A stretch of DNA of 64,000 bases from assembly GCA_030737835.1 (NCBI GenBank), contig CM060857.1:15511496-15575495 (forward strand), written 5' to 3'. The position numbers were made by a program, and so were the translations under genes. The notes under the pieces were generated by a model. That model saw only the letters and a program-made list of their open reading frames with translations. It did not search any database and had not been told where the DNA came from. Positions 1 through 64,000 of this stretch are shown one piece after another. Within the stretch, counting starts at the first letter, position 1, and the number at the start of each line of letters is the position of its first letter. This stretch comes from Acorus gramineus. Its lineage: Eukaryota; Streptophyta; Magnoliopsida; Acorales; Acoraceae.

Positions 1-125
1 CTCTGGTCTTTTTGCCATGCATCATAACTAGCTTATCAGGAAAATCACATTGAAAAACATTTTATTCACTTTAGTTAGTAAATTTACACCAAGACGTAAA
101 TTTTGTTTTTAATTTTTTTTTATAC

Positions 126-258
126 CTGTGTCGTAGCCAAAAAGAAGACCGCCAATGCCAGCTGAAAATGCAAGGCGTAATATATATGGATGCTTCAATG
201 ACAAATTTAAGCACTCCTTAAACGCTGTTTTATCAGGTTTGTGAACACCTCCTTCCAT
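126..258 (-). CDS. Inositol transporter (INT family), first coding exon only
   Basis: This exon encodes the N-terminus of a major-facilitator sugar/H+ symporter of the plant INT (myo-inositol transporter) family. It reads MEGGVHKPDK, then LRLAFSAGIGGLLFGYDTG. The SAGIGGLLFGYDTG stretch is the start of transmembrane helix 1 in INT1/INT4-type carriers. The exon ends in phase 1 inside the last Gly codon at a GT donor (GTATAAA), matching the conserved first intron position after GYDT in this family. The start is the only ATG that gives the family N-terminus. The other exons lie beyond the left edge, so length and intactness cannot be judged. The family moves inositol across the plasma membrane or tonoplast; which member this is cannot be told from 44 residues. 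Confidence 0.82.
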
Positions 259-2582
259 TTTATGCAGACAAGGCACTTGTTCTCCCAATCAATCGAAGAT
301 GCACAAGTGACAAAACCTACAAAGCCATAACTTAACAAATCAGGAATTGGCCATTCAGATACTACCAATGTATAACAATACGAGAGAGAGAGATGGGATT
401 TCAGATACATGAAACAAAACTCAGCAGAACAAGCAGGCAACTATTAGAAATTATTCATTCCATCGAACAATTTTTTTAAAAAAAAAACATGAAAATTTAT
501 AATGAAGTCATTATGTCTTCTCAAGAGCACATAACAATTATTAAAAAAAGATGAAATTTAAATTGTAAATTTGTAATATACTTGGGTGATAAGAAGTTTA
601 ACTAAAAAACACAATTTTGAATTTGCTCATAAAACTATCGGTGTAACAAAGGGTCTTGGACATCAAGCAATCTGTGCATTAAAGCAGATTAAGCATGTGA
701 TGAAGCATTTTTGGTAATTGTATCAATTATTATTGGGGCATAGGCGATGAGTATGTGGATATAATCTCATCCAAATCAATGAACACACGTGTATTCATTG
801 ATACAACAAGTGAACAGAAATCTGACTACAGATAATTAAAAATAGTATATAACAATGTAGTTTATCATAGATTGAAATCTGAATCATCCATCACAGTCTG
901 CCCACAAGAGGTCCTATATTGTGTAGATCACCATGGGATCATTTGGGATTTGATCTGTATTTGAACATACAGGCATTCGTGTTTCAATCTGAAGTGGGCC
1001 ATCACAAGACCTGGCTTATACATGATAAATGAAAGCCTCTTTTTCATCAAATCATGGCATATAATATAAAAGTTGATATGGACCACTTGTTAATTTAACA
1101 ACCAAAGAAGATGACCCACAAAACAAACTCTTGTACCCACAAAAGAAACATTAGAGAGAGAGACAGTTCATGTACTCTGGTCCAGTACGAAAGTATAAGA
1201 GGCCATCATTTTCACTAAAACAAATAAGAAATCTGTCTTTTAACCTAAGTGGATCAAAAAAATGATTTCATCTTATCAACTAAAAAAAATACTGAAAATT
1301 AAAAAATGGAAACATTTTGATCTTCAACTGAGAAAAAAAAGGGAAAAAAGTGGAACCCACTGCCCACAAAACATTTTCGACAGACACACACATCGATTCA
1401 ATCAAAATCAGAACCACCCAAAGAAGACCCATATCTTATAATCTCATAAGCAACCCAAAATCAAATAAAAATAAATTCATAATAATAAAAAAAAACCATG
1501 AAACCTTACCAACAGTTTCCCTCCACTCTGTCTGTCTTCCCTCTCTCACAAATGAAAGAGAATGTTTAAATTTTAGTTCTTCCCAAAGCTGTTTATCCCC
1601 AAATATAAATATGAATCAATAAATGCTGTTCTTTTATTAACAAAAAAAATATAAAAAACAAAGCTTATCCAAAAAATGTCTCAGTCAATATTATTCCGAA
1701 AAAAGAGAGAGTGAGAGATTGTCAGAGAAAAGCAGATATGTCACTGCGTGTTATCAGAATCAGAAAAAACCCAATCAAAGCTCCACCCTTTAATTCAGGA
1801 TTTGTTGTGCTGGATGTTGCCACTCCACACATATTCTAAAAAAATGAATTTTTTTTTATTTGGGTCAAATTTTGAAATAATGAGGAGATTTTGTTGGGTG
1901 ATTGTGATCATAAAAAAAAAAAGAGATTTGTGTAGGTATAATCATGGTATTCGTGGTGATCCGTTATTACGGGGAAATTTTAGATTTGGGGAATATTTAC
2001 CATTCAATATCCGAAATTGGATTGGATTGCATTGGATAATGAGTTTTTGAAGTGTACACCCCGGGAAGAAATTTTGTTCGTATAGATCCTTTGCTTTTGT
2101 CAAATGGTGAACCTAAAAAATAGCGGTTGCTATACAATACTGACAAAAGTTTGTCAAACAGTCCGATCCGAATATGTATATGAAAAACAAAAATATGCCA
2201 TATTCAAATGTTCAGAGTGCGGATATATATACATATACACGAATGTGTGTGTGTGTTCGATCCAAAGAAAAAATGATCTTTTGTGCAACCCCAATTATAT
2301 TTCACGTCATTTTTTTTTATGTTAGAGTAAATTTTTTTTTATATAAAATAAAGTATATATTGAGATACATCAATATATTATTTTATATTAAAAAATGATA
2401 TCATACAGTATAATAGAACCTCATACATTATGATAGCACAATATTTATTACGTCATCATAATGTATAAACATGCAAAACGGGCTGTAAAACGAATGGAAT
2501 GTCTCATTACTTTTTTTATATGTCAATATGGGGCCCATTTTAGGACCCATCTCACTACACTATGTTTTTTTTTTATAGGTCA
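259..2582. other. Spacer upstream of the inositol transporter
   Basis: AT-rich DNA with no convincing coding sequence. The part near 259-1700 probably holds the transporter's 5' UTR (perhaps with an intron) and promoter, but I cannot place a transcription start. Open frames near 1350-2400 are poly-A/poly-T driven and resemble no family I know. The stretch near 2290-2480 contains pieces (TATGATAGCAC, a run ending in TATATTGAGATACATCAATATA) also found in the AT-rich MITE copies near 12000 and 32300. Confidence 0.4.
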
Positions 2583-2585
2583 TTA

Positions 2586-3073
2586 GAACATCTCCAAAAA
2601 TCTCCTCATCATTTTTTTACATTGTGAAGAAAAAAAAAGTGACTCTCTATGACATATAAGGAGCTATTCTCCTTTTATCACTCTCATTTTTATTATATTA
2701 TCATTCTAAATGATCGATTTATCCAAATTTATATATATAAATTACAAGATATCCAAATATCAAATGAATGAAGACATATTTTAAAATTTATCAAATATTA
2801 TCTTAGAATAAAAATGATTTATAATGAATAAAAATAATTATTAATAAATAGAAAAAAATTTATGTAAGGAAATACTCAATATGCTTACATAAAGAAACAA
2901 AAAATGAAAGAAGGGGAATGAGACAATATAATCTTGTTGGATGTAGGGAATGAATTTGACTTCCCACCTATAAGAAGTGTGTTAGAGAAAAATGTAATGA
3001 GGGCTAGGTTTTAATGATTTTTTACTGCCTATATGAAGAAAAATGTTGTGTAGGGAGGCTTTCGATGATGCTC
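2586..3073. mobile_element. PIF/Harbinger-type MITE, 488 bp
   Basis: The element starts GAACATCTCCAAAAATCTCC and ends with the inverse of GAGCATCATCGAAAGCCTCC. It is flanked on both sides by TTA (2583-2585 and 3074-3076), the 3-bp target duplication typical of PIF/Harbinger elements. The GAGCATCTCCAA-type terminus is shared with the larger element at 53853-55790. The interior is AT-rich with no coding sequence. Confidence 0.65.
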
Positions 3074-3076
3074 TTA

Positions 3077-3760
3077 GAAAACTATCAAAATATATGAATT
3101 GTCTTATGTAACTGTCACGCGTGTAACAACATTGTTATAACAAGGATGTCTATCTCCCAATCTGCGATAGCCGTGTTGTTAGGGACACGCGGCCTTGCAG
3201 CTTGCCCAGGTTCAATACTTGCCCACGACAAGTTTAGCCTGATTATACACAAGCTCTGTTGTGTTGTGCTCTTGTCGGTTTGTACCACATGATTATTCTA
3301 AGCCTCATGGGTCATGTCGCACTCTTAATAGGAGTATTCTTGTATATTATGTTGGGACTATGAGTTATCTTATATAAAAAACTAAGAAGCCTGAGATAGA
3401 AAGTTTGAAGAGAAAATATTAAGAAAACATGAAAGAGCAATTAATTAAAAAAAAAATTAATTCATTTTTTTTGAAATGTGAAATCAAATCCAAATCAAAT
3501 TTAATAAGTTAAATGACTTTTCAATCTATGATTAGACCAACCAAATAAATATGAAAAATGATACGTGAAACTCATTGATACATTGTATAATCTCAATTAT
3601 AGTGCACACTAATTTTTTTTATAAAAATCATATATTTTTTAATTAAAATATACATTGATATATAAAATAAAATATACATTGAAATGCAATATATTTTTTT
3701 AATATTTTTTTTTGAATCATATAATATGATAATATACTGAGTTATCACAGTGTATTGTGT
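3077..3760. other. Spacer with a less AT-rich patch
   Basis: Nothing coding is seen. The part at about 3110-3370 has noticeably more G and C than its surroundings and may be an old repeat fragment, but I cannot assign it to a family. The part at 3585-3775 is very AT-rich and resembles the dispersed AT-rich MITE family. Confidence 0.3.
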
Positions 3761-3764
3761 ACCA

Positions 3765-5110
3765 TTTTGGGTTCCCTGTAAACCAACCCTAGTTGCCCGA
3801 ATTACTCGTGTTGAGCAGTGAAACAAAGCTTTGAAGGTGAGTTGTTTGGGTTTTTGGAATTTTTGGGTTTTCGGGAGGTTTTGTTTCCTTGAATTCCTTC
3901 TTTCTTTTTTCCCCATCATTTATAAGTCTCCCTGATACAATAATGTTTGATAGATTCCCCCTTATTTTTCTTCTGTTTCTTTCCCTACAATTGAGATGTT
4001 CTGATTTGGTGTTAGGGTTTGGTTTAAGTTTATGAACTGAATTTCGCGTTTGGATATGATATGATATGATACCCAAACGAGGTATCACTTTTTCTTTAAG
4101 TTACACATATTTGACCACCATAGTTGTGAATTTTTGGAATGCTTCAACGTGGATTGAGCATCCATATGAGATGTTGACAGTGATGAAATTATTGAAAGGC
4201 CTTTGTGGGTTTTGTGAAATAAATCCTATTTAATTTGCCTCTGTTACTGTTTTTTCGTTTAGAGATTTCAGAAGTATGGCATAATTTTAAATTTTCATAT
4301 GTTCGATCTCGTCCAATTCATTAAGAGCTACATTACGTACATGTTGGGACCAGACAAAGTACAGCCTTGATTTTAATGTAGTGTTCTTGTTTGCTCTTCC
4401 TGTTAATTTTGTTCTTTTTAGTGTTTCCCATGGTGAAATTTTATGGTTTCTTTTAATTGTGATTGATCACTTGCTTCCTTGTTTGACTGAAAACTGAATT
4501 CACTTAAGTCTGTTACACTTATTATTGTTTGACTGAAATTTGAAATCACTTGGTCCGCTACACTTATCGTCGTTTGTTTTCACTAAATATGGGTGTATAT
4601 GAGTATCTAGTTAATCACATGCAATTCCCTAGATAAGCAGAGAGAGTGAGAAGTAATTCTAAATTAATTTCTGTACTATGTGATGACCCATTTGAGTATC
4701 TCTGATGTGCTGGCCTTGTATGTCATATATGAAGCTATGCACACCTTCAATTTGTGGAAACAGCTTTTGTTTTATGTCTATCGTACTTATCTATGTTTCG
4801 TTCCTATCTTTCTGAAAATAGGCAGGGGACCTGGTATTGATTTTCTGCAAAAACTGCCAGGCCTAGATACGTATTGAGACCTGTCGATCCCCACCATTAC
4901 ATATTTGCTTTCCACATAATCTGTCTACCTCGCCTGAATCTCCTGAATGGGTCACATGTCCATGTTGAATGCTTGAACTTTAGTAGTGAGATTAATATCT
5001 TTGTCATATCTTTATATATGATGAGCCTTAGACCTCAATCAGTTGTCCACTCTTTTGACAGAATCCTGTTAAAGTCATACCAAAGGATATTTTCTATTTA
5101 TGAATTTAAT
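3765..5110 (+). ncRNA. Possible spliced non-coding transcript or gene relic
   Basis: The stretch at 3765-3835 looks like a plant 5' UTR exon (CCCTAGTTG, then AAGCTTTGAAG before GTGAGTTG), followed by a T-rich, G-T-rich stretch typical of a first intron. Near 4820-4870 a possible acceptor (TGAAAATAG) precedes a short open stretch reading GPGIDFLQKLPGLD, which I do not recognise. No long open frame follows. This may be a long non-coding RNA, or the surviving 5' end of a lost gene. It is inferred from composition and splice-like sites only. Confidence 0.2.
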
Positions 5111-5570
5111 TGATACTGGACTCTGGTCTATCAGAACAAGCAGTGGTATTGGTCTTTTATTGGGAAAACAACTGGAAAATCTATCAAATCATTTTAACTA
5201 AAACTAAATAAAATTCTTAGATGTATAAGAGAATAAAAACATGTTAGAATTAAAATATAAACCAAATTGAAAATAAAGAAGTACAAACTAGAAGCAGACA
5301 ATAATATATCATTCATCACGCCTTGTTTGGCTAAACTCAGGATGAGGAATATCAACTCTCAAACGTATAAAAAGACACTGAAAAAATCAAAACTCATCTC
5401 AACATTAGCATTATAAATTCCTCACAAAAAAAAAAAAAACCCATTAGCATTGTAAATGGTAATAGATAGAAAAGCATCACTTCATTCTCCTCTCCATGCA
5501 TCAACATGGAAGCTTCATTCCAGTCACTCAAGAGACCAAACTACAGCATAAATCACAACCAGATCTATTT

Positions 5571-8500
5571 TTATAAACCTCTTAGCTGGCTGATTGTGAT
5601 TGTGCCCAACGGCTCAGAGAGAGAACACTGTGTGTGAGCCGATATCTCCTGGGCAACAAAACGCATCGCAGGTCTCGATTCTGGATTGGAACGAGTGCAT
5701 GCCAAGGCCATCCTAACTATGAATATGACTTCCTCTGCCATCTGACCTGTGGGGGCTGTGAGCCGCTGGTCTAACACATCTTTAAGTAGTAGATCTTCTT
5801 GGATCGATGAGAGAGTGTACATGAACTCTCTAGGATGTTTCCCCATCATGACTTCAAGTGCTACCACCCCAAAACTATATACATCACACTTCTCTGTGGC
5901 TTTCACTGTGTAAGCAAGCTCTGGAAATTTTAAATATTAATGAAAGTTAGTGAATTTGATGTTTTTTTTACATGAAAAACTACATATGATTCTAAAAAGA
6001 ATATGTATTACATGGACTAGTATAATCTTAAAGCTTATCTAGTATCATCCATAGCCTGCTTTGTGTAAAGAAGCTTATTTGGCAATATCTGATGTAATTA
6101 TAATGACATAGAATTATATGCAGCAAGAATCTCCTATGCTTTTGGTTTTGCTAATTGTTATAATGGTTTCCCTTTTAGTAGAACACCATGTTAGTTGAAG
6201 AAAATATTTCTATATGCACCTGCTGCCATTCAACTCCCACTGGATGTATTACTATTGATGTTTAGGTGAGTAATGATTTATAAGTGAATTTTACTCAGTT
6301 TAGTTGGAAGTATCAATTCATTGAAAGGAAGAAAACTCTGCATTCATTAAGCCCATCCATTCTAGATTGCACCCATTCTCATAGTGTACTGAGACAACAC
6401 ACCAACCCTATAAAATACTTCATAATGCTCTTCTATAGTCCATTGGAAACAGTAAGTGTAAATAAAGATAACCTGTAGAATGTTTTGTGGCGTACCTGGA
6501 GCCATGTATCCATAAGATCCAGCCACAGAAGTCCAAGTCGATGCATCAGGGCTTATCCATCTTGCAGTGCCAAAGTCAGAGAGCTTGGGCTCGAACTCCA
6601 TCTCAAGCAAAATATTTTTCACTGATACATCGCCATGCATGATTGTCGGGGAGCAATCATGATGCAGGTAAGACAGTGAATGAGCCACTCCTTGAATGAC
6701 CTTCACTCTGGTCCCCCAATCAAACATCCCAATCTCTCTATCCCCATATAACACCTTCCCAAGGCTACCCCTCTCAAGGTACTCATACACTAAGTACATC
6801 CTCCCATCCTTTGAGCAGAACCCATGCAATCTCACTATATTCCGGTGCCGAATTTCTGTCAAAGCTCGTATCTCATTCTCAAAACTCTTCCGATTGATCT
6901 CTGAAATGTCTCCAGAATCTGACATGTGGAGCCGTTTAACGGCAACCACCTGACCAGTCTGCAATTCTGCTTTGTAGACGCGTCCGAACCCACCTTTGCC
7001 TATGCAGTAAACTTCGCTAAAATTGTCTGTAGCATTCACTATGTCATTGAATGTGAACCTACATGCTGTACTCCAAATCAGATTCTTGGATATTTCATCA
7101 ACTCTGCTTATTGTTTCTTCATCTGCGTGTTTCAGATTTCTGGAAACATGAATAATTGCTGCAATGATGCTTGCCAATATGAAGATGCTGCTGATTGGTA
7201 TGACGATGGCGATAATGGTCTTTTTGTGATTTTTGTGGGACTTGTGACTAGGATTATCATATATACAGAGGCTTAACCCAGTTGCATTTCCACATAACCC
7301 GGGGTTGCCTACAAAGGCTTCTGCAGAGGCGTTCTGGAAAATATTTATGGATGGGATTGAACCTGTAAGGTGGTTGTAGGAAAAATCAAAGAACCTGAGG
7401 CTAAACATGCCTGAAAATAAGGAGGGGATCTTCCCTGATAGGTTGTTGTGGGAGATATTGAGCTTCTCCAATGTCCTCAGCTTTCCGAGATTAATAGGGA
7501 TAAGTCCAGACAATGAATTGTGGCTGAGATCCAAGAGACTTTGCAGTGTAACCAAATTGCCAAGCTGGTAAGGTATGTATCCTGATAAACCATTGTGACT
7601 CAGATCCAAGCTTAAAAGATTGCTAAAATTTCCAAGCTCAACGGGGATAGAACCATTGAGTGAGTTGCTCGAGAGGTCAAGCTGCTGCAGTTTAGGCATT
7701 CCAATTTCTGGAGGGATTTTACCCGAAAGCCTGTTGTTGCTCAGATTGAGCTTGTACAAGAGACCCAAATCAGCCAACTTTTCAGGTATCAGCCCTGTCA
7801 AGTCATTTGAAGCTAGGCTCAAATCTTGCAAGTTGGAGAGGTGCCCGAGCTCGCTTGGGATAACGCCGGATAACTTGTTCCCATCAATGTGTAAGTAAGT
7901 GAGGTTTGCACACTTCCCCCAATCTGGCGAGAGCTCCCCCGTCAACTGGTTCCCTGTGAGATCCAAATACAACAGCTGTGGGTGGACCCCGAAGACTTCA
8001 GATATATCACCAGTGAACTGGTTCCCTTGGAGCAGGGCTCTGGTTAATTTTGAGCAGTTCTTTAGGCAACCTGGCAGAGGACCACTCAAACTGTTTCCGT
8101 TGACAGTGAGATGAACGAGGATAAAGCCATTACAAATCCTTGGTGGCAATTCACCAGTGAACCTGTTGTTTGAGAATCCTGCAGAGGTTAACAAACTATG
8201 CTGGCCAAGGGCAGGAGGAATTCTACCAGAGAAGCTGTTTGTGAAGACTGATAGAAACTGTAGGTTCTCAAGACCAGCTAAAGAAGTGGGCAACTCCCCA
8301 TATAATTGATTCGTGTTGATATCTATAGTTTGCACAGATATCATTTCTCCGATCTCCATGGGTAGCGTGCCATTGAGGTTGTTGGAAAAGAGGTTCAAGA
8401 GAGAAAGCTCTTTCAAGTTGCCTATTGTCGGAGGGATCGGACCGGTGAAAGAGTTTGTAGAAAGGTCCAACTCTAACAATTTGGTTAAATTACCAATTTC

Positions 8501-9772
8501 TGGTGGGATTGGTCCCGAGAGCTGGTTATCGAAGAGGAAAAGAAGTGTGAGGTTTGACAGACGACCAATCTCTGAGGTGACACCACCAGTGAGTGAGTTG
8601 GTTTGCAACTGCAGCGATTCGAGGTTTGTCCATTTCGTGATGATGTCCCATGGAATCTCTCCAGTGAGGGAGCCGCTTGAGATCCCGAAATGTCTCATCT
8701 CTTTCAGGCCTGACAGAGCTTGTCGAGGCAACCCACCTCGGAGTGTGTTGTTGGAGAAGTCCAAGAAGACAAGATTGGAACATAGACCAAGTTCTGGAGG
8801 GATGGTGGTATTCAGCGATGCATGGTGAAGGTCTATATGTTCGAGCATCTTTAGCTGGCCTATGGAAGATGGGATCTGCCCACCTAATGAGTTGTTGTGG
8901 AGCTCAAGTACTCGGAGGTTTGGGATCCGACCGATCGTTGGAGGGATACCTCCAGTGAAGTTGTTGACTCCAAGGCGGAGTTCTTGGAGTCTGTTGAGCT
9001 TTGGGAGAGATGTTGGTATTGATTGATTAAACAAGTTAGAGCTGAGGTTGAGGTACTGAAGACTAGGTAGATCTGTCACCAACGAATCCGGTATCGAACC
9101 TGTCAGATTATTCTGGGACAGGTCTATGTATGTCAGATTCCGGCATTTTAGTATGAATGGTGGGAATTCTGAGACGAGATTGTTGAAAAAGAGAGACAGA
9201 TAAGTGACAGAAGGTAGGGGTGCGAATTTCGTGGAGTCTGGCGCCTCCAAGAAATTCGAACTGAGATCGACATGGCGTACGTTTTTGAGGTTGCCAAGCT
9301 GATATGGGACTGCATCGGTGAGGGAGTTGTTGTAGAGTCTGAGGTCAAGGAGCTCTGAGAGCCATCCGATCTCCGGTGGAATGGCTCCGCTGAAGTTGTT
9401 GTTGCCAAGGTCCAGGGAAGTCAGCTTGGACAGCAAAGCTAGCGTGCTCGGGATTGAACCATACAAGTTGTTGAAGTTAAGGTTCAGTCCAGTGATATTG
9501 GGGAGAGATGCGAAATCTAGCTCATCCAGGGTGCCTAAAATGTTTGAGTTGGGAAGGTTTATCTGGATGACGTTTTCAGAAGAGTCACATATGATGCCAT
9601 TCCATTTGCATGGACTGTGGCGGATTGAGGGAGTCCATGAAGTGAGGTTCTGGAAAGCCAAGCTTGTCTTCCATTTCAGAAGAGCCCATGATTCAGTGGC
9701 TGCTGGTGCTGTTGGGCAAAGACAGAGGGAAGAGATGATGAGGAGAAGAGAGTGTACTGTTATTGGTTTCAT
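5571..9772 (-). CDS. LRR receptor-like kinase, MIK2-like (subfamily XII type), HGD catalytic loop
   Basis: Two coding exons, 6496-9772 and 5571-5920, joined by a phase-1 GT-AG intron inside the APE motif (MAP|ELAYT), give 1208 aa. The order is: signal peptide (about 1-24), an N-terminal LRR cap with [11 protein letters not shown], about two dozen plant-type LRRs (LxGxIPxx), one transmembrane segment (about 852-876), then a kinase domain. The kinase has a glycine loop GKGGFG (about 925-930), VAVK lysine (about 946), DFG (about 1066) and GSYGYMAPE. The catalytic loop reads MHGDVSVKN, so the usual HRD arginine (about 1047) is glycine; this is therefore a non-RD kinase by sequence. The architecture matches MDIS1-interacting receptor-like kinase 2 and relatives, which perceive peptides at the plasma membrane. 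The ligand is unknown. The gene looks intact. The 575-bp intron has no evident element. Confidence 0.92.
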
Positions 9773-11957
9773 TGTTTCTTCAGTGAAATGTGTGAGGGAG
9801 GGAAGTCACATGTTTTCTTGCCAATTGCTTGTTCTTGAATCAGGGGAGAGTGTGGAAAGGTGCAAAGGTGTTTGAAAGAGTGTGAAAGGATGATGGAGAT
9901 GCTTATTGTTCTGGGGCCTCTAATGGGGAAGCTTCTTGCCTTGTAGATATGATGTTGGAGCACACCTACACTAACTGTGTTAATATGGTACTAAACTATG
10001 TCAATTTTTTTTTAAATCTGTATATAGGCTAGTGTATGGTCTTCTATGTTTTCATTGTCAAGGGGTGTGTCAGCTGAAAAGAAAATTGTCCTATAAGCTG
10101 ACCTTCTAATGGGTCAATGGATATTGGCAGGATATAACTTGTTATAATGAGCCATTGGTGAGGAAAATTTTATATCAATATGTATTCATCAGTATGTGTA
10201 TGTATGGATACACGTATCTATTGATAGAAATTTTCTTTTTATCAATATTTTATTCTAATAGATAGATTGATGGTCATGTATCATTCATCCTTATATCTAC
10301 TGATGAAATTCTCATGAGAGAAGCATTGAATTCAATATATCAAAATTGATTTGTGGACTTGTTTAACATGTTAAAACGTGGAAGGCCCCATAAAAATATT
10401 CTCCTTTGATAGACAACCCAAACCCAAGTCAGTCGGATATGGTTAACATTTGGGTTATGTTTAGGTTTGAATTACCTTGGATTAGGGGTTGGATCATGGA
10501 TGGAGTGACTTGTTTGTCTTTCAAAATGACATCATTTGAATTTCATACTCTGTAGTCTGTACTGGTTGTAAGTTATAATCGAAAATAATAGGAACTACAA
10601 CGAGAAAGAGATAATATATATAAAAATGAGATACTCTGGTGAGAGTTATGTTTACAACTCAGATTTATTCAAAGTTGGTGTTCTGATTGAATTCCACAAC
10701 AAAAACCTTAGCCCAAATAATACTGTATGATATTATGTCGTGTTATTTGGGTTTGGATGGGTGTGGCCTTGGGCCTAACTTTTCTAACCCCCTTTATAAT
10801 CCCATTGAAAATAAATTAAGAACAGATTCTGATTACAGTTGTCATGTTACTACCGCGGTATATAAAAATATTGCACTTATTGTATACTCTACTATCTTAA
10901 TATATGTTGTACTATGAAAACATATAAAATATACGTGTACAAATTTTTATAATAAAATATATTTTATTTGTTATGTATAATCAAAATATACGCGGATAGT
11001 ATATGAGACATAATCAGAATATTATGTCTGTCAATAATTAATGTTTACGTCAAATATGCAAAACGTGTTCGATGTTAATAATTTTTATAGTCAGAACTTT
11101 GAATAAAATTATTCCATTCATTTGCTTGACTTCTTTGACTGAGAGCATAGCATACGTTCCTACTATTCCATTCAGCTAAGGCCTATTTGGAAATTGTAGA
11201 TTTGTTTATAGAATTTTAGATCTACTTTGACAAGGTGATGAGATTTCGAGAACTAAGTAATGTGGGTTTTTTGTTTGATATAAAATGTCTATTAATATTT
11301 TATTTATTTATTAAAATTAGAACAAAAAATGGATAAATATTAGTCTAGTATTTAAATAAAATTAAAAAAATCATATTTATTGAAATATCCATCCATTTTT
11401 TATCTTGTTTCTACCAAACATTATAAATTTTAAGAATTTCATTTCAAACATTCAAATATATATTTTATATTTTTTTGTTTGTAAAAATCATGTATTTAAT
11501 TAGATAAGTATATATTTCAAAGAAATTCAAAACATGCTAAAAATATAAAAGTGACAGTAGGGATCGACTCTTGTACACTAATAAAGGTATTATGCGTCCA
11601 TTTCTCTTTGAGCATTGTTACACACTTTTTTTTTTGCAGCCTCAATTCTAACCTCATATAAGTATATAACTCATTAGCGTCATAATCTTGGATTAACAAG
11701 ATGGATACATAATACAAAGAAGTAGTCTGCCTACCATTTCATTTTTTTTTTAAAATGACACATACTCATATAAAAATTTTAACATTTTCTATAAATGAGC
11801 CATATAATTAATTGAATTATATGTTTTATTTTTTTATATATAAAAATATACACGGGATTATTAAAAAAATCAAAATATATGTAGACTGGAATTGAAGCAT
11901 ATAATGGTCTGCACGTAGCATTTTTGGGTCGAGCGTTGATATACTCAGTCCATTTTG
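9773..11957. other. Spacer upstream of the LRR kinase
   Basis: The first few hundred bases are the kinase promoter and 5' UTR on the minus strand; I see no clear TATA box. Around 10150-10330 there is a weak foldback (GGAAAATTTTATATCAATA against TATTGATAGAAATTTTC). Around 11167-11450 lies a possible Tourist-like remnant starting GGCCTATTTGG. The remainder is AT-rich. No open frame here resembles a gene. Confidence 0.4.
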
Positions 11958-12213
11958 CAGCCCCAAACACTATTATAATGTAGTATATACTGCGCTATTA
12001 TAGTGTATGAAGTTCTATTATAGTATATGGCGCAAAAAAATCATATTTTTTTCAACGCAAAAAAAATACATTAATGTATCTCAATATATATTTCATTTCA
12101 TATAACATCATGTATTTCAATTAGAGAATGCATGATTAAAAAAAAAACACCCGATGTGAATACAATTGGGGGCTTAACGTATCATTTTACTTTCTCATCC
12201 TTTTCCTTTTTGA
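11958..12213. mobile_element. AT-rich MITE, first of two adjacent copies
   Basis: This unit begins CAGCCCCAAACACTATTATA, carries near-palindromic TATAGTGTAT/CTATTATAGT motifs, then AAAATACATTAATGTATCTC and a run ending GGGGGCTTAACG. The next unit (12214) repeats the same order of motifs at a period of 256 bp. A third clear copy lies at 32255-32480. No coding sequence. Confidence 0.5.
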
Positions 12214-12403
12214 CAGCCCGATACGCTATGATAGCACTATCATAGTGTATGACATGATTTTTTTTTTTTTTTTTAACTTGAAAAAAATATATTATTGTAT
12301 CTCAGTATATACATCAAAGGAAAAGTGATTTTTTAAAAAAGAAAAACGATATGGACTGCTGTGGGTGCAATGGGGGCTTGATGTTTCCTTTTCCTTTTCT
12401 TGA
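12214..12403. mobile_element. AT-rich MITE, second adjacent copy, next to the hnRNP promoter
   Basis: It repeats the motifs of the preceding unit: CAGCCCGATACGCTATGATA, a palindromic core around CACTATCATAGTG, a poly-T run, then AAAAAAATATATTATTGTATC and GGGGGCTTGATG. It ends directly before the site II elements of the hnRNP promoter, so it may mark the promoter's outer boundary. Confidence 0.5.
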
Positions 12404-12410
12404 CCTGAGT

Positions 12411-12490
12411 TATGGGCCTACCTTGGTCCAACCCAACAGACCCAACTTATGAACCCAACTAATTATGGGCCGGTCCAATAGAAAGCCCAA
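12411..12490 (+). promoter_or_regulatory. Site II promoter elements of the hnRNP1-like gene
   Basis: Two TGGGCC motifs (12413-12418 and 12466-12471) and one inverse TGGGCT (12484-12489) lie 140-220 bp before the start codon. TGGGCC/T (site II) clusters are typical of plant housekeeping promoters bound by TCP factors, for example those of ribosomal protein genes. No TATA box is evident, which fits such promoters. Confidence 0.5.
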
Positions 12491-12595
12491 GGAATTTTAG
12501 CCGTCCAAAAGATGCCGCACATACAACCCTTCGATACCCTCTTCAGATATTTCTCCCTCTGAAAAACCTCCCAAGTCGGCGTCTCTCTTTCGTCC

Positions 12596-12618
12596 AGAGA
12601 GAGAGAGAGAGAGAGAGA
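12596..12618 (+). repeat. GA microsatellite in the hnRNP 5' UTR
   Basis: A 23-base perfect AG/GA run ends 14 bases before the ATG. GA tracts in plant 5' UTRs can bind GAGA-type BBR/BPC factors; here it is only a position match. Confidence 0.8.
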
Positions 12619-12631
12619 CGAAGAGGAAGCC

Positions 12632-14802
12632 ATGGATTCCGATCAGGGGAAGCTTTTTATAGGTGGGATATCGTGGGAAACGACGGAAGAGAAGCTGAAC
12701 GAGCACTTCGGCAAGTACGGGGAGGTCGTGCAGACGATCATTATGAGGGACAAGTTGACGGGGCGTCCGAGGGGTTTCGGGTTCATCGGTTTCGCAGATC
12801 CGGCGGTCCTCGATCGGGTCCTCGAGGACCAGCACGTCATCGACGGGAGGACGGTGAGGATAACATCTCCCCTTCCTTACCAAGATCTGTTCTTTAGGGT
12901 TTTGGAATCTTGGGTTTGCGTTGTTTTTGGGGTTCTTTAGGGTTTCGTCAGTGTTGGTTGGGTTTTTTTTTTTTGTTTTTATTTTGTGTGGGTTTTGTTG
13001 GATTAGGGTTTCTGTTTGGGGTTTTATCTTGATTTGAAGTTGATTGGTTGTGTGTTTTCTTGGGGATCTGGTCTTGCTCACCTTTTTGTTGGGATCTTGG
13101 GTGGGTTTTGATTTTTCAGACAATAATTTGATGTCTTTTGCATGGTCTGATTGATTTGCTCAATGCGCCTTTGGTTTCATTTCTTGCCACATTGTTTTGT
13201 TCTTCTGATGAATCTAAATTTTTTTTAATTGGGCTTCACATTCAATTCCTAGCATTATACATGTTAGGTTTGGCAGAAACAGATGGCAAAAGGGTTTTGG
13301 TGCAAAGGTTGTCAGTGAAAGATTTGCTTATATTAATGTTTATGTTCTGATTGCCACTTATAGTCCAAACTCCGAACAAACTTCTTTTGGTTGGGATTTT
13401 TGTATACATTGAGACATAATTATATCATTGTGAGATGGGTTAAAAGCTTCTCTAGTCGGAATTTCTTATGGCCTATGGTAGCCTCTATTTTAAATTTGCT
13501 GTTCTTTCATGATAAGCACTTAATTTTGAATCACAATGGATAGCATTTTTTATGGAATCATAGATTGTTATGCAAATTTTTTTTTCACCTCAGTTTTCTT
13601 TTTCTGCTTCTCTTATCTTTTCATGATCTGACTCATAACACCCTGGATTGGTGACCCAGGTTGATGCGAAAAGGGCGATGTCAAAAGAAGAACAGCAAAC
13701 CGCCTCAAAGTCTGGAAATCCAATATCAGGCAGAGGGCCCGCGGCTGGTGCTGCAAGTGGAGGGAGTAATGTTAGGACCAAGAAGATATTTGTTGGTGGA
13801 TTGCCTCCTACATTAACCGAAGAAGGATTTCGACAGTATTTTGAGACGTATGGCCACGTGACTGATGTAGTGGTAATGTATGACCAGACCACCCAACGTC
13901 CCCGTGGATTTGGTTTCATCTCTTTTGACGCTGAGGATGCCGTTGATCGGGTACTCCACAAGTCCTTCCATGATGTGGGAGGCAAGTTGGTAGAGGTCAA
14001 ACGGGCCCTCCCGAAGGATGCAAATCTGAGTTCCGGTGCCCGTTCAACAGGTGCTGGTGGTGCTGGAGGTTATCAGGGCTATGGTGGATCTGGTGCAAGC
14101 ACAGGTGCTTATGATAATAGAATGGATGCTAACAGGTATATGCAACCACAGGCGGCCGGTGGTGGATACTCTGCCTATAATTCTTCTGGCTATGGCACAC
14201 CTGGCTATGGTTACGGAGCTGCAAATGGCATGGGTTATGGAAACTATGGTGTTGGTGGGTATGGCGGACCTGCTGGGGCTTATGGGAACCCAAATGCTTC
14301 AACTGGGGGCTACATTAGCGGCCCACCCGGTGGTCCAAGAAGCCCATGGAGTAACCAGACACCATCTGGTTATGGGCCCACCGCTTACGGTGGATCAGCA
14401 GGATACGGAGCTGCTGCAGGCACATGGAATTCTGGGGCTGCTGCTGGTGTTGGAAGTGTGGGTCAGGCAGGACAACCTCCTAGTGGGGCAGCTGGATATG
14501 GAAGTCAGGGTTATGGTTATGGCGGTAGTTATGGTGGCAGTGACGGATCGTATGGAGGTCAGGGTGGATATGGGGCTGTTGGAGGACGGGCAGGTAGTGC
14601 TGGTGGTGGGGGAGACCAACAGGGGGCTGGCTATGGATATGGGGATGCCAATGGGAACTCTGCCTATCAGAGTGCTGGCTGGAGGGCGGATCCTTCGCAG
14701 GGTTATGGTGCACAGGCCAATGGGCCTCCTGGTGGACAGGGTGGCTATGGGGGTGGCTATGGCAGTGGATATGGAGGTGCTCAGTCCAGACAGGTTCAGT
14801 GA
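12632..14802 (+). CDS. hnRNP1-like RNA-binding protein, two RRMs and a Gly/Tyr-rich tail
   Basis: Two coding exons, 12632-12853 and 13660-14802, meet between codons (GRT|VDAKRAM) and give 454 aa. RRM1 has RNP2 KLFIGG (7-12) and RNP1 RGFGFIGF (47-54). RRM2 has RNP2 KIFVGGL (116-122) and RNP1 RGFGFISF (156-163). From about residue 195 the protein is low-complexity Gly/Tyr/Ser/Ala with GYG and YGG repeats. This layout is that of plant hnRNP A/B-like proteins (Arabidopsis At4g14300 type), nuclear RNA binders in splicing, export and stress responses. The tail has the composition of prion-like, condensate-forming domains (inference). Promoter site II motifs suggest broad expression. The 806-bp intron interrupts RRM1 before its last strand. 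Looks intact. Confidence 0.93.
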
Positions 14803-15257
14803 TTTTTGTTGAAACTGATCTCCGGGGTTTGATCTAATTTCTCGTAATACTGTTGGTGGAGGGGCTACCCAAGCGGAGAGGAAAAGCAGATTTACGATCT
14901 GGTTGGATTGCTTGAATCCTCATATTAATGTTTGTATTGTTAGTATTAGCTGCCGTTCTAGTATTTAAATGAGTATCAAGGAGTAGTAGATACCTCTAGT
15001 ATTTTTATTCTGCATGTTTAAGCTGTCCGGTAGGCTATACTCTAAATTGTTGTTTTTTCCCTCTTTTTTTTATGCTAGATTTGCTTATATTGTTCGTGAT
15101 ATTGACTGTACTTTTTTTTATATATTCCATGTTAAAGTTATTGTTTTTAAGCATCATCAACAATATCTGGCAGAGCTGGTAAGGAATTTGGCATTGTTTG
15201 AAAAACTAGTAAATCGTCATAGATATCCTGCAACCGGGAGTTTGTATTAACTTTCTT
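14803..15257 (+). other. 3' UTR and flank of the hnRNP gene
   Basis: This T-rich sequence directly follows the stop codon and probably contains the 3' UTR. I cannot fix the poly(A) site. No gene is seen. Confidence 0.4.
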
Positions 15258-15650
15258 GATGTGGTAGTAGAGGCCAAAGATGGCTATAGCTGAGCATAGA
15301 TATTTATATATATCATGGAAGCCTCTGGTTACACTTTTTCAGTGATGTAATTAGATCAGCTTCTGCCATACATCATCTCTCAGGTGCTCAATAGTAGCTT
15401 TTTTGATGTTGGTAGTGGATGATAAAGATAGATATACTTGAGTTAAGATAGTTGTAGACATTTTGGAGGCTTTTGGAAACATTCACCCAGTAAAGTAATT
15501 ATATCAGCTCCTCTCTGATATCATCTCTCAAGTAGTGAATAATAGCTTCTTTGATTCTAGTAGTAGATCGATGAATGATGCTATTGTTGAGTAGAGACAG
15601 TTATAGATGTAATGGAGGCTTTTGGACACTATTTCATAGTAGCTTTTTAC
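15258..15650 (+). repeat. Three-copy diverged tandem repeat (unit about 147 bp)
   Basis: Units start at 15258, 15405 and 15553. Each opens GAT(G/T)...GTAGTAGA, passes through ATGGAGGCTTTTGG-like and TATCAGCTCCTCT/CATCTCTCA motifs, and ends (A)ATAGTAGCTTTTT. The third unit is shorter. Similarity is clear by eye but diverged. They lie downstream of the hnRNP stop codon, so could be in an extended 3' UTR. Confidence 0.65.
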
Positions 15651-16690
15651 ATGGTAGAGAGTATTTGTAGATACGGTTTCCATGACATACTATCTATTGG
15701 TAGTTACTTTTCTGATCTCTATGAAGAGTAGAGGTAACAGTAGTGTGTAGAGTTGTTAATGCTTGAGGAGGAGCTGTAGAACGTATGGGTTATCATAGTT
15801 CTAAACAGACCTGTGGATGGCATAATCATTTCCTCCTGTATTTGCCCTGTTTTTTTGGACAGGGGGTTGCCGAAGCTCCTTCCCATTAGATTTGGAACAC
15901 GGATATTCTCCCGCCCTTCACCGGAGTATGGAAGTTTTTTGAGTAGGTCATGAAAGCATTGTGGACTCTGGTTTTCAGGGAACTGCGTGACGCTAATGCG
16001 TTTTGGGAAGCAGATTGCTGTGTAAAATGTGAGGATCTCATTCTTTTTTGAACTTTGTAGAACTAATGCTGATTGTTTCCATTTTGTGCACTTGCCAAAG
16101 ATTTAACTATATCTATATCCAAATATATGTGCACATGTGCTTTGACAGAATGGTGCAGGGTGTGGATCCTTTCTTTGCTTGATCCTGTATGAGTGTTTGT
16201 TATTCTGTCGCCATTGTGGTTTAGGTTCAGTAAACATATTGAGAAGGACTCTATATGTGTTTTGTTTCTAAGCATCAACACATCCTCAGGTAGCGTTAGG
16301 CTAAAAAAAAAAAAACCCAGTTTTTCACAGCTTTTGAAAAAGGGAGCAACTATTCCCTCCGCCTAGGTTTCCAAATTCACCACCCGAATTCTTATTTTGG
16401 GTTGTGGGTTTGGAAATTTGGGGAGCGGGAAGGGGTAAGAGAAAAAGAAGAGTTGGAGGCGATGGGTTGGAGGCGATGGCGGCTGGAGGGGGGTGTGATT
16501 GAGAGAGAATGATAGAGAAATGGGGGGGGGATCTAGAGAGAGATGAGTGGGTACTACAAAATGAGATGATCAAACAGCACAACCAAATCATGATCCATGC
16601 ACTTCTTATACCCTACTGCTTCCCACCCATAAAGACCCAACATATTTCTACTGAAATTGATCCCCCATGGGGAGAGGTTTAGTGTCATAA
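15651..16690. other. Spacer downstream of the tandem repeat
   Basis: No gene seen. Includes a poly-A run near 16305-16317 and a purine-rich patch near 16430-16545. Open frames on either strand here are short and compositional. Confidence 0.35.
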
Positions 16691-16695
16691 TCAGC

Positions 16696-17100
16696 AAGAA
16701 CTGCTCCGCCGCTACCACCACCACTTCACAGAGATCATTCAACACTGCTCATGATAAGATCTCCAACACTGATAGTAATGGTGGTGGTTGTGTTGGTGCA
16801 ATACAAGCTCATGATAAGAACTGCTCTGCCTCCTCCACCTCCACCACTTCACAGAGATCATCCAACACTGCTCATGATAAGATCTTCAACACAGATGGTA
16901 ATGGTGGTGGTTGTGTTGGTGCAATACAAGCTGCTGTGATGCGGGCTTTCTCGATGAGGAGGACAAGCTCAGCTGGGGAGGGATACCCCTTTCTCCAGCA
17001 TCCTCCGGCCTCCGCCTCACCCACACCTCCGCCCTCCTCTCTCTCTCTCTCCCAAGTTTCTTTTCCCTCCCCACTACCCAATTTTTTTTTTATGGGTAGT
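16696..17100 (+). pseudogene. Relic of a small FSMRR-type plant protein with an internal 120-bp duplication
   Basis: An open frame without a proper upstream ATG contains two tandem copies (16696-16815 and 16816-16938) encoding a unit like KNCSA...TTSQRSSNTAHDKI followed by NTDGNGGGCVGAIQA. After the second copy it reads VMRAFSMRRTSSAGEGY. That end resembles a family of short plant proteins of unknown function carrying RAFSMRRSSSVSEGY. The first in-frame ATG is at 16939, inside the motif. The frame then runs into a Pro/Ser-rich, low-complexity stretch. I read it as a decayed or partial gene; an exon of a spliced gene is the alternative. The family match is from memory. Confidence 0.3.
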
Positions 17101-17617
17101 GGTATTGTAGACTTAAGTGGGGGGAATAGATGCTCCTTTTTGAGAAATAGTTTTTTATGTAGCATTCCAAAAAAATTGTTTTTTTTTGACAATGAAAAAT
17201 CATTTTTTATTTTCATCAAAAGTTTAGGATCTTTTGGGTCATTTGAAAACAAGTTCGGACTCTGTTTCAGATGCGGTAGTTGCAAAATAATTTATGTGAA
17301 GCCATTGAAATACTCTTTACGGCTCTGCAAAGTGAGACTGATTGTTCTATTCAATAAAACAAAGTGAAGATTGATGGTATGGAGTTCTTGTGAATTGTGA
17401 TGCTCCAGAAGATCACTTTAAAATATGAAGTTGAAAAGCATTTATAATCACTCTCCCAAGTATTCATTTCAATGAATCAACCTCATATAATTCTCACAAT
17501 ATATCGCTCACGTGGAATCAATCAGATTCCAGAACATGAAGTTTAATTTCAACTGATAGTTGTTGTCTTCAAGTATGGACTAAATGCAAAACCAAGCAGA
17601 CAGTGGAGGGGAGGAGG
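17101..17617. other. Spacer and 3' flank of the CFA-synthase gene
   Basis: AT-rich; includes the probable 3' UTR of the minus-strand gene ending at 17618. Nothing else is recognised. Confidence 0.35.
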
Positions 17618-20600
17618 TCAGTAGGCTGATGGAAAGCCTTTATACGGATCGGTAAACGCGGCAAGGTTTCCAGGACGAGAAAACACGACCTGCATCATGT
17701 CAAAAACCGTAAGTTCATTTGTTGTATATATGTAACTTTCTCTGAACTGATACTGTATCTAGAAATGCAGATTCCCTGAAACTAAATTAATAGATGGTCT
17801 ATGTTAATTACATGGCCTATGTCAAAACCCAGTGATAGTCTCGTAGTACTAATGAGGGTTTAAACAATTAAATGAAGGTTTCCAACTAATAACCTCATTG
17901 GCTATTCTGAATTGGAAAATATTACACTTAATGTCATTCACACATTTTGATTTTTAAATATATATTTATGTATCAAAGTACATGCTTTCACAAAATGAGA
18001 AGTATATTCTTGAATGAGTTGAAATGCATTCATTTATATATATATATTTTTTTGTAATAGAGTATATAATGATTCAGTGTGTGTATCTATTAGAGATTTC
18101 ATATACGAGAGTTAGATGACATGGTGTATTCAGAAGTGTGTGTATTTATAGAGCCCTTCTGAATTTGGAAGCAAAAGAGTAACTATTCATGCTTGGTTCA
18201 TGATTTACCACCACGAAATCTTACATTCTCTTTATATATAATGATTAAAGGGAAAAGGTTTGCAGCTTCAGACAGTCTTAACCTCTACTTTGTAAAGCTG
18301 GTTCGTTAGAATATTGATCTTCAATTCGTTTAATTAAGTTTCATCAATTACTTTCTAATCGACCGATATGTTAATGTCATCAATGCACTAGCATTATGGG
18401 AATTTCATGGGGGTCCTCCTTTTTGGCCAAAATAGTTACTGGTTCACCAATTTTGCACATATTTCCTGAATAACATGATTTGAAGGAAGCAAAAAAGAAA
18501 CAATAAGAGAAAGTGAACCCAAAATAGAAAGCATATTTGTCTGGTTACATACCTGATAATTTCCCAGAGTATGTGACTTGAAACCTGCTGCACAGTAGAT
18601 GAAATAATATTCCCATGTCCGTATGAATTTCTCGTCAAAACCCAGTTCAAGAATTTCTCTGGCCATCAAGAATAAAATCCGGATTAACATGGTACAATAC
18701 ATTTGAATGGAAAATCATGAATATAAATGACTGAGTTTTCATACCAAAGAGGTTGTAGAGGTTGCTTAAAAGACTCAACTAATTAAGAATATTGGATGCA
18801 CAGGTTTTTAGTTATTAAATTTACAGTGCACAATGCCACCAATATGAATCTAAAAAAAAAATGAATAAAAAGAAATGGTGATAGTTACCTCTGCCTTGCC
18901 ATGAAGTTTTTTCTCCAATAAAGCAATGTCTGGTAGTAATGTATGCCTATGTTTTCCAGGTGCTCCACACTAGACATGAACCACAATTTGAAAGGATTCA
19001 ATATGGCAGAAAAGAATTTACATGTGAAAGACAGTATAAAATGCTAACCAGAGCCTGGAGGATGCAGCCATGGCTGATGTGATTCGACTCAAACATGGAA
19101 GACATCCACCAGGGAAAATATACTCCTTAATAAAATCAGAACTTTTTCTGTATTCATTGTATCGTTCATCAGGTATTGATATAAACTGCATGAAATTCAT
19201 TAAGGATCACTCATTCCATGAATTGATGACACGTAAATCAAGCCACACTGAAAAAAAAAAACAGAGATAATACCTGTAAGACAAGTAAACCATCTTCAGC
19301 AAGAGCCGAATCACAGCATCCAAAGAACTCTTCCATGTATTCATGGCCAACTGCTTCTATCATTTCACTGTGAAAAGGATTAGTTTAGAAACAACACAAA
19401 AAATAAAAAGAAACTCTTATGTAGTCCTGTCAAGCTAGTCGAATGGCTGTTGATCAATAACTTACCATGAGATAATCCTATCATACTTTTTGGAGCCAGG
19501 AAGTTGCCTATAGTCGCATAGTAAAAATTTTATGCGGTCCTGAATATACATTAAGATTCAAGTTAAAGGAATGGTTCAACATGCAAGCCATAATAGCATA
19601 ACCATGTAATGTTTCATGTGGGGCAGTTATATCAGTTGCACAATTAAAAGTGTATGTCTGTAGTTCTGTGTGTGTCATGATTTCTTATGTGCCACATTAA
19701 GCAACATATTTACCAATTTTCTGAACTTCCTGATGTAATATACAGATTAAATACCTGAAGTCCAGCTTCTAGTACTCTCCTTTCTGCGAATTTTAGTTGC
19801 TCCTCTGAGAGGGTGATGCCCGTATAATTGCATCCAGTTCGTTTAACAACTTCTATGGCTAGTGTTCCCCAACCACAGCCAATCTCAAGAATTTCATGCT
19901 CTGCATTAACTCTGGCCTGTATTCTTGAAAGCACAAATCATGTCTGAAATGCAATGGATAGTAGTATATCATACATAAAATCATTTGACTGTTTCCCAAT
20001 GCTCTCACCTTTTCAATCAAAACAGAAACCTTCCGTAATTGAGCGATTTTTAAGTCTTCATCATCAGTCTACCACCAAACATTACAAGTAAGAATAGGGT
20101 ACTAGAGTACAATGATAACACTCAAATGTATAACTTAAATAAATCTCAAAGAAGAGATTTGCAAACCTTAAATATTGCCGAGGAATATGTCATTGTCTCG
20201 TCCAAGAACAAGGCAAACAGATCATTGCTCTGGAGGAAAAAATGTTTCAGAAAGTATGCAAATTATAATTTTATTATTATGTTAATCATGTACGTCTACC
20301 AAGAAAAATGAAACAAATATTATAAAATAACAATATTTGAATTCAACTAACGACCTTAATCTACTTCTGTTGAGAACTTTAGCCCAAAAGTGGTATATGA
20401 ACCATAAACCTAACAGAACAGGATGGTTTGACTAAATTTCAGAGACATGGATTCTCACACTAATATCCACTCAGGTTTTAGAGAAAGGAAGGCTCCCACG
20501 GTTTTCACGTGGGCATGAAATTCTGAAAATGAAACTAAATATTAAAAGAAACTTATTCTCCAGCCTTTGTTTCATAGATTATGTTAGAAGAAATTCTAGT

Positions 20601-23600
20601 TAAGCTACCTATAAATGATACAGGTAAGAGTGACATTCTGTAGTATACCCAACATGAAATTCTTTACCTTTATTAACTGTCTAAGAAATTCAGTCCTAAA
20701 GAGTTTTTTTTCTTCCGATGAAGGTCTAAGACAGACACCACATTGAACGAAAAATGATACCTATACATCTACAATATAACTAACATGATTACTTTCATGA
20801 TGCTAAAACATAATCAATGAAATATAACAAAAAGATGTCTATTGGTATTCTGAAAGCTAACCAGATCATAATGGCGAGAAATATTTCGACGAGCTTGTGT
20901 AAGACTATTTTGCCTAGAAATGTGCCGATAGAAGTACTTTGCAGAACCAATCCCCGCTGTTAAAAATAAAGGCGTCCACCAACCCCTGGTTCAAGTTTTT
21001 GGTACATACTCAGATACTGAAAATATAAATATAATTAATATGTTTATTCAATAATCAGACTAACTGTACTTTCAAGTAGTAAATTTACCTTTTCTTTCTC
21101 TGAGTGGGGGAATAATATTGGGTATCCCTATTAGCAATCATGATCTGAAAAAAAAAGAAAAAGGACATGCTGAGGAAATCTTGGCAAGCTGCCAAGCTAC
21201 ATATATGTGATAAAGTGTTGGTGAAGTTCAGATGCTCCGATTCTGCAGTTTTAAAAATTATTATACCATAAAGAAATTTAGAAGACCTTCATTTTCATCA
21301 ACAAAACTGATATCCCCATCGATATATGCATCAGCAAGGCCTAAATCAGCCTGTGTAGCCACCTGTGGAGAAATTTGAATGCTACTCAGCACATATACAT
21401 TGTATAAGCATGAAAATGCAGATTGGAATCTATGTTTGGTGAAACTCACTAAGATCGAAAAAATGCAACACAAATGGATATTGTGTACCTTCCAATAGAA
21501 CATGGGATTGTGCACTTTCAGAATAGATTTTGGGCTTGTTTTTCCTTTGGTTCCCTCAAAGTCAAAAATTGTGCCACCTTCTTCTAACAAACTGTACATA
21601 TATAAGAATTGCAACCACAACTTTTACTTTCTAAATGGCGATTTAAACTGCAATTAACTGGCTCACAGAATGTGGATAGAAGAATAAAGAGACCTGTGTA
21701 GAGAGGGTGAAGTGATTGAAATATGTGTATCAAGATTAACAGTTTTCCGAAGATACAACGACGTGGAAGCTTTTTAATGAGTATCTCATTTATTTAAAAA
21801 ATGTATGTGCTGTATTCATGTTTAAAAGTAATAGTTGAAACTTTTTTTCATGAATGTTTTTACTAATCAAAGACCATAAACTCATTGCAGAGAATCTAAG
21901 AATAGTAAATCATGAAAGAATTTTCTCACTAGCTATAGCAGACGATGAACTAATCTGCAAAACCATCTCTATTGGGATATAGTTCAAGTTTTGGCCAAAT
22001 AGTATGTGGCTATTAAAACTAACATTTAGACACACGTTTGGGTTAAGTTGATTCCTGCAAAAGCAGAATCAATCAAAATTCATTTCCAAATGCTCTATCT
22101 GAATCTCCTCTATTTGAATTTTGTGAAGCATCAACCAATAGTGGTGGTAGATGTCACAAGCCAATTTTGGACCATGCTTTCTATTTGAATTTTCTAATGG
22201 AGCATCAAACCAAGTAGGAGTAGCTTACATCCCTAAGCCCATGTTTGGTTCGAGAATAGGCCCAGAATATGTGAGAATTAGTCATAATAACCTCATTATA
22301 GATGCTTGGATAGCTGGAATAAATGAGAATCTGTATGCCAGCATTGATTGGTATAAAGTGGTATATAGATTCCAGTCAAACTCCGGAATTAAGTTATTCC
22401 AGGTTATTCAACCCAAAAGAATATGTGAGTAGGCGTGTCAAATCAACTGTCATCACCTTTTATAAATCAACTGTAATGTAGTCATTTTTTCACCTTTTGT
22501 AAATCCTTATTCACAACTTATTTACATTTTATCCAAGCAACAAAAATTTTATTATTACGTTTCCGAACGAGAATAATTCAAAATACAACCAAACAAAAAA
22601 TCATTTTATCTTTATTTATACTAGAATAGTCATAAACCTCATAATAACTTAATTCTCGAACCAAACATGGGCTAGAAGTCAATGAGAGAATGATTCATTT
22701 AATTGGGCAGTTACTAAAAATATAGTAGTTTCATTAACTGCGTGTAATGCTAATACTAACACCATCTAACTTCGATCTGATTACATCTTATGGAATATGA
22801 TGTTCTTGAGATAACTTACGTTAAACAACCTATGGATATGTGTTGGTGGAGGAATCTGGTTATGACAAGACGTGCACCACTTTCCAGCAAAGAAGGTACC
22901 ATATGCCTTCTGTTACTCAACAAATGACATTTGGTTCCAAGAAAACCATGTGCAGCTACCATGCCAGCCTGCAATTGGAAAATATAATTCACAAGCGGCA
23001 CTATATTGTGTGAGTTTTACTTCCAATGAACTGCACAATCAAAGGTACTAGACAGATGCCTGTCCTGCCTTATTAAAACTGTATTTATGTAAAGATGTTT
23101 CCAAAAAGTAATGTTAAAGACGGTTCTTACCTTTAATCCATCCTCGTGAAAGCCATAACCTAGTAAAGAAGACATTATACGTGTTAGACTTCAACTAAAG
23201 TCTGCTAATACATTCAACAATATTCCAGTAACAAATGAGAAACAGATGATTGTTGGTTGGACACACTATAATTTGCTTGCATGTACAAATATATATTGTG
23301 CTTTCATATAGTAATGAGCTTGAGATATGCATTATCTATTATTATTACCTTATGAACAGCATAGTAATTAGCCACATTAAGGGAAAATCTCCCACCAGTG
23401 CTTCAAACAATGCGTGTTGCAAATTTTATCAGTTCGCAATTAACAGCATAAAAGGTATACTGGAATACCTGCAGATTGCATAAGATGATAGGTGCCTAGA
23501 AAGAAGCTTTATGGTGATTATGGTGGAAGGCATTCATATTTTACAAATCTCAATCAACATCATTTTTTAAAAATAATTTAAAAGTTGTGCTTGTAAACAG

Positions 23601-26600
23601 TTCTCGAGAGAAACTTTTGGTAGCATGATTTTCCGTAACAACAATAAATGGGGTTTTGCCACATGACTCGAACCAAATATAGATATTCAACTGGAAAGGA
23701 GGAACTTCTCACCTTGGTATGCTCCACAATACCATATGCTTCTCTTCCCTTGGATAGTGTGAAGCTCGAGTGAAGCTTTTGCAGCAGCAACAGATGGTAC
23801 AGGGTGGCTGGTTGTCCATTTAAGCAAATTTTGCTTGGGTACATTTGGAGGATTGAGAGTGACAAGAAAAGGTTCACCGGTTTCCTCAATGTTCTGCATT
23901 CCCAATGGTTTCACCAAATAATTTTGAGTTTCTTACTCACAGGTAGTACAGTTTAAACCAAAATCCCACAATAATCATAAAACACTACACCCCTCTAAGT
24001 CCCATTTCGAATTATAAACTTGTTCTAAATGTCAAGTAGATGAAATACCACATACAAACCTGAAGTACATTGAGCCAATATGTCAAACATACACCAGTGT
24101 CTGTGGTTCCAAGAAAATTCCAGGCACTCCATGCCGTCGGGTTTTGAGGCATAAAGTTCTTGTCGCGATGAAGGTATATATCACTGCCAATTTACCACTG
24201 TGCAATTATTACTCATGTGCTGGAGAACAGTAATTCAAAATCAGGTTAACATTTAATTGCATGAGGTGAAAATCACTGAAGTTTGTGAAAATCAACCACT
24301 CCATGCATTATAATGCATCATTGCATGACGATTAACATAAGAACAAATCTTCATAAATTATGCAGTGAACATAAGCATGAAACTTCAATGAGAAGAATGA
24401 GTTTACCTAGAAACATATTGAAAAGCACCAAGTATCCTTGACTCTTCATATGTTGCTTGATTTCCTAGTAATCTTAAAGCATCTGGTGCATGGACACCAA
24501 GAATACATCCATCATACATTTCTTGTGAACCATCTATACTCGTCACGCAACAACCTGCCACCAGTCACTTTCATCAGCAGATATTATGGTTATTAAGATA
24601 ATTAAACTTGGAGTAAAATAAAAGTGGACAATTTGTACTTGTGTGACTGAACCAAGTAGTTAATTTGTAACTGTTGATCACGTTATAGACACCATGATCA
24701 ATATCTGCCTCACAACAATTTGGTGGTTCCATGAATACTGGCCATGAACCCATATTCTGATTTTGGATATTGCTTGAGAATGTACACTTTTTTTTGGTAT
24801 TGGTCATGAATCCATAATTTGAATACTAAGTTCATGCGCGTAAGCAATAGTAGAAAGTAGAAAAGAAGAAAAGGTCACTTTTGCATTTGTATGATACTTA
24901 TCAGCCTGATTTAGAAAAGGAAAGAAGAGCTCACCTCCATCAACACTTGTAACAGATTGCGCTTCACAACCAGTTCTTATTTGACAACCCCTCTTCTCCA
25001 GTTCTTCACGAACCTGTTATTAATGATTCTCACTTATAATGTCATGCATGTGGACATTCATCTCAGGCTGAGGAAAAACATGCCTAACTGCGTGAACAAA
25101 ATTTCTTTAAGTGTATAAGAGAAAAACAAAGGACCTTATTGACATAGCGATGTGAACGAGACTTGACAGTGAGCCATTGTGGCCGGCCGAAGAGCTGCAG
25201 AATCAACCAATATAAAACTCAGATTTATATAATTCTGAATAGTTACACATAGAAATAATCACATGATCTGAAAGTACATCATTGTTCTAATATAACTTCA
25301 AACACAAACATTGGGCAACATAAACACATATATTGAAGGATTTAAATGACCATCAAGTGAATGCTAACCTGAAGAAGGTGATGGTTTTTGCAAAATGTAA
25401 GTATGGAAAAAGCTGAGAAGTTAAGTACTCCCTCTGAAGCGCAGGACCAGATACAGGCACAAACAGGAATCTGCATGGAACAATTATTGACAAAGCCATT
25501 ATAGAGCAACATTAAAACTACATTTTCAAGAACTACAAGAGATGGAAATCTCACAAGGTAAGCCTTCTGGAATAACTGGGAGTAGCCATGTGACTTGATG
25601 AACTGACCCAAGGTCTCATTCCTATCAATGTCAGGGTTGTTCTCAAGATCTTCAAGGTACCTACCCAAATAGGTAGACAATAAACAAAGGTAAGCCAATT
25701 AGAAGTGTATTGCACAGTGACCCACTAACAACCCTTCCTTTTGGTAATCAGCTAGAGCTATTCATCCCGGATAACTATATCAGATAGATAACAATATGTA
25801 GAATAAATTATATTTTGTTTGATTATCTTTTCTTTGTTATTCTTATTTTGTTTGGTTATAAAAATAAGTTGTAAGATGTGAATATGAGTTTATAAATGGT
25901 TTAAATGACAATTCTACTATTATTGGTTCTTTGTGTTTGCTGAGATATTCGTGTGTGAGAGTAAGATGTGACAGAAATGACATGCTTTGGGGTGTGTAGG
26001 AAAGTGTTAGGTGATGTAATTTTAACGACTTATTTATGATTAATCAAACGATATAAATTTAATTTATTATATTTTTTAATGAGAATAACTAAAAACAAAA
26101 TCAAATAAAAATTGACTTATTCATTATCTATATTAAAATAGTTACCTATTCCGGAATATATTATATCACTACCCAAATGAGTGCTTAAGATCATTTAATG
26201 AAGTATGTACCTTCATAAAAAAATAAAATCTAATGAATGAATTGTGTAGCACAAAAAACCCTAAAGTTAAATTACAATTTCCATTGCATTCAATGTTGCA
26301 AATAAAATTTTTTTGGGGCGTTTGGTTTAGTGAAAAATAAACATTTCTTATTTAAGTGTTTGTTTTTAGTACTAATTATAAATACTTATTAAAGAATAAG
26401 TACTTTTTTAATAAGTAAATAGTATGACACTTATTTAAAAATTATTTTACTTATTGATTATTTAAAGACTATTTTGCTCTCAATATTTTCATTTTATAAA
26501 AAATGATGACCCAGATATCAATAAAAAAAATCTTTTACAAAATTTACATAAATACTCTTCTATAAGCACCACAAATAAGAATTTATTTTTCTTGTTAAAC

Positions 26601-29600
26601 CAAATAGTTTTTCACTTAAAATATCAACATTTATATTATCTTTACTTATAAAATAACACTTAAAATCAACAATCCGCAACAGAACCGAACGCCTAACACC
26701 TAACAGTGACCAATGTGTAAAACACAGGAAACCATTGTATATGTTTTTTTTTTTTTTTGGATATCGGATGAACTCCTATGGCTAATCTTACGGTCAAGCT
26801 AAGAAGGCTACCTCCGCCTGTTTGCTTCGGTCCCACAGAAATTTTTTTGAATAATCGCAAAAAAAAACAGGTGGATAAGTCAGCGCTAAGACTCGAACCC
26901 AAAACTTACCCTTAATCCAGGTATCACTGTTTCTTTACCTGAGAACGTCGTCTTTGAATCTGAGGATTTCGCGGATCATCTGCCAGAAGTAGGGGTTGAC
27001 GGCGTTTCGCTTCTGAGCGAACAACCCCGACAAGCCGTTGCGGCTGCCCCACTCGTAGCCCTTCCCGTCGTCGAGACTCACCGAGAACGACATGTCCGAC
27101 CTCTCCATGTCGATGCCGAGCCCTTCGAAGTACTCCATCATGTTTGGATAGGTCACCTGTAAACCCCCATTGTCGTGCATTTGAGTTTTTGCATTCGTGA
27201 CATTGTTGGATTTTGAATGATTTCATTTATTTGAAGATCAAAATCTTGAGATTTGGGGGAAATTTTTTTTTCAATTGTGCTAAAAAAATAGTATTAAGAA
27301 TAAATTAATATTCTTGAAGAATTGATTTTAAAAAGAGGATATTACAAAGGAATCAGCACTAAAATAATATGAAACATATATATATATTATTATAAAATTA
27401 TATACAAGGAAAAATTAACGAGCTCATATAACACGTCGGGAAATGATACATCCAAACTAATCTCTAGACCGATTTTTTTTTTTTCTTAAATTATACACTC
27501 TCGTTTAAAATACATGTTATTATATAAAATAAATAAAATATATATTATAATATATTAATATTTTTTAAAAATAATAAAATAATAATATATTATAATATAT
27601 GAAACAGTAAAACGAATTACAAAATAGTTTTCGTATACCAACGATCGCTAATTAAAACGGCACAAGTCCTGGGCTCCTCACTGTTTGAACTTTAATGCAC
27701 TTTAATGGGCCTCGCATATCAAAACTTTACAGGGTTCATTATGAGTTGTGGAAAATTGAAGATTCACCTACAATTCTGCATGAGTCACATGTAGTTGATG
27801 GATACGCCACACGTTGACGTGTCATTAATCTTTACAACTTATAAAATCATTCAAAATCTCATGTGAGAAAAATAAGGTTGCTTTTTTTAAATCATTTTTT
27901 AGTTATTAAAATATAATATTCCAGAGCATTCACTTGAACGTCAGAAACACCGATGTCTTGGATAATCTTTCGTCATCTTTCCTCGTCACACAGTTTTACG
28001 TACCCCACACTTATATTTATATATACTTTAAAAATTCAATTCCTACAGTAAGTTGTAGGTGAGACAGAATTCAATCAGGATTGGATCTGATCAGTATTGA
28101 ATTGAACGAAGTGAAAATTGAATTACATCACCTATAAATTGAACTGCACAACCAATTGTTAAGTATATATTTTATTTTCCTATTTGATACTGATGATGTT
28201 TAGGAATTCATATTTTTTTTCAATAGTTGATTGGATCCAATAAAAGAGTGAAATACATACTTAACAATTAGTTGTGTAGTTCGATTTATAAATAGTGCAG
28301 TTCAATTTTCACGTTGTTAAGTTCAGTACTGACTGGATCCAGTAGACTTAAGTTTAGTATAGTAAAAAGAAATATCTATGAACCATGTGGTCCATCTCTA
28401 GCCTCCTTTATATGCGGAATAAATCAAGGAATAACATAGAATAAAACAAAATAAATTTTTTTTGATATTTTGATATAGTAAATACCATGAAATAACAAAT
28501 TAGTATAAAGTGTAATATGAATTTCAGTCAACCCTTAGAATTAAAGTTATTTCACATAAAAAATATGTAGGTCTACTGTGAAATCAAAATAAAATTATTA
28601 TTATTAAAAAATATATTTAACGTGAACGTTCCCCAAGGAATCAAATAATAATAATAATAATAATAATGAATAAAAATAAAAGAATAACAATATATTATAA
28701 GACGTTGGCTGCGGTTAGGCCTGTCAATGGGTTATTAGTCGACCTGGATCTGACCAGATAAAATGCGTAAATACCCGATCCGAAGGACTCGATAATCAAA
28801 ACGGGTGGGTCTGGGTCCACACCGACTCAATCCTATGGACCCGTTGAACCCAATTGACCCAATCCAAATATTATGTAATTTTTTTATTTATGATTCAACC
28901 TAACACTCATGATTCAACCAAACATTTATAACTAAAATATTGAATAATCATTTAAAATTTTACAACCGTTTAACTTCACGTAAAAGCATAATAATCTAAA
29001 TCGTATTCCAAATGTTCCATAATAAAACATTTAAAAATCAAAATTGTGAAGAACTATTTATAATACATTAAACTCTATTAAAAAGAAAATGATTTTTTAT
29101 TGTTAAGTCCCCACAAACCATCATATTTAGTGATCGATCCCTCACTTCTTCGTATTTGGGTTTTAGTCCCCAGATTTAAAGGATAATTCATTTTTAGTCT
29201 CCATCAGGGACTAAAAAGAAAAGTAAATAATTTACGGATAGGTTCCTCTGAGGGACTAAAAAGGAATTATCCTTTAAATCTGGAGACTAAAACCCAAATA
29301 CGAAGAAGTGAGAGATCGATCACTAAATATGATGGTTTGTAGAGACTTAAAAATAAAAAACCTAAAAGAAAAAAAATGAAGCTATTAGACCATTGAAAAG
29401 TTTCTGAACTTCTCTTTATCTAACCTAAACTTGTTAATTCGATATAGACCTGATCTGAAGGACCCGACAATCAAATGGGTCGGATTCGACCTGACTCGAG
29501 TCCGACCCGTTGAAACCTAGCTGCAGTGTCCAATCAACCAACATTTCAGGTAAGATTTTAATAATAATCTTTGATTTCACCTTAAAAAAAAAAATATGTT

Positions 29601-31655
29601 GGCCTCCTAAACAATTAAAATAAAATTATTATTATTATTAAAAAATATATTTAATGTGAACGTTCCCCAAGGAACCAGATAATAATAATAATAAATAAAT
29701 AAAAGAATATCAATATGTTATATGACGTTGGCTGCAGTGTCCAATCAATCAAATGTTTTAGGTAAGAGCTTTTTTAGAAAAAAAAATGTTAGGTAAGTTT
29801 TTTGTTACTTTATGTTTTGTTACGTAACATTTTCCTATACCCGATGTGTAGTGCAGACATTTGCTATGATATTTTGTACAATCATTCAGTTAATTCTGCG
29901 TGACTGCTTATGCATGTCTTGGAATTTTTATTTTTATCTTATTTTATTTTTATTACAAATTTATTACATTAATTATAAATACACCTAATTATGTATAAAT
30001 CTATTTTACTTGATTAATTTATGATAAAACGCAACATAGAAACACGAACGGAGTACGCAAACCCATCTTGGTCATAGATTGTGCATTATTATGAATTAAA
30101 TAATAATTAATTTCTATGGGAACCATAACCCCATTTTGGTCCACATATTTGTTTTACAGGTCGTCCATGCGTCACTGACACAACGTGGCCTACCAAACCA
30201 CTACGAATATTAAATCGTAAGTCTACCAATACTCTATTATGTTAACATTTACGGATTAATATATATACTACATCACAAAATATATATTATTTTATTAAAA
30301 ATATATTTTACTATTAAAATATGTACCTAGAAAAAAGAATTAACCATAATATATTCTTTGATATAATATTTTCCAATCAAAGCCAGTCATGTCATGTTTG
30401 ACTAAGGAACCGGATTGTTTTTACTTTTACAAAAACAAAAAAATTACATGTATTTTTAAACTATTCTAAAAAAACTTGTTTAATTAATTTTTTTAATTTT
30501 TATTATAAAAATATACTTTCTAATTATTATAAAAGAATTAATTTAAAATTGTAATTTTATTTAACTATTTTATACAAAATCACACACTAAGCAAAAAAAA
30601 TTGGATTTTAAATAACCGTCTCCGTTTCCTTGTTAAGCATTTCCGAAAAAATAGTCATACATAATATCAAAAGAAGCAATCTCACAAACTAATTGATATA
30701 TATTTTAATAAAAATAAAATATTTAAACATATTGTCAATAATAAATACCTGTTTGTATTGTGACCCTCATTTGAGATACATTGGATAAGCTAATCTAGCT
30801 CTCCTTTAAAATAACTAACAGAGTTTATTCTAACTTATTCAAACATAACTATTTAATTTTATTTTCCTATCCAAACAAGTTCTATTCTCATCTTCTATGA
30901 CCCTCGTTACACACCTCAAACAGGTGCCAAGAGTTTCAATTTATTCCAAACTTTCTTGTAAATTCAGTATTTGTTTTGATTCAGCCTAGCGCAAAAACCA
31001 ATGCACATTATCATCAAAATTATTAAAGAAAAATGAGAACCTGGAGAATCAAACTCGCGTGCAACCTAACCCCACATGCAAGTTTCAAGTTTTTTTTTAT
31101 GTTAACATTAATATACATTAATAAAAAAAACATTATTATATTATATAATAATAAAATATATAGATAGTTCGAGTTAGAGTCAAGTATGATACTATCAGTG
31201 TTATCACTGTCGAATTACATACATGGTTTATGAATTGAATTACACAGAGAATAATTATATCTAACAATGGATGGTAGAATTCGATGCACAGATTGTTTAG
31301 TTCGATTTATAAATTGTGTAGTTTGATACTAATTGAGACACTCGATTCGAAGCAAATTCCGATTAGATCTAGACTCCTAAACTCATCGCCGGAAGTGAAA
31401 CTAAAAGGCGAGGCAGTGAATAAATGTGTAACTGTGTCCTTCAAGAAAACAAAAGTAGAGAGAGAGAGAGTGTGGACGTACGCGATTGAAGACCATGAAT
31501 CCGAGATCCAAATCCAGACCGTCGATTGTGACGGTTCTGGCGTGTCCGCCAAGCCATTCCTCCCTCTCGTACAGCACTACTTCCACCCCCGCCTTCGCGA
31601 GCACGTGCGCCGCCACCAATCCGCTTATCCCCACCCCTATCACCGCCGCCTTCAT
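17618..31655 (-). CDS. FAD-dependent oxidoreductase fused to cyclopropane fatty acid synthase
   Basis: The 865-aa plant CPA-FAS type protein (Arabidopsis At3g23510 relatives) transfers a methylene from S-adenosylmethionine to a cis double bond of phospholipid acyl chains. Exons from the start: 31482-31655, 26939-27156, 25555-25660, 25369-25470, 25135-25194, 24935-25013, 24407-24554, 24060-24183, 23713-23893, 23131-23159, 22820-22968, 21489-21591, 21267-21362, 21089-21144, 20862-20985, 20167-20229, 20009-20068, 19755-19916, 19466-19539, 19274-19367, 19049-19185, 18889-18969, 18553-18658, 17618-17689. All 24 have GT-AG ends with consistent phase (2598 nt in total). The N-terminal half has the dinucleotide fold GVGISGL (about 7-13) and RVTYPNMMEYFE; its chemical role is unproven. 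The C-terminal half has YDLSNDLF, the SAM motif EIGCGWGT (about 635-642) and LGNYQVVFSRPGN. Looks intact. ATG 31655 gives the family N-terminus MKAAVIG; an upstream ATG (31685) would add 10 residues. Confidence 0.93.
22237..22672. mobile_element. MITE with 21-bp terminal inverted repeats, in intron 11 of the CFA gene
   Basis: Left end GCCCATGTTTGGTTCGAGAAT is matched by its exact inverse at the right end (22652-22672). The 436-bp interior carries GAGAATAATTC and TAAAGTGGTATATAGATTCC, motifs also seen in related copies near 25745-26180, 33068-33500 and 34986-35428. Flanking TAA (left) and TAG (right) fit a diverged PIF/Harbinger (Tourist-like) 3-bp duplication. Confidence 0.65.
25745..26180. 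mobile_element. Probable copy of the same MITE family, in intron 2 of the CFA gene
   Basis: It shares internal motifs with the 22237 copy: AATGAGAATAACTAAAAAC near 26079 and a TTATAAATGG block with nearby AAGTTGTAAGATGTGAATA. The ends (ATTCATCCCGGATAAC and its loose inverse near 26150) are diverged, so the limits are approximate. Confidence 0.35.
26316..26693. mobile_element. Tourist-like MITE in intron 2 of the CFA gene
   Basis: Left end GGGCGTTTGGTTTAGTG matches the inverse of the right end (GGCGTTCGGTTCTGTTG), followed by TAA. The interior is AT-rich without coding sequence. The GGGCGTTTGG-type ends are those of Tourist-like elements. The left target copy is not clear. Confidence 0.5.
26745..26930 (-). 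mobile_element. Candidate tRNA-derived SINE next to the exon 2 donor
   Basis: Read on the minus strand, the segment has a pol III B-box-like GGTTCGAGTC (26890-26899), preceded by a possible A box (TGGATTAAGGGT), then a body ending in a poly-A run (the poly-T at about 26745-26759 on the plus strand). That order, internal promoter then A-tail, is the layout of plant SINEs. It lies only a few bases beyond the splice donor of exon 2. No target duplication was found. Confidence 0.45.
28072..28350. mobile_element. Foldback MITE, about 275 bp with arms of about 90 bp
   Basis: The left arm (28082-28173) from TTGGATCTGATCAGTATTGA to CAATTGTTAAGTATATATTT is mirrored by the right arm (28251-28341), whose inverse reads ACTGGATCCAGTCAGTACTG down to AATTGTTAAGTATGTATTTC. 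A spacer of about 77 bp separates them. Related pieces with the GATCCAGTCAGTG/TTGAATT signature lie at 31175-31345, 45350-45505 and 47478-47545. Confidence 0.7.
28540..28707. repeat. Left copy of a local direct duplication
   Basis: The stretch holding AAAATTATTATTATTAAAAA, GTGAACGTTCCCCAAGGAA, a TAA microsatellite and GACGTTGGCTGC is repeated at 29560-29730. This copy is interrupted by the hAT insertion at 28716 and resumes after 29519 with AGTGTCCAATCAACCAACAT. Confidence 0.75.
28716..29519. mobile_element. Non-autonomous hAT element with 8-bp target duplication
   Basis: Termini TAGGCCTGTCAATGGGT and, inverted, TAGGTTTCAACGGGTC are flanked by GCTGCGGT (28708-28715) and GCTGCAGT (29520-29527), an 8-bp duplication with one mismatch, as expected for hAT. 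The uninterrupted sequence is present in the duplicate at 29731-29738. A foldback element (29091-29362) sits inside it. No transposase sequence. Confidence 0.75.
29091..29362. mobile_element. Foldback MITE nested in the hAT element
   Basis: Two 111-bp arms (29091-29201 and 29252-29362) are near-perfect inverses, including TTAAGTCCCCACAAACCATC and CTCACTTCTTCGTATTTGGG, with a 50-bp loop. Flanking AAAAGAAAA on both sides may be a 9-bp target duplication, which would suggest a Mutator-like origin. Confidence 0.75.
29560..29775. repeat. Right copy of the local direct duplication, with the empty hAT site
   Basis: It matches 28540-28707 plus 29520-29556 without the hAT element: GACGTTGGCTGCAGTGTCCA runs uninterrupted. 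This shows that the duplication came before the insertion. Confidence 0.75.
29776..31174. other. Remainder of CFA intron 1
   Basis: AT-rich intronic DNA with no element or exon I can identify. Together with the repeats before it, this makes a first intron of about 4.3 kb, far longer than the gene's other introns. Confidence 0.4.
31175..31345. repeat. Diverged copy of the 28072 foldback family
   Basis: The stretch TTTAGTTCGATTTATAAATT with nearby GTGTAGTTTGATACTAATTG matches the right arm of the 28072 element (TGTAGTTCGATTTATAAATA). It lies at the 5' end of CFA intron 1, close to exon 1. Confidence 0.4.
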
Positions 31656-31754
31656 CGTCCCTTGCCCACAAAATATCTCCTTCACTATATCTGGCCGTCC
31701 AAAACCCCTCCCCAGATTAAATCCCAGCCGTTCACGACCGTACTACGGTCCTGA

Positions 31755-31766
31755 GAATATAAAAAC
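31755..31766 (-). promoter_or_regulatory. Possible TATA box of the CFA gene
   Basis: On the minus strand the sequence reads TTTTTATATTC about 100 bp upstream of the start codon at 31655. Position and composition fit a TATA box, but this is a single motif match in AT-rich DNA. Confidence 0.25.
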
Positions 31767-32254
31767 AGATGGGACGACAGTGGGAGCTGGAGACTGGAGA
31801 GGGCGTGAATCCCCTTTTATTAATGACAGGTGGGGATCGGACGGTGGATGTGGGTGTTGTTTGCAACGGACGGTTTTGATGGATGGTTCACGGGTTCCCG
31901 GGCTTGGGGTTATTTTTGAAAAGAATAAAAATAATGGGGGGAATAGAAAAAGGAGCGGGGTGGGGTAATGAAGTGGTGAGTGGGAGTTGTTTGTCGTCTT
32001 GTGGGGTAGGGGGGGCTCAGGTTTATTTGGTGGGTTGTTGCAAGTTGTGAGAGAGAAATTTGTGAGCGTGGACGAAAATTGATCTTGTAGTCTGTGCTGC
32101 ACAGGTATGGATTGATTTTTTTTATATGAAAAATCGAGAATTTTTTTTTTTTTTTAATAAAAAAAAATCAAAAGATTAGTTGAGATATCATTGTAAACAA
32201 TAGTGCATGGCATGTTTGGGTAGAAGAATAAGAGTGAATAAAAATCTGATTTTA

Positions 32255-32470
32255 GAGTTTATTTTGTAGCCCATATGTTATGATAACGCAGTATATACTG
32301 TACTATCATAGTATATACTGTAGTCTATTTTTTTTATTTTTTTATCATGAAAAAAATATATTAATGTCTTTCAGTATATATTTCATTTCATGTAATAACA
32401 TGCATTTCAAATGATGAGTGTATAATTTTATTAAAAAAAAAAAATAGGATAAACTGTAATTAAGACTGCA
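32255..32470. mobile_element. AT-rich MITE, third clear copy
   Basis: It matches the 11958 and 12214 units: GTAGCCCATATGTTATGATA, a TACTATCATAGTATATACTG core, AAAAAAATATATTAATGTC, CAGTATATATTTCATTTCAT and ACATGCATTTCAAATGATG. It directly adjoins the stray CFA exon fragment. Confidence 0.5.
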
Positions 32471-32471
32471 A

Positions 32472-32640
32472 TGAAATGGTGAAGGAAATGTGGCAATGAG
32501 TATACGTGCTCCACTTTCTAGCAGAGAAGGTCCCATACGCCTTTTGTTATTTTTGTTATTTTTGAGAATGGATGGACAATTGTACCCTCAGAATATATTC
32601 ATATGCCTTTTGTTACTCAACAAATTAAAGTGGAAAGTTC
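32472..32640 (-). pseudogene. Stray duplicated fragment of CFA-synthase exon 11
   Basis: On the minus strand this encodes RRMGPSLLESGARILIATF, close to RRHMVPSLLESGARLVITRF of exon 11 (22820-22968). Nucleotide similarity extends to both sides (TGCTCCACTTTCTAGCAGA against TGCACCACTTTCCAGCAAA; CATATGCCTTTTGTTACTC against CATATGCCTTCTGTTACTC). About 55 bp of extra sequence interrupts the match at a short repeat. It lies upstream of the gene, in the same orientation. No other exon of a second copy was found nearby. Confidence 0.7.
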
Positions 32641-33067
32641 AATGTGAACATTTGGACCCACATTTTTCACCAACCAAGATATACTCATTCGATCTCTATT
32701 GTTGAAAAATATGTTCAATGTGGGAATCACATATGGGCTTCTCCTACTGGTGAAAGAACATAAATTTTAAAATAAAAAATTACCGGTACAAGTCTGTTTA
32801 CCGTCCAAGTAAGATATATTTTGATTTATTAAGAATAATAAAATGTATTTGTTTTTATGATATATATTTCATGATGCATTGTTTGTACCTATATATTAGA
32901 TAAAAAACAAGAAAAAATATTAACAAAATATATATCTCGCTTGGGAAAATATATATATCATTGGATGGCTATAAATGCATATATATAAATTGTTCACAAA
33001 ACTATCCATGGGCACTAACAATACTCATTTTAAAACTCGGTAACTTAAATCCCACTAGAACTTTAAA

Positions 33068-33500
33068 GTCCCGTTTAGGTGCAATATAAGCTATGTTATG
33101 ATAGATAACTATTGATTATTCTAATATAGATGTAAAGAAATAAGTAATTTTTTATTTAGTTATGTTTTTAATTATTCTCGTTAAAAAACGCAATAACGAA
33201 GTTTGTGTTGTTTAGTACACCATTGATAAGTTATAGACAAAACGTGAATAACATGCGAATAATGATTTATAAAATGTAAAATGATGATTAGACATGTAAG
33301 TTGTTTGATTTATAGAATTTGACGTATGAGTTGTTTTATATCAATGGAATGAATTAGGTGAATAAGATAATTTTAAAGGGAAATTGAAATAACAATATCA
33401 ACTAATTACTCACATTTATTTTGTTATAAATATACTCATTTATTTATTGTCTATAAACAAGTTTTTAACCTTCTCAATTCTTATTCCACCTATTCAGCTA
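33068..33500. mobile_element. Copy of the 22237 MITE family
   Basis: It starts TCCCGTTTAGGTGCAATA and contains TTAATTATTCTCGTTAAAAA, AAACGTGAATAACATGCGAA and TGATTTATAAAATGTAAAAT, which match the 34986 copy and the inverse of the 22237 copy. The right limit is approximate. Confidence 0.45.
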
Positions 33501-34107
33501 TTCAAAGATGGGCTGCGAAACAGGCTTCAAAATATGAAGGGTCCAAGTCAATGGTGAGGAGAAAACAAGGTAGGGTGATGATGAGGAGAAAAAAGGGGTG
33601 GACGTTCAAAGTCCAAGTCAATGGTGACTGTTGTCCACAAAATCAATTTATGCCAAACCCCATAGACCCACAGTCACAACTCACAACCACTCTCTCTGTC
33701 TCTCTCTATCTAGTCCACCAAATAGTGGACTTTGAAAGAAACCCTGGTTGCGCGCCGTGGCCGGCACTCTTTAAGGTTGCATCTCAGTCTCTGTCAATGG
33801 AACCTTCCTGTGCCCACAGCTCTCTTGCTTACTATTAATGTGAGACATGAATATTCATGTATATTTTTTTTGAAAAGATTAGACTTAATTATTTTTATAG
33901 TTCTAAATCTAGAATATATATGTTTTTATTTTTTGAAAAATTAGTAAATATCATCTTATGAGACATATCTGTATATGCTTTGATAAAAAATGTATATCGC
34001 TCAATTTTGAGTTAAATTAATAAATTTTTAGTAAGTGTAAGAAAAAATTTAACGAGACATATAGATCATTTGCTTCACTGAATTTTTAATGAGATATATA
34101 GGATATC
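33501..34107. other. Spacer
   Basis: No gene recognised. The phrase GTCCAAGTCAATGGTGA occurs twice (about 33541 and 33611) as a small local duplication. The rest is AT-rich. Confidence 0.3.
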
Positions 34108-34527
34108 ATTTTGGATAGGGGTGGCAAACGAGCCAAGCGAGCCAGCTTTGACATATTCAAACTCGGATCGTTTATATTTAGGGTTGACTCGGGCACGACT
34201 CGACACCGAGCTTAATTTTATGTTCAAGCTCAGCTCGTTTGGCGTGAATAGCTCGGTTGAAGCTCGGCTCGACTCGTTTTTACAATGAGCTCGAGTGCAA
34301 GCTCGAACCAAGGCTCAAGATTGAGCTCGTTTAGCTAAAAAAAAACTCGTTTAGCAATTAAAACACGCATTAAACAGATAACATGTTGAATATAGACAAT
34401 CATATTAAAAAATCATTACTAAACAATCATATTCGAAAATAGACAACATTTCTTACATTTAAGTAAATGAACTCGTATAGACTTGTGGCTCGGCTCGACT
34501 CGTTTATAACCAAACTTTAAAAATTAT

Positions 34528-35890
34528 CAGTGTTCTGATATGCCATATACGTTTTACGTGCGGTTGGCGTACCGCATAGAGTATATGTGGGAGTATACGT
34601 GGTTTGTAATTTTTTTATTAATAAAACTTCATTTTTCAGTAATGATTCTTAAACATAAGATAATATGTTCACACACTATTATATGCTTTTTGGGACTAAG
34701 CTCGTATGTGATTTAATTATGTATAAATACATGTTTCAGATTTAAAGATAAACTCTTCTTTTTGTGTGCTTGTGCCTGTGCTTGTGCTTGTCAATATATA
34801 AATCCACTTGACTCCATGGGTACCCAAATAAATGAAACAAATAAAAAATTAAAAAAATTATCCTTTTTAAGTGCAAGTGCCAACTTCACCCACTGTGTCA
34901 AGTGTCAACTTCACCCATGTGTCAAGTGTCAACAAAAACCACATACAATAAAATAAGAGGCAGAGAATCAGAGAGAGACAGAGCCTCCGTTTGAAACAGG
35001 GATAGATTTTATTCTAAAGTATATATATTTATCTAAGTATAAGTGAGTATAAATAAGAATAAAGTGATTTTGTGTTATGTTATTTTTTGAATTATTCTCG
35101 TTGATAAACGTAAAAATAAATGTTTTGTTGTTTGAGTAAAATGTGAATAAAGTATGGATAAAGATTTATAAAATGTAAAAAAGTAATGTTGGTTGATTTG
35201 ACATGTGATTTATAAGAGGTGATGACAATTGATTTGACAGTGGACTCACATATTCTTTGGATGGAATAACCTAGAATAACTTTTATTCTAGGGGTTGATT
35301 GGAATCCATATACCACTTTATATGAGTTTATTCTGTCATACTTTATCTGGGGTTATCCAGGGTATAAAAATACCTCAAAATATTTATCCGTGGTTATCCG
35401 GGAGGTTATACCGGAAATAAACGGAAACCAAAGAGATTGAAATCAGAGACTGATAAGAGAGGCAAACCGAGAGAGATAGGCATATATCATACTCTGTCGA
35501 AGAAGTGGAGGTTGACAACTCGGCGCTGAACGACTGAAGTGGTGGTCATAGCGGTGAAGATCGCTGTGAAGAAGTTAGTAAAGATCGATGGAGAAGATGT
35601 TGAAGGAGTCGAAGCAGTGGTCGAAGTCACTGTGGTGTTTAGGGCTGGCCAAATAGGAGGAGGAGAAGAAGAGATCAAGCGCCCCCCCCCCCCTTTTTTT
35701 GTTAAACGGTCGGGTAGGCCAAATGCCCGCTCTGTTTTAAATTTTCAAAGTTATTCGCACATGCGGGATCGGACCGCATATGTCGATCCGACCCGCAATT
35801 CGAACGATTTCCGGAAAGCGGTTCGGTCGAGCGAGCAAACAGCCTATGCGGCCGCATATGCGGTCGCACAGCCAGATTTTCTGAACATTG
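34528..35890. mobile_element. Inner hAT element with perfect 8-bp target duplication
   Basis: The ends are CAGTGTTCTGATATGCC and, inverted, CAATGTTCAGAAAATC. AAAATTAT flanks it at 34520-34527 and 35891-35898. Removing it and one copy of the duplication makes the outer element continuous and alignable to its relative at 49562. The right subterminal part is GC-rich with GCGGCCGCATATGCGG-type palindromes. Open frames inside (for example near 35539-35979) look compositional; no transposase domain was recognised. Confidence 0.65.
34986..35428. mobile_element. Tourist-like MITE nested in the inner hAT element
   Basis: The left end CCTCCGTTTGAAACAGGGAT is loosely mirrored by the right end (inverse TTTCCGTTTATTTCCGGTAT). 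Internal motifs TTGAATTATTCTCGTTGATA and TTGGAATCCATATACCACTT match the 22237 and 33068 family members. Confidence 0.45.
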
Positions 35891-35996
35891 AAAATTATTT
35901 AAGCTCGATGCATTTGTCTAATCGAACAAAGGCCGAACGAGCTCCAATCGAATCGAGCCCGAGCAATTTGACTCGTTAACCACCCTTAATTTAGAC

Positions 35997-37635
35997 TATA
36001 AAAAAAATTAAATGTAACAACATCCTATTTTTTATTGGTATATGGGCAACACAAATGGTAGGCATAACCCACAAACACACAGCTCGAATAGATTCCTCCT
36101 GTCTTGGTCATGATTAGAAGTTTCAAACCCACATCTCCCATAGAATGGGGTATCCTAAACCACCACATCAAACGCGGGCTGGACTATTAAGGTGAGACAT
36201 GTTGGATCACTCTACATGCTCATTCAAATTCAAGGGGAATAAAAGATTGTGCATCTTTTCTAACCTACTTCATTTTGGACAAGAACAGGTGTCTCGTCTA
36301 ATATCACGACGAGCAATATTTGATTATTTTCCAGACTCCATTCCTCAAGATAGTTTGTATTACTGAGTAGCTATATATAATAATCAGGTCATGAAAATTA
36401 TTAGGGACAATTATTTCATTGTTATTTTTAGATTTTGAGTACATAATCAAATGAATTAAATTTTTACATATTTTCTAACGTAGACTAGTATATATTTGAT
36501 CAGACAATAAAGCATACAGTATACTAGATTTGGACTAGACTAATGACTAGAGCAATGATCAATTATATGAGCACCCACTGACCGATACTCATGGTTAGAC
36601 TGTCTAAAGGAAAATGATATGTTAGGTCTTGTATACTGTCTTTTTTGCAACACTCCCTATTTTTTTTAAAATAATATATATTCATTTGTTTATTGAAATA
36701 TATATTTTTATAAAAAGTGAAATATATGCTATGATATACTAATATATTTTTTCTTAAAAAAAATGAAAAAAATAATTGCCATTTGTTGTGATGATGTGAT
36801 ATACATTGTCATAGCGCAATGTATGTGTGGTTGGGGGCTTATTGCTGGATTACGGATGAGACTGTAAAATAGACTGAATATATATAAGCATTGGCCACCT
36901 AAATTCAACTGATGTAGTAGTGGGCCAAAGATGATTTATCATCACCGGAATCCATATTCGTTCATTTGTAGTTGGGCCTTGTTACACTCATTTTTTTACA
37001 GTCTAAAATAAAGTTATATATAGCTTGTTACAAATTTAGTTAAACATATACCTCGTTAAACGATTTATATATCTCCTTAAATTTTTTTTTATACTAATGA
37101 AAAATGGATTCATTCAACTGAAAATAAATCGATATATAAAACACATACCTTATTAGGTGGTGTTTACTATTTTTAAAAAAATAAAAATACGAGTGTGATC
37201 TGAGTTTTGATTGATAAAATATGATCAATTATAACATTTTCTCCGGTGGTTTGTGAATGGTGAGTCCCTTGGACTTATATTGCATGGGGACTCACAACTT
37301 AAGTATACTATTACAGAGTCGTAGTAACAAAAGAAAAAAATACATCCAGCCCCCTTCTGTCCATACAATTTTTTTTTTATTTTTTTAAAAAAATCTTACA
37401 TTCTCCTCGTGTTTTTATTTTTTTGCTTTATATTATGTTTTACTTTGGACATTCAGTCATATTAAAAAAAAATGCATTTCATTAAATAAGATCTATTATT
37501 TTTAAAAAATTTCAAACACTTATAGATTGGAATTGAGAAAAAAAAAAAAAAAGCTAACATAATCCATAAACAATTATAAAAAATAAATAAACATAACAAC
37601 AAAAATAAAAAAAAATAAAAAAATCAATATCACCC
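35997..37635. other. Spacer downstream of the DUF810 gene
   Basis: No gene seen. About 36625-36850 carries motifs of the AT-rich MITE family (GTATACTGTC, GTCATAGCGCAATGTA, TGGGGGCTTA). The part just before 37636 is an A-rich stretch and probably the 3' UTR of the DUF810 gene. Confidence 0.35.
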
Positions 37636-40600
37636 TCATCTCCTCTTAGGCAACTGAAACGCCTTCTTCAAGAACCGATCAGCGACGACGTCGTCACGGT
37701 GACACAACACCCTCAACACGGTGTTCGGGTCCTCCCTATTCCACCTCCCCGTCGTCGGCGGCATCGGCACCACCTTCTCTTCCCCCACCACCATCCCCAT
37801 CCCACTCCCCTCCCACGCCGCCCTCCTAAACCCCTCTATCACCCCCACCGTCCCCATCCCCATTAACCCCACCACCCCCTCCACAACCTCCGCCTCCTTC
37901 TCCACCACCTCCTCCGCCACCACCCCCTCCCCACATACCGCGAACACCCTCTTCAGACTCCCCAGATCCTCCGCCACCGTCGCCTGCTCCGCCTCCGCGA
38001 ACGCCCTATCCCCACCACCCGCGAGCAGGACCATCATGAACGCCTCGAACGACGCCTTCATCACCTCCTTCACCGCGAGAGGCTGGGACTTGTCGGTCAG
38101 GATTGACGTCATGAGCGTCAGATTCTGCTTGAGCGCGCGGAGCGCGGGGTGTACGCGCGCGCTCGCGACGTCGCCTCGGTAGAGCGTCTCGTAGAAGGAG
38201 TGGTTGCAGTCGAGGAAGACGAGGCGGTAGGCGGCGACTTCGGAGACGTGGTGGATGGAGGATTGGATCGAGGACCTCGCGGCGTCGAAGTAGGAGGAGG
38301 AGGAGGTGGTGGTGGTGGTGGAGAAGCGGCGGCGGTGGCTGTTGGGGAAGCGCGGGGAGAGGGTGTTGTCGAGATGGTGGAGGTGGGTGAGGAGGTAGTA
38401 GAGCGTGTTGAGGCGGACGTAGAGGCGGTGCGTGCCCCGGCTCATGGTGGGTCGGGGCTCGGTGTCCGGGGGGTGGTGGCGATTGTGGTCGGAGTAGCCC
38501 GCATTGCATGTGGCGGCACGCATGCACAACTGCCTGATTTTCGAGTCCTGGTTGCACCTTGTGAGGGGTGGCAATGTGGGTATGTAGCTTTGCTTGGATC
38601 CTAAAAACACACACACAAACATAGTGAATTATGTCTTTATTTGAATAATGACATAAATTATTATGATATAGATAATTATTTCAGAATACATAATTAGAAA
38701 AAAAATTTATTATCAGTTTGATTGCGTCTTCGATTATTTTCATTGGGTGTAATAATGAAATTTTTATATTTTGTTTGATGAAAAATAAGACAGATAAAAT
38801 GTGAATAATAATTTATAAAAAATAAAAAAATAATTTGACTCGATTGATTGATGATTGATGACACGCACCGCATGAGTCCGTGAAAGATGTGTAGTCCCGC
38901 ACAATGGCCTCCCAACCATCCGCCAGGGCTTGAACGAGGTCGTCCCTCATCCCGATCGGTATCTCGAAGAACTCCTCCACAGTCTCCTTCGCCAGGTTCA
39001 TCAGCTCCACCGCCGATTGCGCGTGCAGTTCCATTTTCGACCTCGCGCTCCATGTCTGCAGCATTAGTACCTCAATCAGCACATGAACACAACACACAGG
39101 CTCAAACATATGTACAAAGCATGTTTGGTGACACACCTCAGTGTCCTTAGCCCTGCTAAGGCACTCCCTCCCTCTCTTCAACCTCTCATCGATCCATGTC
39201 TTTATGAGGCCGAGCACGACGGATTCGATCTCGTACGGCAGCATCTCCCTCATAATTGACTTCCCGCCATCATCGCAATCCGCAATGTCCTCATCGACCA
39301 TCTGGACGAGCACCTTCTCGAGTTTTCCCGCCGTGTTCAGGACTCGGATCACGTCATTTGTGAGCGTGGTCACCCCGGAGAGGTACTGCTTGAGCACGGA
39401 TCCGTAGCAATTGTGGAGGGTGACCGCCGCCACAGCCGCCGACGTGGGGTGCCACCTCTTCAATGTAGGACTGAAGTGCTCCTTCTCTCTCAACACAAGC
39501 TCTTCCGTCTCCTTCGCCAGCGCAACAAGCGACTCGCTCGTGCCTTCCTCTCCTTCAATCTCTAACACCTATTGACATGTCACATTTTATTCAATTATGT
39601 AAGAAAACCAATAATCCGTTTCGACGGGAAGATAACGCACCTTGTTTTTTTGAAAAAGGTAGATGTTGCTACCAGCTCTTTGATAACAAAATGATGGTTA
39701 CAATTCTGAATTGAAGATGTGAGGAAATAGAAAGAGAAAAAACAAGAAACTAAAGCTAAAACCGTATCGCTTGACCCTGATAAATGGGATGTGTACTAGG
39801 CTAGAGGGAAACACAAGCCAACACAAGAAAACGCACCTTGTTGAAGGCGTTCCGCAAGGACGATCGGATGTAGTAATCCACCCGACTCTCCACCGGATCG
39901 ACAGGCTCGAGTATCTTCGAAGTCGACAATGCGAGAGACAGAACGCACTCCATGAGCCCCACCCCGCCCTTCCCAAAGCACTCGTGGTAGTCGAGCACGC
40001 TCTTCTCCGCCCACCCCTGCATCGAAGCCATCGCCGAAGCGAGCACCCTCACGTACGCGCCGCTCCCCTCCCTGTTGTACTCTCCCCTCTTCGCGTCGCT
40101 CGCCACCTCCTCGAGCATGGCGAGTGCCGCGCCCAACAAGTCCTGCTCGGCTCGCCCGGCCGTGACGAACTGCTGGAACAGAACCCACGCGAAGCACAGG
40201 TTGTGAAGCGCGCGGTTCATCCCCAGCGTCGGCCACGTCTTCCTCATGAGCTCGACGAGCTCGTCGACCTCGTCGACGACGAGCGTCTCGTCTCTCACGT
40301 CGAATACTGATTGGAGGAGGGAGAGGTAGAGGTGGACGTTGAGCGGAGACCCGTCCGCCCAGTGACACGCGTCGGATTGCGTGCGCCACGCGAGGGCGAT
40401 GACGGAGCTGCAGAGCGTCTTCATCGCGTCGGACCCCCGTCCGGTGTCGACGGGCCTGATCTCGCTCGCGCGGACGATGTCGTGGAGGCGGGCGACGTGC
40501 GGGTTGGATGCGCGGTCTAACGGCACGGACGGGTGGAGGACGAGCCCCGCCTCGAGCACCTGTTATAATTTGAGGATACTGAGAATAATCAACCAAAGCT

Positions 40601-41527
40601 CAAAGAAAGACATAGAATTTATGTGGTTCCTACGATTCACGGAACACACCAGATATCAATCCTCATAAGAAAAATCTTTCAATGGCCTCATAAGAAAAAT
40701 CTTTCACATAGTAGATTGTTGTCGGAGTGTCCTGTAGAAGTAAGCTTAAACAGAACCACATTAAATTAAGTGTTTATTTGTAGTTTGGTTATTTTTATAT
40801 TTTTTTTATTGTGTCTGATAATTGATTATGGCTGCATATATATTTTCTGCATTAGGGGATAAAATTATTCGGGAATCCTAACAAGTGGTATCAGAGCGAT
40901 TCCCAACAGCACCTTGAGCTGCCGCTTCTGCCAGAGGTGGTACTCGTGCGCGTCGTTGAACTCCGACACCTTTAACTGGCGGAGGAGCTCCAGTGGGAGG
41001 ACCATCGTCTCCGCTCTTCGACCGACTTGGCCGAGGAGTGTCCGCAGGAGTGTCTTCCGGAGCCGCTTGTCGCTCTGTTCACTCACCCGCATCTGCTGCC
41101 GCATCAGCTCCGCCGAAGTCATGGGCCGCCTCACCCGACCCATCATTGGATTCGGGCTCATCGACCCGATCGGAGTCCGGTTCCCCGCCCGCCTCTGCGA
41201 GGGCCTGCGGTTATGCGCCGCGGGCCTCAGCCCGAGCGCGCGCTTGATCCTGCTCGCGCCCACCATGCCGACGCCGGGTCTCGGCCCCTCCCCGGAGGCG
41301 TTGGGAGGCGCGTCCGGGTAGTAAATGACGGGGTGGTTGCGGCCTGCGCATAAGACAGGGGAGGCGCGGCAGGAGGCGAAGAAGAGCTCGTAAGCGGTCT
41401 CGCGGAGGTTGTCGCGGTCGAGAGAGTCGACGCGGCCGAAGGGCCACTCGGCCTCCCTGTCGATCGCGCACACCACGTCCGAACGGAAGGACGACGACCC
41501 ACCGATCGACAGGCGCCGACTACCCAT
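37636..41527 (-). CDS. DUF810 / PATROL1-like (Munc13-type MUN domain) protein
   Basis: Five coding exons (40913-41527, 39837-40559, 39137-39568, 38869-39055, 37636-38600) give 973 aa. The protein closely resembles Arabidopsis At2g33420 along its length: WPFGRVDSLDRDNLRETAYE, RRPMTSAELMRQQMRV, LKVLEAGLVLHPS, CHWADGSPLNVHLYLSLLQS, QSYIPTLPPLTRCNQDS and the end FLKKAFQLPKRR. The family is related to the MUN domain of Munc13; PATROL1 itself tethers vesicles delivering the AHA1 proton pump to the plasma membrane. Exons are GC-rich, unlike neighbouring genes. ATG 41527 gives the family-like MGSRRLS start; the frame is open upstream to an earlier ATG at 41734, which I reject. The first intron is entirely an LTR-element remnant with its target duplication in coding sequence, and its donor (GTGCTG) is weak, so correct splicing is inferred. 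Confidence 0.9.
39645..39757. repeat. Dispersed repeat shared with the CaaX-gene intron
   Basis: AAAAAGGTAGATGTTGCTAC, then TTGATAACAAAATGATGGTTACAA and GGAAATAGAAAGAGAAAA, match 61717-61833 in order and spacing. Here it lies in the second intron of the DUF810 gene. Family unknown; possibly the end of an old retroposon. Confidence 0.5.
40561..40908 (+). mobile_element. Reduced LTR-retrotransposon (Copia or TRIM type) filling an intron
   Basis: The element starts TGTTA and ends CAACA. It contains an LTR-like part (40561-40883, ends TGTTA...TAACA), followed after two bases by TGGTATCAGAGC (40886-40897), the primer-binding site complementary to initiator tRNA-Met. A perfect 5-bp target duplication, GCACC, flanks it (40556-40560 and 40909-40913). 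It has no coding sequence and is only terminal remains of about 350 bp. The perfect target duplication suggests modest age. It forms the whole first intron of the DUF810 gene apart from one target copy. Confidence 0.8.
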
Positions 41528-41734
41528 TATCGCCGGAGATTGATTGCAGAGTTCTCTGTCTCTGTTTTGGTTATCAAAATTCGATTTTGATGAATGGGTT
41601 GTCGACGTGAGAGGGGGATTGAAGGAGAAATGAACAGCTATGTCTGCAGGGGACGCTTCCTTCTCTTCTTTTTTGGTTGCTCTGTTTTTATGTTCTGTCT
41701 TTGCTATGTTTACGCACTGCATGCAAAATAACAA

Positions 41735-42454
41735 CTTGCTTGGCTGACTCTTATTTTAGTGATTGGGATCCTATGTTTCAGGGACACGAGAATTCATGTG
41801 TGATGACCAATAAAATACATTAAGTAGATGATATAAAATATTATAATTGTTTAAAGTGTGTGCATGATTTTCATGGAAGATTAATTAAAATGAGAATATT
41901 TTCATTAAAAATTAATGTTTTTGTGTCCGTTTTGAGAGAATTTTCTGTTTGTCAAAAATAGCATTTGAACTCCATTCTCCTTCTTTCACAACACACAAGT
42001 AAATAGCGTCTGCAATCTTTCATTCTTGTGATCATTCCTGGGCGGCACTGGCAAAAAGAATTTCATTCCTTCTTTCCACAGAACTTATCAGAATTCGATT
42101 CTTGGAAAAATATGAATTCTGATTGTATTTCTATGTTTACATATAAACAAATAGTTGCTAACTGCTAATGCAACTAAATAAAATGTAGACACTTCACTGA
42201 AGGCCACAAACATGACTAATTAAAATGTAACAAACCAAATTGTCGCACCCTCAAGTAATCAACTATGTTTCATATTTATTCCCTCTCTCATACGAACAAA
42301 CAACAAAAGAATATCAAATACAAGCAACACAAACCAGAATCCACTTCTGCAGTACAACAAAATATCAGACACCAAATCACACCAAATGAAGGAATAAGAG
42401 AAATCAAGCTAGACATGAATGCATCATAAGAAACCTTTCACACTCAAGGCTCAA
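41735..42454. other. Spacer between the DUF810 and JASON-like genes
   Basis: Contains the DUF810 promoter on one side and the 3' flank of the JASON-like gene on the other. No repeats or extra genes seen. Confidence 0.4.
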
Positions 42455-44050
42455 TTAACATACAGTAGGAGGAAAGCTTGAGTAGGCATCAGCATCACCT
42501 CTAGCAAGTGCCCTTTCAAGCCTCACCTCAAAAGGAGTGGCATGCCAGTTTACCTTCTTGTCCTGCATCAAAAACAAAAAAGCATGAGATCAATTGATGA
42601 AGTTTCTTCCTTATCCATCTCTTTGTCTATCCATACCACATACCTCTCTGTACTTGTTGGTTGTGTTTGGTATCCCTTTGGAACCCAAATCCTCCACGTC
42701 GCGGTCTTGGCTCTTCCAGTAGCTACCCACAGTACCCAAGATGGGCATATCATCAGGGCTCTTGCTTGGTGACCTCCTCGGTGAAGAATTCACCGAAGCC
42801 AGCTTAATCTCCTCCAGTGTTAAAGCACCCAATATTGGCCGATCTTCTTTGGATACCGTCGATCCTGATTTACCAGAAATGCTCATCCTAGGGGGTGTCG
42901 ATACAGGAGAGGCCAACCAATTTGAAAGGCTCGCATCAACAGATACCTCTTGCTTTTGGACCTTCTCGAAATCGAGATTTGGTTTGTCACAGAGGGGAAT
43001 TTGAGCCTTCTTTATCTTGAAAGTTGGTTCTGGACTAAAGGGTATCTCTAGTTCTTGCTCCATATTGATGTTTTCCTTCCTTGGGTGCTTCTCCAACGGT
43101 GGCTTCTTCGACTTGATGGATTTCCACTGCGATAGATTTTCGACCGGGTTCAACACGGAGTGAATGTATTGGCTCCGGTCACGGGTAGCTCGATGAGACA
43201 AAAGCGATGATCTTCGATCAGGAGAAGACCCACCAATTTCATTCGCCTTCACCCCCATTGAAGAAGGAGAAATCTGTCCGTCTCTATCGAGGGGCAGCGA
43301 AAAGACAGAGTCATAAGACTCCTCTGGTTCTTCTTCACTGCCCTCATCTTCTTCTGATAATAGATCTCCATCATCTTCCTCTTCATCATCGAAATCACAA
43401 TCCTCAAAGCCCGCCTCATCTTCATCATCGCTGCCGGTCCAATTATGGTATCTGTCGCTTGAATTGAAGCTCGTTTTAGATTCCAGGCATGACAGAACAA
43501 GCTCTCCCGTCCCTCCCTTCTCTTCCTCCACCGCCTTCTCTCTCTCCCCATCTGACCCGTTTGCGTCATCAAACTCCGGGACCTCAGAATACGTTGTGAC
43601 ATCTAGATTGAACGAGACCTTCTTCTTTATGCTGCCGCAGCCCACTCCCTCAATTGTCTCTCTTCAAAAAGAAAAACCATTTGAAACCCAAAAAGAGAAG
43701 TCGATGAAACATATCAACAAACATGTAACAGGCACCAAGCCAAACAAAAAGCACAGATTTTTATGAAAACCCAATCACAGAAAATGTGAATCATTACCTC
43801 AAATCGGGAACCGAGACCTCCGGGGGCACCACCGGAAGCTCTTTCGGGGACAACGTCGGAGTGGGTTGAAGAGAAATGTAGTCTCCGGGTACCTAAAACG
43901 GAACGGACGGCTACGATCGTTAGCTCCGACGGAGCTGATGAAAAGAAAGGGAGAGACAGAAGGACTTACTTGGTTTCTTGGGGGAGATCTCCTTCTCCGA
44001 CGGCGTTTCTGCTCCTTTGGACCGCCAAAACAGGCCAGAAAACAACCCAT
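42455..44050 (-). CDS. Acidic plant protein with lipidation-type N-terminus, JASON/SEG2-like
   Basis: Four coding exons (43970-44050, 43798-43892, 42644-43661, 42455-42562) with consistent phases give 433 aa. The N-terminus MGCFLACFGG has Gly2 and Cys3/Cys7, the pattern for N-myristoylation plus palmitoylation, so membrane attachment is likely. Then come an Arg run, KKVSFNLDVTTYSEVP (a motif of these proteins), a long Asp/Glu-rich stretch (about 105-160), DRPILGALTLEEIK, PDDMPILGTVGSYW and near the end KVNWHATPFEVRLERAL. The last motif also occurs in protein JASON, which acts at the organelle band in male meiosis II, and in the related At1g04030/At5g44040 proteins. I place it in that wider group from memory; its function is not known. 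It is intact. Confidence 0.75.
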
Positions 44051-45141
44051 TTGAAACGGAGGAGACCCAAAGAGAGGAAGATGAGGATGGGTTCAGATGG
44101 GGAGGACAAAACGGTCATGGAAATCTCTGAAGTTTTGAATTTTGAGGGTCATGTTTTGCAGGGTTTCTTTTTCTTTTGTTTGGAGAATGTGACCGTTGGA
44201 ATGGGAACAATGGGAGCGGAAGCTTTAAATGAACGGATGAACCCAAACGAAATTGAAACAATAAAATAATATAAAAGTATTTGAGAGAAGTGTTTCACAG
44301 CTGTTTTTGTAACTATGTAATATTTGTGTGGGTCAATCATCAATGTCACCAAAATATCATCTGTTATTATTTTTATTTTTTTTAGTAACTTGTTAAAACA
44401 TCTATTTCATTGTATTAACAAAATAGATATTAAATAGGTGTGAGATGAAAAAAAAAATAATAATAATAATACAAAAGAGTCGCAAGAACAAAAACAAAAC
44501 CAAAATATCAGATGCTACATTGTAGTCCACTTGAAGTTGTTCAAGGATTATTTTCTTTTGTTTAGATTGTTAGATGTAAATGCGATTTTTTTTGTTTTTT
44601 GTATATGTAGTCCCATGTTAATAAACATATTTGTATAAAGATGTATTAAAAAAAAAATGTATGTATGAATGTGAGTCAAGCAAAGTTGACCACAAAAGTA
44701 GATCATATTTCATATTTTGAAAAAAATTTGATAAATATTTTTTTTATTTTTTACAAATTTTATATTGGAAGGATAGATGTTGAAGTTATTCACAAGGGAC
44801 TTGCAAATAGATAAATCAAGGAGGATTGATTTAATCTAATTCATCACTGATCTTTTTGATATGTATGTAATACCATATCATCAATTTGAGTGGTCAGTTG
44901 ACTAGGAAACGGCCAACAATATAAATATCACATTTTCAATTCAAATGCCATGTGATCAGGTAAACCACCAGGCTTATATAAAAACAAGACTCCCCATCAT
45001 CTAATAAACATCATGTGTCCCATACAATGCAAAGACAAAAACACATCAAATACCCTTTCAAGTTTTACCACACCACATCATTACTTATAAACCACAAGAG
45101 AAACCCAGTTTAATAGTTCTTAAAAAAGAGAAGCAAACATG
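44051..45141. other. Spacer between the JASON-like and CER1-like genes
   Basis: Includes the JASON-like promoter (a TATA-like TTTTATATT on the minus strand near 44268-44276, unproven) and the 3' flank of the CER1-like gene. AT-rich, no repeat identified. Confidence 0.35.
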
Positions 45142-48100
45142 TCAAGGTTGATCCAAAGGAGTGAATCCATGTCGCAGAGCGGCGCGCCACACCTTGTCGA
45201 CGTTCATGATCGATCCACCGCACTCGTGAGAGTCCCATCCCTCCAACCCATGAATGATCCCTGCGATCCTCCACGCGCTCATCACCCTCCTTGGCAGCCA
45301 ATTCTGTTAATCCACACAAGGTAATTTAAGCACAATTTGTTTCATGATACTTGATCTTATCAGTGTTGAATTCAATCAATCCAATGAGTCCCCTATTGAA
45401 TTGTGTAGTGTGATATATCACATGTCATGTATGTGATTGTCTATGTATTCAGTCCTCTATTGGAGACTGACTGGACTAACTGAATCCAGCACTGACTCGA
45501 TGCAGTCCCATGTTTCATACACTAAAATAATGCATGACAAGTTTTTACCTCGCAAGAATGCATGTTCTCTAATGTCTTTGGGACCATCATCGCGGGGGTG
45601 CTGTAGTAAGCGCAGTCATTGCGTGCTATTTTGGGAGGGAACTGCGAGAAGGGTATGAATTGTGTGTTCTTCGGCGCTCTCTTCTGTTCTTGTTCACTCA
45701 GCCCATCCCCAACAAGCCACACCTGAAAAATTAGGAGTCAAAAATAAGTTCTAAATAACCATGATGACCACCTAACAAGAACATATAGTACATAATATAT
45801 CATTCAGTACTAAATAGTACCTGAGGGTTGCATGTGTGATTGAATACCAAGAAGCCCCCCAAGTCTGATGGCAACCTCAATTTCAGCTGCTCATATTCAT
45901 CCTTGTTAATCAACACCACCTGTTTTGAGATAAGCCATGTTAAAGATTTGCAATTTTGAAGTTCAGTATGTCTAGTATATATATGTGTGTGTACCTGGAT
46001 ACCCTTTTGACACAGAGCATGAGCTACAGCACAAGCAGACTTTGTAAGTTTTCCTCTGATGAGGACTTGTTTGGTTCCTTTGGGAATGCTATGCAGCACA
46101 ACAGCCACAGCTAAGCCACTCCCATCAACTATTTTAATCCTCAGCTTAGGGTGCTTCATCACATATAGCCCACCATTTCTGTTCAGTTCCTCTCCCTGCA
46201 ATAATTCAAAATTGCAAGGATTTTGTTACAAACTGTTTTAATGTCTCGCTTTACTTGCAGTTCCATGTGTCTCTAATGAGGTATGTGTTTAAATGAAGCA
46301 TGTGAATTTTTGCATGAGTAGATATACAATTCATTAAAACATACATTTCATTTTTGTGAAGGTACATGTTTTATTATACCAAAATATATGTTGTATGTGT
46401 TTTGTTATACAAAAATATATGTTGTATGTAACATCATCTAAAATTTAAGGACACCAATATATGTGAAATCTATAGAAGTGCTTGGAAATACCTGGTTTAG
46501 AAGGCCCAAGCTAATCACTTTAACCCCTCTCTCCTCTGCATCTAATATGGCTTTCTCAATGAGGCCATTGATTGCTTCTTTTTCCCATGATAACACATAC
46601 TGATCAAAAAGAAAAATCAAGCAATCAAAAACACTCCATTCCAAGCCATCCAAAAGCAGATGACACAATTTTTCTTACCTGGAGACCGATTCTTGGTATG
46701 ACCCATGTCTGCATTTTGAGCTTCATCAACTTGTTCCTCTCCACTGCGAAGGTGTTCCCGTAGAGCCAAGTCAGCAGAGCAGATCCAATCGTTGCTGGCC
46801 ACATCATCCACATGTACCATCTCGACGAATACGGTCTAGAGGCTAGAGACGCGAATCCAATACGGAGATGGTATATGGATTGAAGAGTGGTTGGGTGAGT
46901 TAGGTGAACGACATCCGGTATCTCCTCCTCCCCTCTAAGTGTGGTCTCGTATAGAGAATCCGTCGACTTGTCCACCGTACAATAAAGGTAGTCGTATATT
47001 GGCATGAAGAGCGAATAATTCGTCCGAAATTGGGTGTGATGAAGAGAATGAAATCTGCTCAATTGATTCTACACATTATTAGCCATTGCTTCTACTTAAG
47101 TTGCATTTGGAACCAATTCGAAATGCAAAATCAGTTTGACAATTGACTCCAAACAAATCCATTGCACCACACATTGAAAAGATTAGTATGTGCTTACGAG
47201 GGAGTGTACATAAGGTACTTGAGAGGGGGGAAGATGTCGAAGAGCCACTTAGGGACTAGTTCGAAGTTGCAGTGCCCCATGTTGTTCATGAGATCGATAT
47301 AGAAGAGGTATCCAGCCAACCCCAGGACCGAAGCAGTCCTGGTGAACACCACAGCTAATATGGGAATCGCGAAGAGTATGAAGTAGGAAACCTCTTCGGC
47401 GAATGGATGGATAACAGCTGCAAGAACGATGTCATTGCTTAGCCATCTAATTATTAAGCACTCTCTTGCATTAGAGATGGATATCCAGTCAGTGATGGAT
47501 TGACACATGTGTGTCACTAATAGAATTCAACACTGACTGGATCTAATTCCAATTGAATATGATGTTATACCAGTGATGGGCTCTGTGACAATGGAAGCGT
47601 GGTGGTGAGAGTGGTAGCGAGAGTACAAGTAATGGTGGTGAAGTGCCCTGTGAAGCCAGTAGTAGAGGAACTCGACCGGACCGGCGTGGAGGAGGGCGAT
47701 GACAACTGCGCCATGTGAGTTCCACAGAGGCATATTTAACATATTTTGGGAAAGGATCATCTTGAATAAGTAGAAGAACAGACCATTCAATATAATCTGG
47801 TCATCCCTGCAGCCAATATTATTCATGTATATCACTTTCATTAGATTTCATCAGAAAAGGAATAAAGTTATTCAAACTTAAGTAGTGATTCATATGATTT
47901 TTATGATGCAGATTCATGGTAATGTTTTTGTTGTTAGTTTCAAGTATTTGTAAAAAGAAAAATGGAATGGATTTGTAATTCAGATTATTTTCAATGTAAT
48001 GGTTTAAATTAATTTTGTCACAAGTAGTTGGCATGAGTAAAGAAAAATGGACCATGTGGATATTTTCATTGAAAGATGCATTCAACAATTAAAGCATTCA

Positions 48101-48916
48101 TGGAGTGTTATAAAAAACAGAAACAGTAGCTATTCAGCATTTATATACATCCAAATCGGGACATTTTTTCTGGGACAACAAAAGTGCTGTAGTTAAATAA
48201 TTAATTAATGTTGATCTGATCCTTATTCAAGTCTTGTTCTAAAGACAAGCAAGGCCCTGAAAGTTCATTATTACTATTGATATCAAATCATAATTAATGA
48301 TGTATTTTAAACTATCCCTAAGGCATAGAACACATACCCTAATAGTGAATCGAAATAGTTTTGATAATGAATTTTAAAGATGGAACTTTTTCTTTCATCC
48401 AAAACATTAAAAAAAACATATCTTCCCTTATTATGCATGGTATATAATCAAACTAGTAATAATATAATGTAACATCCTAGACCATGAAAAAAAAAATCAA
48501 AACCATATTAGAGAGAGATCACAAACCAGTTACTCTCACGGTCGACCTGCTCAAATTCAAGGCTCTTGCTAACTATCCTGTGCTTCCCACCAGCAGTTTG
48601 AAACCTGGATAAACTTATCCATATCAGGTGGTGAACAAGCCTCATGAGCAGTATAGGCACCACAGCCAACTCCATGAGGTCCCTCTCTGTTACACCTTCC
48701 ACCATGACTTTGTGTGCACTGTGCACCACCCATGGAGCCAGTACAAAGTACTTTAACAACCCCAATGTAGAGAGAAAGACATGTCAGTGAAAACCCATTT
48801 TGAAAAAAAACATGGAATAGAGAAGGAGATGAAGATGTGTAAGAGAAGTGGAAGACCTTGAAGTTGCCGAGCTTCTTCCATGGCCACTCTGTGAAGAGAC
48901 CTGGTTTTGAAGCCAT
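45142..48916 (-). CDS. CER1-like very-long-chain aldehyde decarbonylase
   Basis: Ten coding exons (48857-48916, 48527-48750, 47571-47806, 47198-47417, 46679-47054, 46492-46599, 45995-46195, 45821-45919, 45549-45722, 45142-45303) give 619 aa, the usual CER1/CER3 length. CER1 acts in the ER with CER3 and cytochrome b5 to turn very-long-chain aldehydes or acyl-CoA into cuticular alkanes. The fatty acid hydroxylase part has the di-iron histidine boxes: HRALH (147-151), HSHHH (160-164), a lone H near 222 and HSLHH (249-253). The C-terminal WAX2-type part includes QVLIRGKLTKSACAVAHALC, NCxQVWLVGDGL-like NPQVWLVGDGL and HECGGSIMNVDKVW. With all histidine boxes present it looks catalytic (CER1 rather than CER3 type). 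Intact. Confidence 0.93.
45350..45505. mobile_element. Foldback MITE (28072 family) in the last CER1-like intron
   Basis: GATCTTATCAGTGTTGAATT on the left and, inverted, ACTGCATCGAGTCAGTGCTG on the right repeat the terminal signature of the 28072 element. It fills most of a 245-bp intron. Confidence 0.45.
47478..47545. mobile_element. Short foldback copy in the third CER1-like intron
   Basis: GATATCCAGTCAGTGATGGA on the left is mirrored by the inverse of AATTCAACACTGACTGGATC on the right. It occupies about half of a 153-bp intron. Confidence 0.45.
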
Positions 48917-48989
48917 TTTTTTTCCTTCTTCTTCTTCACCAACTTGTCTGACCTGTGTTATGAGACACTTAAATTTTTCTTTTAAGATC

Positions 48990-48998
48990 CTTTTATAG
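48990..48998 (-). promoter_or_regulatory. TATA box of the CER1-like gene
   Basis: On the minus strand CTATAAAAG, in the context CTCTATAAAAGGATC, lies about 75 bp upstream of the ATG at 48916. This gives a short 5' UTR of roughly 40-50 bases, a normal plant arrangement. Confidence 0.55.
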
Positions 48999-49553
48999 AG
49001 GAACAGGTTTATGTCTGCGTGACTGATGGTTTAATATCAGCTGACACTTGTATGGAGTATGGACTGATTGGAAATATTACAAAAAAGTCTCTCCTCAGTA
49101 TTCTTTTTTCCCAAATGTCCGGATCCATTATTTTTTTTAACTTTTGACTTTATTTTCCAGTATAATAGCTAGGCACTGTTCCACATTGCTTTTTATAGCT
49201 CTCAAATATAATTTTATATATTTCGTTAATTAGCTATCTAATGATGTATATACTTTTGTAGATGTGGTGTGTGTATATATATAATATTTGAATATATTAG
49301 ACAATTTTTATTAATATTATTATATTACATGAATTAAACGAATCATTAGTATGACCGTTAAAATTGTTATTCCTTCCTAAAGATGATTTAACATGAGATA
49401 AATATTATTTGTAGAATAGACAAAATATCAAGATTAATGTACCCATCAAAAAAATATCAAGATTAATGGAGGATCACAAATTTTTGTTTAAATTAGACAG
49501 TAAAAGGATTGAATGCACTACAAAAAATCTTCTATGGTTCAATCATAGATTGC
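48999..49553. other. Spacer upstream of the CER1-like gene
   Basis: AT-rich promoter and flank. No gene or element seen. Confidence 0.4.
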
Positions 49554-49561
49554 CATGTAAA

Positions 49562-50039
49562 TAGGGGTGGTAAACGAGCCGAACGAGCTGAGCTTTGACC
49601 TGCTCAGGCTCGGCTCAGGAACGAGCTTCATTTTGTGTTCAAGCTCGGCTCGTTGGGCTCGTGAAAAGCTCGGTTAAAGCTCGGCTCGGCTCGTTTGTTA
49701 AACAAGCCAAGCTGAAACTCGAATCAAGGCTCGGCTCGGGCTCGTTTAGCTAAAAAAAATCTTGTTTAGCATTTGAGAAGTCACATTTCATAAATCACAA
49801 CACCTTATACATGTGAAAGTAACATAAGTTCGGGCTCGGGCTCGGCTCGTTAACCTTTTTTCAGTTAAGTAAACGAGCTCGTCTAGGCTCGGGCTCGGCT
49901 CGGGCTCGGCTCAGGCTCGGCTCGTTTACAAACCGAGCTTTAAAAATTGTTCAAGCTCGGCTCGTTTGTCTAATCGAACGAGCCTGAGCGAGCTTTAACC
50001 GAGCCGAGCCCGAGCTGCTCGACTCGTTTACCAGCCCTA
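49562..50039. mobile_element. Non-autonomous hAT element, 478 bp, with 8-bp target duplication
   Basis: Ends TAGGGGTGGTAAACGAGCC and, inverted, TAGGGCTGGTAAACGAGTC, flanked by CATGTAAA (49554-49561) and CGTGTAAA (50040-50047). The body is built of many GCTCGGCTCG units, giving it GC content far above its surroundings. Same family as 34116-35988. Confidence 0.8.
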
Positions 50040-50047
50040 CGTGTAAA

Positions 50048-50237
50048 TGACATAACAACATTAAACCATATATGTAAGATTTTTCTGTAAATATACCAAG
50101 GACATTTTGTAAGAAGTTTTTTTCTTCCGCATAGTGTCACTACCCCATTGTTCAATATAGATAATTTTTTTTCTGTCCTTCACACATAGGATTCAGATAA
50201 GTGGGTTCAATTAACCTAACTTTTCTAGCTTTTATTA
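50048..50237. other. Short spacer between two elements
   Basis: AT-rich, nothing identified. Confidence 0.4.
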
Positions 50238-50577
50238 GGCCCCGTTTGGTTATGTGTTGGAGCGTGTTTTTACTTTTTGAAAAGCTGAAAAGTTAAAAGC
50301 TTGTAGTCAAACGGGACAGCTTTTTACAGAATCGAAAGCTAGATTCCTTTTAATTTTTCCCTCGAAATCTGTGTTTTAAAAAGCTCAGAAACAACGTTTT
50401 TTTGTCGGAATCGATTTTTTGAATTGAAAAGCAACTTTCTCTGTCAAACATTAAACTCCTTTCAAATATTGATTCCTGATTTTAAAAAAAAATCCTAAAA
50501 AAGTCAAGGTCTAAAATCATCTTAAAAAACAGTTTTATTTCAAAAGTTATTTTTTAATCTGTGTTTTCAAATGGATC
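50238..50577. mobile_element. Tourist-like MITE
   Basis: It starts GGCCCCGTTTGGTTATGTG and ends with the inverse of GGATCCATTTGAAAACACA. The left flank is TTA; the right flank (TAT) is a poor match, so the copy is diverged. Confidence 0.45.
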
Positions 50578-51781
50578 CTATAAGAATTTATAAGAATTTA
50601 TATTTTCAGGGAATATTTTAAGTGACCCATAAATAACAGAATAACATGTCGATGTTTAAACTTATGTGATTCGTACATGTGATGAACAAAAATCAATTTG
50701 TCATAATTTGAAAAACCTGTATTTGTATTTTAGTCCTGTCGACTCCCAAAGTTTTTTATTTTATTTTATTTTACATCCAAGTATCGCTGTGTATCACATT
50801 TTAAATGCAATTATTATATCTGTGAGGGCTTGAAAAAAAAATTATAGGTGCAAGTGTGCAACGGTGCAAAGGATTAAGAGGACTTCCATGAAAATCGAAA
50901 GAAAAATTGGATGTTTCACGTATTTCCCGAAATTATGCAATAGCTGGATGTTTTAAAAAAAAATTATAGAACCATTTTCAACCGTTCGATTCAGAACAAA
51001 AGTAGTGCTCAAGATTCCTTAAAAAGCATCTCAACCGTCAAATTCAAACCCATAAACATTTAAATGCGCCATCTAATAAACATCTGAAGTCATTTATGAC
51101 CGTCCAATCAATGGGACTATCTAGGTAAGTGAACCCCAGCTACGGAGACCCTCACTCACATGGGCCTTGTGAAAAAAAAAAAAAGACAGAGAGAGATCAC
51201 CATCAAAGCGAAGTCAGGGACTTTTATTGGGCTATCGCTGACCGTACGTTCATATGGGCCCACCATTCACCATCACCACAGTCACAGCCTGAACCAAAAT
51301 AGGGTTGGGCGAGTCATCAATGCAGAGAAAGGTGGAGCAAGTAAATTTTTCAAAACCACTTTATTTTTTTTTATCATTATATTTATTTATTTAATCCTTA
51401 ATCGGTATTACATCATATTTTAATACCTAAATGATTTTGACAAAGTCTCTTTTATTTTTAGTGTTTTTAAAAATATTAATAAACATCTTTTTTAATTCCT
51501 TTTTTTAAAAAAAAAATTTGGGGTTTTTTTTGTAATTGAATCATCATATGCAGAGATCAGGTTATGAATTGGCTGCATATTTGTCTGTTGATTTAAAAGT
51601 TGTGATCCCCGTAAATCTTATCTTTTTATAATATTTACAGGGGAAGGGAATTTATTTTGTTGTCAAAATATGAAAATAAAATTTAAAAATTAGTTTTTCC
51701 ATATATAAGAAACTTATCTCCCATTGAAACTTTGAAAGTGAGTTATCCAGGATTTACATCCAAACACTATTCATGAGATGC
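50578..51781. other. Spacer
   Basis: No gene recognised. The frame at 51160-51423 has a good length only because of local composition and matches no family I know. Confidence 0.35.
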
Positions 51782-51784
51782 TAA

Positions 51785-52017
51785 GGGCCTATATAAAAAC
51801 ACGTTTGAAAAATAAGATTTTAAATAAAATGATTTAAATAAACTTTAATTTCTGAAAAGCTCATTTTTTACGTTTTTTAAAAAACAACATTTTTACACTA
51901 AAAGTTGTAAGTAACTTTTTAATTAAGTTGACTTTCTGAAACCTGTTTAGTAACACGTTTAAGCCTTCTACTTAATTAAAAACAGAATCATCTCTAATCG
52001 TGTTACCAAACTGGGCC
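51785..52017. mobile_element. Tourist-like MITE, 233 bp, with TAA duplication
   Basis: The ends GGGCCTATATAAAAACACG and, inverted, GGCCCAGTTTGGTAACACG are flanked by TAA at 51782-51784 and 52018-52020, the usual Tourist target duplication. Confidence 0.65.
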
Positions 52018-52354
52018 TAAAAAAAACAAATTAATTAGATATAACACTTTGTTATGAAATTATCACTGAAAGAGAGAATTTTCTGCTTTCCTGTGATTAT
52101 GAGAAGATGCATCAATGCCCACATTTCCTCATATTTTGATTTCCTGGTCCCACACGCCACATCTTAATTATCATTAGGATAATGCAAATGATAATTTATA
52201 TATAGTTCTCACTTTTTTTTTTTTCAAGATGTTTATATAACACACGGAAAACAGCATATATGTTTTGGAAAAAAATTCTGTCATTTGAAAAAAAGAAAAA
52301 AATATATGCTTATACCTGACTACCAAAATGAGACTGCAAGCAAAAGTTGTATTT

Positions 52355-52468
52355 AAAGAGTGTGTGCATTAGCACCCTTTATAGTTATATATATTCTAAA
52401 CTAACGTTCATTTCAAAGATGTGTGCATTAGCACCCTTATAGTTGTATTCTAAACTAATGTTCATTTC
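52355..52468. repeat. Two-copy tandem repeat, 60 and 54 bp
   Basis: Units 52355-52414 and 52415-52468 share GTGTGCATTAGCACCCTT and CTAAACTAACGTTCATTTC with few differences. The first has an extra TATA-rich insertion. GTGCATTAGCAC is itself near-palindromic. Confidence 0.8.
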
Positions 52469-53850
52469 TTTTATTATGCTATATATGTTGTCGAGTTCAA
52501 TTGTGTGTAACTACTTTCTATGCCTCAACTTTGCATGACATTATTCTTTGCACTTAATTAAACACATAAATGACATATATGAAGTAAGAAATGATGTCAT
52601 GGCATGTCGGTTCATCATAACTTCAGATGGAGACATGCACATCGACCATTATATTATCATCAATGCCTTTGATTTATGCGATGCCGTGGTAGGTCGGTTG
52701 GTGTTCATGCAGATAAAGAGCAAGGAACTTCTAGTTCTAGATGTATGAATTGAAGTGTACCCAACTTTCTTTTTTTTTTTAACAAAGCGAAACATGATGG
52801 AAAAAATAACGAGGAGTTTTTATTGTACAAGAAATCAATATATATGTATATATATATATATATAAAAGAAGACCTCACAAAAACAGAAAAAGACATGAAT
52901 TAAGATGTCTTAAAAGGTTGATGAGGGAACACTAGTTGATCGGAGACCATCAAATCTGGTTAGTCTGATATATGGGGCTCACTAAATAATATAAAACATA
53001 ATTATCATAATCATATAAAAAATATGAGGTTGTCATAAGACTAGACATCACATAAAATCTACTATACTTACTAGATCTAATATAACGTAAGACGTGTATG
53101 ATTATCGTGTGAGTTGGAAGGGTATTCAATGACCCCTTAACGAATCTTATTATCCACACACTGCTCTCAAATCTGGAGTGAGTTAAGATAATCATCACAT
53201 CTCAAACTCTTCATATGAATATGTTGGCATGCTTTAATTAATGTGTGTGTGTGTGTGTGTGATATTCTCTTGTCGTAACAATGAGATTGGTAACTTTTAA
53301 TTTAGTTTAATAAATGTTATATGTGCATGTACATTCATGTAAAAATCCATTCATTATTCTTATAATTTTAAGTCCCTTATCATTCAAGTGAGTTTTAGCG
53401 TTTGAATTTTTCAAAGCATTTTTGAAGCTGAGTTTAAACTCTTAGATTATCTTGAAATGCGAACGTTTAGATCTCGAAACCAAACGTTGTATAGATATCA
53501 CTTTGTAATGCTTCGAGAACTCAACCAACTTATATATATATATATTTTGAAATAAGGCTGTCTAAATTTTCTTTTCTAGTTTCTTGATTGACTACTGTTC
53601 ACCTCTTTTAATAAATTTTTTGAAAAGGGGACCTAGCGAGATATGTGGAAACTTTCCACGCATTTATATGCGGAAAGTTTGTTTTAGAATTAATGGTTGA
53701 GATGTTATTTATTTTTATTTTCTATTTCAAAAGTTAAGATTCAATACTTAAAATTGTTTTAGAATTTGTTTTAGAAATTTATTTATTTATTTATTTATTC
53801 TATTTCAAAGATTAGGATTTAGTGTTTTAAAAAAAAATTGGTGGGGGCTT
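52469..53850. other. Spacer with microsatellites
   Basis: Holds a TA repeat near 52840-52863 and a TG repeat near 53243-53261. The open frame at 52548-52748 is short, lacks a recognisable domain and is probably chance. Confidence 0.35.
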
Positions 53851-53852
53851 AA

Positions 53853-55790
53853 GAGCATCTCCAACTGGCGCAATTAATTCGGCTTCTTCGATCGATTTGA
53901 TGAGTGTGCGAGAAAAATCCACTCCAACCGACTCCTTGTCGCTCAACAATTTGGGCAGATGAGCACGCCCGCTCAACAAACGGGGGAGACAACGAGGAGT
54001 TGAGGAGTTCCCAGACGTGGCCCTCACAATATAAAAAATTAAAAATAATATTTTTTCATTTGAATTTTACCCACAGAAAATTAAAAAAAAAAATTTGCTT
54101 TGTGTGTATATTTGGAGCGGCTATATCTCAACGGATATAACTTCTTCTATTTAATCCCATCCTCATTCATACAATTTTTACACTCTCAATTTACAAGTTT
54201 TGTTATTAAAAAATTAAGGGTTTTTTTCTCTCTAAATTTTACATTTGATCTGAGTTTCTCATTTGTCATCATTTTATTTTTTCAAGTATTATTTTTATTA
54301 ATTTATTTTAATTTTTTTTGTGCGGATGGATCCTCGTGGTAATACATTTTTCAGCGATCTTCTTAACAATGAATACTCTTTTGATCTATCTGGTGAATAT
54401 TCCACTCAACCCTCCAGGTCATCTCAAATTTGTGTCAAAGAAGAACCTACCTAAAAGAAAAACACAAGAGCAAAAAAAATTTCAGTTAAAGAAGACATGA
54501 TGCTTATATCCGCATGGCTCAATATTAGCACAGATGCAATGCACAGAACTGAGCAAAAGAATCACACATATTGGGAATAAGTCCATTCCTATTCCCAACC
54601 GTACAAACAATTTAAATCTGAGCGTATTGCCAATTCTCTGATGCATCGTTGGTCTTTAATTCAACTTGTTGTGGGTAAGTTTCATGACTATTTTATGCAA
54701 ATTGAAGTAAGGAAGCAAAGCAATATCAATGAACAAGACAATGTATTTATTTTATTAAAATTCATAAGTTTATACTCATTATTTTTTCAATTTTATAATT
54801 AAGTTATTTTATGTATTTTTTTAAAATTAGGTCTCTCAAGCAATGGAAATGTATCTAAATTTTCATCATTCAACATTTCATTTTTTACATTGCTGGAAAT
54901 GTATCTAAATTAAAAAAAATCGCCGAAGTGGTGCACTGAAAGTTCCAAGAAGTCCAAAAATTCAAGCAATGCTAGTCCCGCAACGCCTTGTCGTTCAACT
55001 CCAGATTCAATAAATTTAGGACAAGTTAATGCTAGTTCATTTATTAATGATATTGTTATTGGTTTGGAGAGACCACTAGGCAGAAAGGCTGCAAAGGAGC
55101 AATTGAAACGGAGAAAAGACAAACAAATAGCTGAGAACAAGGATGGAATGCCCATCACGAAGTTGTTTGAAAAGTACAAGGAAAAGCAAAAAATGGCCAA
55201 ACAAGAGAGAAATGAGCAGTTTGACAAATTATATACTCAAGAAGAAGGAGATGATTTTTATTAAGAAAGAAAAACTTTGACTGAAAGAAATAAAAGAGGA
55301 GGAGAGAAGAATGGCGATTGATACTTCTAATATGCATTCACTGCAAACAGATTGTTACAAGGCCCTCTAGATGCAAATCATTATAAAAAGGATACAACAA
55401 TAGTTTTATAGTAGTTTTAATTATGTTGTAGTTTTAATTATATTGCATTGTACTTGAAAAAATGACACTCTATCTCATTATTACAAGACCCTCCATATGA
55501 CTATTAAAAAAAAACAACTTAAATATGATAGTTAAAGAAAGCCGTTAAAATATTACCGTTACGATATAGAAAATAAGGTATAATAATTAAGTTATTTTTT
55601 GTAACTTTAAAATTTAAATATAATTAATTTGAATTAAAAAAATATTAATAAAATATTATTGTAAGAGTCATTCAAGGAGTATAGTTGGAGTGGACACGGT
55701 AATCAATACTTTTTATCTAAGTATATGTGCCATGCTCCACCGACTCCACCAAATGAGGGAGGCATTGGTGGAGCATGGTTAGAGATGCTC
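53853..55790 (+). mobile_element. PIF/Harbinger element with ORF1 relic
   Basis: The ends GAGCATCTCCAACTGG and, inverted, GAGCATCTCTAACCATGC are flanked by TTA (55791-55793 on the right, TTAA on the left). Inside, on the plus strand, are remains of the Myb/SANT-like ORF1 protein of this superfamily. No DDE transposase remains, so the element could move only with help from elsewhere. Confidence 0.7.
54326..55263 (+). pseudogene. Decayed ORF1 (Myb/SANT, NAM-associated type) of the PIF/Harbinger element
   Basis: Pieces in different frames and separated by stops include MDPRGNTFFSDLLNN (from 54326), a trihelix/SANT-like stretch with FKSERIANSLMHRWSLIQ (about 54600-54660), and a C-terminal part ERPLGRKAAKEQLKRRKD (about 55064-55120) followed by a charged coil to EEGDDFY. 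This order is typical of Harbinger ORF1 and of host proteins named NAM-associated or GST T3-like. An A/T-rich stretch near 54740-54830 may be an old intron. It is no longer a single coding frame. Confidence 0.6.
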
Positions 55791-55793
55791 TTA

Positions 55794-56096
55794 GCCCGCC
55801 CTAGGAAACCATAGGTCGGCCCCTGACAACAAGATATAATTATGGATGCTGCAATAGTTGAAATATGAGATCTATATATCATAAGAATCCAAAGAACAGT
55901 CTCAACAATTAATTATTGAGATATATACAAGATGTGAGAGCGATTGCCTATCTTCCGGTCAAAAAAAAATATGCACAAGATAAAAAAAAAAAAAAAAAAA
56001 GCATACACCACACAAAATATTTATGAAAAGTGATTAATTCTACATGTATTTTTCTTCTTATAAGACACAAATATGAAAAGTTTTTTTTTTTTTTAA
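55794..56096. other. Spacer
   Basis: AT-rich with poly-A runs near 55982-56000. Nothing identified. Confidence 0.4.
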
Positions 56097-56099
56097 GAA

Positions 56100-56642
56100 A
56101 GGGAAAAAATCCAAATAACCCCATGTAAATTATCTGAAACTCATATAATCTCTTAACTTTTCCTAAAGTTTATATAACCCCTTCAAAACACCTATATAAA
56201 TCCAAATAGCTATCTGAATTAAATTTTTGTTGATTGATTATGATTATTCTGTGAATATTCTATTTGATGAATCTTAGTTGAAAACACAGTATACCCAAAA
56301 CACCTTACAATGTGTTTAAAATGTAAAAAATCATTTATAAATGACGATTTTACCCCTTCCAGATAAGGTTTATAATCTATTCAGGGAGATAAGATCGACA
56401 GATATAGAAGTTTTTTCACATTTTTAATAAATTTTAGGGGTTTTTTAATATTCTATGTTTTTAATCAAGGTCAACAAAATAAAATATTTACATAATATTC
56501 CTAGTCTATTAACATAAGTTAAATTCATTAGATTATTTAGATTTATATATGTGTTTTCATATAATTCCATAGACTTTAAAAAAAACCAATGAGTTAAATG
56601 GATTTTATGCAGTTTTCAGGGGGGTTAATTGGATTTGTCCCA
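56100..56642. mobile_element. Probable Mutator-like MITE
   Basis: The left end GGGAAAAAATCCAAATAACC is mirrored by the inverse of the right end, GGGACAAATCCAATTAACCC, with further loose similarity inwards. The interior is AT-rich. No target duplication is clear. Confidence 0.5.
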
Positions 56643-56678
56643 TTGTAAAAACACCAGTTGTAAAACTCTTAAATCAAA

Positions 56679-56865
56679 ATGCCACCTGGAGGGGGTGAGA
56701 GAATTGATGTTTCTGAGGGTCAGTTTTATGTCTGCTCAAGAATCTATATAAAATGCGATTTTAATGTGCCCACTGTTTGGAGAGCAGGACCACCTCAGGT
56801 TTTCACACCTGTCTCTGAAGAGATTCTGATCGGCCGCCAGCCATGCAAGTTCTTTCACATTAATA
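56679..56865 (+). other. Unassigned GC-richer open segment between two elements
   Basis: From an ATG at 56679 the frame reads MPPGGGERIDVSEGQFYVCS and continues to IGRQPCKFFHINTY before entering repeat sequence. Its composition is more gene-like than its surroundings and it sits between Mutator-like ends, so it could be a captured host gene fragment. I do not recognise the protein. Confidence 0.25.
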
Positions 56866-57220
56866 CATATAGCCCCCTGAAAGTTCACTTATGTCCATAT
56901 CAATACTTTTTTTTTCTTTTCTTTTTTTTCAAAAATCTATATATAACCTCTGATTGTTTGGGTTACGTTGATCCACTCCCCTACCATTAACAATTTGAAC
57001 TGGGGTGTGCTTAATTTAACTTACCACACATAGTTAAATTATCTTTTACCCTGATGGAAAAAATGCATATAGCCCCCTGAAAGTTTACTTATATCCGTAT
57101 CGACCCATCTTTTTTTGAAAATTTATATAACACTCTTATTGTTTGAGTTATATTGATCTGCTTCCATGTTGTTATTTAACACTTTGAAATTGGAGTGTGA
57201 TTAACTTTTTTGTAGTTGAA
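56866..57220. repeat. Two direct copies of a Mutator-like terminal sequence
   Basis: CATATAGCCCCCTGAAAGTT...CTTAT(G/A)TCC(A/G)TATC...GATTGTTTGGGTTA (from 56867) is repeated from 57069 with the same order of motifs. An inverted copy lies near 57790-57889. Confidence 0.65.
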
Positions 57221-57889
57221 TGTTCAGGGAAAGTGGGTTAACATTCAAGCTACGTAGGCTATTGATCTATTATAAAACAATTAACGAAAATTAATTACAC
57301 GAGAATTCCATTAAACACTTGACAGACAGTGGATAAATACTTGTACTTTCTGACATAATTGCTTGTGTGCTTCAAATTGAAGATGGAAATCTTGGATTAC
57401 ATGTAATGGAGCACAAGTTCATTAAATGCAGCTTACAATAAGGAAACTAAAATAACAAGAAGAAGATGCAAAAACAAGAAAAACCAAATACACCAAAAGA
57501 AGATGCAGAAAATCTACCATTCAAAGCAGTTGAAGGGAGATTTTGAATCCTCAAAACTCCCATGGATCCTATTTAGAACCTTTGGGATGAAAAAAAGAGT
57601 GCTTCGGGGAAATTGTGCAAGCAAAGACATTTTGGTCATATGGAGGGATCTTTTTGAATTTTATTAAAAAGTCAAGGTGTTATATGAATATATATTTTCA
57701 AGATAACGCTGTGTAATGAAATATTCTATGAATATTTTTTCTAAATTGACAGCAATTTAACTTAGGATTTTTTCTTTTTTTTTGCTTAACTAAAGAAACA
57801 ATAAGGGAGTTATATGGATTTTCAAAAAAAAGAAGAGTCTATATGGATATAAGAAAACTTTTGGGGAGCTATATGCATTTCTCCCAATA
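57056..57889. mobile_element. Probable Mutator-like element with long inverted ends
   Basis: The left end GGAAAAAATGCATATAGCCC and about 100 bp after it are mirrored at the right end, whose inverse reads GGGAGAAATGCATATAGCTC and continues with CTTATATCCATATAGACTC and GAAAATCCATATAACTCCC. No target duplication was found and there is no coding sequence. Confidence 0.55.
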
Positions 57890-58314
57890 TTAAAAACATT
57901 TAGAAAACAATGATATTACCGTCAATCTTTTTTATAATCTCAAATACAATCTCATATATCTTGTAAGTCTCCTTCATTCACTATAACAATATATATATAT
58001 TCTTTGTTAAAAAAAATTCACATTTTCAATCAATAATATCATATTCGATTCGTTTGAGTATATATTTTATCTTTTATAAAATTATATATCTTGATTTTTA
58101 AAAAAATGAAAAATAAATTGAATGTAACATTTTTCTCTAGAAAATATTAATTTCATTCATTCATATAGTCAATTTTTTTTAAAATGTATATATTTATCTA
58201 AAAAATACATATACATGAAAAAGAAAATGCACATTTGAATTAATTAAAAATATATATTTTTATATTTTTCATAATCAAATATATAATCGCATAACTTGAT
58301 ATATACAGGCATGA
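57890..58314. other. Spacer
   Basis: Very AT-rich; no gene or element identified. Confidence 0.4.
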
Positions 58315-59154
58315 CTATCCCCACTAAATGTTTCACTTAACCCACCATAAAAAAAAATCGGTGTTTGGACAAATCCAGGTCGACCGAATTTGGTCGCCAT
58401 TTTAGGTTTTGAATGACCGAACTTAATTGTCATTTCAGGTTTTGGGTGATCGAAATTGGTTGTCATTTCAGGTTTTGAGTGACCGAAATTAGTCGAACAT
58501 GGTCCAGAATTATATTTACATGTTCTTTGTAAACATATAATTTTTTGGGTTTATCCATCATATTCTACATTTATTCTTTTATCCAAATAACAGGGACTGG
58601 AAAAAATGTAAGTAGGTATACTTTCAATTAATTTAAATTTTTATAGAAAAATATCTTATTAGACAAATATATATCATTTTTAAGTTTCATTTGAATTCGT
58701 AGTTAAGCGGATTCTTTATTTAAAAACAAAAAAAACCTACCAGTTGATCCAAACACATTTTATATTTTAGCTTTTAAAAATTTCTCTGTCACTTATGTAA
58801 AAAAATTGTTCTTATGTTCTACATTTAAAAATAATAATTGATTCTCCCTACATTACAACTCAGACTTGAAGTGACATGAAAGATCCAAGGAGGATACACG
58901 TCATGGGATTAAGTTTCCAAGAAAAAAATTAAAAACTTTATTACAAATTCTGTTCGACTAAGTTCGATCACCAGAAACCTGAAATGGCGACCAAGTTTGG
59001 TCGCTCAAAATATGAAATGACTAACAAGTTTGATCGCAAAAAACTTAAAATGACGACCAAGTTTGGTCGATCTGACCGGATCGGTGGAAATAAAAAAAAC
59101 ACCATTTTTTTTTTTTTTTATTGGTGGGGTAAGAAAAAGACTTGGTAGGGATAG
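58315..59154. mobile_element. Element with long inverted ends and repeated GGTCG subterminal motifs
   Basis: The left end CTATCCCCACTAAATGTTTC is mirrored by the inverse of the right end, CTATCCCTACCAAGTCTTTT. Inside each end are three to four units of about 36 bp of the form GACCGAAATTGGT(C/T)G followed by CATTTCAGGTTTTG, inverted relative to each other. Clustered subterminal repeats like these are transposase-binding sites in CACTA and some Mutator elements. The termini are not CACTA and no target duplication is clear, so the superfamily is open. Confidence 0.6.
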
Positions 59155-60799
59155 ACGCACGCGCCCGATATATACTCAGTTGGATCACTGCCCATAATGA
59201 TTTGGGCTCTATTAATGAAAAACAAAAAACCCATTAAATATTGTGTTCTCCCTTTCCATGGGTCACAATAGCTTGGAAAAAAAATGGGTTAGTGTGATGC
59301 ATCATAAAAAAGGTTAACGTTGATCTCATTAAAAGAATTTCAATTCAATTTGTTTTTTTAGCCAAAATAACATTTTTTTTCTTGTGACATATTTTGTTCT
59401 CAATGTTCAATCGGTTGGATCTGGTTGTTCAGTTGAAAAAAAGTTTAGCTTGTTGTCTTGTTTCCTGTCCCGATTGCTGTTCGTTTTTATTTTTATTTTT
59501 TGAAATTGTATATATCAAGTATATATACATTTATAAAAAAATATAATACATATACCAAATTCTACAGTCTCAATATAAAATTTTTAAAAATGTAAAAAAA
59601 TACATACCTCGATTTATATATTGTTTGTTGCAGCTTAAATTTATAAATTATAGATTATAACTTATAGATTTTAATTTTCTGATAAATAGTAGACATGTTT
59701 ATTATAACTGTTTTAAAATAGAAAATAAACAACATTGATGGTTTAATAAGTTGTAAAATAGCTTCTGATGTACAATTATAAAAAAGACCTATAGACTGAG
59801 TCACAAATAAAACTATAAAAAAAAAATTGATAATGTATTATTTGTATTAGTAAAAAAAATTGAAAATAATGGAGGTTTATTGATTTTTAGTGTAATAGTA
59901 AAAAAATAAATACACGTATTATTAGTAAAAAAAAAAAAAGAGATTAAGGGCACGAAAATAAATAAAAAAATTTAAAGCATTTTATAAGCTATAGTCTCAA
60001 AAACATATCCTTCTCAGCTTACAGATAATGACTTTTTTAAGTAATTTTTAGCTTAAATAAATTTCAATAAGTTTAAACAAACATGCAACATATATATATA
60101 TTACATATTTTGAAGATTGCTTATTAGTTCATTCTTTGCCCTGTTTTGGATTAATAAAACACTCCTGTTCATTAAACAGGGGAAAAAAATAGGGATCATG
60201 TTTGTCAAGTAAAATTTAAAACACGTGTTTTGCCTGTAAGAGAGAGCAAAAGGCTATCTATTTTCACAACCGTATAGTACCAATGGTATCAGAAATCATT
60301 CCAGTACATTTAATCCCAAAATCACTTCCCATTTGCCAAATATTAAGCTTCCAATCTTTGCAACCAAATACAATTGAGGCATGACTTAATAAACAGTGTG
60401 ACTATTGAAGAAAACGAAAATTCATACATGCCAATAAGAAGGGAAACAAAATGGAAATGTCGTATGAGCAATTAGGTGTGTTATTGGGGCATACAAGACT
60501 CAGAATCTTCAAAGAACACATCACAAGTGTATCAGATTTTACCTGGGGAAGGCATTATACAGAATTCGGTTATTGTGTTGTCCCATACCATCTCAATCTG
60601 CTCCAGTTTCCAAGAAGTAGACTCTGTTTGCATCCAATCTAGATCCTGAGTTGGAATCATCAAACAACCGTGCTATCACCCCTTCTTGAAATTCGAATAC
60701 TTATTTTTGACCATCAGGGACCTTCGATCCGTCTGATAGCAACTGAGTTGGGATCCATCAAGTCACAACCGGACATTACATGGGCGTCTTTGAATAAAT
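59155..60799. other. Spacer and 3' flank of the CaaX-protein gene
   Basis: AT-rich. About 59625-60090 may be a weak foldback remnant (GTTTGTTGCAGCTTAAATTT on the left against TTTAAACAAACATGC on the right). The part at 60450-60799 probably includes the 3' UTR of the minus-strand gene; the open frame there is chance. Confidence 0.35.
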
Positions 60800-63006
60800 T
60801 TACATTATAGTGCACATACAAGAATCTGATTCCTCGTCTTCCTCAGAGTCGCTTGTGTCACTACAAATAACATACAAAGGAGATACTTGCTTAAGATGTA
60901 TGATAAAACATCAGAGAACCAAAACAACGTGAAATAGAAATTTGGAAATCTCAACTAATGCATATCTACAGGCATAAATCTAGCATAAAGAGAGTTACAA
61001 CATCTGCATGGGAGCAACAATATTTGCCAGTCCTTAATATGGTGAAGTAAATAAATAAATCAACAGTATATATAACTAATTGGCCAATGGAAGTCGAATT
61101 GACACTAGTTAAGATTCTAAGAAGACAAAGCAACCAGAATGAATCAAGAAGGCAGGTGCCTTCTCAAACTTTCCACATATTGATACTTTTATGTACTAAT
61201 CAATATATGCATTGCAGTGTGTTGAAAATCCATATACACCATCCAATTATTTACTGAATACTGAACAATGTCACACATTCAGCACTTCTGCATGACTCAG
61301 AGAGAGAGAGTCTCTTATAAAGATAATGGAAGCTATGTCTCCACTGTTACATGGTACAAGCTCCTACCCCAGATGTCAATACTATAACAGACAAATATTT
61401 AATCTATATTGAAAACACCAAATACAATATGAACATGACATACAACATAGATATGGCAGGATTTCATTTAGGAAGAATTGAGCCAGGACAATCCATGATA
61501 GATTTATGATAAAAATGTAAGCACTAAAAAACAAAATCCAAACATGCATTGAAAAACTTTCCTTAGATTTCTTCTCTACTCCAATTTTTAACCTCTCATG
61601 TACGCAAGATCAATCCATCACATGGAACGGAGGCCTCAGTCATGTCCATGTTCTGAGTTTTCAGAAAAGCCAGGTCACCCCTCAATGGATTTTGTATCAG
61701 TACTTGAGGAGAGATTTTATTTTTTTGAGAAAAGGTAGAGCTTGCTACCATCACTTTTATATATAATCAAAATTAGGTTACAAGTCTAAATGGGGGATAA
61801 GGAGAAATAGAAAGAAAACAAAACAAAATAGAAGCACCAAAATGCTCCCGAGCGAGGGGATGTCTGGGAGTTCTCTGTAGATGGGTTATCTACCAATAGG
61901 CTCCCTTCAATCCACACTCGAAAGCACGCTAGTATGCAATCACAAGACCATCTCGGAGGACAGATTGTTGCAAGTAATCACAATTTAGATAAGTATCATT
62001 TTCCACCATTGGAATATGATAATTTGGATCACACAGAGCCAAAATAAAACATTAAGAGAAGCTTGCTTGTATTTACATCACAAAGTATAGAAACGACTCT
62101 CTCGAGATGCACTGTTATCAATATAATTAGCAGATTAATTTGTATCCCAACCCCCATTTGTTCCTGGATAAAAGGATGCACAAGGAAATTTTTTGCATAG
62201 CATGCATAACCTATAATGGTTGTCTTTATAAGTTGGAATAAATATTGATAACTACACCAGAAACCCCCTTCATATCGTGAATACGCTTGCGGATAAAGGA
62301 AAAATAGGCTTAATCCTCAAAAACATGTTTGTCTAACATGGATAAATTGTAATAATTATGCTTTGATAAGTTAGAATAAACCGTGAGAGGCGGGTATAGT
62401 TCATTCCTAATTTATCTTAAACTAAACTGTATTTAAATAAAACAAAAACACAAAAGAACAAAATTTGTCCAAACTGAGAAAGAAATAGCAACCAAACCAA
62501 AAAATCATCTACTTCTCTTCTATCCTCATATTGTCATTTCATGTCCCAATACACAAACTAAAATAGGGAGAAGGCGTGGTATTTCATCCAAAATTAAAAC
62601 TATATTATCATAAGTTTAAAACAAAAAAAAAGGACAAAAATTTTATCCCTACAAAACCATTTGATGCCCAAATAAACTATTCGAATGTGTGCTTTTATTT
62701 TCTTTGCTTTGTTATATTGTTCTTGATCAATGAAGACTTATTCAAAGTCAAAATGGTCATAAAAAAAAAAAATCAAAATCAAAATTAGGGGAAAAGAGAG
62801 AGAGAGGCGTACCTAGGTTCGAACTCCAAGACCTGGACGAGCTTCTCTCCATTGCAATCGTTCCATCTGACCTTCCTCCTTGATCCGATCATGGCCGTCC
62901 TCTTCTCATCGGACGGCAACAGCGCGTTCGACTCCTCGTCCCCCTTCCTCTCACCCATACCCCCAACCCCTCCGTCTCCGCAGTCGCCGTCGACGGAGCG
63001 CGTCAT
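60800..63006 (-). CDS. Small acidic plant protein with C-terminal CaaX box
   Basis: Two coding exons (62813-63006 and 60800-60860) with a phase-2 join (EFEP S|DTSDSEED) give 84 aa. The conserved core KVRWNDCNGEKLVQVLEFEP, the acidic stretch SDTSDSEEDEESDS and the end CMCTIM match a short plant protein family of unknown function (consensus like KVQWNDxNGNKLxEVLEFEPSD...CICTIM). CTIM is a CaaX prenylation box (farnesyl type, X = Met) with a nearby Cys that could be palmitoylated, so membrane attachment is predicted. ATG 63006 is the first in-frame ATG of the exon; a glycine-rich stretch follows. The intron of about 1.95 kb is long for so small a gene. Confidence 0.75.
61717..61833. repeat. Dispersed repeat shared with the DUF810 second intron
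   Basis: GAAAAGGTAGAGCTTGCTAC, TCAAAATTAGGTTACAAG and GGAGAAATAGAAAGAAAACA match 39645-39757 in order. It lies in the intron of the CaaX-protein gene. The rest of that intron shows no clear element. Confidence 0.5.
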
Positions 63007-63604
63007 CTCGAATGGATTTCCAGGTCGAGATTCATGGATCCCGTGAGGGTTCACGCGTCGGATCGAAATTTCGGTTCTTATTCAGACTATGATATAATAT
63101 ATATAAAAAAAAATATACATGAAAAGAAGTCCCCGAACTTGAAAGGGCAGTTAGAGATGCGGTGGTGGTGATTGATTATGGATGGGTTTTCTTTTTTTTC
63201 GAGGTAGTGGGTGTTGCTATAATGCGCCGACCATGATTTCACGTTTTTTTTTATTGGGCTTTCTTGTCCAGCTGTTATGATGAGGTGGACCTCGGATAAG
63301 GTGGACCGTTGAGTACCGTCTGATGATAAGCCTTTCAATTTTTTAAAAAAAATCTGAAAGCATCCGTTTCTGTAACTGAAAAATTAAAAATATATGATAT
63401 TTTAATATTCGTATTTTTGACATATATTATAAAAATATATATATTTGTATAATATATTGTCCATATTGTTATCTTACATGATTAATCACTAAGATAATAT
63501 ATTATAATACTATTAAATTTTTAATGAAATAAGCTTTAAAATCTTAATTTTAATTCTGATGTCTCTCTAAAATATCACTTGAGTATTCAAATTAATGTTA
63601 ATAT

Positions 63605-63753
63605 TCAAACATGTCAATTATCTAAAAAAAATTCCGTATTCGATCCATATCCGAAGAGATCCGAATTTGAAAATTAATATCCGTATCCAAATCTGAAAGT
63701 TAAGATATGGATATTGACATATCCGATCCGTATCCGTTCGATTGACAGGCTTA
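63605..63753. mobile_element. Right end of a possible hAT element
   Basis: The stretch with repeated ATCCGTATCC/ATCCGATCC units ends in CGATTGACAGGCTTA, whose inverse TAAGCCTGTCAAT resembles the TAGGCCTGTCAAT end of the 28716 element. The left end was not found. Confidence 0.35.
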
Positions 63754-64000
63754 TCTAACGGTGAGGCGTGATTGAGTTGTCTCTGTCGTTATGGATAGTG
63801 CTATCCAACGTCTGTTTGTCGAGTTTGTGCATCTATTTGGTTTTTGTGGAGGGAGGGGGCTTGTCGCAACTCGCTAACAAACGTCCCTTTCAGTTCCCCT
63901 AATGAGTGATGTGTCAATAATAATAATATGGAAAAATCCATATATCATTATAATCATTGACTGTTTTGAAAGTTCGTGTAACTTCTGATAATCCAGATAG
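63754..64000. other. Right edge of the window
   Basis: No gene or element seen. Confidence 0.4.

Follow-up and report, generated by a model that had tools for sequence, protein, structure and literature searches.

There are few clear cases of intron gain whose origin is known, and where new introns come from is a matter of dispute (PMC3443670). The question is raised directly by a PATROL1-like gene in the 64,000-nucleotide stretch of Acorus gramineus DNA analysed here (the window), whose first intron is made up of an LTR-type element and one copy of a short flanking repeat. Did the element create the intron by inserting into an exon, or does it lie within an intron that was already there? The merit of the locus is that its sequence resolves donor, acceptor and duplication to single bases.

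The gene and its first intron

The gene lies on the minus strand and has five exons, which when joined encode 973 residues between the ATG at 41527 and a stop codon ending at 37636 (Table 1). A Pfam profile search of the joined product placed the TPR_PATROL1 domain (PF25761) at residues 566-973 with E 1.1e-157, which identifies the gene as PATROL1-like. The domain starts in exon 3 and its bulk is encoded by exons 4-5, so it falls short of the intron 1 junction; the N-terminal 357 residues matched none of the Pfam families at E 0.001. A PDB sequence search with the N-terminal part returned six matches with E between 0.084 and 0.3 (phospholipase D, histidine kinase), which we take as chance.

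Table 1 Features of the PATROL1-like gene and of the element in its first intron (positions in the window)
Feature	Positions	Strand	Details
Exon 1	40913..41527	-	205 codons, ATG at 41527; open frame; GC 0.67; GC3 1.00 in last 20 codons
Target-duplication copy 1, GGTGC	40909..40913	-	last exon base + donor GTGC
Intron 1	40560..40912	-	353 bp, phase 0, AAG^GTGCTG...AACAG^GTG; GC 0.33; frame open when exons are joined, stop at codon 221 if intron is kept
LTR-type element	40561..40908	+	348 bp, TGTT...AACA; antisense to gene
Single LTR	40561..40883	+	323 bp, TGTTATAA...CCTAACA; ends 2 bp before primer-binding site; start placed from this single copy
Primer-binding site (PBS), TGGTATCAGAGC	40886..40897	+	12/12 exact; sole exact copy in the 64-kb window
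11-bp stub, GATTCCCAACA	40898..40908	+	follows the PBS; 11 bp from PBS to element end
Target-duplication copy 2, GGTGC	40556..40560	-	first G completes acceptor AG
Exon 2	39837..40559	-	241 codons; GC 0.65; GC3 0.90 in 20 codons adjoining intron 1
Exon 3	39137..39568	-	
Exon 4	38869..39055	-	
Exon 5	37636..38600	-	includes stop codon

Intron 1 splits the gene after codon 205 with the borders AAG^GTGCTGTT and ATAACAG^GTG (exon 2 starting GTGCTC), where ^ marks the junction. When it is excised, exons 1 and 2 read on as an open frame with no stop and the residues LKVLE are restored; when it is retained, a stop is reached and the product is truncated to 220 residues. At the level of the sequence it thus has the GT-AG borders and the frame restored on removal that define a spliceosomal intron. 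Its content is the 348-bp element and one copy of the 5-bp flanking repeat, GGTGC, with nothing else, and the three gene-strand frames of the element contain 8, 7 and 8 stops. The preliminary description had read the interval in this way, as a TG...CA element plus one target copy, and the coordinates of the intron and the element bear it out. The joined frame likewise upholds its placing of the duplicated bases in coding sequence (GGTGC within LKVLE) and the gapless exon after removal. Its derivation of the splice sites also stands: the donor GT lies in a target copy, and the acceptor AG is composed of the last A of the element and the first G of the target.

Is such an interval likely to be spliced? 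The candidate sites between 41112 and 40359 were scored with a rough matrix. On this scale, none of the 42 AGs scores higher than the intron 1 acceptor, and three of the 38 GTs outscore the donor, one of them being the target copy in exon 2. The donor scores of introns 1-4 are 4.22, 7.55, 7.83 and 3.93, and the corresponding acceptor scores are 8.28, 3.58, 6.32 and 8.51; all four introns begin GTG. From +3 to +6, the donor GTGCTG is off the plant consensus. It had been called weak, which is fair by the rough matrix, but it is not the weakest in the gene, since that of intron 4 scores lower. The intron is AT-rich and stands between GC-rich exons (GC 0.33 between 0.67 and 0.65), a contrast which aids intron recognition in plants. 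From these sequence features, splicing of intron 1 appears likely, with some retention possible.

Two further observations concern donor sites in this gene. By the rough matrix, the highest-scoring GT near the intron 1 junction lies within the exon (CGG^GTGAGT at 41086); its use with the acceptor at 40560 would remove 527 nt. The donor junction of exon 2 and intron 2 (AACAAG^GTGCGTTTTCTT, minus strand) has an 18-nt near-repeat inside intron 2, 196 bp on (39629-39646 against 39825-39842, 17/18 identical), which may be a decoy donor or a trace of a duplication in the origin of that intron.

Elsewhere in the window, the minus strand of 6362-9805 holds a 1147-residue open frame with leucine-rich repeats and a protein kinase domain (PF00069, E 1.6e-32, residues 933-1103). 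The kinase match reaches only position 166 of the 263 in the profile. By its sequence, this frame is a receptor-like kinase, and the end of the kinase would lie in a further exon or have been lost.

Anatomy and class of the element

The ends of the element, TGTT...AACA, read the same in both orientations. The case for an LTR element turns on the PBS, a 12-mer which we take to be of the plant initiator tRNA-Met type. At up to two mismatches there are four matches to it in the window, the other three with two mismatches each, against a shuffle mean of 3.67. Under a mononucleotide model, and for this one PBS type only, chance would put about 1.9e-5 exact copies in intron 1 (both orientations), and about 1.8e-6 if the nearer end has to lie no more than 15 nt from an end of the intron; with some ten PBS types allowed, the chance expectation is ten times higher.

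The preliminary description had spoken of an LTR element. The type is right, as seen from the TG...CA ends and the PBS, but the structure is unusual, namely one LTR followed by the PBS and a stub, and thus the original insertion may have been longer. The final 13 bases of the element agree with the end of the LTR at 10 positions; four of the ten (AACA) are in part a consequence of how the element end was chosen. By ungapped count this is the best place in the element, whereas gapped alignment favoured another (score 7). Among 5000 shuffled tails, one equalled 10/13 at the LTR end and 117 did so anywhere in the element. The stub is therefore likely, on this resemblance, to be the tail of a lost 3' LTR. 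It also contains GATTCCC, which is able to pair with GGGAATC in the LTR end, and the resulting stem lacks significance, as 48 of 500 shuffles were equally stable. The idea that the stub is copied tRNA was rejected, because the bases that follow the PBS, GATTCCC, are not an extension of the tRNA-iMet sequence. Within the LTR there is a perfect 21-bp direct repeat (40661-40681 and 40686-40706, with a 4-bp spacer), which suggests a recent small duplication or enhancer-like repeats.

The element has the TG...CA ends and 4-6 bp target duplication of the Ty1/copia type (TGTT...AACA and two copies of GGTGC), the ends being placed from a single LTR. It also has the PBS just inside the 5' LTR (12/12, 2 bp past the LTR end). 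No coding sequence is left in it, and its assignment to copia rather than gypsy is one that we infer. In elements of the TRIM/SMART type, a short interior is flanked by two terminal direct repeats; here the longest direct repeat is the internal 21-bp pair and any second LTR amounts to at most a 13-base remnant. Nor is it a solo LTR, which has no interior, because the PBS and the 11-bp stub follow the LTR.

Two other classes were considered. An origin from a DNA transposon is disfavoured by the 5-bp duplication, the TG...CA ends and the PBS. To look for a retrozyme, 40300-41200 was searched with cmscan for a hammerhead and other RNA families, and two matches at chance level came back (E 1.2 and 4.7).

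BLAST within the 64-kb window found one copy of the element only, the best other match being 25 bp (E 0.001) and most of the other matches lying in the AT-rich stretch. Exact patterns around the PBS had no matches in bacterial, archaeal and viral contigs, collections which do not cover plants and are uninformative for them, and the PBS flank as a text string had none in the open-licence literature.

A probable insertion into an exon and its alternatives

We consider it probable, at roughly three chances in four, that a Ty1/copia-like LTR element inserted into an exon of the PATROL1-like gene and that its remnant is now the phase-0 intron 1. On this model, a Ty1/copia-like LTR retrotransposon, small or large, would have inserted antisense to the gene at CTCAA^GGTGC^TCGAG, duplicating GGTGC. 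LTR elements end in CA. Where the target starts with G, this end would give the acceptor AG, and where the target continues with GT, its other copy would supply the donor. The spliceosome would then remove the element with one target copy and restore the exon exactly, leaving the interval as intron 1. On the course we prefer, a longer insertion with two LTRs was later trimmed of its interior and of all but a little of the 3' LTR; insertion of an aberrant cDNA is also possible.

The intron borders coincide with those of the element and target to the base, and no intron sequence is left over. The duplicated bases form codons on both sides, and the adjoining 20 codons have GC3 of 1.00 and 0.90. 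Given an LTR element with these ends and only target bases between it and the exon, there is no room for an older intron. The intact five-exon frame of 973 residues with its PATROL1 domain is what one would expect of a gene that splicing has kept alive, or of a recent insertion. Against the model, the stub and the LTR end disagree at 3 of 13 positions and no full second LTR fixes the ends of the element. The earlier equation of insertion into an exon with intron gain is supported in part, by the anatomy, the frame and the splice-compatible borders; an ancestor with no intron at this site, the splicing of the interval and the order of insertion and shrinkage are what we infer. Gain is preferred to an older intron on the anatomy. 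Scans for orthologous proteins in bacterial, archaeal and viral contigs gave 3 (viral) and 32 (the other contigs) pattern matches, none of them confirmed, and a degenerate LKVLEAGL-type pattern gave none in viral contigs; these collections are uninformative for plants, which they do not include. A search of titles and abstract openings in open-licence literature turned up nothing on intron positions in DUF810, PATROL1 or At2g33420, the link of the gene to DUF810 and At2g33420 being that proposed in the preliminary description.

How much does the duplication contribute by itself? The in-register repeat is 7 bp (AGGTGCT) rather than 5, because the element starts with T and ends with A, which extends the match by a base at either end. 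Of the 5595 minus-strand AGGT...AG pairs in the window with a spacing of roughly 80-600 bp, 57 (1.0%) match by at least 7. Exact 5-bp flanks are found for 4 of the 1383 TGTT...AACA stretches of 150-600 bp in the window, one of them with the PBS. A 5-bp repeat in register, AG^GTG, also stands at the two ends of intron 2 in this gene, and a published study deals with direct repeats near splice sites (PMC11782384). Given these background matches and the repeat at intron 2, the duplication taken alone is weak to modest evidence.

The insertion into the exon may be real yet hardly or not at all spliced, in which case we would be looking at an allele of recent origin whose protein is cut short at 220 residues. 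The off-consensus donor, with its score of 4.22 against 7.55 and 7.83 for introns 2 and 3, would fit such an allele, and the intact exons downstream are as compatible with a young null allele as with a spliced one. We nevertheless think this unlikely. The intron 4 donor of the same gene scores slightly lower still, and an insertion not under selection would rarely land at a site that permits exact removal: among the 2922 positions of the coding sequence, 61 start GGT, 16 AGGT and only 6 AAGGT.

It is quite unlikely that an older intron holds an LTR fragment, with a coincidental match at its ends or with the old intron sequence lost around the element. The AG^GT border matches at other introns, such as intron 2 (compare the direct repeats near splice sites in PMC11782384), lend this some colour, as does the want of a full second LTR against which to check the element ends. 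Set against these are the layout of the interval, with only target bases from the donor to the element and nothing between the element and the acceptor, and the positions of TG and CA exactly where a 5-bp exonic target predicts them, and the 1.0% background of 7-base register matches. Very improbable is an origin by tandem duplication, or by repair of a break at AGGT with filler DNA, no integrase taking part: micro-homology or AGGT duplication would leave an in-register repeat such as AGGTGCT, and an intron gain by tandem duplication has been published in potato (PMC4974935), but the filler here is a TG...CA LTR unit with a PBS, and it is no copy of a nearby exon, having a GC of 0.33 against 0.65-0.67 and short exon matches only (e.g., 14 nt at 86%).

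The preferred reading, exonic insertion followed by splicing, contains a rule that can be counted genome-wide: any LTR insertion with a 5-bp target starting GGT in the coding sense is exactly removable. As a long shot, the LTR, PBS and stub could form a mobile one-LTR unit in Acorus, making exact introns wherever its copies hit coding GGTNN. Were this so, all TG...CA elements would be latent half-introns, their CA with the target G giving AG and the target GT giving the donor. Land plants, for which the survey in PMC9860276 reported no introners, would then have a small introner-like stream.

Comparison with known systems

This locus can be set beside known introns made by mobile elements. In maize, Giroux et al. 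(1994) reportedly described an intron made by Ds through transposon insertion in a plant gene, Ds being a DNA transposon, unlike the element here. A review describes the transposon route to introns that leaves the coding sequence intact and tabulates 35 unambiguous transposon-derived cases from Oryza, Drosophila, Oikopleura and Zea (PMC3443670).

Introners provide one point of comparison. Some introner families likewise take one splice site from the duplicated target and leave the mRNA length unchanged, but introners are multi-copy and many carry DNA-transposon signatures, whereas there is one copy here in the 64-kb window; the genome survey reports none in land plants (PMC9860276). The element resembles TRIM and SMART elements in being small and non-coding, and these are often found in or near genes (PMC4717578, PMC3281118). 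SMART shares with it the TGT...ACA ends and the 5-bp duplication, while TRIM and SMART both carry two terminal direct repeats in place of the one LTR seen here (PMC4717578, PMC3281118).

Two plant cases come closest. In rice, LOC_Os12g02840.1 gained an intron after segmental duplication which has 82% identity to a Ty1-copia protein over its entire length (Lin et al. 2006, PMC1779517). It too is an intron of Ty1-copia sequence in a plant coding gene, but that gain was judged against a paralogue and the Arabidopsis orthologue, whereas the Acorus locus is read from its anatomy. The rice match is moreover to the protein of the element, while here it is a non-coding piece of LTR and PBS whose borders can be read to the base (PMC1779517). 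In Arabidopsis, a fresh exonic insertion of ONSEN is spliced out (PMC12112155, where the gene is given both as AT5G32415 and as AT4G34215). The ONSEN case and ours both concern an exonic LTR retrotransposon and removal of the whole element, which in Acorus is predicted from the sequence; the ONSEN copy is full-length and very recent with long-read cDNA evidence, and ours is a 348-bp remnant read from DNA (PMC12112155). Thus, introns made by retrotransposons in plants are already in print, and the Acorus locus is a well-resolved further example.
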